Part shown: in pieces, positions 1 through 28,114 of the stretch
Numbering within the stretch: position 1 is the stretch's first letter
How the letters are laid out: the number at the start of each line of letters is the position of its first letter
IMG/VR virus record: IMGVR_UViG_3300013100_000025
Coordinates: 1-28,114 of that record
DNA length: 28,114 nt
Direction: 5' to 3' (one strand)
DNA from: a virus
The notes under the pieces: generated by a model
What the model was told of the DNA's origin: nothing
The model's database searches: none
Seen by the model: only the letters and a program-made list of their open reading frames with translations
Program-made: the position numbers and the translations under genes

Positions 1-41
1 CAGAGCCTGCATGGGGATCGAAGTTTGTGTTTCGCGCTATG

Positions 42-53
42 CCCGTTTCCGGG
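42..53 (-). promoter_or_regulatory. boxB-like hairpin in pL leader
   Basis: On the minus strand this reads CCCG-GAAA-CGGG, a 4-bp stem closed by a GNRA-type GAAA tetraloop, 24 nt downstream of the boxA in the leader of the leftward promoter. Lambdoid N proteins bind short boxB hairpins with GNRA-like loops. The assignment as boxB is inference from position and fold; the stem is short. Confidence 0.45.
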
Positions 54-77
54 GATCGATCCGCGAAGATTCCTGAC

Positions 78-89
78 TGTTAAAGAGCG
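78..89 (-). promoter_or_regulatory. boxA antitermination element of the pL transcript
   Basis: The minus strand reads CGCTCTTTAACA, matching the core of bacterial rRNA boxA (TGCTCTTTAACA) and resembling lambda boxA (CGCTCTTA). It lies about 50 nt downstream of the predicted pL start, as in lambda nutL. BoxA RNA is bound by NusB/S10. Together with the hairpin at 42-53 it forms a nut-like site, so a leftward antitermination system (N-like) is expected beyond the window edge. Confidence 0.6.
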
Positions 90-138
90 GCGGGTCTCTT
101 GAGGCCCTTCGCAGTGGCTGTGTCGCTGCGATATGCAA

Positions 139-167
139 ACAATACCTCCGGTATTGTATGTGGTCAA
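139..167 (-). promoter_or_regulatory. pL, leftward early promoter
   Basis: The minus strand carries a -35 TTGACC (162-167), a 17-bp spacer and a -10 TATTGT (139-144). Two repressor operators overlap it, one on the -35 and one on the spacer/-10. It would drive leftward genes beyond base 1, in the arrangement of lambda pL. No gene is visible between here and the left edge; the transcript leader holds boxA and a boxB-like hairpin. Confidence 0.65.
140..156. promoter_or_regulatory. Repressor operator OL (perfect inverted repeat)
   Basis: CAATACC-TCC-GGTATTG is a perfect 7-bp inverted repeat with a 3-bp centre. It shares the half-site CAATACC/GGTATTG with three operators between cI and cro, and covers the pL -10 and spacer. 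Confidence 0.8.
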
Positions 168-181
168 TACCGCCGGTCATG
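165..181. promoter_or_regulatory. Repressor operator OL, second site
   Basis: CAATACC-GCC-GGTCATG has one consensus and one degenerate half-site, 25 bp from the first OL site, and overlaps the pL -35. The degenerate half GGTCAT also occurs in the operator at 2276-2292, so the two may have matched affinity. No third left operator is visible. Confidence 0.7.
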
Positions 182-198
182 TATTTTTATAGAGGCAT

Positions 199-223
199 GA
201 AAAAGCCCGCTCAGTGGCGGGCT
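199..223 (-). terminator. Rho-independent terminator of the leftward cI operon
   Basis: On the minus strand the stem AGCCCGC / GCGGGCT with a 6-nt loop is followed by TTTTT. It lies downstream of the TM-protein gene and just before the pL operators, so it ends the cI-zinc ribbon-TM transcript before it enters pL. Confidence 0.8.
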
Positions 224-253
224 GCGGGTCAGATCGGGGAGGGCGTGAATAAG

Positions 254-276
254 AAGCCCGGCGCTAGGCCGGGCTT
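254..276 (-). terminator. Second hairpin of the cI-operon terminator
   Basis: A perfect 9-bp stem (AAGCCCGGC / GCCGGGCTT, loop 5 nt) lies 10 bp beyond the stop of the TM-protein gene, followed on the minus strand by CTTATT. It forms a tandem terminator with the hairpin at 199-223. Confidence 0.6.
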
Positions 277-285
277 GCTCACTGC

Positions 286-1017
286 TTATTTACTAGGCGC
301 CTGGTTGGCCTTTATCTGTTCGAGCATTTGTTTATTTTCGAACGATTGCTGGCGAAGCTCTTGGAGGAGCTGTGCCGTATCCCTGCCAGAATCGAAACTC
401 GACGTACCATAAGCCATCACCGCGATGACGATACCAACGACAGCGATTACGGATAAAACCGAGTTTAGGATTATGGTGCCTTTGAGTCCTCGAAGACCGG
501 CGAGGTCTTTGTCGAGCAACTGCAAGCTATGATTCATCTCTGTGAGACCATCAGAGACTCGCTGCTCGAATTTCCCAAGGCGAGCGTCGACCTTGAGGTC
601 TTGATTCTCAAGATGGGCTTTCAGCTCGTCACGCGTAATTTCAGTCATGTCTTCAGTATGGACAGCATTGGATGTCTTGTCATCTGTAGCGGGCTTCAGA
701 GGTTCTGTATGGCCCATGTACACTTCGTCGTTGCCCACCTGCCAAGGACCATGTGGTATCGCTAGAGGATTTAGAAGGCTGTACATTTTTTGGTAATAAG
801 AAATAGAACGATACTGGTGGGCATCGAAATCCAAGCCTGCCGTCAGAGACTTTTCATACTGATCAATTAGCCGAACAAATTCATCATTCGAGTCTTTATT
901 CAATCCTTCCAAAATCTCAGAAATGCTTTTATTTTCAGAGTCGGAATTGGATGGATTCGTAGCTAATCCGACTCCATTCGGGAGATGGTAGTCATGAAAA
1001 ATCCTAGCTTCGCTCAT
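286..1017 (-). CDS. Coiled-coil single-TM protein in the cI operon (putative lysogenic conversion/exclusion)
   Basis: A 243-aa protein of unknown family. Residues 1-115 look soluble. Residues about 120-175 are charged and heptad-like, probably a coiled coil. Residues about 180-204 are one strong hydrophobic segment (IILNSVLSVIAVVGIVIAVMA), followed by a 39-residue polar helical tail. The ATG at 1017 has GGAG 8 nt upstream and overlaps the 3' end of the zinc-ribbon gene by 14 bp, so the two are translationally coupled. It is the last gene of the leftward cI transcript, before a tandem terminator, the position of lambda rexB. A role in prophage-mediated exclusion is inferred from position and topology only; no family was recognised. 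Confidence 0.75.
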   Translation of the reverse strand: MSEARIFHDYHLPNGVGLATNPSNSDSENKSISEILEGLNKDSNDEFVRLIDQYEKSLTAGLDFDAHQYRSISYYQKMYSLLNPLAIPHGPWQVGNDEVYMGHTEPLKPATDDKTSNAVHTEDMTEITRDELKAHLENQDLKVDARLGKFEQRVSDGLTEMNHSLQLLDKDLAGLRGLKGTIILNSVLSVIAVVGIVIAVMAYGTSSFDSGRDTAQLLQELRQQSFENKQMLEQIKANQAPSK

Positions 1018-1390
1018 CAGGCCGCTCCCGCAAGAGTTGAATGCGGCCTTGCACCATTGCTGCGTTTAAGAAAACCGTGTTTGCACACGTCAAGCAAGTC
1101 AGGGCGTAATGATAATTAGGAAGTTCCTTACCGTTCATCCCAACCGTACCTCCACCAGGTGCTTTTAGCGGGAATTGGCACGGGGCAACGACGTCTTTAG
1201 TAATCCCTGCGTCGTCTGTAAAGCCTATCGTCGAACAGCCCCATTGGTTACTGGAGCAAACCGGGCATAAAAATCTCGACCCTCTTTGAGGCGCAATTGT
1301 ATCCAGGTAGGCGAAAATCTCCTTGGGCTCACACCAGTAAGGCATGTCGTGAATTCCACCAATGTTCACCATATCCGGTTCTGTGCTCAC
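1004..1390 (-). CDS. Zinc-ribbon protein in the cI operon
   Basis: A 128-aa protein with two CxxC knuckles, CPVC (residues 42-45) and CLTC (99-102), plus Cys20, Cys52 and Cys71, consistent with a zinc ribbon. The start is GTG at 1390 with GGAG 5 nt upstream. It begins 34 bp after cI on the same strand and overlaps the following TM-protein gene, so cI, this gene and the TM gene form one lysogenic operon. It holds the rexA position of lambda but shows no RexA similarity that I can see. Function unknown; a sensor or effector of an exclusion pair is a hypothesis. Confidence 0.75.
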   Translation of the reverse strand: MSTEPDMVNIGGIHDMPYWCEPKEIFAYLDTIAPQRGSRFLCPVCSSNQWGCSTIGFTDDAGITKDVVAPCQFPLKAPGGGTVGMNGKELPNYHYALTCLTCANTVFLNAAMVQGRIQLLRERPDERS

Positions 1391-1424
1391 GTGCTCTCCA
1401 TGCGCTCCGCGCTTAATTTATTAC

Positions 1425-2216
1425 TTACAGCATTCCGCCACGCCACACGACGCGACCGATGATGCGGACTTCGTTTATTTCGCCATCTCGCAAAACCTCA
1501 TCGCCGTAGCGCGCCTTGTCCGAGTTGTCGCTGCGAATGATCCATCCGTCGATATCCGACTTCACCAAGCGCTTCACAATCGTGCCTTTGGTGGCGCTCT
1601 GCATGGCGAAGATCTGGCCATCCTTCGGCTCGATCTTTGACTCGTCCACCAGCAGCACGTCGCCGTCGTTGATGGTCGGCTCCATGCTGTGACCGTTCGC
1701 GTAAATGACGTCCAGGTGCCGCTGATTGAGGTTGTTTGCTCGCAGCCAAGACGACTTGAACGCCATGACGCCACGAATCTCGACGTGAGGATTGTCGTCG
1801 CCGTCGCCGGTGGATCCTCGCGCGGTCAACTGCAGCACGCCTGTATAGCCAGGCTCATTTCGAAGATCGAAGCTTCTTGGCGGAATGCGGATGTCTTCCG
1901 CCCCTTGCGGGGAGGGGCGCAAATCCGGGAGAGAGGCGGCCATCTTCTCTATCTGAGCGGCAAGCGTCGGACTGATATCCGATACAGGGACTTGAAGCGC
2001 TTTCGCGAAAACCACCGCAGCGTTGACGCTGAGCGCGGTACGCCCATTCATGAAATGGCTGACGGCGCCTTGAGTAACGCCATCACCGAGTTCGGCTGCG
2101 AGTTTTTCTTGAGTGAGCTTCAGCTCCCCACGTTTTGCTTGGAAAAGGGATTTCAGGCGGGCGCTGTCTTGCAGCTGCCAGTCTGATAGCGGTAGCCGTC
2201 GGGAGTCTTTTTTCAT
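1425..2216 (-). CDS. cI: CI-like phage repressor (XRE HTH + S24 peptidase domain)
   Basis: A 263-aa maintenance repressor. An XRE helix-turn-helix lies at about residues 25-80 (KLTQEKLAAELGDGVTQGAVSHFMNGRTAL). The C-terminal LexA/S24 domain has catalytic Ser177 in GHSMEPTI and Lys215 in GTIVKRL, 38 residues apart as usual for the family. It is transcribed leftward from pRM, divergently from cro, with three operators between. The mRNA appears leaderless or nearly so: the predicted start lies within a few nt of the ATG and no Shine-Dalgarno is seen. No Ala-Gly or Cys-Gly dipeptide, the usual self-cleavage bond, is present anywhere in the protein, which is odd for an SOS-inducible repressor. Confidence 0.93.
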   Translation of the reverse strand: MKKDSRRLPLSDWQLQDSARLKSLFQAKRGELKLTQEKLAAELGDGVTQGAVSHFMNGRTALSVNAAVVFAKALQVPVSDISPTLAAQIEKMAASLPDLRPSPQGAEDIRIPPRSFDLRNEPGYTGVLQLTARGSTGDGDDNPHVEIRGVMAFKSSWLRANNLNQRHLDVIYANGHSMEPTINDGDVLLVDESKIEPKDGQIFAMQSATKGTIVKRLVKSDIDGWIIRSDNSDKARYGDEVLRDGEINEVRIIGRVVWRGGML

Positions 2217-2224
2217 TGAGTGAT

Positions 2225-2253
2225 GTTATTACCCACGGTATTTACTTAACCAA
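2225..2253 (-). promoter_or_regulatory. pRM, cI maintenance promoter
   Basis: The minus strand has a poor -35 TTGGTT (2248-2253), a 17-bp spacer and a -10 AATAAC (2225-2230). OR2 abuts the -35 and OR3 covers the spacer/-10, the layout in which CI at OR2 activates and CI or Cro at OR3 represses. The start site would fall at about 2218, essentially at the cI ATG. Confidence 0.55.
2227..2243. promoter_or_regulatory. Operator OR3
   Basis: TATTACC-CAC-GGTATTT is the most degenerate of the three right operators, 24 bp from OR2 and overlapping the pRM -10. By analogy with lambda it would be the preferred Cro site. Confidence 0.6.
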
Positions 2254-2267
2254 TATCGCCGGTATTG
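2251..2267. promoter_or_regulatory. Operator OR2
   Basis: CAATATC-GCC-GGTATTG differs from a perfect inverted repeat by one base. It overlaps the pR -35 (TTGACT, 2265-2270) and abuts the pRM -35. Confidence 0.75.
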
Positions 2268-2294
2268 ACTGTTAACAATACCGGCGGTCATACT
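2265..2294 (+). promoter_or_regulatory. pR, rightward early promoter
   Basis: A near-consensus -35 TTGACT (2265-2270), an 18-bp spacer and a -10 CATACT (2289-2294). OR1 fills the spacer and OR2 covers the -35, so repressor binding blocks it. It drives cro and the early operon. Confidence 0.7.
2276..2292. promoter_or_regulatory. Operator OR1
   Basis: CAATACC-GGC-GGTCATA lies 25 bp from OR2, between the pR -35 and -10. One half-site is consensus; the other shares GGTCAT with the second OL site at 165-181. Confidence 0.7.
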
Positions 2295-2324
2295 TGTGGC
2301 GAAATCTACGCAGAGGACGCCGCA

Positions 2325-2519
2325 ATGCGCCGAATCCCACTCACCGAATTTGCCAAAGAACACGGCCATACCAAGGCCGCGCAGCTGCTCGGCTGTACGC
2401 AGGGCGCCCTCAGCAAGGCGATCCGCGTAGGCCGTGATGTGTACGTGACCCTCGAAGATGACGGCAGCTTGTCGGCACAAGAGCAGCGTCCGTTCCCGTC
2501 CCAGAAATCCGCCGCATAA
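2325..2519 (+). CDS. cro: Cro-like repressor
   Basis: A 64-aa protein of the lambda Cro family: LTEFAKEHGHTKAAQLLGCTQGALSKAI forms the HTH, followed by the GRDVYVTLEDDGS beta region. It is the first gene from pR and is expected to bind the OR sites and repress pRM during lytic growth. The frame is open further upstream, but ATG 2325 is chosen because AGAGGA precedes it and the protein then has the usual Cro length and N-terminus. Confidence 0.9.
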   Translation: MRRIPLTEFAKEHGHTKAAQLLGCTQGALSKAIRVGRDVYVTLEDDGSLSAQEQRPFPSQKSAA

Positions 2520-2551
2520 CCACTTTCCATTCACCAAGGAGCAAGACCCCT

Positions 2552-2746
2552 ATGGCCTACGACGACAGCCGTCACCTGAAGGATCGGGAAATCAAATCCC
2601 GCTACGACGATGAGACCTACGAGGCACTGAAGGCAGTGGCGCGCCTTCACAAGCTGCAGCTCGCGGTGTTCGTGCGCATGTGCGTGGAGGAGAAGCTGGA
2701 AAGCATCGTCGAGAGCGATGTTACCGATGAACGCCACATGGCCTGA
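2552..2746 (+). CDS. Small ribbon-helix-helix-like protein
   Basis: A 64-aa protein in the slot that cII occupies in lambda. The pattern EIKSRYDDETYEALKAVARL followed by HKLQLAVFVRMCVEEKLE fits an Arc/CopG-type ribbon-helix-helix: a short polar strand and two amphipathic helices. It would be a dimeric DNA-binding protein. AAGGAG lies about 11 nt before the ATG. It is co-transcribed with cro, 32 bp downstream. The fold is predicted by eye and its target is unknown. Confidence 0.75.
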   Translation: MAYDDSRHLKDREIKSRYDDETYEALKAVARLHKLQLAVFVRMCVEEKLESIVESDVTDERHMA

Positions 2747-2764
2747 AGGCCTACAGGAGGCCCT

Positions 2765-3007
2765 GTGCCTGAAACCACGATCTGCCACGGGATCGATGGA
2801 AGGCTTTACGAAAAGCTTGTGCGACTTGCGAAAGCAGAAGGACTGACGCCAGAGCAGTACGCCGCAAAGCTTGGAACAGAGCGTTTCTTCGAGAAGACCA
2901 GGCCAAAAGGCTCCGGAAAGCTGCGCAATCTTCCGGTGCCTCGGCGAGAGCCGCCGCCGGACTTAAAAGGGACTGAAAAAGGATTCGCTGATGAAGTCCA
3001 GAAGTAG
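2765..3007 (+). CDS. Small early protein of unknown function
   Basis: An 80-aa protein starting at GTG 2765 with a strong AGGAGG 4 nt upstream. The N-terminal half (GIDGRLYEKLVRLAKAEGLTPEQYAAKL) is helical and resembles small RHH-like early proteins; the C-terminal half is basic and proline-rich (PVPRREPPPD) and probably disordered. It lies 18 bp after the RHH gene and is the last gene before the early terminator. No family was recognised. Confidence 0.7.
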   Translation: MPETTICHGIDGRLYEKLVRLAKAEGLTPEQYAAKLGTERFFEKTRPKGSGKLRNLPVPRREPPPDLKGTEKGFADEVQK

Positions 3008-3027
3008 CAAGCCCCAAATCGCAGGCG

Positions 3028-3056
3028 AAAAAAAACCACCAGGCCCGGTGGTTTCT
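3028..3056. terminator. Bidirectional early terminator
   Basis: An 8-bp stem (AAACCACC 3033-3040 / GGTGGTTT 3047-3054) with a 6-nt loop. Rightward it is followed by TTTCTTCT. Leftward it is followed by eight T residues, so it is stronger against leftward transcription. It separates the cro cluster from the replication genes, like lambda tR1; rightward expression beyond it would need read-through or antitermination. No rightward boxA was found between pR and here. Confidence 0.7.
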
Positions 3057-3093
3057 TCTACTGCATACATCAAAAGCATCTGTGAGGCCGATT

Positions 3094-3906
3094 ATGCATA
3101 CCTCTAACCATGATGTACAGGCCCTCAAAAAGCCCGCGACACCTTTTTATAGTTCCGAAAATGTGTCGCGACACACGATGTCCTCTCGCGAGATCGCGGA
3201 CCTAGTCGGCTCGCGCCACGACAAGGTCAAACAATCCATCGAACGACTTTCTGCGCGTACTGACGCGAATGGAAACCCGGTGATTGCTCTTCCCCCAATG
3301 GGGGAATACCTCGACAGCCTCGGTCGCAAGGCATCTGAGTACCTTGTCTGCAAGCGCGACAGCTTCGTTGTCGTCGCTCAACTCAGCCCAGAGTTCACCG
3401 CTGCGCTGGTGGACCGCTGGCAGGAGCTGGAAGGGCAGATCGCCCAGCCGCGCGAACTGTCCCGCATGGATCTCATCCAGCTCGCCTTCGAGGCTGAGCA
3501 GCAGCGCCTGCAACTGACCATCCAAGTCGAAGCCCAGGCCTCGAAAATCCATTCCACGGAGAACCTGTTCAAGGAAGGGATGACCCACACCCAATTCTGC
3601 AAGGGCCTCAATGGGGTCAACGTCATGCAGGTGGGCAAGTTCCTCGAAGGTCGCAGCTGGCTCTACAACGAGAGCAAATCCGGACTGCGCTTCCGCGTGG
3701 CGTCTTACGCCCGCGACAAGTACATGACCGAGCATCAGCACGAAGTCACTCCCCACGGCCGCGAGCCGTTCGTTTCCTTCACGCCGGTCCTGCTGAAGAA
3801 GGGCGCCGTGCGCCTCTACGATCTGTATCTGGCCGGCGAACTGCCCATGAAGAAGAACTGGAACGGGCTGTTCACGCACGATAAAGCACTCAAGGGGGCC
3901 GCATGA
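3094..3906 (+). CDS. rha: Rha-family phage regulatory protein
   Basis: About 270 aa. Residues about 29-110 match the Rha family (SSREIADLVGSRHDKVKQSIERL ... GRKASEYLVCKRDSFVVVAQLSPEFTAALVDRWQELE), seen in many lambdoid phages as a regulator whose overexpression interferes with phage growth in some hosts. A coiled-coil-like stretch (about 125-155) leads to a C-terminal region resembling phage antirepressor C-termini (FCKGLNGVNVMQVGKFLEGRSWLYNESKSGLRFRV). ATG 3094 is preferred to GTG 3082 because GAGG precedes it by 6 nt. The N-terminal 30 codons contain a palindromic DNA element (3135-3175). Its stop overlaps the start of the replication gene. Confidence 0.85.
   Translation: MHTSNHDVQALKKPATPFYSSENVSRHTMSSREIADLVGSRHDKVKQSIERLSARTDANGNPVIALPPMGEYLDSLGRKASEYLVCKRDSFVVVAQLSPEFTAALVDRWQELEGQIAQPRELSRMDLIQLAFEAEQQRLQLTIQVEAQASKIHSTENLFKEGMTHTQFCKGLNGVNVMQVGKFLEGRSWLYNESKSGLRFRVASYARDKYMTEHQHEVTPHGREPFVSFTPVLLKKGAVRLYDLYLAGELPMKKNWNGLFTHDKALKGAA
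3135..3175. repeat. Paired CGCGACAC element (copy A) inside rha
   Basis: CGCGACAC occurs at 3135-3142 and, exactly 32 bp later, at 3167-3174, where it is half of the perfect 14-bp palindrome TGTGTCGCGACACA (3162-3175). The same pair with the same 32-bp spacing occurs at 9365-9404. It lies within the N-terminal codons of rha and is probably a protein-binding site. Confidence 0.6.
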
Positions 3907-4712
3907 TGGCCAGATCCAGAAATATCAAACCGGGGTTCTTCTCGAACGAACACCTGGCTGAAGTAGATTTTGCAACGCGCCTTCTTTTCATCGGCATGTG
4001 GACTGAGGCCGATCGGGAAGGGCGCCTTGAGGATCGCCCGCGACGTCTGAAAATGGCCCTGTTTCCGGCTGACAACGTCGACATCGAAAAGATGCTCGCC
4101 GACCTGGATCATTTGGGATTCATCACGCGGTACACCGTTGGATCATTCAAGGCTATCCAGATCGTTAACTGGTCGAAACACCAGAACCCTCACGTCAAAG
4201 AAGCTAAGAGCATCATCCCTGAAATGCCCGTTCTAGATGGGTCGGAAGGTGAGCATGGTGCAAGCCCGGTGCAAGCACCAGACAAGCACAGTTCTTTCCC
4301 TGCTGATTCCCTCTCTCTTGATTCCGGATTCCTGATTCCTGATTCCCTCACTCCGTCGCAAGCTCCGGTGGTGACCGAGGACCTGTTCCCGAAGTTCTGG
4401 AAGCTCTATCCGCGCAAGGTAGGGAAGGACAAAGCCGAGAAGGCGTGGGCGAAGCTCAAGGTCAATCAAGCGCTGTACGACCTGATGGTCGCAGCTCTGT
4501 CCAAGCAGGTCTTGACGCCTGACTGGACCAAGGAACGGGGCCAGTTCATCCCGCACCCTGCGACGTGGCTCAATGGCAAGCGCTGGGAGGACGAGATTCC
4601 TGAGTTTGCCAGCAACGTGCACCCGTTCCCGCAATCCCGTCACACCGGCTTCGCTGAACGCGATTACCAGGCCGGCCTGATCCAGCGGGAGGACGGCAGC
4701 TATGCGCTCTGA
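3906..4712 (+). CDS. Phage replication initiator (lambda O analogue)
   Basis: About 268 aa. The N-terminus MARSRNIKPGFFSNEHLAEVDFATRLLFIGMWTEADREGRLEDRP is the hallmark of a common phage replication/helix-turn-helix family. A variable Ser/Pro/Asp-rich middle (about 115-160) contains tandem DNA repeats likely to be the origin. The C-terminal part (FPKFWKLYPRKVGKDKAEKAW ... FIPHPATWLNGKRWEDE) is the conserved tail of these proteins. It would bind the origin and recruit the helicase loader encoded next. ATG 3906 gives better spacing from AAGGGGG than the adjacent in-frame ATG 3903; either is possible. Confidence 0.85.
   Translation: MARSRNIKPGFFSNEHLAEVDFATRLLFIGMWTEADREGRLEDRPRRLKMALFPADNVDIEKMLADLDHLGFITRYTVGSFKAIQIVNWSKHQNPHVKEAKSIIPEMPVLDGSEGEHGASPVQAPDKHSSFPADSLSLDSGFLIPDSLTPSQAPVVTEDLFPKFWKLYPRKVGKDKAEKAWAKLKVNQALYDLMVAALSKQVLTPDWTKERGQFIPHPATWLNGKRWEDEIPEFASNVHPFPQSRHTGFAERDYQAGLIQREDGSYAL
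4304..4346. repeat. Iteron-like repeats in the replication gene (candidate ori)
   Basis: Four contiguous 7-bp units (TGATTCC, with one GGATTCC) occupy 4319-4346, and a fifth TGATTCC lies at 4304-4310. Just upstream GGTGCAAGC is repeated at 4257-4265 and 4268-4276, 11 bp apart. Lambda's origin is a cluster of iterons inside O, and this is the variable linker of the corresponding gene. Origin function is inferred. Confidence 0.5.
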
Positions 4713-5508
4713 AAAAGCCGTATCGCTTCCTGAGGGCGCTCCACCGATCCGCACCCAGCCGGCCGAATGCGAGAAGCACGGCAACTTCGACCAGAAGGTG
4801 ACCGTACTGCTGGGCCGAGAGCTGAAGGGCGGCTGCCCTGAGTGCTTGCGAGTCATCGCCGAAGAACGCGCAGCCAGCGCCAAGGCCAACGCCGCATACG
4901 AAATGCGATTGTCCCTGACCCGCAAGCTGGGTGATGCGTTGATCCCGAAACGGTTCACCACTCGCACCCTAGACAACTACCAGACCGACCATGACGAGCA
5001 GCGCAAGGCCCTGAAGTTCTGCCGCCACTACGTCGCCACGTTCGACCAGATCCGTGAGTCAGGGCGTTGCATGGTGCTGATCGGCAAGCCAGGCACGGGA
5101 AAGACTCACCTTGGCGTGGCCATGGCCAATGAGCTGCTGCACAAGACAACCCGCACAGCCGTATACCGAACCGTGGGCTCAGTCCTCCAGACAATTCGCG
5201 CCACGTATGACCGGTACAGCGAACGAACCGAGGGCGACATCCTCGCCAGCCTGATCAATCCCGACCTGCTGGTGCTGGACGAGATAGGTGTCAGCAAGGA
5301 GCAGCCGAGCGACTTCGAGCTGACGACGCTGTTCGCAATCATCAACGGCCGGTACGAGCGCGAGGCACCGACGGTGATCATTTCGAACCTGCAGGCCGAT
5401 GAGCTGGGTCGGGCAATGGGTGACCGCTGCGTTGACCGATTGCGGGAAGGTGGCCTGATCGTTGTTCCGTTCGAGTGGGAATCTCAGCGCGGCAAGGAGG
5501 GTTTCTGA
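4702..5508 (+). CDS. DnaC-like AAA+ helicase loader
   Basis: A 268-aa ATPase of the DnaC/IstB type (lambda P analogue). Walker A GKPGTGKT is at 128-135, Walker B LLVLDEIG at 189-196, and sensor-region sequence IISNLQADELGRAMGDRCVDRL lies near 230-255. The N-terminal part has Cys23, Cys45 and Cys48 (CEKHG ... CPEC), a small zinc-binding element seen in phage DnaC proteins. It would load host DnaB at the origin recognised by the upstream protein. The start overlaps the preceding gene by 11 bp and is preceded by GGAGG. Confidence 0.9.
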   Translation: MRSEKAVSLPEGAPPIRTQPAECEKHGNFDQKVTVLLGRELKGGCPECLRVIAEERAASAKANAAYEMRLSLTRKLGDALIPKRFTTRTLDNYQTDHDEQRKALKFCRHYVATFDQIRESGRCMVLIGKPGTGKTHLGVAMANELLHKTTRTAVYRTVGSVLQTIRATYDRYSERTEGDILASLINPDLLVLDEIGVSKEQPSDFELTTLFAIINGRYEREAPTVIISNLQADELGRAMGDRCVDRLREGGLIVVPFEWESQRGKEGF

Positions 5509-5509
5509 C

Positions 5510-5704
5510 ATGACCGTAAAACTTTGGAGCATGCGCGAGCAGTGCCACATCGTCCGAGGTGTTCGCGGGACCGTGTTCGAGCTGGCAAAGCACTTCGGGA
5601 TTCCGCCCAAGGTCGCGCAAAGCCGAATCGCTCGTTACGGCTGGAGCGTCGAGAAGGCCGTCACCGAGCCGATGCGTGAAGACTCAAGGAGAAAGCGACC
5701 ATGA
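5510..5704 (+). CDS. Small HTH-like early protein
   Basis: A 64-aa protein from ATG 5510, with AAGGAGG 9 nt upstream. The segment GTVFELAKHFGIPPKVAQSRIARYGWSVEKAVTEP looks like a short helix-turn-helix used in phage early operons. The frame is open upstream, but the strong RBS fixes this start. It begins immediately after the helicase-loader stop and overlaps the next gene by ATGA. DNA binding is predicted; the target is unknown. Confidence 0.75.
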   Translation: MTVKLWSMREQCHIVRGVRGTVFELAKHFGIPPKVAQSRIARYGWSVEKAVTEPMREDSRRKRP

Positions 5705-6177
5705 CCCCGTTGATTGTTCGCCAAATGCAGCCGTGCCCGGTGAGTTGCGTTTCAACGTGCCTCGCGATGCTTGCTGGCCGACCTGCTGCTGAGGTCATCA
5801 ATGAGCTGCACAAGCCATACCGCGAGGGCGAGCTGACCATGCGCGAAATGCTCGAATACCTCGGGATCAAATACACGGCGTTTTTCAGTGTCGACAACCC
5901 GCCGCTGGCGGACGAGGGCGTTTATCTCTGCACGGCGCCTTCGCTCAATATCGAGGCGGGCAATCACCAGATCTTGATCGAGGTGACCGATGAGGGTTAC
6001 TTCGTGATTGACCCGGTTCAGGGCCGCGAGGATCGCAAATATTACGTGCCGCGCGGCCAAGGCAACGGTGATCCCCTCGCAATCGATCTCGGAGGGTTCG
6101 TCGTCGATGCGTTCGTCTCACGTTCCCACCTGGTGGAGAAATACACGAACGCTATGGCAACGGAGGTTGCGGCATGA
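5701..6177 (+). CDS. C39-like papain-fold cysteine protease (putative)
   Basis: A 158-aa protein. RQMQPCPVSCVSTCLAMLAGRP supplies an oxyanion Gln (Gln8 or Gln10) and candidate nucleophile Cys16 at the start of a helix. GNHQILIEV gives His89 and FVIDPVQG gives Asp104, the Cys-His-Asp order and spacing of C39 (bacteriocin-processing) peptidases. No transporter domain is present. Homologues are annotated as hypothetical or papain-like in phage early regions. It sits between the replication and nin genes with ATGA overlaps on both sides, so it is made early. The substrate is unknown; catalytic assignment is by eye. Confidence 0.75.
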   Translation: MTPLIVRQMQPCPVSCVSTCLAMLAGRPAAEVINELHKPYREGELTMREMLEYLGIKYTAFFSVDNPPLADEGVYLCTAPSLNIEAGNHQILIEVTDEGYFVIDPVQGREDRKYYVPRGQGNGDPLAIDLGGFVVDAFVSRSHLVEKYTNAMATEVAA

Positions 6178-6572
6178 CCGAATTCGCAATCCGCAGTCAA
6201 CGCGATATCAGTCGTCTCATGGGCGTCCTGCACGCAACCGACTTCACCAAGCCCAAGATCGTCGTCATCAAGGACGAGAAACGCCCTGACGTCTGCAACC
6301 GCAAGATGTGGGCAATGCTCAAGGACGTCTCCAACCAGGTGATCTGGTACGGCAAGAAGCTCAGCGACGAGGATTGGAAGTGCCTTTTCAGTGCCTCGCT
6401 GGAGAAGCAACGCGCCGAGCCCGGTCTCGATGGTGGCTTCGTGGTGATGGCCGTATCGACCCGCAAGCAGTCGCAGAAGTGGTTCAGCGATCTGTTCGAG
6501 CTGATGCATGCCTTCGGCGCCGAGCATGGCGTGCGCTGGACCGAGCAGGATAAGTGGGGAGGGCGCTACTGA
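6174..6572 (+). CDS. ninB: NinB recombination mediator
   Basis: A 132-aa member of the lambda NinB (Orf) family, a single-strand-DNA-binding recombination mediator of the RecFOR type. Diagnostic stretches are RPDVCNRKMWAMLKDVSNQVIWYGKKLSDEDWKCLFSASL and the C-terminal SDLFELMHAFGAEHGVRW. It overlaps the protease gene by 4 bp and abuts ninG (TGATG), placing it in the nin block of the early operon. Confidence 0.92.
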   Translation: MTEFAIRSQRDISRLMGVLHATDFTKPKIVVIKDEKRPDVCNRKMWAMLKDVSNQVIWYGKKLSDEDWKCLFSASLEKQRAEPGLDGGFVVMAVSTRKQSQKWFSDLFELMHAFGAEHGVRWTEQDKWGGRY

Positions 6573-7174
6573 TGCGAACTGCCCTCAAGGATGTGAAGCA
6601 GAAAACCTGCAAGGCCTGCGGCGAGAAGTTCGCGCCGATGTTCAACACCACGCAGGTCGTGTGCGGCCCGAAATGCGCGCTGGCCCACGCGCCGGCGAAC
6701 ACTGAGAAAGCCCGCAAGGCGTTGGCTCAAATTGGGCGCGCCGAGATCAAGGTCCGGAAGGAGAAGCTGAAGAGCAGGGCGGATCATCTGCGCGAAGCAC
6801 AGGCCGCGGTGAACGAGTACGTCCGCCTGCGTGACGCGCACCAGCCGTGCATCAGCTGCGACTCAATGCCGAGCGACTGCGACCTGATCACCGGCAGCCG
6901 CTGGGACGCCGGCCACTACCGATCCGTCGGCGCCTGTCCTGAGCTGCGCTTCGAGCCACTGAACATCCACCGCCAGTGCGTGAAGTGCAATCGCAACCTG
7001 TCTGGTAACGCGGTCGAGTACCGCATCCGGCTGGTGCAGCGCATCGGCGCCGAAACCGTGGCCTGGCTGGAGGGGCCTCATGAGCCCCGCAAGTACACCG
7101 TCGAAGAAATCAAAACCATCAAGGCCGAATACCGGGCCAAGACCCGAGAACTGAAAAAGGGGCAGGCAGCATGA
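6572..7174 (+). CDS. ninG: NinG (Rap) recombination endonuclease
   Basis: A 200-aa lambda NinG/Rap family protein, a structure-specific nuclease that cleaves recombination intermediates. An N-terminal zinc motif (CKACGEKFAP ... CGPKC) and a long charged helix precede the nuclease region with CISC, DAGHYRSVGACPELRFEPLNIHRQCVKCNRNLSGN, the typical HNH-like Cys/His cluster. ATG 6572 is chosen because GGGGAGGG precedes it and TGATG couples it to ninB; longer in-frame starts lack this. Confidence 0.92.
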   Translation: MRTALKDVKQKTCKACGEKFAPMFNTTQVVCGPKCALAHAPANTEKARKALAQIGRAEIKVRKEKLKSRADHLREAQAAVNEYVRLRDAHQPCISCDSMPSDCDLITGSRWDAGHYRSVGACPELRFEPLNIHRQCVKCNRNLSGNAVEYRIRLVQRIGAETVAWLEGPHEPRKYTVEEIKTIKAEYRAKTRELKKGQAA

Positions 7175-7851
7175 ATTACCACAACGTGATCTCAGCAGTA
7201 GTTCGGGCCTTGGCCGCCGAGACGATCAACAGTTCCGGCGGATGTAACGTCGAGCCCCGGGTGCAGGCCAGCAAGCTCAAGGGTGAGATATCCGGGAAGG
7301 ATGCAGCGCTGTTGGCTGACTGCATCGTGCACAAGCTTCTGCACGCCCAGCTTTCTCCGCGGCACTGGAACGCCCTGGTGGCGAAGTACAGCACTCACCG
7401 TGGCCGCAAAATCGATTCCATCGGCCGGCTGGTCGCCGTGGTGAAGACCCCGGCACCGCAGCGCTTCACGCAACAGGCCGTCTTGGTGTGGGCTGTGCCG
7501 CAACAGGTGAAGGGCATTCAGCGAGCGGTAACCCAGATCAAGGCGCCGAAGCACCGGGAGAACAAAGAGAAAGGGCAGTGGGACTGGCGCAACGCGGCGG
7601 CAGACGCTGACGTTGCCAGGGCCAACAAGCATGCCCGCTCGGTGGCGGAGGAAAAGCCCGGCGAGATGATCGTCCTGGCCGATTCGAACTACGACATGAC
7701 TAACTGGGATTCTCAGGGGCTCACGGAGCGCACCTACCAGCGCTGGAACAAGGCCATCAAAGAAAGTTTGGAGTCGCTTGTGAACGAGGCTCTGGTCGAG
7801 GCGCAACACATGCTTGAAGCGGTCGGAGTGCTGGAAGGCGAGGCGGCGTAA
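7171..7851 (+). CDS. Last early gene; putative late antiterminator by position
   Basis: A 226-aa protein that I do not recognise by family. The N-terminal half (CIVHKLLHAQLSPRHWNALVAKYSTHRGRKIDSIGRL) is basic and helical; the C-terminal half is acidic and helical. It overlaps ninG by ATGA and ends the early operon. It occupies the lambda Q position, and just downstream lie a plausible promoter (7871-7900), a roughly 330-nt leader and a strong terminator (8226-8252), the pR'-tR' layout that Q proteins act on. Antiterminator function is inferred from position only. Confidence 0.6.
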   Translation: MNYHNVISAVVRALAAETINSSGGCNVEPRVQASKLKGEISGKDAALLADCIVHKLLHAQLSPRHWNALVAKYSTHRGRKIDSIGRLVAVVKTPAPQRFTQQAVLVWAVPQQVKGIQRAVTQIKAPKHRENKEKGQWDWRNAAADADVARANKHARSVAEEKPGEMIVLADSNYDMTNWDSQGLTERTYQRWNKAIKESLESLVNEALVEAQHMLEAVGVLEGEAA

Positions 7852-7870
7852 AATAGTCCCTCAAAAGGGC

Positions 7871-7900
7871 TTGCAATGTCATGTCGCCATGTCGCATTAT
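7871..7900 (+). promoter_or_regulatory. Candidate late promoter (pR'-like)
   Basis: TTGCAA (7871-7876), an 18-bp spacer and CATTAT (7895-7900) lie 20 bp past the last early gene. Together with the terminator at 8226-8252 this matches a late promoter with a short terminated leader. The hexamers are only moderate matches, so this is tentative. Confidence 0.4.
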
Positions 7901-7994
7901 TCACCCATCCTGTCATTCCTGCGTGTGTTGAGGATTGACGAAATAGCTTCGGGGGGCGAACGGTTCGATTCCGGCAGCTCTCACGGCTACCCAG

Positions 7995-8207
7995 ATGGCA
8001 TTGCTGTTTGTTATGGCGGTCTTCATGACCGTGCTTTACACAACTCCAGAAATGCTGATCGCGACAGTTATTTCGCTCGCGAATGAGGGTAGTAAGATGA
8101 CCGAGATCCCAAGCTTAACCATGCTGTTTTTCAAGCCTGTTGTAACCGTGATATCTGCCATCGCGTGTAGCTGTGTCGCTGCTGGCGCAGTTCCCCGCTC
8201 CATCTGA
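7995..8207 (+). CDS. Possible small two-TM protein in late leader
   Basis: A 70-codon frame encoding two hydrophobic stretches (residues 1-30 and about 44-66). ATG 7995 has no convincing Shine-Dalgarno. The internal in-frame ATG at 8097 has GAGGG 7 nt upstream and would give a 36-aa one-TM peptide. It lies between the putative late promoter and its terminator. It may be a small lysis-associated membrane peptide or chance; the 7852-8225 stretch holds no better gene. Confidence 0.3.
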   Translation: MALLFVMAVFMTVLYTTPEMLIATVISLANEGSKMTEIPSLTMLFFKPVVTVISAIACSCVAAGAVPRSI

Positions 8208-8225
8208 GGCTTTATCGCCTCGACT

Positions 8226-8252
8226 AAACCCGGCCACTGCGCCGGGTTTTTT
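8226..8252 (+). terminator. Strong rho-independent terminator (tR'-like)
   Basis: A 9-bp stem AAACCCGGC (8226-8234) / GCCGGGTTT (8241-8249) with a 6-nt loop, ending in a T run. It stands before all lysis and structural genes, so late transcription must read through it or start beyond it. Confidence 0.85.
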
Positions 8253-8285
8253 ATTGCCTCGAATTCGACTCGTTGGGAGGTGCGC

Positions 8286-8450
8286 ATGAAGCTGAAGGCC
8301 AAAGCCAATCTGCTGGAGCGCGACAGAGCAGCGTGGGAGGCAGTCGCGCGGCAGGTTGGGGAGACGGACTTCTCTCGCCATCCACAGACTGGCGAATACC
8401 TCCACCCTGGTGTCGCCATGGGTTGGCGCATCCACAAGAAGAATCTGTAG
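8286..8450 (+). CDS. 54-aa protein of unknown function
   Basis: A short gene: ATG 8286 with GGGAGG 5 nt upstream, stop TAG 8448-8450. The product is basic, with an N-terminal helix (MKLKAKANLLERDRAAWEAVA) and a conserved-looking C-terminal stretch FSRHPQTGEYLHPGVAMGWRIHKKNL. It lies just after the tR'-like terminator and before the lysis genes. The consensus RBS and distinctive C-terminus argue that it is real; no function is assigned. Confidence 0.65.
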   Translation: MKLKAKANLLERDRAAWEAVARQVGETDFSRHPQTGEYLHPGVAMGWRIHKKNL

Positions 8451-8765
8451 TTTCACCTGTAGCCAGGACAGCCCTCGGGAAGGCCTGGACGTCGATAGCC
8501 GGATAGTGAGACGTACGGAATCAACACCGGCAGCCCGTGCACCCTGACCTCAAACTTGCTTTCGGGGTGGCGCGAGACTTGATCAGCGAGATCGATGCAT
8601 AGGGGCGTTGACGTTGAAAAGGCCTTTGGCAGACAGCTCGGAAAGACGAGCGCACCTATTCAGGGCCTCTGCACTCGCAGGGGCTTTTTTCGTTTTCGGC
8701 TCCCCACACCCATTGCTCCGAGCTGGGAGTGCAGCGGGGCCGACCTATTTCCCATGGAGACTCCA
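8451..8765 (+). other. Non-coding stretch upstream of the holin
   Basis: No convincing gene is seen. A 21-codon GTG frame (8537-8602, ending ARDLISEIDA) could be the remnant of a small gene but lacks an RBS. The stretch holds a hairpin GCTCG-GAAAGA-CGAGC (8636-8651) and a terminator (8665-8690). The frame of the downstream holin is open through part of it, but no start there has an RBS. Confidence 0.5.
8665..8690 (+). terminator. Rho-independent terminator upstream of holin
   Basis: GCCTCTGC (8665-8672) / GCAGGGGC (8677-8684), an 8-bp stem with one G-T pair and a 4-nt loop, followed by TTTTTT. It is the second terminator between the early operon and the holin. Confidence 0.75.
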
Positions 8766-9089
8766 ATGGCAGAACCGGCGAGCACTGCCGCCAGCGTCGT
8801 GCTGGTGAAGTACGGTGTGGTCATGGCTGCTTTCGTCGGTTCGATCCTGTCCCTTGGTTTTCTGAAAGACCTTACCAGGGGGCAGGCAGCGACTGCTGTG
8901 GCTACTGGCTTCGGATTTTCGGTTTACCTAACGCAACCAGTGACGTTATGGCTCGCCCCAAAGCTCGATCTGGCTGTGAATGATGATCTGCTGTGTGGGG
9001 TGGCATTCGTGCTGGGCCTTACAGCGATGAACATCATCCCGGCACTGAAGGCGGCAATGGGGTCGTTCGTAACGGCGCGAGGTGCCTGA
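8766..9089 (+). CDS. Putative holin
   Basis: A 107-aa membrane protein with three hydrophobic segments (about residues 12-32, 42-62 and 76-95) and a short charged tail. Size, topology and position before a second small membrane protein fit a phage holin, which permeabilises the inner membrane at lysis. ATG 8766 is chosen because GGAG lies 6 nt upstream; the in-frame ATG four codons earlier overlaps this GGAG. No holin family can be named with certainty. Confidence 0.7.
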   Translation: MAEPASTAASVVLVKYGVVMAAFVGSILSLGFLKDLTRGQAATAVATGFGFSVYLTQPVTLWLAPKLDLAVNDDLLCGVAFVLGLTAMNIIPALKAAMGSFVTARGA

Positions 9090-9090
9090 C

Positions 9091-9363
9091 ATGAACAGCA
9101 TCATTGTTTCCGCGCTAGGGGTGCTCGACGCGCTTCTGTGCGTCTTGGTGGCCTTGGCTGCGTGCGATTACCTGCGCCGGATTCGCCCGGTTGATCAGCC
9201 GCTGCTGTGCACGGCGTTCTACCTGGTGGCCATTGGGGCGTTCGGCGCATTCGTTACCGCAATGCAAGGGCACTGGATCAACCCGTTCGGCGTAATGCTA
9301 CATGCCGGTGTGGTGGCTTATGCCTGGGCGACACGAGGGCATGTGTTCGAGTTGAAGGTGTAG
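9091..9363 (+). CDS. Second small membrane protein of the lysis module
   Basis: A 90-aa protein with three hydrophobic segments (about residues 5-27, 38-56 and 62-80) and a CDYLRRIRP turn. ATG 9091 has GAGGTG 6 nt upstream, one base after the holin stop, so the two are coupled. It could be an antiholin or second holin. No endolysin gene follows. Confidence 0.65.
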   Translation: MNSIIVSALGVLDALLCVLVALAACDYLRRIRPVDQPLLCTAFYLVAIGAFGAFVTAMQGHWINPFGVMLHAGVVAYAWATRGHVFELKV

Positions 9364-9406
9364 TCGCGACACGTTTCGCCAATCAGCAAATTGTGTCGCG
9401 ACACGT
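9363..9406. repeat. Paired CGCGACAC element (copy B)
   Basis: GTCGCGACACGT occurs at 9363-9374 and again at 9395-9406, 32 bp apart. The second copy includes the palindrome GTGTCGCGACAC. Spacing and core match the pair inside rha (3135-3175), and the intervening bases share TTT and AAA-TGTGT blocks. It lies immediately after the stop of the second lysis gene. Confidence 0.65.
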
Positions 9407-9457
9407 CTGGTAGCGCTCGGGTGAGTGCTATACGTCTCGTCAGCCTCGGGTGAGTGC
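9403..9457. repeat. Tandem imperfect 26-bp direct repeat
   Basis: Two 26-bp units (9403-9428 and 9432-9457), 21 of 26 bases identical, both ending CTCGGGTGAGTGC. The second covers the 3' end of the leftward 68-aa gene. Function unknown; it might be a binding-site array or belong to a packaging site. Confidence 0.6.
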
Positions 9458-9646
9458 AGCCTCAATTTGATCCGCATACTTGGATAGATTTTCCATCTCT
9501 TGCTCTACCTGGCCATGGTGTCCGGGAGAGTTAGCGCATTTAGAGATGATGACCTCTAGCGCCGCAGCTACTGCGGTAGCGCGTTTAACCTCTGCAGATC
9601 GTCCGCCGATTGCGTTGTTAACGATTGAATCAATTGCGCCTGCCAT
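9440..9646 (-). CDS. Leftward 68-aa protein between lysis and packaging genes
   Basis: The only leftward gene outside the immunity region. ATG at 9646 has AAGGAG 6 nt upstream. The product is almost entirely helical (EVKRATAVAAALEVIISKCANS ... QVEQEMENLSKYADQIEAALTRG) with no TM segment; family not recognised. Its promoter (-35 TTGAAA 9700-9705, -10 TATTGG 9677-9682, 17-bp spacer) contains a repressor half-site CAATACC on the other strand and shares the sequence TCACTCAATG with the cI start region. This suggests expression in the lysogen. Confidence 0.7.
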   Translation of the reverse strand: MAGAIDSIVNNAIGGRSAEVKRATAVAAALEVIISKCANSPGHHGQVEQEMENLSKYADQIEAALTRG

Positions 9647-9676
9647 TTGTTGCTCCTTGCATTGAGTGAGCGATTA

Positions 9677-9705
9677 CCAATACCGGCAACCAGCCATCAT
9701 TTCAA
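9677..9705 (-). promoter_or_regulatory. Promoter of the leftward 68-aa gene
   Basis: The minus strand has TTGAAA, a 17-bp spacer and TATTGG. The half-operator CAATACC (9678-9684) overlaps the -10, but the matching second half is missing, so control by the phage repressor is only a possibility. Confidence 0.45.
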
Positions 9706-9719
9706 GTGCAAGGTGAGCC

Positions 9720-10343
9720 ATGAACAGGCCAATGCCTCCAGAGTCGCTACTCAAGCTGTCTGAGCTTTCCAGCTTCGGTATTCGCCTGATCCCAGCGCCC
9801 GAGGTGTGGGAGTGGCTCAAAACCGAGATCCTCGCCGATACCGGCAGCATCCACAACGAAGAACACGCCCATCTGATCGATGCAGACATTCGTGTGATGT
9901 GGGCATCTGCCGCCTTCACGAAGAAGGGGCGGACGGTGGTGGGCCAGGCCGAACAGGTCGCGTTCCGTGCTGGCGGTTGGCAGAAAGCCAGAATGGAACA
10001 GCAGATGATGGATTGGTTCGGCGACGTGCCGGCCTACATCATCACTCTGGCTGCCGACTACTGCGCCCAGTGTAGCGACGCTGACTTCTGCGCACTGGTC
10101 GAGCACGAGCTCTATCACATTGCTCAAGCGACCGATCAGTACGGCGCGCCCAAGTTCACCCAGGAAGGATTGCCCAGGCTTGAGATGCGCGGACACGACG
10201 TTGAAGAGTTTGTCGGTGTTGTCCGCCGCTACGGTGCAAGCCCGGCAGTTCAAGAGCTGGTGGACGCTGCAAACAATCCTGCCGAGGTGGGGAAACTGAA
10301 CATTTCGAGGGCCTGCGGAACCTGTCTGCTCAAGTCGGCCTGA
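9720..10343 (+). CDS. Putative phage metallopeptidase (HExxH)
   Basis: A 207-aa protein of the phage putative metallopeptidase family. HELYH at 129-133 (VEHELYHIAQ) is the zinc site with catalytic Glu130; EMRGHDVEEF (His159, Glu162, Glu163) may supply the third ligand. The protein is cytosolic, with no signal peptide. AAGGTGA lies 4 nt before ATG 9720. It is typically found just upstream of the terminase small subunit, as here. Its substrate is unknown. Confidence 0.8.
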   Translation: MNRPMPPESLLKLSELSSFGIRLIPAPEVWEWLKTEILADTGSIHNEEHAHLIDADIRVMWASAAFTKKGRTVVGQAEQVAFRAGGWQKARMEQQMMDWFGDVPAYIITLAADYCAQCSDADFCALVEHELYHIAQATDQYGAPKFTQEGLPRLEMRGHDVEEFVGVVRRYGASPAVQELVDAANNPAEVGKLNISRACGTCLLKSA

Positions 10344-10374
10344 GGTTAGACAGCAATAGACGGAACCCAATCCT

Positions 10375-10896
10375 ATGGCAGCCCTGAGCAGCGAGGTGAA
10401 GGCCTTCATCGTTCAGGCGTTGGCCTGCTTCGACACACCCTCCCAGGTGGCAGAGGCCGTCAAGCGCGAATTCAACATCGATGTGACCCGCCAGCAGGTG
10501 GAGACGCACGACCCGACCAAACGATGCAGCAAGACACTCGCCAAGCGCTGGGTGGAGATGTTTCACGACGCCCGAAAGCGATTCAGGGAGGAGACGGTAG
10601 ACATCCCGATCGCCAACCGTGCCTTTCGGCTGCGCGCCATGAGCAGGTACGTCGAGAAGGCCGAGTCGATGAAAAATATCAGTCTCGCGATGCAAATACT
10701 CGAGCAGGCGGCAAAGGAAGTTGGCGACGCATACGTCAATCGCCGCGTAGAGCCAGACAAGTCGCTGGACGACGAGATCAAGCGGCTCAACATCCAAAAG
10801 CTGCAGCGCGAATTGGAAGACCCGAATAAGGGCCTGCCCGAGCCCAAGCAAGTAATCATCGGGGTAGAAGATGCAAGCGACCCTGAAGCTGAATAA
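10375..10896 (+). CDS. terS: Terminase small subunit (DUF2280)
   Basis: A 173-aa protein of the DUF2280 type. The N-terminal part (SEVKAFIVQALACFDTPSQVAEAVKREFNIDVTRQQVETHDPTK) is an HTH-like DNA-recognition domain; the centre is helical oligomerisation sequence; the acidic C-terminus would contact TerL. It overlaps terL by 26 bp. It would recognise the packaging site, which I could not locate. RBS is weak (GGA about 12 nt upstream). Confidence 0.85.
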   Translation: MAALSSEVKAFIVQALACFDTPSQVAEAVKREFNIDVTRQQVETHDPTKRCSKTLAKRWVEMFHDARKRFREETVDIPIANRAFRLRAMSRYVEKAESMKNISLAMQILEQAAKEVGDAYVNRRVEPDKSLDDEIKRLNIQKLQRELEDPNKGLPEPKQVIIGVEDASDPEAE

Positions 10897-12151
10897 GCCG
10901 CAGTTCGAGTTCATCAGCCACCCCAAGAAGTTTTCAGCGTTCGTCGGCGGCTACCGAAGCGGCAAGACGTTCGTGGGCTGCGTCCGGATGTGCATCAACG
11001 CACTGGAGCACCCAGGCATTCCGCAGGGCTACTTCGCGCCGACCTATCCGCAGATCGCGGACATCTTTTACGACACCATGCCGGTGGTGGCTGAGGCATT
11101 TGGCCTGTTCGCCGACATCGTGCCGAGCAAGAAGCGCGTCTATCTGCGCGACAACCGGGGCCGGTGCCTATCGACCATTGTCTGCAAGAGCATGGAGCAC
11201 CCGCACCGCATCGTCGGCTTCAACATCGCTCACGCACTGGTCGACGAGATCGACTGCATGGCGATCAAGAAGGCGGACAGCGCGTGGAAAAAGATCATCG
11301 CGCGTATGTCCACGGTGTGGCCGACCCGCGCCATGAACACCATCGACGTCACCACGACGCCGGAGGGCTTCAACTGGGTCTATCGCAAGTTCGTCAAGGA
11401 GCTGGCTGCCAACCCGAGCCAGCGCCCGCTGTACGGCATCGTGCATGCCTCCACGCGGCAGAACGCGAAGAACCTGCCGAAGGACTACATCAAGTCGCTG
11501 CGAGAGTCGTACCCGGCCAACTTGGTGGACGCCTACATCGACGGCCTGTTCGTCAACCTGACGTCGGGCAGCGTGTATCCGAACTTCTGCCGTAAGCAGA
11601 ACCACACCGACGCAACGATCCGTCCAGGCGAACAGCTGCATATCGGCATGGACTTCAACATCAACCGGATGGCCGCGACGGTGCATGTCATTCGTGACGG
11701 CCTGCCGCTGCTGCTGGAGGAGGCCACGCACCTGTTCGACACGCCGGCGATGATCAAAGAGCTGAAGCGCCGGTTCCCCGGCCACAGCATCACGGTTTAC
11801 CCGGACGCCAGCGGCAAGAACCGCAAGAGCGTCAGCGGCAGCGAGTCGGATCACAGCCTGCTCCGCGCCGCCGGCTTCATGGTCATGGTGAACCCGTCGA
11901 ACCCAGCGGTTCGTGATCGGGTGCTGGCGGTGAACGCCATGCTCCTGAACATCGACCAGAAGCGCCGCTACCTGATCAACACCGACAACTGTCCGGTCAC
12001 TACTCAGGTGCTGGAGCAGCAGGCCTACGACGACAAAGGCGAACCCAACAAGGACGGCACTGAAGACCCGGTCGACGCGGTCGGTTACTTCATTGTCCAG
12101 CGCTTCCCGATTGCGGGCAGCTACACACTCGCGAACGTGAGCGACCAATGA
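10871..12151 (+). CDS. terL: Terminase large subunit
   Basis: A 426-aa packaging motor. Walker A GYRSGKT is at 27-33 and Walker B HALVDEID at 121-128. The C-terminal RNase H-like nuclease carries Asp261 (HIGMDFNI), Asp312 (VYPDASG) and Asp399/402 (EDPVDAV). It pumps DNA into the procapsid through the portal encoded next and cuts concatemers. Length is normal. The start overlaps terS, and the stop overlaps the portal start (ATGA). Confidence 0.95.
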   Translation: MQATLKLNKPQFEFISHPKKFSAFVGGYRSGKTFVGCVRMCINALEHPGIPQGYFAPTYPQIADIFYDTMPVVAEAFGLFADIVPSKKRVYLRDNRGRCLSTIVCKSMEHPHRIVGFNIAHALVDEIDCMAIKKADSAWKKIIARMSTVWPTRAMNTIDVTTTPEGFNWVYRKFVKELAANPSQRPLYGIVHASTRQNAKNLPKDYIKSLRESYPANLVDAYIDGLFVNLTSGSVYPNFCRKQNHTDATIRPGEQLHIGMDFNINRMAATVHVIRDGLPLLLEEATHLFDTPAMIKELKRRFPGHSITVYPDASGKNRKSVSGSESDHSLLRAAGFMVMVNPSNPAVRDRVLAVNAMLLNIDQKRRYLINTDNCPVTTQVLEQQAYDDKGEPNKDGTEDPVDAVGYFIVQRFPIAGSYTLANVSDQ

Positions 12152-13938
12152 GCGCATTCACTTATCTGAAAGACAGCCTGCAGAACCTGGTCGCAGGACT
12201 GGGCACTGCGCGCGACAAGGCATCGCATTCGCACTATGCGCTCCCGGTTATGGACGACCAGCAGCTGCTGAACGCCTTTCGTGGATCGTGGACGGCGCAG
12301 AAGGGCGTGAGCATCCCGGCCGTTGATGCGTGCCGCAACTGGCGCAACTGGCAGGCCGACAAGGCTCAGATCGAGCTGATCGAAGCCGAAGAGGATCGCC
12401 TCAACGTCAAGGGCAAGATTCTGGAGGCCCTATTGAAGGCCCGTCTGTTCGGCGGCGCTGCGGTGTTCATCGGTACCGGTGAGCGCGACACAGCGTCAGA
12501 GCTGAAACCGGATCGGATCGGCAAGGGTGGCATCAAGTACCTGACGGTGATGACTCGCCGCCAACTCAGCGCCACCGAGATCGAGCAGGATCCGCAGAGC
12601 CCGCGCTTCGGCAAGCCGAAGTCCTACCGGTTGCCGGGTTCGACGGTGGAGATTCACCCGTCGCGCCTGGTCATCTTCGTCGGTGTGCCGCATCCAGATC
12701 CCGAGCTTGCCGTGGGCACCGGCTTCGGCTGGGGTGACTCGGTGCTGCTATCTGCAATGCCGGCTGTGCGTCACTACGACGAGACGGTCGCCAACGTGGT
12801 CAGCCTGGTCTACGAGGCAAAGATCGACGTCATCAACATTCCCAATCTGATGTCGAGCATGCAGGACAAGAACTACGAGCGCCTGCTCCTGGAGCGCTTG
12901 CGTCTTGCTGCCACGGCCAAGGGCATCAACGGAACGCTGATCCTGGACGGGCAGGAGACACACACCTCGAAGTCAGCCAGCTTCGGCACGCTGCCGGACG
13001 TGATCGCCAAGACAGAGCAGGGTGTGGCTGGCGCGTTCGATATCCCCGGAACCCGCATGTTTGGTCAGTCCTCGACCGGGCTGGGCGCCAATGGCGAAGA
13101 GAACACCCGCAACTACTACGACAACGTCGCCTCACGCCAGAAGCTGGAGATCAAGCCGGCCATGAGCGTGCTGGACGAGGGGTTGATCCGCTCTGCACTG
13201 GGCAGCAGGCCCAAAGAGATCCACTACACCTGGTCGCCGCTATGGCAGGCCACGGCGAAAGAGCGGGCCGATATCGGCAAGACCACAGCGGACACCATCA
13301 AGGCGCTGAAAGACTCCGGACTTTTCCCTGAGGATGCGCTCTCGACCGCCGCGGTGAATCTGCTGGTCGAGCTGAGCGTTATGCCGGGCCTGGAAGCGGC
13401 GATCGAGAAGTTCGGCGACGAGCTGCCCGATGACGACGATGACCTGCCGAGCACTGGGCCTGATCAGCCAGTGTCGAAGAAGGCCATCACTGACGCAGCG
13501 CCACGCTCGCTGTATGTGTCCCGAAAGGTCATCAACGGCGCTGAGATCATCGCGTGGGCCAAGTCGCAGGGCTTCGAATCCACCGTCCCAACTGCTGACT
13601 TGCACGTCACCGTCGCCTACAGCCGCAACCCGGTCGATTGGATGAAGGTCGGCGAGTCATGGTCGGGCGATGGCAAGGGCCAGCTCAAGATTGCACCAGG
13701 TGGCGCAAGGCTGATCGACAAGTTCGGCGAAGACGCAGTGGTGCTGCTGTTCAACAGCTCGGAGCTGGCTTGGCGGCACGTCACCATCGTTGAGGCTGGC
13801 GCCTCTTGGGACTGGCCGGACTATCAGCCCCACATCACCTTCACCTACGAACCCGGCAGCGTCGATATCGACAAGGTCGAGCCATACCGTGGCGCGATTG
13901 AGCTGGGTCCCGAGATCTTCGAGGAGCTCGCCCCATGA
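12148..13938 (+). CDS. Portal protein with C-terminal Acb1-like (anti-CBASS) 2H phosphodiesterase domain
   Basis: A 596-aa fusion. Residues 1 to about 420 form a DUF1073-type portal, the dodecameric ring at the DNA entry vertex. An acidic linker (residues 424-440, with five consecutive Asp) leads to a domain of about 145 residues starting SLYVSRKVINGAEIIAWAKS. It carries two HxT motifs, LHVTVAYS (His486, Thr488) and PHITFTY (His562, Thr564), the catalytic signature of 2H phosphodiesterases, with the sequence style of phage T4 Acb1, which degrades CBASS cyclic nucleotides. No internal start with an RBS was found for the domain alone, so it is probably made as part of the portal. CBASS antagonism by this protein is inferred. 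Confidence 0.9.
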   Translation: MSAFTYLKDSLQNLVAGLGTARDKASHSHYALPVMDDQQLLNAFRGSWTAQKGVSIPAVDACRNWRNWQADKAQIELIEAEEDRLNVKGKILEALLKARLFGGAAVFIGTGERDTASELKPDRIGKGGIKYLTVMTRRQLSATEIEQDPQSPRFGKPKSYRLPGSTVEIHPSRLVIFVGVPHPDPELAVGTGFGWGDSVLLSAMPAVRHYDETVANVVSLVYEAKIDVINIPNLMSSMQDKNYERLLLERLRLAATAKGINGTLILDGQETHTSKSASFGTLPDVIAKTEQGVAGAFDIPGTRMFGQSSTGLGANGEENTRNYYDNVASRQKLEIKPAMSVLDEGLIRSALGSRPKEIHYTWSPLWQATAKERADIGKTTADTIKALKDSGLFPEDALSTAAVNLLVELSVMPGLEAAIEKFGDELPDDDDDLPSTGPDQPVSKKAITDAAPRSLYVSRKVINGAEIIAWAKSQGFESTVPTADLHVTVAYSRNPVDWMKVGESWSGDGKGQLKIAPGGARLIDKFGEDAVVLLFNSSELAWRHVTIVEAGASWDWPDYQPHITFTYEPGSVDIDKVEPYRGAIELGPEIFEELAP

Positions 13939-15062
13939 TCTTCACCGACTCCGTGCCAGTCACGGGAGTGCGGCGCACTGAGGACGGCTATCTGGTTGGA
14001 GAGGCCAGGGTCGCCCGCACCGGCATTCAGGACTACCTAGGAACCGAGATTGATCCTGATAACGAACACGGCCTGAGGGACCTGCCAATCGTTCGCGTGT
14101 ACCGACCGGAGAGCGCGGTATTTCACAAAGATGCGATGCACTCCTACGCGTACCGACCAATGACCAACGGTCACCCGGGCGGCGAAGGCGTCACTTCCAA
14201 GAACTGGAAGGATGTCGCGATCGGCAACACCGGCGGCGAGGTTGTTCGGGACGGGCAGTTCGTCAAGGTACCGCTGGTGCTGATGGATGCCAAGGCGATT
14301 GAGGACTACGAGTCAGGCAAGCGCGAACTGTCCATGGGGTACGGCGCTGAAGTCGTTTTCCAGGATGGTGTTACGCCAGAAGGCGAGGCGTATCACGCCT
14401 ATCTCGGGCCCATGAAAATGAATCACCTCAGTCTTGAGTATCGCGCTCGCGGCGGCGAAAAACTTCGCTTTGGTGACAACGAACCACACACCCCCCAAGG
14501 AGGCCATGACATGGCTGATTCACTGCGTACGGTCATCGTTGATGGCCTGTCCGTCCAGACGACCGACCAAGGCGCCCAGGCAATCGACAAGCTGACCAAG
14601 CAGCTGGCCGATGCCGGGGTAAACATCAAATCCCTGACCGACGCGCATACCGCTGCGCTGGCGCTGAAGGATGGCGAACTGGCGAAGAAAGACGCCGAGA
14701 TCGACGACCTGAAAGCCAAGCTGCTCAGCGATGCCGATATCGACAAGCGAGTCACCGCCCGCGCCGACCTGATCAGCAAGGCCAAGTCGATCGCTGACGC
14801 CGACTACACCGGCAAGACCGACGCTGACATCCGCAAGGCTGTCGTGGTCGCCAAGTTGGGTGATGCGGCCGTGGCCGGCAAGGCTGATGCCTACATCGAC
14901 GCGCGCTTCGAGATCTTGGTCGAGGACGCTGCCAAGAACCCGGCCAATGACCCGTTCCGGCAGCACATGATCCATCAGGACAGTAAGCCAGGCGAAAACC
15001 CGGCTGAAGCCGCCCGCGCGAAGATGCTGGCCGACTTCAACTCCACTCAGCCCGCCAAGTAA
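13935..15062 (+). CDS. DUF2213 prohead protease-scaffold fusion
   Basis: A 375-aa protein. The N-terminal DUF2213 domain (about 1-185) has candidate catalytic residues His80 (TNGHP), Ser133 (RELSMGYG) and the NHLSLEYRARGG segment at His174. The C-terminal half (about 193-375) is highly helical and charged, like a scaffold (AIDKLTKQLADAGVNIKSL ... KKDAEIDDLKAKLL). It would direct procapsid assembly and then cleave the scaffold. It overlaps the portal by ATGA. An internal start gives the scaffold alone. Confidence 0.85.
   Translation: MIFTDSVPVTGVRRTEDGYLVGEARVARTGIQDYLGTEIDPDNEHGLRDLPIVRVYRPESAVFHKDAMHSYAYRPMTNGHPGGEGVTSKNWKDVAIGNTGGEVVRDGQFVKVPLVLMDAKAIEDYESGKRELSMGYGAEVVFQDGVTPEGEAYHAYLGPMKMNHLSLEYRARGGEKLRFGDNEPHTPQGGHDMADSLRTVIVDGLSVQTTDQGAQAIDKLTKQLADAGVNIKSLTDAHTAALALKDGELAKKDAEIDDLKAKLLSDADIDKRVTARADLISKAKSIADADYTGKTDADIRKAVVVAKLGDAAVAGKADAYIDARFEILVEDAAKNPANDPFRQHMIHQDSKPGENPAEAARAKMLADFNSTQPAK
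14511..15062 (+). CDS. Nested scaffold protein (internal start of the protease gene)
   Basis: ATG 14511 is in frame with the protease gene (residue 193) and preceded by AAGGAGG with 7-nt spacing, one of the best ribosome sites in the window. The 183-aa product MADSLRTV... is the helical scaffold half. This parallels lambda C/Nu3, where scaffold is made from an internal start of the protease gene. Separate expression is inferred from the RBS. Confidence 0.7.
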   Translation: MADSLRTVIVDGLSVQTTDQGAQAIDKLTKQLADAGVNIKSLTDAHTAALALKDGELAKKDAEIDDLKAKLLSDADIDKRVTARADLISKAKSIADADYTGKTDADIRKAVVVAKLGDAAVAGKADAYIDARFEILVEDAAKNPANDPFRQHMIHQDSKPGENPAEAARAKMLADFNSTQPAK

Positions 15063-15071
15063 GGAGCCATC

Positions 15072-15551
15072 ATGGCCGCTTATCAAACGACTTACCCTGA
15101 TCGTCCAGCCAAGGGCCTTCATGGCGCCTCGGCGAACGAAGAGATCAAGAACGACATCAGCCGCACCATCGAAAACGCTGCCGGTGTTCGCTTCGGCGAG
15201 CCAGTCCAGCGCGGCGCCGGTGACCATGGCGTTGTTCCATTCGCAGCCGGCGGCAAGTTCGTCGGCATTGCCAAGCTGACTCCGGCCGTCCCGGCCGTGA
15301 AAGCAGGCTCGACTCTGGTCGACGGCTACCCGCAGTACTTCACCGCGTCCATTCGTGAACGCGGCCAGATGTACGTGACGGTCAGCACGCCGGTGGTCGA
15401 TGGCGATCCGGTCTACTACGTGACCGCCACCAACACCTACACCAACGCTGCCGGCACCGGCATTGTTGGCCCGATCCCGAGCGCGTTCTTCGACACCACT
15501 GGTGCCGCCGGCGACATCGTGGAAATCTCCCTCAAGAACCGGAGCGCATAA
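15072..15551 (+). CDS. Capsid decoration/cement protein
   Basis: A 159-aa protein of the DUF2190-like structural cement type: GVRFGEPVQRGAGDHGVVPFAAGGKFVGIAKLTPAV and the beta-rich VYYVTATNTYTNAAGTG. It lies between scaffold and major capsid genes, the usual place for a decoration protein stabilising the expanded shell. AAGGAG lies 5 nt before ATG 15072. Confidence 0.75.
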   Translation: MAAYQTTYPDRPAKGLHGASANEEIKNDISRTIENAAGVRFGEPVQRGAGDHGVVPFAAGGKFVGIAKLTPAVPAVKAGSTLVDGYPQYFTASIRERGQMYVTVSTPVVDGDPVYYVTATNTYTNAAGTGIVGPIPSAFFDTTGAAGDIVEISLKNRSA

Positions 15552-15552
15552 C

Positions 15553-16512
15553 ATGCGACAAGCATTCGCAGACGCTCAAGCAGCGTTGCCATTCGTTGTA
15601 GCCCAGGGCCGCAACATCGAAACCGCGATCTATGAAGCTCGCTACCCGGAATACAGCTACCGCGACCTGATGCCTGTCGTCACCGAAGGCAACCAGTGGG
15701 CGATCGGCACCCAGTTCTACAGCATGCAACTCGCTGGCGAAGCCAAGTTCCTATCCGGCGCCGCCAATGACATGCCGTTCAACAACGTTTCGTGGGGCGA
15801 AGGCTCACACGACTACGCCATGATCGGCTCCGGCTGGGAGTGGAATCTGGAAGAGGTCAATCAGGCCGCTCTGTATGGCCGCAACCTGAACGACCTGAAA
15901 GCCATGTCGGCAAGTCGCTCCACCGAGCGCCTGCTCTACGACATCGCCACCACCGGCAGCACCGAGAAAAACTGGCGTGGCTTTGTCAACCAGTCCAACG
16001 TGCAGACCATCACCGCTGCGGCTACTGGCACGGGTAGTTCCACGCTCTTCGTCGACAAAACGCCGCAGCAGATCCTGAACGACCTCAACACTCTGCTCAA
16101 GCTGGTGCCGCAGGCGTCGAACAACGTCGAGCTTGCCGATACCCTGGCCTTGCCTCTCGAAGTGATGGACTACATCTCGACCACCTTCGTCGGTACCGAA
16201 GCGAACAGCCCGACCATCCTGGAGCGCTTCCGCACTTCCAACGTGTACACCGCGCGCACCGGTCGCCCGCTGACCATCCTGACGGCCGACTCGCTGTCGA
16301 CCGCAGGTGCTGGTGGCGGTGGTCGTATCGCCGCGTACCGTCGCGCTCTGGACGTGATCCGCTTCCACCTGCCAATGCCTCGCATGGTGCTGCCGGTTCA
16401 TCAGAAGACCATCATGGGCTTCGAGACCGGCATCATCGCGCGTACCGGCGGTGTTGAAGTACGCCTGCCAGGCGCCATGGCGTACATGGACGGCGTGTCC
16501 GAGCCTGCATAA
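15553..16512 (+). CDS. Major capsid protein (DUF2184)
   Basis: A 319-aa protein of the DUF2184 family with HK97-type fold expected. Recognisable parts are EARYPEYSYRDLMPVVTEGNQWAIG near the N-terminus, the spine-helix region GRNLNDLKAMSASRSTERLLYD, and the C-terminal RIAAYRRALDVIRFHLPMPRMVLPV. ATG 15553 follows the decoration stop by 1 nt and is preceded by GGAGCG; upstream in-frame extension would overlap the decoration gene. It forms the icosahedral shell. Confidence 0.88.
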   Translation: MRQAFADAQAALPFVVAQGRNIETAIYEARYPEYSYRDLMPVVTEGNQWAIGTQFYSMQLAGEAKFLSGAANDMPFNNVSWGEGSHDYAMIGSGWEWNLEEVNQAALYGRNLNDLKAMSASRSTERLLYDIATTGSTEKNWRGFVNQSNVQTITAAATGTGSSTLFVDKTPQQILNDLNTLLKLVPQASNNVELADTLALPLEVMDYISTTFVGTEANSPTILERFRTSNVYTARTGRPLTILTADSLSTAGAGGGGRIAAYRRALDVIRFHLPMPRMVLPVHQKTIMGFETGIIARTGGVEVRLPGAMAYMDGVSEPA

Positions 16513-16522
16513 GGGGGTTGTC

Positions 16523-16921
16523 ATGAAAGTGAAAGTCACCAACAGCGGCACCTGCCCGCGCGGCCTCTGGTCCATGGGCGCGATCAAGATGATCGGCATC
16601 GGTGCAAGCCGGGAGCTGACCCTGACAGAGGCAGAGCTCGAGCAGGCCAAGAAAATCGATGTCCTCAGTTTTGAGGCTGTCGAGGCTCCGTCCGGCGACG
16701 AAAAGGCAGAACTGCTCGCCAAGCTGAAGGCGCTGGGCATTGATGCCGCTGGCAACAGCAAAGTCGAAACCCTGCGCAAGAAGCTGGAGGACGCTGAGGC
16801 CGCCGCCGAGCAGGCCAAGAAGCAGGAAGTCATCGACGAGCTGACCACCCTGAACGTCCAGTTCGACAAAGAAGCAAATCTGGAAGCCCTGCAGGCCGCA
16901 CTGGCCGCTGCCAAGGCGTAA
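16523..16921 (+). CDS. Head protein with duplicated helix-extended-loop-helix motif
   Basis: A 132-aa protein. The N-terminal 55 residues are beta-rich (MKVKVTNSGTCPRGLWSMGAIKMIGIG). Two similar units follow: ELLAKLKALGIDAAGNSKVETLRKKLEDA (about 63-91) and EVIDELTTLNVQFDKEANLEALQAALAAA (about 102-130). Each reads as helix, hydrophobic loop, helix, like HeH/LEM-type DNA-binding folds. GGGGG lies 6 nt before ATG 16523. It follows the major capsid gene; a structural or DNA-contacting head role is inferred. Confidence 0.7.
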   Translation: MKVKVTNSGTCPRGLWSMGAIKMIGIGASRELTLTEAELEQAKKIDVLSFEAVEAPSGDEKAELLAKLKALGIDAAGNSKVETLRKKLEDAEAAAEQAKKQEVIDELTTLNVQFDKEANLEALQAALAAAKA

Positions 16922-16935
16922 CACCCCGCAAAACC

Positions 16936-16952
16936 GGAGCGCATGACGCTCC
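16936..16952 (+). other. Intergenic hairpin after capsid block
   Basis: GGAGCG-CATGA-CGCTCC, a 6-bp stem with 5-nt loop and no T run. It sits in the 49-bp gap after the capsid genes and may protect the 3' end of the capsid mRNA or reduce downstream expression. Confidence 0.4.
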
Positions 16953-16970
16953 ACCTATTGAGATATCCCG

Positions 16971-17492
16971 ATGCCAGACTTTTACGGAACCGTCGCAGAA
17001 GCTGACGCCTATCACGCTGCGCGCGCGAATGCCGCGTGGACAGGCGATGACGTGGCGAAGCAGGCCGCGCTGATCCGGGCATCGGTCTACATCGACGGCC
17101 GCTATCGGAAGCTGCTGGCTTCTGGGGTGTGGCAGTCATTGTTCCCCGGCGTGAAGACCGAGGGCAGAGGGCAAGCCAGGGAGTGGCCGCGCACCGGTGC
17201 CGAGGATTACGAGGGGCATGCAATCCCATCCGACCAAGTGCCGGTTGAGGTTGAGCAGGCAACGTACGAAGCCGCACTGCGTGAACTGGTCGAGCCCGGC
17301 AGCCTAAGCCCCGACTTCGTGGCCGCGTCCACAGTGAAGCGCCAGAAGGTCGGCCCGATCGAGGAAGAGTTCTCGGTTGCGGCAGGCGCAGATGGCGCGG
17401 CGTCGGTCAGGCCGGTGATCAGCATCATCGACGAGATGATCGCTCCTGTGCTGGTGGCCCGCTACACGCTGCCAGCGGTGTTCGTGGTATGA
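16971..17492 (+). CDS. Head-tail connector (DnaT-like/gp6-type adaptor)
   Basis: A 173-aa protein. The N-terminal motif DFYGTVAEADAYHAARANAAWTGDDVAKQAALIRASVYIDGRY is typical of phage head-tail adaptors often auto-named DnaT-like; the C-terminal KVGPIEEEFSVAAG ... RPVISIIDEMIAPVL matches the same family. It would bind the portal to extend the connector. Despite the database name, a replication role is unlikely in this late position. RBS before ATG 16971 is weak. It overlaps the next gene by 4 bp. Confidence 0.78.
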   Translation: MPDFYGTVAEADAYHAARANAAWTGDDVAKQAALIRASVYIDGRYRKLLASGVWQSLFPGVKTEGRGQAREWPRTGAEDYEGHAIPSDQVPVEVEQATYEAALRELVEPGSLSPDFVAASTVKRQKVGPIEEEFSVAAGADGAASVRPVISIIDEMIAPVLVARYTLPAVFVV

Positions 17493-18526
17493 CCCCGGCG
17501 CAGATCATCCAGGCCATCGAAGGAATGGAGCCCGCGATGCAGCGGGCCTATCTGGCACAGGTCAAGCTGGTGGTGGACGCAGCCACGGTTGCTGAGGTCG
17601 AGCGGCTGATAATCGAAGAGGACGAAAACGGGCTGGCAGCGTTACTGAGCCTGGGGGCGCTGGCGGCTTTCCTCGAGCTGGCTCGAAATGTGTACCTCGC
17701 AGGCGCCAAGTTCGAGATCAAAGCGATCGTAATCCCCAAGGATCTGGGGCGATTTGAATTCGACGTCCGCAAGCCTGAGCCAGAGCAGTGGCTGGTGGAA
17801 AAAGCCGCCGAGATTCGACGCGACGCGGATTTGAATGTGCGCGAGGCGATCCGGGCGGTTATCGGCTCGCGCAGTCGCATTGTCACGCATTCGGTGCAAG
17901 TCGAAGTGGGTGCCACGCCAATGACCCGAAGCCCACGCCAGGCGGCGCTCGATTTGCTGGGGCGTGTAAGCGCGCAAACTGGCTCACGCTCAGGTGGCGT
18001 GATTGGCCTGCCCGGTAACTACGCGCAGTACGTCCTCAACGCCCGCCAGCAGCTGCTGAGCGGAAGCCCTGATGAGATGCGCAACTATTTGCAGCGCAAG
18101 CGCAGGGATCGCCGCTTCGACAGCATCGTTAACCGCGCTATCAATGCGGGCAAGCCAGTTGCCCAGGCTGACGTCGACAAGATCGCCGGTCGCTACGCTG
18201 ATCGGCTGATGAAGACTTACGCCGATATGCTTTCCAAGGCTGAGGCGCTGGAATCCTTCGGAGCTGGCCGTGACCAGGTGTATGAGCAACTCATTGCCCA
18301 AGGTCTTGATCGCGACTCGGTGACGAAAACATGGCGCGATCGGGCCGACAAAAAGGTGCGGCACACGCATTCGGTCATGGGCGGGCAGGAAGTGCAGAAA
18401 GATCAGCCATTTCAAAGCCCGAACGGCGCGCTGCTTCGTTACCCCGGCGATTCTGCGCTGGGTGCTGGCTGGAGTGAGCGCGCGAACTGTCGATGCTCGG
18501 CGATCTACAAGATAAGGCGGAAGTGA
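17489..18526 (+). CDS. Phage head morphogenesis protein (gp7/Mu F-like)
   Basis: A 345-aa minor head protein. The C-terminal part matches the SPP1 gp7/Mu gpF domain: TWRDRADKKVRHTHSVMGGQEVQ, the proline-glycine loop LLRYPGDSALGAGWSERANCRCSAIY, ending in the diagnostic Cys-Arg-Cys. The N-terminal half is helical and variable. Such proteins are usually encoded next to the portal; here the gene lies after the capsid and adaptor genes. It overlaps its neighbours on both sides. Confidence 0.82.
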   Translation: MTPAQIIQAIEGMEPAMQRAYLAQVKLVVDAATVAEVERLIIEEDENGLAALLSLGALAAFLELARNVYLAGAKFEIKAIVIPKDLGRFEFDVRKPEPEQWLVEKAAEIRRDADLNVREAIRAVIGSRSRIVTHSVQVEVGATPMTRSPRQAALDLLGRVSAQTGSRSGGVIGLPGNYAQYVLNARQQLLSGSPDEMRNYLQRKRRDRRFDSIVNRAINAGKPVAQADVDKIAGRYADRLMKTYADMLSKAEALESFGAGRDQVYEQLIAQGLDRDSVTKTWRDRADKKVRHTHSVMGGQEVQKDQPFQSPNGALLRYPGDSALGAGWSERANCRCSAIYKIRRK

Positions 18527-18912
18527 TGCCAGACATTTATGACCGCGCCAAGGCTACGGCAACGCGCATGCTCGCGCCGCGCAGCAAGGGCGGCAAGGGG
18601 CTGGAATTGGTGCTCCGTCGCGAGACGCTGGGCGAGTATGACCCCGACAACCCGCAGCCACCTGGCGAATTGGTCGTGAATGGCTCCGGTTTCCGCGAGG
18701 AGTACGACAACAAGTACATCGACGGAACGCTGATCGTGCGCGGCGACGTGAAGCTACTGGTTTCGCCGGTTCAGTTGTCCGGCGAAGACATGCCCACACC
18801 GCAAAGCAACGACAAAATCACATTTGATGACACGGTCTACACGGCGATAGCCGTCACTCCGTGGAACTTCGCCGGTCTGGCGGTCGGCTTCGAGCTGCAG
18901 GTGCGCAAGTAA
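18526..18912 (+). CDS. Putative head completion/stopper protein
   Basis: A 128-aa protein of unrecognised family. The N-terminus MPDIYDRAKATATRMLAPRSKGGKGLELVLRRETLGEYDPD is followed by beta-rich sequence (DGTLIVRGDVKLLVSP ... ITFDDTVYTAIAVTPW), a size and pattern common to head-closure stoppers. Its position between adaptor/morphogenesis genes and the tail completion gene supports this. ATG 18526 overlaps the upstream stop by one base. Confidence 0.7.
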   Translation: MPDIYDRAKATATRMLAPRSKGGKGLELVLRRETLGEYDPDNPQPPGELVVNGSGFREEYDNKYIDGTLIVRGDVKLLVSPVQLSGEDMPTPQSNDKITFDDTVYTAIAVTPWNFAGLAVGFELQVRK

Positions 18913-19349
18913 TGGCGAATCACATGACAAGCCGCTACGGCGGCCAGCAGGGAAGTTTTGCTGAGAGCCTGGCGCAATTTGCCGAGCAGGCGAAAGACGC
19001 AATCGACGAGGTGTTTCGCGAGGTTGTTATCGAACTTGGCACCTCAGTCATTCGCCTCTCACCAGTCGACACGGGCCGATTCAAAGGCAACTGGCATCTG
19101 TCGATCGACAACATCGAAAACATTACCTTCGACGAGGTTGATCCAACCGGCCAGGACGCGATCGCCTCGCTGGTCGCTTCTGCCAGCGATCTCACGGCAG
19201 GGCAGGCGGCCTACATCCTGAACAATCTGCCCTATGCCATTCCGCTCGAATATGGGCACTCAGCCAAGGCCCCGGCCGGCATGGTACAGATAACGCTGGC
19301 TCGCTTTCAGCAGATCGTCGAAGAAGCCATCAGGAACAATCAGGTATGA
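18912..19349 (+). CDS. Tail completion/neck protein (HK97 gp10-like)
   Basis: A 145-aa protein with the gp10-type signature LSPVDTGRFKGNWHLSID and LPYAIPLEYGHSAKAPAGMVQITLARFQQIVEEA. Such proteins sit at the neck and join the tail to the completed head. ATG 18912 overlaps the previous stop (TAATG), so translation is coupled; a second in-frame ATG lies at 18924. It overlaps the tail terminator gene by 4 bp. Confidence 0.8.
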   Translation: MANHMTSRYGGQQGSFAESLAQFAEQAKDAIDEVFREVVIELGTSVIRLSPVDTGRFKGNWHLSIDNIENITFDEVDPTGQDAIASLVASASDLTAGQAAYILNNLPYAIPLEYGHSAKAPAGMVQITLARFQQIVEEAIRNNQV

Positions 19350-19762
19350 GCCACAACACCATTGCTGCGGCCTTCGAGTCGCGCCTGCTCGCGTGGGCCA
19401 AGGCTCGGGCAAAGCCGCTGAAGGTGGTAGTCGAGAACGAAACCTACACGCCGGCGGCCGGCGAGACATACCTGCGGGCTTTTACTCTGCCGGCGGTCAC
19501 GGGTAGCAACACGCTTAGCGGCGATCACCGGATATACGCCGGCGTGTTCCAGGTCAACATCGTGACGCCATCGGGCAAGTACCGCACCGAGGCGAGCGGC
19601 ATCGCTGACGAACTGGCGGTACTGTTCCCGCTGAACCTGCGTATTCCCCGCGCAGGGCTTGTCGCACTGGTGATGACGCCGGTTGCGCCAGGGCCGGGAA
19701 TACCAGACGGCAACACCTTCACGGTACCGGCCTCGTTCCAATACCGATCCGACACCAACTAA
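19346..19762 (+). CDS. Tail terminator protein
   Basis: A 138-aa protein: short N-terminal helix (TIAAAFESRLLAWAKAR), then beta-rich sequence with YLRAFTLPAVTGSNTLSGDHRIYAGVFQVNIVTPSGKYRTEASGIADELAVLFP, typical of the lambda gpU-like/DUF4128 tail terminators. It caps the tail tube and stops its polymerisation. It lies directly upstream of the tail tube gene, as usual. Confidence 0.78.
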   Translation: MSHNTIAAAFESRLLAWAKARAKPLKVVVENETYTPAAGETYLRAFTLPAVTGSNTLSGDHRIYAGVFQVNIVTPSGKYRTEASGIADELAVLFPLNLRIPRAGLVALVMTPVAPGPGIPDGNTFTVPASFQYRSDTN

Positions 19763-19784
19763 TCCGCCCGTTGGGCAAACCCAG

Positions 19785-19806
19785 AACCCGCCATTGAGCG
19801 GGTTTT
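19785..19806 (+). terminator. Hairpin with short T run before tail tube gene
   Basis: AACCCGC (19785-19791) / GCGGGTT (19798-19804) with a 6-nt loop and four T residues. A modest terminator or processing site that separates connector genes from the highly expressed tail tube gene. Confidence 0.6.
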
Positions 19807-19832
19807 GTCATTTCTGCACAGAGGAAACACAC

Positions 19833-20486
19833 ATGGGCTTTCGACTCCCCAACGGCGCCACGCTTGAAATCGCTTCTGCATTCGGCGCTGCCATTCCCGT
19901 CACGGCGCTGAGCAATGCCAACCCCGCCGTGGCGACCGCAGCAGCGCACGGCCTGGCTGATGGCGACATTATCGCTGTGACCTCGGGCTGGACTCGCTTG
20001 AATGATCGGGCCGCCCGCGTTGCGAACAGTCTGACCGGCACTTTTGCGCTGGAAGGCATCAACACCACCAACCTCCAACCGTACCCGGCGGGTTCCGGTG
20101 CTGGCTCCGTGCGCGAAGTCACCGGCTTTACCGAGATCTCGCAGATCACCGACTTGAACTCCAGCGGCGGCGATCAGCAGTTCCTCACCTTCGGGTTTCT
20201 GGCAGATGATGATGATCGCCAGCTTCCAACGACCAAGAACCCAATCAGTATGGCGGTCACTGTCGCCGACGATCCTGACCTGCCTTACGTGGCCATTGTC
20301 GAAGCGGCTGACGAAGACAAGCAGACCCGTGTGCTTCGCCTGAATCTGCCAGGCGGTAGCAGCATCGTTTACAACTGCTACGTGTCGATCACGTCGACCC
20401 CGGCGCTCAGCCGCAACAACCTGATGACTCGAGTCATCACTCTGTCGCTGGCTGGCCGCCCAACCCGTTACGCAGCGGCGGTGTAA
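19833..20486 (+). CDS. Major tail tube protein
   Basis: A 217-aa protein at the lambda V position, with the beta-rich composition of siphophage tail tubes: IPVTALSNANPAVATAAAHGLADGDIIAVTSGWTRLNDRAARV, then TEISQITDLNSSGGDQQFLTFGFLADDDDRQLPT and a C-terminal NLMTRVITLSLAGRPTRY. ATG 19833 has AGAGGAA about 8 nt upstream; frames extending upstream would cross the terminator gene. It forms the stacked hexamer rings of the tail. Confidence 0.82.
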   Translation: MGFRLPNGATLEIASAFGAAIPVTALSNANPAVATAAAHGLADGDIIAVTSGWTRLNDRAARVANSLTGTFALEGINTTNLQPYPAGSGAGSVREVTGFTEISQITDLNSSGGDQQFLTFGFLADDDDRQLPTTKNPISMAVTVADDPDLPYVAIVEAADEDKQTRVLRLNLPGGSSIVYNCYVSITSTPALSRNNLMTRVITLSLAGRPTRYAAAV

Positions 20487-20489
20487 CCC

Positions 20490-20873
20490 ATGGCCAAGAT
20501 TAAGATCTCCCAGAACCCGACCTTCAAGGCGAAGGTCGCGATTCCGCGCGTTGGTGCTGAGCCGGTCAGCGTTGAGTTTGAATTCAAGTACATGGACCGA
20601 CTGACCTTGGCCGCGCACTTCGATAAATGGAACGCCGCGCGCGACGAGCATGCCAAGAAGGTGCAGGAAGACGAACTGAACTGGCAGGAAGCTACCGGTG
20701 CCGAGATTTCGCTGCAGGTCGGCCAGCTCAAGGACATCATCGAGGGCTGGGGCTTCGACGAAAAACTGTCTGAAGAGTCCCTTACTGCGTTGGTTACCAC
20801 CTGCATTGGTGCGCCTCAAGCCGTTCTCACCGCCTACCAGGGCGCCTACCAGCCGGCCCGCCTGGGAAACTGA
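20490..20873 (+). CDS. Tail assembly chaperone G
   Basis: A 127-aa protein preceding the tape measure, in the place of lambda gpG: NPTFKAKVAIPRVGAEPVSVEFEFKYMDRLTLAAHF, then a helical C-terminal part. It ends GLY-ASN-stop at CTG GGA AAC TGA, where GGGAAAC is a slippery heptamer. A fraction of ribosomes would slip back one base and make the longer GT protein. The chaperones coat the tape measure during tail assembly and are absent from the finished tail. Confidence 0.85.
   Translation: MAKIKISQNPTFKAKVAIPRVGAEPVSVEFEFKYMDRLTLAAHFDKWNAARDEHAKKVQEDELNWQEATGAEISLQVGQLKDIIEGWGFDEKLSEESLTALVTTCIGAPQAVLTAYQGAYQPARLGN
20864..20870 (+). promoter_or_regulatory. -1 programmed frameshift slippery site GGGAAAC
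   Basis: G-GGA-AAC in frame 0 immediately before TGA 20871-20873. After a -1 slip reading continues CTG ACC GGC GCC into the frame that encodes the T domain without a stop. Lambda G/T uses GGGAAAG at the same place. Confidence 0.85.
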
Positions 20874-21184
20874 CCGGCGCCGCCCGCATCCTTTACGAGC
20901 CCGGGCCGTCCGAAGCTGATTTGGCGGCCTTCGGCATGACGCTCGCCGACATCCCTGAAGAAGAGTATGAGGTCTGGCCAGACAACTGGCCGGCCTTTCT
21001 GCTGTTCGAAGCGATGTCGACGCAATGGCGTGTAGGCATGGGCGGGGCTACCGGGCTGGACTACAACGCCCTGCCACCGGTGGCCTCAATGCTGGGCATG
21101 AAGCGGCGCGAAATCCCTGAAGTCTTCCACGACATTCGCGTTATGGAAGCAGAAGCCATGCTCGTGATGAGCGAATCGAAATAA
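20870..21184 (+). CDS. T domain of the GT tail chaperone (DUF1799), expressed by -1 frameshift
   Basis: The -1 frame from the slippery site gives 104 residues: KLTGAARILYEPGPSEADLAAFGM..., then EVWPDNWPAFLLFEAMSTQWRVGMGGATGLDYNAL, the DUF1799 signature found on tail chaperone extensions. It has no credible start of its own: the frame is open right back to the slippery site and no RBS is present. Fused to G it makes a protein of about 231 residues. The T part is expected to recruit tail tube subunits to the G-coated tape measure. Confidence 0.82.
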   Translation: MTGAARILYEPGPSEADLAAFGMTLADIPEEEYEVWPDNWPAFLLFEAMSTQWRVGMGGATGLDYNALPPVASMLGMKRREIPEVFHDIRVMEAEAMLVMSESK

Positions 21185-21194
21185 CGGAGCCCGC

Positions 21195-24161
21195 ATGACT
21201 TCTATTGCTGAACTCGGCATCAAGGTCGATTCGACCGATGCTGCGCAGGCGAGCTCCGACCTCGACAAGCTCACGGCGGCCGGCGACCGCGCAGAAAAGG
21301 CGGCTGAACGAGTAGCCAAAGGCACGAAAAAGGCTTCTGCCGCGATAAAAGAGCAGAAGGACGAGCTTGCCGAGTTGCTCGGCGAGATTGACCCCACTGT
21401 CAAAGCGCTGGGCCGGCTGGACGACCTTGAAACAAAGCTGGCAAAGCAGAAAAAGCTGGGCGCGCTCGATGCATCGACGTTCAGCGATTACCAGGCGAAG
21501 ATCGATCAGTCCCGGGCAAATCTGACCCGCTTTGACGACAGTCTGACCCGCACTGGCAACACCGCCAAACAGACAGCCGCGGCGCTGCGTGGCGTGCCTG
21601 CACAGTTCACTGATATTGCTGTGTCGCTGCAAGGCGGACAGGCCCCGCTGACTGTGCTGCTCCAGCAGGGCGGCCAGCTCAAAGATATGTTCGGCGGCAT
21701 CGCTCCGGCTGCGAAAGCGCTGGGCGGCTACGTGCTCGGGTTGGTCAACCCGTTTACTGTCGCTGCTGCGGCTGTTGGCGCGTTGACGCTGGCCTATTAC
21801 AAAGGCAGCCAAGAGGCCGACGAGTACAACAAGGCAATCATCTTCACCGGCAACTCCGCCGGAACAAGCGCTACTCAGCTGGCTTCCATGGCGCAGCAGG
21901 TGAGCGCAACGGTCGGCACCACTGGCGCCGCGGCCGATGTGCTGGCCAAGCTGGCAGGCAATGGCAAGATCGCCAGCGGCAGCTTCGAGGAGATCACATC
22001 GGCCGCACTGAAAATGGAAAAAGCCACCGGCAAATCCATTGATGAAACGGTCGCAGAGTTCGCGAAGATCGCCAAGGATCCGGTCGGAGCGGCCAAGGAG
22101 CTGAACGACCAGTACAATTTCCTCACTGCATCCGTGTACTCACAGATCGTCGCTCTGAAAGAGCAGGGCGATACGATCGGAGCGGCCAAGCTGCTAACCG
22201 ATACTTACGCCAACACCATTGAGGAGCGCACCGGGCAGGTCACTCAGAACCTCGGCCTGATCGAGAGCGCCTGGAACAAAATCAAGTCAGCGGCATCCGG
22301 TGCGCTTGACTCGGCAAAAGAAATTGGACGAATTCAGACTCTTGAGCAGCAAGCCGATGTCATTCGCCAAAGGCTTCAAACGAATCAGGGCCGCGGAGGT
22401 CGTGCGGCAGCCCTGGGGCTTGAAACGCGTGACACTGAGAAAGACCGTGGGGAACTGGCTTTCCTTGAGCTTCAAATCGATGCTGAGAAGTCGAGAACCA
22501 AGTTTGTCGGCGACCGAGTAAAGGTTGAAAGAGATGGGATTGACGCGGCTGCAAGGCTGAAATCAATCAGCGATTCCAACCTCACCAACGAGGAAAAACG
22601 CAACAAGCTGATCAAGGAGTACAAGCGGGACGTCGAGGCGCTGCGCAAGGCCAACCCGAACGACCCGTTGGTGCAGGAAGCGGTTGTCTCGAAGACAATC
22701 CAAAACATCAAGGATAAGAACAAGGATCCGAAAGCTGCGACATCGCCGGTAAACCTGACCGAGTTCAACGACTCGAAAAACCAGCTCTCGCTGATCCTCG
22801 GTGAATATAAAAGCGCCCAGAAGGAACTGGAAGCCGCGCAGAAGGCTGGGCTGGTCACGCAGGAAGACTACCTGCTCAAGCGCCAGGCGCTGATCGGCAA
22901 TGAGCGCGACGAAGTAACCGCCGCCTATCAGGCCGAGATCAGTTCGTTGGAGGCTGCGAAGGGCAAGGCCAGCACGTCGGCCGCGCAGCGTATTCAGCTC
23001 GACCAAAAGATCGCCGATGCCAGGGCCAACATGGTCAAGGCTCAGAAGGAAGCCGACAGTGAGCTCGAAGTCATCGCGACGAACGAGCAGGGCCGGCTCG
23101 CCAAGCAGGCGCAGGCGATCAAGGTCTACACCGATGCCCTCGACCAGCAGAACGTCGCCCTGCGGCGCGCTGGCGGTCGTGCAGCGGATGGTGTCGGCCG
23201 TGGCGACCGCGAGAACGCCATCAATGGCGAACTGAACGGCATTGCTGATCGAGCCAACCAGCAGCGTCTGGATCTGGCGCGGGACCGGGCCGACAAGGCG
23301 CGCAAAATGAGCGCCGAGGAGTACCAGGCCAAGCTGGACGCGATTAACAGAAGCGAGAAGGACCTGAGCGAAACAGTGCTCAGCAACTACGAGCAGATGT
23401 CGGCCGCGCAGAGTGATTGGCGTAACGGCGCAACTTCGGCGTTCAGCAACTACCTGGAAAGTGCCCGCAACATCGCAGGTCAGACGCGAGATCTGTTCAC
23501 CAACGCTTTCAGCTCAATGGAAGACGCGGTCGTCAACTTCGCAATCTCCGGCAAGGGGTCGTTTTCGGACTTCACCAAGTCGATCTTGGCGGACATGGCG
23601 CGGATTGCTACCCGGCAGGCCAGTTCTGCGCTGCTGAGCAGTCTGGTCGGTGCGGGTGCGAGCTACTTCGGTGGCGGCGGCACGGCGGCCTCGGCGGGTT
23701 CTACTGCCGCCGGCTATAGCGGTGATTTGTCGGGCTTCACGCCGGGCAGCATCCAAGCCAAAGGCGGTGCATGGTCTGGCGGCGTGCAGATGTTCGCGAA
23801 TGGCGCGGCGTTCACCAACTCGGTTGTGAGCAAGCCGACAGCCTTCGGCATGGCGGGCGGTCAGACGGGCGTCATGGGCGAGGCGGGGCCGGAGGCGATC
23901 ATGCCTTTGACTCGCACCGCTGGCGGTCAACTTGGCGTTCGCGCAATCAGCGGCGGCGGGAGCGGTGGTGGCAACGTTTACAACTTCCCCGTCGCTGTAT
24001 CGGTGCAAACACAGGATGGTGGCGGTGCCGCCAGCACGGAAGACACCACGCAGCTGGGCAAGGGAATTCAGCAAGCTGCGAAAGCCGAAGCTGAGACCGC
24101 AATTGCCCGTGCCCTGCAGCCGGGCGGCTCGATTTGGCGCCTTACAAATGGGAGAGGCTGA
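21195..24161 (+). CDS. Tape measure protein (lambda gpH-like)
   Basis: A 988-aa tape measure that sets tail length. The N-terminal 110 residues are charged coiled coil. Residues about 133-168 (PAQFTDIAVSLQGGQAPLTVLLQQGGQLKDMFGG) are the signature of the lambda tape-measure N-terminal family, followed by a hydrophobic stretch (about 170-200). Long helical repeats fill 380-770. Near the C-terminus FSDFTKSILADMARIATRQASSALLSSL (about 790-817) and the Gly-rich GMAGGQTGVMGEAGPEAIMPLTR segment are also lambda H-type. The start has CGGAG 5 nt upstream. It ends by overlapping gene M (TGATG). Confidence 0.93.
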   Translation: MTSIAELGIKVDSTDAAQASSDLDKLTAAGDRAEKAAERVAKGTKKASAAIKEQKDELAELLGEIDPTVKALGRLDDLETKLAKQKKLGALDASTFSDYQAKIDQSRANLTRFDDSLTRTGNTAKQTAAALRGVPAQFTDIAVSLQGGQAPLTVLLQQGGQLKDMFGGIAPAAKALGGYVLGLVNPFTVAAAAVGALTLAYYKGSQEADEYNKAIIFTGNSAGTSATQLASMAQQVSATVGTTGAAADVLAKLAGNGKIASGSFEEITSAALKMEKATGKSIDETVAEFAKIAKDPVGAAKELNDQYNFLTASVYSQIVALKEQGDTIGAAKLLTDTYANTIEERTGQVTQNLGLIESAWNKIKSAASGALDSAKEIGRIQTLEQQADVIRQRLQTNQGRGGRAAALGLETRDTEKDRGELAFLELQIDAEKSRTKFVGDRVKVERDGIDAAARLKSISDSNLTNEEKRNKLIKEYKRDVEALRKANPNDPLVQEAVVSKTIQNIKDKNKDPKAATSPVNLTEFNDSKNQLSLILGEYKSAQKELEAAQKAGLVTQEDYLLKRQALIGNERDEVTAAYQAEISSLEAAKGKASTSAAQRIQLDQKIADARANMVKAQKEADSELEVIATNEQGRLAKQAQAIKVYTDALDQQNVALRRAGGRAADGVGRGDRENAINGELNGIADRANQQRLDLARDRADKARKMSAEEYQAKLDAINRSEKDLSETVLSNYEQMSAAQSDWRNGATSAFSNYLESARNIAGQTRDLFTNAFSSMEDAVVNFAISGKGSFSDFTKSILADMARIATRQASSALLSSLVGAGASYFGGGGTAASAGSTAAGYSGDLSGFTPGSIQAKGGAWSGGVQMFANGAAFTNSVVSKPTAFGMAGGQTGVMGEAGPEAIMPLTRTAGGQLGVRAISGGGSGGGNVYNFPVAVSVQTQDGGGAASTEDTTQLGKGIQQAAKAEAETAIARALQPGGSIWRLTNGRG

Positions 24162-24499
24162 TGGCCATTGAGAAATTCACCTGGCCGACCCAGCACGGTG
24201 ACTCGCCAGAGATCACCTACCGGGTCCGCACCGCGAAGTTCGGAGACGGCTACAAGCAGGAAGTCGGGGACGGGCCGAACAACAAGGAAGACGCTTATCC
24301 GATCACCTACAGCGGCCCGCAGGCCAAAGTGCTGGAGATCATGGCTTTCCTCGACCGGCACGCCGGGGCAAAAGCGTTCATTTGGACGACACCTCTGGGC
24401 CAGCTCGGCCTGTTCACCTGCAAGAACCCCGTGCCCACTCCGGTGGGCGGCGGCGTTTTCAAACTCACCGCCACGTTCGAGCGTGCATTCCATCCATAA
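24161..24499 (+). CDS. Minor tail protein M
   Basis: A 112-aa phage minor tail protein (lambda gpM family): VRTAKFGDGYKQEVGDGPNNKED, VLEIMAFLDRHAGAKAFIWTTPLGQLGLFTC and VFKLTATFERAF. ATG 24161 overlaps the tape-measure stop and has GGGAGAGG upstream. It acts in tail-tip assembly, in lambda order H-M-L-K-I-J. Confidence 0.9.
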   Translation: MAIEKFTWPTQHGDSPEITYRVRTAKFGDGYKQEVGDGPNNKEDAYPITYSGPQAKVLEIMAFLDRHAGAKAFIWTTPLGQLGLFTCKNPVPTPVGGGVFKLTATFERAFHP

Positions 24500-24508
24500 G
24501 GGGCAATC

Positions 24509-25258
24509 ATGCCGCTGATCAGTGACATCCAGGTGCTTGAGCCTGGCAGCGAAGTGCTGCTCTTTGAATTGGACGGCACGGACTACGGTGCGGACGTGCT
24601 GCGCTTCCATGGACACGCAATTCCGCACACGGCGGCCGAGCTGATCGCCGCCGGCGACAACGCAGATCAGTTGCCGGCGAAGGCCATCTACTGGCAGGGC
24701 AACGAGTACAGCGCCTGGCCGATGCAGATCGACGGCATCGAGGCGAACGGGGACGGCACGGCGGTTCGGCCCACGCTGTCGGTCGGCAACGTCAATGGGC
24801 GCATCACCGCGCTCTGCCTGGCGTTCGAGGATCTGCTCGAGTTCAAGCTGACGATGCGCCACACGCTGGGCACCTACCTGGACGCGGCGAACTTCCCGGC
24901 CGGCAATCCGACGGCAGATCCAACCCAAGAGACGATCGAGGTCTGGTACATCGACCAGAAAACGAATGAGGACGGGGAAAACGTCAGTTGGGAGCTTGCC
25001 AGCCCGGGCGACGTCGGCAACGAGTCCATCGGCCGGCAGGCCACGACTCTGTGCCACTGGTGCCTCACGGGCGGATACCGCGGGCCAAACTGCGGCTACA
25101 CCGGCCCGTACGTGACCAAGGATGGCGTCGTTACCGATAACCCCGAGCTGGACGAGTGTGACGCTACGCTGGGCAAGGGTTGCATCCCACGGTTTGGCGA
25201 AGGCAACCCGCTGCCGTTTGGTGGCTTCCCGGCCGTTTCCCTGATCGCACGGAGCTGA
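24509..25258 (+). CDS. Minor tail protein L with Fe-S-type cysteines
   Basis: A 249-aa lambda gpL homologue. The C-terminal domain has Cys182, Cys185, Cys195, Cys217 and Cys225 (LCHWC, GPNCGY, DECDATLGKGC), the set that in lambda gpL holds a [4Fe-4S] cluster. The N-terminal part (DIQVLEPGSEVLLFELDGTDYGADVLRFHGH) is the beta-sandwich tail-tip domain. ATG 24509 has AGGGG 5-6 nt upstream. Confidence 0.9.
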   Translation: MPLISDIQVLEPGSEVLLFELDGTDYGADVLRFHGHAIPHTAAELIAAGDNADQLPAKAIYWQGNEYSAWPMQIDGIEANGDGTAVRPTLSVGNVNGRITALCLAFEDLLEFKLTMRHTLGTYLDAANFPAGNPTADPTQETIEVWYIDQKTNEDGENVSWELASPGDVGNESIGRQATTLCHWCLTGGYRGPNCGYTGPYVTKDGVVTDNPELDECDATLGKGCIPRFGEGNPLPFGGFPAVSLIARS

Positions 25259-25259
25259 C

Positions 25260-26015
25260 ATGCGTAAACACATTTTGAACGCGATCCAGGCGCACGCGGC
25301 TGCCGAGTACCCGAAAGAGTGCTGCGGGCTGCTGCTGGCAGTGGGCCGCAAGCAGCAATACTACCCCTGCCGCAATATTTCAACCGAGCCAAATGAGGAA
25401 TTCCGCATCGACCCGGAGGAATACGCAGCGGCGGAGGATATTGGCGAAGTGATCGGCGTGGTGCATTCGCATCCAGACGCCACCAGCAGGCCGTCATCGT
25501 GCGACCTGGCCATGTGCGAGGCGACGGCCATGCCGTGGCATATCCTGAGCTGGCCAGAGGGTGACTTGCGGACGGTGGTGCCCACGGGCGAGACGCCGCT
25601 GCTGAAGCGCCCGTTCGTCCACGGCTCCTGGGACTGCTGGCAGGTCTGCGCCGATTGGTACAAACGCGAGTGGGGGCTGGAGTTCGAAGCCTTCAAACGC
25701 GCCGACGGCTGGTGGGAGAGCAAGGACAACACCAGCCTGTACGAGGCAAATTACGAGGCTGCCGGCTTCTACCGGGTCGACCAGCCTCAGCGCGGCGACA
25801 TGATCGTGATGGAAGTGGGGCGCACGGTTTATCCGAACCATGCCGGGATCTTTCTCGGCGCCGATCCCGCGTTGCCCGGCGAGGACGCCGTGACGTTTGG
25901 TTCTGGGCCATTCCTGCTGCACCACCTGTACGGCCGGCCTTCCGAGGTTATCGTTTTCGGTGGGCCGTGGCTTGACCGCACGCGACTGGTGCTACGTCAC
26001 TGTCGATCTCGGTGA
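25260..26015 (+). CDS. Tail tip protein K: JAMM/MPN metalloprotease plus NlpC/P60
   Basis: A 251-aa lambda gpK homologue with two domains. The JAMM domain has Glu20 and the motif HSHPDATSRPSSCD (His69, His71, Ser79 or Ser80, Asp82). The NlpC/P60 domain has Cys126 in SWDCWQVCADWY and His194 in YPNHAGIFLG. In lambda-type phages K takes part in tail-tip assembly and may open peptidoglycan at entry. Both active sites look intact. GGAGCTGAC precedes ATG 25260. Confidence 0.92.
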   Translation: MRKHILNAIQAHAAAEYPKECCGLLLAVGRKQQYYPCRNISTEPNEEFRIDPEEYAAAEDIGEVIGVVHSHPDATSRPSSCDLAMCEATAMPWHILSWPEGDLRTVVPTGETPLLKRPFVHGSWDCWQVCADWYKREWGLEFEAFKRADGWWESKDNTSLYEANYEAAGFYRVDQPQRGDMIVMEVGRTVYPNHAGIFLGADPALPGEDAVTFGSGPFLLHHLYGRPSEVIVFGGPWLDRTRLVLRHCRSR

Positions 26016-26020
26016 TAAGG

Positions 26021-26026
26021 TATAAA
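26021..26026 (+). promoter_or_regulatory. Possible moron promoter -10
   Basis: TATAAA lies 23 bp upstream of the first moron start, in the loop/arm of a small inverted repeat (AAGGT ... ACCTT, 26017-26030). The -35 region is poor, so this is weak. A private promoter is expected for genes expressed in the lysogen. Confidence 0.35.
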
Positions 26027-26048
26027 CCTTTTCACAGGAGTGGCATGG

Positions 26049-26942
26049 ATGAGCAAAAACGCAAGCTCGCTGTCTGCAGCTTTATGGGCTGGAATGGTAT
26101 TCGCGCCTTTTGTTAATGCCGAATGGGTTAAGTCAGAAGTAAAAGACGAGATGCGCGGAAGCGTTACGATGGCTTTCAGCCAAACAGCAAAGCCTATGAA
26201 TGGCGGTGGGCCCAACGCTACCTTGATGGTACTGGACAAAAAAGATGGAAAGCCTGGCGTGGTTTTGCATCTAGAAGACGGTAAGGTCAAAGGCTGTCCT
26301 AAACCAGACGAATCGCTTTGTAGTGCAAGTATCAAATTTGATGACGGCAAGGTTCGAGAAGAACTTTTTGCATCCGATGATGGACGACAGTTGATACCGA
26401 CACAGGTTGTGGCTTTCGCCGGCTCCGTTGCCAGAGCCAAACAAATTTTTGTCGAATTGAACGTGAGTGGAATAGGTACCCGCCAATACAAATTTGATTC
26501 GGGCGCACTTGATCTATCCATAGATGAAGGGCAACCGCTGTCTCTGCTTGGGTATCAGCTTGGTAAAAGATATCCAGATGTTGGGCCGCCTTTGCAAAAG
26601 GCAAAGGGTGAGGGGTTAGATGTTTGCTACGAAGGGGATAACTTGCCTGGCGTTCTTGGCGCGGAAAAAATGCAAAAGAGCACGCTGTGCTTTTTTGATG
26701 GCTTATTTTATAGCGCGGTCGTCATTCCTGGAACGAAGGCAGGCTACAATTCTGGAGTCAAGTATCTAACATCGGTTTTTGGAAAGCCTGATCCAGATGG
26801 AATTTATCCTTCCTGGCCAAATAGGGGCGGTAAGCTTCTCGATACGGATACTCGGAGAGCGTCCTATTTTTCGATTGGCAAAAAATCGTATTCGGAACCA
26901 TTTATCATAGCGGACGAGATAATCAGCCCCTTTGTTCCATGA
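26049..26942 (+). CDS. Secreted protein of unknown function (tail-region moron)
   Basis: A 297-aa protein. Residues 1-24 form a signal peptide ending FAPFVNA before EWVKSEV. The mature part is about 270 residues, beta-rich and soluble, with several Cys (GCPKPDESLCSA, DVCYEGD, TLCFF) that could form disulphides in the periplasm. ATG 26049 has AGGAG 8 nt upstream; GTG 26040 lies on the RBS itself. Codon use is clearly AT-richer than K and I. It interrupts the K-I order of lambda, together with the lipoprotein gene after it, and is not a known tail component. Lysogenic conversion is inferred; no family was recognised. Confidence 0.8.
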   Translation: MSKNASSLSAALWAGMVFAPFVNAEWVKSEVKDEMRGSVTMAFSQTAKPMNGGGPNATLMVLDKKDGKPGVVLHLEDGKVKGCPKPDESLCSASIKFDDGKVREELFASDDGRQLIPTQVVAFAGSVARAKQIFVELNVSGIGTRQYKFDSGALDLSIDEGQPLSLLGYQLGKRYPDVGPPLQKAKGEGLDVCYEGDNLPGVLGAEKMQKSTLCFFDGLFYSAVVIPGTKAGYNSGVKYLTSVFGKPDPDGIYPSWPNRGGKLLDTDTRRASYFSIGKKSYSEPFIIADEIISPFVP

Positions 26943-26974
26943 TGCGTGAATAGGCTTGCCTCAAGGAGAGGACT

Positions 26975-27373
26975 TTGAAGTTCATATCTACCGTTATCGC
27001 TTTATTGTTGCTGACCGCTTGTGCCACCACGCCAATCCCTTCAGGAAAGGCGGATCCTGTACCGAGCTCGCGACTGTTCGCATATCAGAACCCTGCTGCC
27101 GATGGCGCTGTATTGATCGTTACCCGTGATTCCGGCTTTGTCGGTGGCGGCTGCAATACCTCCGTGAGCATCGACGGGCGAAAAGCTGCCGAGATTGGTG
27201 CTGGCGAAACCGCAAAGTTTTACGTTGCATCCGGTGAGCACATCGTCGGCGCGTCATCATGCGGCAGCGGGTTGAAAGAGCGCGAAGCCAACATAAAGGC
27301 TGGTGCCACCAAGAAATTCAGGATATCCATCGACTCATCAATGAGTATGGATTTATCACCCACGATGCAATGA
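26975..27373 (+). CDS. Outer-membrane lipoprotein (tail-region moron)
   Basis: A 132-aa lipoprotein. MKFISTVIALLLLTAC ends in a lipobox LTAC (Cys16); residue +2 is Ala, so outer-membrane sorting is expected. The mature part is small and beta-rich (VLIVTRDSGFVGGGCNTSVSIDGRKAAEIGAGETAKFYVASGEHIVG) with a Cys pair. The start is TTG 26975, with AAGGAG 6 nt upstream. It follows the secreted protein by 32 bp and is closed by a terminator. Lysogen-expressed lipoproteins of other phages (for example T5 Llp) mask the phage receptor; that role here is a hypothesis. Confidence 0.82.
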   Translation: MKFISTVIALLLLTACATTPIPSGKADPVPSSRLFAYQNPAADGAVLIVTRDSGFVGGGCNTSVSIDGRKAAEIGAGETAKFYVASGEHIVGASSCGSGLKEREANIKAGATKKFRISIDSSMSMDLSPTMQ

Positions 27374-27374
27374 C

Positions 27375-27399
27375 AAAGCCGCCTACGGGCGGTTTTTTT
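27375..27399 (+). terminator. Terminator closing the moron cassette
   Basis: AAAGCCGCC / GGCGGTTTTT with a TACG loop and seven T residues, a strong rho-independent terminator. It lies directly before the RBS of gene I. Its 3' arm, T run and following RBS are nearly repeated at 28037-28070. Confidence 0.88.
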
Positions 27400-27415
27400 A
27401 TGACCGGAGAAAGCT

Positions 27416-28006
27416 GTGGCAGCGACGGCAAGTAACAACCCAGCCATGACAACCATTCTTCTTTCAGGCCCGCTTATTAAGCTGTTTGGTCGTGTCCATC
27501 AGCGCGAGCTTGGCAGCAAGTCCGTTGGCGAGGCATTCAAGGCGTTAAAGTGCACCATCGAAGGATTCGAAGGCGCTATTAAAGATCTTGAGCGCAAAGG
27601 GATGCGTTTTGCGATTTTCAGAAACCGGAAAAACGTGGCTGAAAAAGACTTCGGCCTCGGCGGTACCCAAGAGATTCGTATCGTCCCCGTCATTTCCGGT
27701 AGCAAGCGAGCAGGCCTTCTTCAAACGATCATTGGCGCAGTTCTGGTCGTGGCCGGCTCGTACTTCGGCCAGCCCTGGGCTGTGCAGTTGGGTGCTGGAC
27801 TGGTGGCTGGTGGTGTGATTCAGATGCTCAGCCCTCAAGCGAAGGGCCTCAAGCAAAGCGCCTCCCCCGAAAACGCCCCGTCCTACGCCTTCGGCAGTGC
27901 CAAGAACACCACGGCCAGCGGCAACCCGGTGCCGATCTGCATCGGCGAACGCCGGTGGGGCGGGATGATCATCTCGGCCTCGATCCTGGCCGAAGACAAA
28001 GTGTAA
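27416..28006 (+). CDS. Tail assembly protein I
   Basis: A 196-aa lambda gpI homologue: SVGEAFKALKCTIEGFEGAIKDLERKGMRFAIFR (ubiquitin-like N-terminal domain), then a Gly/hydrophobic stretch with two TM-like segments (about 100-138, LLQTIIGAVLVVAGSYFG and AVQLGAGLVAGGVIQML), and a C-terminal NPVPICIGERRWGGMIISA. The start is GTG 27416 with GGAGA 5 nt upstream; an in-frame ATG at 27446 lacks an RBS. It acts in tail-tip assembly with J, K and L. Confidence 0.88.
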   Translation: MAATASNNPAMTTILLSGPLIKLFGRVHQRELGSKSVGEAFKALKCTIEGFEGAIKDLERKGMRFAIFRNRKNVAEKDFGLGGTQEIRIVPVISGSKRAGLLQTIIGAVLVVAGSYFGQPWAVQLGAGLVAGGVIQMLSPQAKGLKQSASPENAPSYAFGSAKNTTASGNPVPICIGERRWGGMIISASILAEDKV

Positions 28007-28024
28007 GCAGGACAGCAACACACC

Positions 28025-28048
28025 AACCGCCCGCGAGGCGGTTTTTTT
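28025..28048 (+). terminator. Terminator between I and J
   Basis: AACCGCC (28025-28031) / GGCGGTT (28037-28043) with a 5-nt loop and seven T residues. As in the moron terminator, the T run is followed at once by the RBS of the next gene. A strong terminator inside the late operon implies antitermination. Confidence 0.85.
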
Positions 28049-28064
28049 ATGCCTGGAGGAAAGC

Positions 28065-28114
28065 ATGGGCGCAGCGCAACAGATCGAGATCCACGGCGAG
28101 AAGGGCGGCAGCAG
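28065..28114 (+). CDS. Tail tip/host specificity protein J (5' end only)
   Basis: The first 16 codons (MGAAQQIEIHGEKGGS) run off the right edge. ATG 28065 is preceded by GGAGG with 6-nt spacing. A Gly/Lys-rich start is common for gpJ, and the gene follows I as in lambda. J is the central tail-tip fibre that binds the receptor. The assignment rests on order and the short N-terminus. Confidence 0.72.
   Translation, partial: MGAAQQIEIHGEKGGS

Follow-up and report, generated by a model that had tools for sequence, protein, structure and literature searches.

A 36-bp inverted repeat carried in frame by rha-type regulator genes of Pseudomonas phages is a candidate operator for the regulators' C-terminal domain

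INTRODUCTION

A great many phages encode proteins of the Rha/Ant/KilAC type. In phage HK022, Roi works with IHF close to the gene that encodes it, and we know of no multi-copy operator or arm/residue code for this protein. Short conserved sequences are also found between the mosaic modules of phage genomes, where they are termed boundary or linker sequences. The immunity repressor of cluster A mycobacteriophages has numerous asymmetric sites, the stoperators, at which it is proposed to stop transcription elongation, according to the part of the source available to us (PMC9283540). For a phage encoding a KilAC protein, the accessible portion of the report describes DNA binding for an XRE repressor, not for the KilAC protein (PMC11172241). 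The open literature, covered mostly as abstracts, yielded no paper on the element described below or on the DNA site of Rha-type proteins, and a search with bare element sequence strings gave no title on the element among the matches listed.

Here, we describe an element of a 28,114-nucleotide stretch of viral DNA (IMG/VR record IMGVR_UViG_3300013100_000025; hereafter, the window) and of related phages. Judged from comparative sequence data, the element would represent an unusual form of phage operator network, in which the putative operator lies in frame in the regulator gene and tracks a residue of the regulator's C-terminal wing.

RESULTS

Architecture of the element in the window

The first-pass annotation of the window had reported a pair of direct repeats in two places, and its particulars were reproduced: CGCGACAC occurs on the plus strand at 3135, 3167, 9365 and 9397, with exactly 32 bp between the members of each pair, the second member is palindromic (GTGTCGCGACAC), TTT and AAA-TGTG blocks lie between the arms of both copies, and both copies read in the same phase give A-T-x-F ... 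V-S-R-H. The direct 32-bp pair is therefore real, but it describes the element incompletely, since what is conserved is an inverted repeat. Both window copies are one 36-bp inverted repeat, CGCGACAC-N20-GTGTCGCG, in which four further bases (ACAC) turn the right arm into the 12-bp palindrome, and it is because of this extension of one arm that a 32-bp direct pair appears. The consensus of the arms is CGCGmCAC-N20-GTGkCGCG. The 8-mer CGCGACAC is mildly enriched in the window (7 matches versus a mean of 2.09, with at least 7 in 3 of 100 shuffles), an additional lone match being found at 12484. Copy 1 occupies the 5' end of rha, and copy 2 lies between a lysis-side gene and the packaging genes, directly 3' of the TAG stop (9361-9363) of the gene at 9082/9094-9363 (Table 1).

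Table 1. Positions of the element and of the regulator gene in the window
Feature	Position	Strand	Remarks
rha-type regulator gene with copy 1	3094..3906	+	ATG start at 3094 proposed; GAGG at 3083-3086
Copy 1	3135..3174	+	within the rha reading frame, towards its 5' end; encodes ATPFYSSENVSR
Copy 1 arms	3135-3142, 3163-3170	+	N20 spacer with T and A tracts; palindrome 3163-3174
N-terminal Rha-type domain (Phage_pRha)	3178..3432	+	residues 27-111 of the 268-aa translation
C-terminal winged-helix segment, candidate reader	3586..3699	+	AlphaFold model, covariation
Recognition helix; wing hairpin	~3622-3651; up to ~3699	+	AlphaFold model
Lys180 codon, recognition helix	3637..3639	+	K in all A-type; N/K in C-type; mostly H in Cr-type
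Phe198 codon, wing strand	3691..3693	+	F in A-type, H in C-type, Y/W in Cr-type; best arm-type tracker
Copy 2	9365..9404	+	intergenic; arms 9365-9372, 9393-9400; palindrome 9393-9404

Other repeats were seen in the vicinity. Copy 2 is followed at 9405-9432 by a hairpin-like repeat, TAGCGCTC-GGGT-GAGTGCTA, which in two related phages (L031 and L082) reads TATCGCTC-GGGT-GAGCGATA, both sides of the stem being changed. Beside cI, at 2254-2289, there is a strong inverted repeat (CGCCGGTATTG...CAATACCGGCG) that is either a cI/cro operator or, on the minus strand, terminator-like; in other phages, CAATACC/GGTATTG is again found 5' of rha elements. Within the copy 2 spacer (9376-9393) there is AATCAGCAAATTG, which fits the IHF consensus, WATCARNNNNTTR; since AATCAGCAAATTG is absent from other copies, an IHF site was dropped as an explanation of the spacer.

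The regulator gene and its domains

The product of the rha gene matches the anti-repressor family phrog_63 of PHROG (9.9e-57), and its N-terminal domain scores 39.9 bits against Phage_pRha (PF09669; cut-off, 29.9). In relatives this N-terminal domain is swapped for other domains, while the element stays. The C-terminus reaches 17.8 bits (E 0.0043) with KilAC/ANT (PF03374), below the cut-off of 25.3, and is therefore classed only as KilAC-like; some element-carrying relatives pass the KilAC cut-off (L138 with 74.5 and L143 with 86.2). As the full-length AlphaFold model was poor in the C-terminal part, this part was folded alone, which gave a long helix and a winged helix with a mean pLDDT of 86.5; helices at 46-51 and 58-67 and strands at 71-73 and 81-83 of the model form a helix-turn-helix followed by a beta hairpin. 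Structure comparison of the C-terminus gave weak similarities, the best to a partition protein (Z 3.7) and the next to MarR-type regulators, a Foldseek search with the C-terminal model returned no match at E up to 0.001, and a sequence search against solved structures returned none.

The element also precedes other C-termini. The phrog_129-like family, unrelated to the window type, has weak winged-helix matches in 4 of 30 members, and a profile comparison of its alignment with that of the canonical KilAC-like C-termini gave no significant match. Further C-termini occur in some element-bearing genes, namely, in a KilA-N protein (L146) and in L046 and L097; in the latter two, the frame after the element runs into a different protein without an Ant-type C-terminus, which is possibly nuclease-like, of the T5orf172 type.

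The copy inside the regulator gene is constrained as DNA

The 36-bp inverted repeat was found in the first part of the gene in all 80 rha relatives retained (the best 80 of 254; the other similarity scans kept the best 80 of 264, 360 and 380). The set with a window-type C-terminus comprised 207 loci and 157 distinct proteins, of which one with too little upstream sequence and five without a clear element (L320, L325, L336, L337 and L338) were dropped before types were counted. The element is thereby present in the genes of 151 of 156 distinct proteins; of the five exceptions, two have a decayed site and three are distant relatives, from P. luteola, Rahnella and Hafnia. In the phrog_129-like family 137 of 143 proteins carry it, and in the canonical KilAC-like family 39 of 48 have an A-type element (types are defined below).

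The geometry of the in-gene copy is fixed, with a spacer of 20 bp in 142/142 same-gene arm pairs in which both arms are exact and an identical reading phase in 200/200 rows, counted before removal of duplicates. Complementary arms at this constant N20 distance provide dyad-symmetric half-sites at fixed helical spacing, as in the operator of a dimeric regulator. Among the A-type genes, all 72 use GCG, ACA and GTG as arm codons and 71/72 use TCG, whereas in the same genes the Ser, Arg, Ile and Ala residues immediately after the element are encoded by varying synonymous codons. Because the arm codons are frozen while neighboring codons are synonymously free, it is the DNA and not the peptide that is conserved. 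The linker peptide, A-T-x-F...N-V-S-R or A-P-R-F...N-V-A-R, precedes Bro-N-like, KilA-N and other domains as well as Rha, the element standing in the same phase ahead of all of these (with Pfam support for Rha and KilA-N). Both the codon pattern and the occurrence of the linker before unrelated domains bear out the earlier suggestion that the rha linker is dictated by the DNA element.

Copies outside the regulator gene

The pair had been predicted to be common outside rha, and 125 distinct downstream copies were indeed found beyond the regulator gene. In most phages they lie about 5 to 9 kb from the regulator end, at the lysis/packaging junction; in the phrog_129-like set the offset has a median of 5958 (range, 622 to 8988). 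A stop codon, belonging to differing genes, is placed exactly 2 nt before the element in 103/125 copies, and an upstream stop together with a downstream start codon and a Shine-Dalgarno-like stretch was scored in 76/125 by a rough script criterion. A decayed rha fragment, which the first-pass annotation had named as the observation that would undo its reading of copy 2, was rejected: homology to rha stops at the element, the flanks differ from rha and between phages, the upstream stop codon abuts, and the equivalents of copy 2 are almost always directly 3' of the stop codon of an unrelated gene. Searches of copy 2 found no sigma-70-like promoter and no terminator-like site.

Matching junction copies were seen in phages with a window-type or phrog_129-like C-terminus. 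The canonical KilAC-like family had a junction copy in 0/16 eligible loci; some phages have a variant that reads TGCGACACCTTTTC...AAAAGGTGTCGTG, or nearly so, in their left early operon, close to recombination genes, and this variant stands upstream of the regulator in 9 canonical KilAC-like rows (10 with L529, which has another spacer).

Abundance, spacing and controls

At least 119 viral-contig stretches match CGCGACAC-N{18,22}-GTGTCGCGACAC in an exact scan, and the backward-read control pattern matched 0 stretches in the viral contigs. Among the 126 matches listed, which include the two of the window, the spacer is N20 in 107 and N21 in 19, with none at N18, N19 or N22; the N21 matches form one separate lineage, save one extra copy. 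When 50 matching contigs were searched whole with up to 3 mismatches, the N20 pattern was present in 44, many of which had it in more than one distinct place, the other 6 were contigs of the N21 lineage, and none of the 50 matched the reversed control. CGCGMCAC-N20-GTGKCGCG occurs in 75/199 Pseudomonas genomes versus 7 for the reversed pattern, with one chance match each. These controls rule out a chance origin, the strong evidence coming from sequences other than the window. For the most part, occurrences of the element are limited to Pseudomonas phages.

In the N21 lineage (L009 at 3912-3952, L069 and others), the same arms lie within a 100-aa open reading frame with the peptide VSRHEYTPSENVSR, and L069 has a second N21 copy; as another lineage with its own reading frame, this set does not enter the counts given for the Pseudomonas element. 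A-type copies of yet another class (L056, L057, L083, L091, L101, L116, L117 and L119) have spacers such as CATCCACGGATAACGAAAAC, and several of them sit upstream of genes beginning ATGCGCTATGTGAC.

Arm types almost always agree within genomes

Three types of element can be told apart: A-type (GACAC), with arms CGCGACAC/GTGTCGCG; C-type (GCCAC), with arms CGCGCCAC/GTGGCGCG; and Cr-type, with C-type arms but reversed AT tracts (AAAA...TTTT inside). The A-to-C switch hits both arms together. With up to 1 mismatch allowed, the types of the regulator copy and the downstream copy were A-A in 44, A-C in 3, C-C in 35 and C-A in 1 of the window-type family and A-A in 30, A-C in 1, C-C in 28 and C-A in 1 of the phrog_129-like family (Fisher tests, 9e-19 and 1e-14, respectively, on rows that share descent). 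The matching arm types at both sites support the earlier proposal that one regulator would act at two control points. Discordant genomes are L322, L270 and L248 in the window-type family (with a decayed copy in L178) and L352 and L013 in the phrog_129-like family. In phiAH14a (L122, 19105-19227) a C-type element lies within a 40-codon remnant open reading frame and an A-type copy before the packaging genes, a mixture that is likely a relic of module exchange. Cr-type phages have no real second copy, with 1 two-mismatch match in 23 eligible loci and none recurring; the type was found only in prophages of hosts that we take to belong to the P. putida group.

Covariation points to the regulator's C-terminus

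In a first alignment of 78 distinct rows, the column of Phe198 tracked the arm type best (MI/H 0.95), followed by that of Lys180 (0.71). With 151 proteins, the best C-terminal column had an MI/H of 0.886 over A, C and Cr, and the Phe198 column held F62 L7 M2 H1 with A-type, H46 L6 Y1 with C-type and Y16 W10 with Cr-type elements. The residue code is leaky, as Leu stands at the wing position with both A-type (7) and C-type (6) sites. The sole A-type protein with His (L242) has a hybrid site, CGCGACAC...GTGGCGCG, and a C-type downstream copy. In the AlphaFold model the two tracking residues fall in the recognition helix and in the wing strand after the turn. Phe with A:T would correspond to a hydrophobic contact to thymine and His with C:G to a hydrogen bond to guanine, both of which are chemically plausible. 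When only A and C types were considered, the best column scored 0.846 for the Rha C-terminus, compared with 0.277 for the N-domain of Rha; of the linked genes, two on the packaging side scored 0.485 and 0.35, NinG scored 0.45 and the Q-position gene 0.40. The N-terminal Rha domain was rejected as the binder, as the same helix sequence is found with A, C and Cr sites and the domain is swapped with the element unchanged.

The phrog_129-like family was tested in the same way, omitting from the 143 proteins 6 without an element and 2 with mixed sites, and its top columns (91, 77, 73, 81 and 74) all lie within 19 residues resembling a helix-turn-helix. Since relatives were found by similarity and rows are not independent, nearest disjoint pairs of different type were compared with same-type pairs matched for distance, which corrects only partly for descent, the pairs being disjoint yet not strictly independent: column 75, the best-tracking one, differed in 60/62 pairs versus 25.0 expected in the window family, and column 91 differed in 48/54 versus 27.3 expected in the phrog_129-like family. 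The share of differences falling in the helix-turn-helix and wing was 0.264 versus 0.181 (sd 0.017) in the former and 0.495 versus 0.406 (sd 0.018) in the latter, in each case above all 500 resamplings. The canonical KilAC-like family, with its 39/48 A-type elements, permits no A/C test.

DISCUSSION

The comparisons indicate that the element is likely an operator in a phage regulator network, bound by the C-terminal domain of the regulator, and we have good confidence in the C-terminal winged-helix domain of Rha/Ant-type proteins as its predicted binder. The site would be built from two half-sites in inverted orientation (CGCGmCAC, an AT tract lying on the inner side), and with these at a fixed 20-bp spacer a regulator dimer, or a pair of dimers, would bind one face of the DNA. 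The most likely reader would be the C-terminal winged-helix domain encoded by the element-carrying gene itself. The copy near the start of that gene's coding sequence points to autoregulation, which would probably block transcription entering the rha-replication operon, and through the matching junction or left-operon copy the same protein would control entry into the late or left operon too. We infer binding, dimerization and a transcription block from the pattern of sites and residues; that the effect of the predicted binding is repression or a roadblock we put at about an even chance, and because neither a sigma-70-like promoter nor a terminator-like site was found at copy 2, a roadblock of passing RNA polymerase is favored over classical promoter repression, at chances close to even.

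The alternatives start from the question of which protein reads the site. CI, Cro and the RHH protein, which the first-pass annotation had put forward, are not the candidates indicated; CI-like proteins were matched in only 17/51 long loci. It is unlikely, though worth a small share of belief, that another phage protein (CI, Cro, Q-like or NinG-like) binds and that the agreement with Rha reflects shared descent of linked genes: all of these candidate genes are indeed linked, and NinG alone comes close to rha in how regularly it accompanies the element (34/34 A, 9/9 C and 6/8 Cr long loci), yet the best columns of NinG and of the Q-position gene fall well below that of the Rha C-terminus, and it is mainly in the helix-turn-helix and wing of the latter that different-type pairs show their surplus of differences. 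A host DNA-binding protein could account for the near confinement to Pseudomonas phages and for the restriction of Cr-type sites to prophages of presumed P. putida-group hosts. This reading was rejected as very improbable, because A- and C-type elements occur together in single bacterial genomes (G051, G255, G164, G149 and G197, among the matches listed), so that A/C type is independent of the host and the regulator is most likely phage encoded; a host factor would, moreover, leave the type match within phages and the covariation with a phage protein unexplained.

The remaining alternatives dispense with a DNA-binding regulator. That the element is mainly a joint for module exchange by homologous recombination, without a regulator, agrees with its position at module borders, with differing genes on either side, and ahead of swapped domains, but a bare joint needs no inverted repeat, fixed N20 spacer, paired A-to-C arm switch or wing-residue covariation, and we regard this as quite improbable, although an operator may well serve as a joint besides. 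An RNA hairpin acting in translation or mRNA stability might be expected from complementary arms in transcribed regions, often just 5' of a ribosome-binding site. It was rejected, and we rate it extremely improbable, for several reasons: (i) the loop length is constant (N20 in 142/142), where an RNA loop would drift; (ii) arm mismatches are few and have no G-U preference (10/1208 positions); (iii) the left-operon form GTGTCGTG disrupts arm pairing, and the palindromic extension lies outside the hairpin; and (iv) the covarying partner is a winged-helix protein, which speaks for DNA.

If the C-terminal domain is the reader, a wider scheme can be sketched, which as a whole we consider rather doubtful: (i) placement of the operator in the reading frame between the start codon and an exchangeable N-domain would keep swapped domains autoregulated, the element doubling as a recombination joint; (ii) the specificity of a site set would come largely from one wing residue reading one base pair per arm (Phe A:T, His C:G); and (iii) site copies growing with replicating DNA could titrate the self-limited regulator and open the packaging genes at enough genomes. 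For a very common group of phage proteins, the element provides a concrete candidate site, a candidate domain and a residue-to-base prediction. It also accounts for the odd N-terminal peptide common to unrelated regulator domains and suggests how regulators may be reshuffled while keeping their own control.

Of the known systems, several share features with the one proposed here. Like the lambdoid antirepressors (PF09669, PF03374 and PF04383), the element-carrying proteins draw on the KilAC, Bro-N and KilA-N vocabulary and mix N-terminal domains; unlike in those families, a putative operator lies in frame in the coding start, an arrangement that we did not find described in the literature as covered here, mostly through abstracts. 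As with Roi of HK022 and phage Rha, a Rha/Ant-type protein of the early right operon is concerned, whereas dependence on IHF is not indicated for the Pseudomonas element. Boundary and linker sequences resemble it as conserved short sequences at module borders and differ in lacking its operator-like geometry and its covariation with a DNA-binding domain. By analogy, the nearest known behavior is that of the mycobacteriophage stoperators: there, as predicted here, a phage-encoded protein binds several sites scattered across the genome, inside and between genes, but stoperators, as far as the available part of the source describes them, are asymmetric, numerous and bound by the immunity repressor, whereas the Pseudomonas element is an inverted repeat present in 2 to 3 copies, with an Ant/Rha-type protein as its candidate binder (PMC9283540).

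Follow-up and report, generated by a model that had tools for sequence, protein, structure and literature searches.

Acb1 is an anti-CBASS enzyme whose chemistry and role were described by Hobbs et al. 2022 (PMC9117128). All nine homologues tested in that study cleaved cGAMP and cAAA, a set that may or may not include a portal-fused member; the word 'portal' is absent from the main text of the paper. In the T4 enzyme, W147 lies in a lid closing over the ligand, and substitution of nucleotide-coordinating residues disrupts the protein (Hobbs et al. 2022, PMC9117128). Fusions of 2H domains to MuF or portal proteins, with a possible use against nucleotide-activated immunity, were reported by Iyer et al. 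2017 (PMC5512222), who also offered an RNase role as an option. Iyer et al. 2022 (PMC9503650) restated the proposal for SMODS and CRISPR signals, together with packaging and injection. Our full-text search of open-licence papers returned none joining Acb1 to portals experimentally.

Here we describe a 28-kb virus record (the window, 28,114 nucleotides) in which an Acb1-type domain is fused to the portal protein. This kind of fusion was already predicted in 2017 and 2022, and the window is a further member. An earlier note on this DNA had called the role of the fused enzyme in the phage cycle unsettled, which is right, but the idea itself is not new (PMC5512222, PMC9503650). New here are the placement of the domain in Acb1 by curated profile and by fold, its fusion to prohead proteases, its clean presence or absence among portals, and the missing lid. 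Two points, the missing lid and the absence of the domain from near-identical portals, do not appear in the earlier note.

Results

The portal gene carries an Acb1-type domain

Gene content, Pfam and PHROG profiles and relatives place the window as a temperate, siphovirus-like phage near Pseudomonas phage phiPSA1. Its genes include a CI-like S24 repressor and a lambda-type tape measure, and the head genes run in the order terminase, portal, protease, cement, capsid. Positions 9720-10343, ahead of the DUF2280 and terminase genes, encode a PhageMetallopep (PF18894) protein which PHROGs labels a transposase. The features surrounding and making up the portal are as follows.

10871..12151, plus strand: terminase large subunit, upstream of the portal (PF03237 and PF17289)
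12148-13938, plus strand: portal gene, 596 aa, frame open throughout (ORF check)
12259..13302, plus strand: portal core, residues 38-385, Pfam PF06381 Phage_portal_3 (DUF1073), E 6e-92
13420..13491, plus strand: acidic and flexible linker (residues 425-448; DDDDD at 428-432; pLDDT <50 in the full-length model)
13507..13929, plus strand: Acb1 domain PF23474, residues 454-594, E 1.9e-43, best fold matches 7t26/7t27
13935..13938, plus strand: ATGA overlap of the portal stop and protease start, read from the sequence
13935..15062, plus strand: DUF2213 / head maturation protease with a C-terminal scaffold-like region (PF09979 E 9e-42; phrog_530 E 4e-103)

The portal core scores 308 bits against PF06381 (cut-off 33.8) and 251.6 bits against TIGR01555, the HI1409-type portal model (cut-off 196.25). 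Similarly, the Acb1 profile PF23474 matches at 148 bits against a 27-bit cut-off, covering profile positions 2-137 of 144. By phmmer, the PDB matches include the Pam3 portal (E 2.5e-39) and FBB1 Acb1 (E 5e-11). Searches of the window portal against PADLOC and NCBIfam gave no Acb1 match, so that annotation relying only on those collections overlooks the domain. In our first viral search, the Acb1 domain of all 80 loci either was fused in-frame to a portal or lay in a reading frame that ran into the contig end. The proposals of the earlier note that the portal frame continues into an Acb1-like domain from nucleotide 13501 (codon 452), that five aspartates precede it, that two HxT motifs lie within it and that a protease gene adjoins it all proved correct.

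To place the fold, which the earlier note had named as a check, we used two AlphaFold models. The domain-only model (15-row alignment, moderate pLDDT of 74.6, pTM 0.72) is closest to FBB1 Acb1 7t26, with an E-value of 4.7e-8 and a target-normalised TM-score (TMt) of 0.80; 7t27 also ranks ahead of every LigT structure, the best of which reaches E 5.6e-5 and TMt 0.50. In the full-length model (36 rows, pLDDT 80.2) the linker at 425-448 is disordered, the best match is the Pam3 portal 8hds (E 6e-33), and a separate match to 7t26 has TMt 0.81. On profile, tetrad, fold and selection, we are confident that the C-terminal third of the window portal is an Acb1-type 2H domain.

The fold search with the Acb1 domain model returned no 8hds match. 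The deposited Pam3 portal chain has 621 residues with the Acb1 domain at 462-609, and 442 of the 621 are modelled. Thus, in the Pam3 virion the domain is mobile, cut off, or unmodelled, and mere mobility may account for the residues missing from the model. Of the results here, this gap alone touches on whether virions contain the domain. In the E217 portal, the C-terminal barrel points into the head (PMC10329688).

The catalytic tetrad is intact and the lid is missing

We aligned the domain with T4 Acb1 and with the tails of sister phages, and the following features were located.

13603..13611, plus strand: first HxT motif, H486-V-T488, aligned with T4 Acb1 H44/T46
13831..13839, plus strand: second HxT motif, H562-I-T564, aligned with T4 Acb1 H113/T115
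13921..13923, plus strand: E592, opposite T4 E141 (adenine contact) in the alignment, in a column that is glutamate in only 93 of 164 sequences
13930..13938, plus strand: truncated C-terminus, ending ..EELAP and stop, in which the lid segment with T4 W147 is absent relative to sister tails

Two T4 aromatic positions have counterparts in the window domain, Y12 aligning with Y456 and F107 with W556. T4 W74 falls opposite D524 in an uncertain part of the alignment and has no clear counterpart. The portal-Acb1 proteins of sister phages end ..EEVVENWKDSIREA or similar, and the close sisters L030, L036, L037, L038, L093 and L167 retain a tail of about 10 residues with the tryptophan. The lidless window protein ends where its stop codon and the protease start codon overlap (ATGA). 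The C-terminal lid is a feature of T4 and FBB1 Acb1 which the PF23474 profile does not demand, and 36 of 164 aligned family sequences have neither W nor Y at the lid position, indicating that lidless members are not rare. Judged from the sequences, the window's clade lacks the lid and has retained the tetrad under purifying selection. Because the lid is missing, the activity of the window copy may differ; we predict that it is probably catalytically active.

Selection has maintained the domain

Comparisons with close relatives gave dN/dS values for the Acb1 part mostly between 0.05 and 0.17, like those of the portal part. Against distant relatives, Acb1 dN is below portal dN (for example, 0.21 versus 0.34). 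Scans that use HxT patterns bias catalytic conservation, so our conservation claim relies on 96 distinct domain sequences from loci fetched without such patterns. The tetrad is intact in all 96 (HTHT 93, HTHS 4, window included). In the larger alignment of 164 sequences (163 clusters plus the window), 162 have HTHT or HTHS, and the catalytic columns belong to the best-conserved positions in the domain. One catalytic histidine is replaced in each of two clusters, L172 (H to Y in the first motif) and L179 (H to N in the second), which are possibly decayed. These substitution patterns indicate that the Acb1 domain of the window portal is under purifying selection.

The domain behaves as a swappable cassette

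When only the portal part served as query, 61 portal frames with Acb1 and 19 without were recovered, one of the latter being cut by a contig end. Seven Acb1-less loci (L189, L190, L198-L200, L202 and L232) have portals 92–95% identical to that of the window, and these near-identical portals finish in an acidic tail of the same type, followed by the protease. The DNA of L189 and L200 is 80–93% identical to the window on either side of a gap spanning the Acb1 domain. Thus, the Acb1 domain is a swappable cassette, cleanly present or absent among near-identical portals with both flanks conserved.

Two relatives also differ from the window unevenly along the gene. In L007 the domain is closer (0.92–0.98) than the 600 bases upstream (0.85–0.93) or the downstream flank (0.84–0.85), and in L036 the domain (0.77–0.82) is more distant than the upstream flank (0.87–0.95), a pattern indicative of domain exchange among phages. 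Among 200 Pseudomonas species genomes, DUF1073 portal frames occur 3 times with Acb1 and 12 times without. All five Acb1 matches over cut-off in these 200 genomes and 289 alphaproteobacterial genomes are on portals.

Linker and junction signatures

The earlier note had drawn attention to the acidic linker. It is present and disordered, but it is nothing special, in that Acb1-less relatives also finish in an equivalent acidic tail. A more constant element directly precedes the fold.

13492..13506, plus strand: DAAPR junction, residues 449-453, directly before the Acb1 fold, conserved in DUF1073-portal fusions

In about 109 DUF1073-portal fusions, D occurs 107 times at the junction and A and P 104 times each, and the linker positions upstream vary. 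The motif before the fold is specific to the portal class, with DAxPR in DUF1073, SFAAxDPR in Mu-type and acidic..K(S/A) in HK97-type portals. The DAAPR junction may serve as a processing site or may cap the fold. We also considered DAAP as a self-cleavage site of the DUF2213 protease and rejected this, since DAxP occurs in only 1 of 60 DUF2213 proteases.

The HK97 protease cuts after a lysine. At the HK97-type loci L308, L141, L348, L170 and L155, the acidic..K-(S/A) linker of the portal resembles the capsid delta-domain boundary of the same genome, and the acidic..K signature is found in only 3 of 108 DUF1073 linkers. This sequence resemblance is a lead, rather than evidence, for putative proteolytic release in HK97-type relatives that is not transferable to the DUF2213 protease of the window.

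Acb1 is fused to a range of head proteins

In order to survey fusion partners, we gathered Acb1 domains into 163 clusters at 85% identity. The partners include 115 DUF1073 portals, 12 HK97-type portals (PF04860), 9 Mu-type portals and 11 proteases. Architectures other than the DUF1073 portal-Acb1 form include the following.

L308, L155: Acb1 on HK97-type portals (PF04860)
L178, L347: Acb1 on Portal_Mu
L174, L177/L261: Acb1 on a DUF2213 protease
L173: Acb1 on Peptidase_S78
L289: Acb1 on an XkdF protease
L179: NUDIX-Acb1-XkdF
L263: portal-Acb1-MuF
L266:4273-7554: portal-Acb1-ADP-ribosyltransferase, a 1094-aa DUF1073 portal with Acb1 at 577-718, then the ADP-ribosyltransferase at 753-916
L416:5917-7656: a single 580-aa frame combining Acb1 with an Alt-like RNA polymerase ADP-ribosyltransferase (phrog_802)
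L182, L184/L412: Acb1 on large polyvalent proteins
L271: Acb1 on an SLT giant

In these examples Acb1 stands after the portal domain in portals and before the protease domain in proteases, and in three portal classes (DUF1073, HK97-type and Mu-type) it occupies the same, C-terminal end. The L266 protein places two effector domains on a single portal. The neighbours of the L416 gene have no PHROG match, leaving its location in a head module unproven. In Edwardsiella phage ZHS an Acb1-family gene stands by itself between those for terminase and portal (L004:2116-2715); it is annotated as a prohead protease and has no Pfam protease match.

Taken together, the partners of Acb1 are proteins of the head interior, or proteins known or predicted to be ejected. 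We also attempted to count independent fusions from a tree of the domain, which gave at least 19 partner-class changes among 10 labels, yet most inner branches are weak and we therefore claim no count.

CBASS in host genomes

We asked how often hosts encode a CBASS-type SMODS domain. It was found over cut-off in 12 of 50 lysogen genomes (24%), compared with 11 of 289 Alphaproteobacteria (3.8%) and 18 of 200 Pseudomonas (9%), with Fisher p values against the lysogens of 1e-5 and 0.007, respectively. Pseudomonas with an Acb1-less DUF1073 portal had SMODS at a comparable rate, in 2 of 11 genomes (18%; p 1.0), and genome size, taxonomy and prophage load are confounders. Because of this control and these confounders, the co-occurrence is not used as support.

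Discussion

The earlier note had set late-only presence, procapsid display and protease release side by side as candidate roles of the fusion. Our preferred reading is that the fused domain is cargo carried in the head, and we judge it, as a whole explanation, to have a probability of roughly 0.5. The observations it starts from are the fusion, the tetrad, the fold, the selection, the cassette behavior and the partner range. The C-terminal third of the portal would act as an Acb1-type 2H phosphodiesterase whose two HxT motifs would cleave cyclic di- and trinucleotides, presumably the CBASS alarm. A flexible tether joins the enzyme to the portal end that probably faces the head interior. Made together with the head genes and incorporated in procapsids, the enzyme would be head cargo, either freed by the neighbouring maturation protease or left tethered, and would get into the next cell together with the DNA or shortly afterwards. 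Additional cytosolic action on late-infection alarm nucleotides may also occur. Within this reading, head-carried delivery of Acb1 is held tentatively, at slightly under even odds. The narrower proposal that the maturation protease cuts Acb1 from its tether in the procapsid, followed by injection with the DNA, is doubtful; if true, the phage would have an enzyme that degrades alarm nucleotides ahead of all phage gene expression.

The strongest alternative, a serious though minority possibility, is that the domain acts only late and in the cytosol, on free portal monomers or procapsids, with the fusion securing co-expression and no delivery taking place. Portals and proteases are late products, the ATGA overlap links the portal gene to the protease gene within the head module, and a stand-alone Acb1-family gene can also be placed between those for terminase and portal, as in phage ZHS. 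However, a fusion is unnecessary for co-expression, the domain has the same C-terminal placement in three portal classes, and its fusions with the Alt-like ADP-ribosyltransferase, polyvalent proteins and the SLT giant point to head cargo. This partner range is the main reason that we infer head carriage rather than mere late timing, and it favours carriage inside the head in agreement with the published prediction (PMC5512222, PMC9503650).

Alternatively, the fold may have been kept for another substrate, as in other 2H enzymes, such as 2',3'-cyclic phosphate RNA ends or 2'-5' oligoadenylate-like signals. The RNase option of Iyer et al. 2017, the weaker matches to LigT structures, and the failure to find either the lid or more than two of the four T4 aromatic stacking residues in the window domain would be consistent with this. 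It is nevertheless improbable, given that PF23474 scores far over cut-off, that E-values are far better for the Acb1 crystal structures than for LigT, and that nine of nine homologues cleaved both cGAMP and cAAA (PMC9117128; a set that need not include a portal-fused form). Least probable is a catalytically idle appendage aiding assembly or DNA packaging, for which the 12 copies expected of a dodecameric portal, the strong conservation and the lost catalytic histidine in 2 of 163 clusters (L172, L179) could be cited, but against which stand the near-identical portals without Acb1, the highly conserved catalytic columns and the absence of the domain from the Pam3 virion model.

The fusion places a family of immune antagonists with proven biochemistry at the DNA gate of the virion, and does so in the form of a cassette whose gain or loss leaves the portal unharmed. 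Natural phage pairs with and without the cassette, whose portals are 92–95% identical, permit a direct comparison of a putative disarming of CBASS at entry with action late in infection.

Comparison with known systems

The window domain shares the 2H fold and HxT/HxT tetrad of Acb1 from T4 (gp57B) and Erwinia phage FBB1 (7t26/7t27), and with the T4 enzyme also the Y12 and F107 stacking positions and a glutamate in line with E141. In contrast to T4 Acb1, which is a separate gene, it is portal-fused and lacks the W147 lid and a clear W74 counterpart. With the 2H-portal and 2H-MuF fusions of Iyer et al. it shares the architecture and the predicted role, namely a packaged and injected factor against nucleotide-signalled immunity. 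The Pam3 portal (8hds, from a Pseudanabaena phage) resembles the window protein over its whole length, portal and Acb1 included (E 4e-159), but its second motif is HxS and its Acb1 domain lies outside the solved virion portal model. The closest counterparts are in Pseudomonas phages phiPSA1, MR15, psageK9 and PSA-2T, which have the same fused protein with a 90% identical domain, annotated as DUF1073, portal or hypothetical protein. PSA-2T differs in that a 57-aa gene, absent from the window, separates portal and protease (L002:3062-3235); the label of this gene, DNA ligase, is probably wrong.
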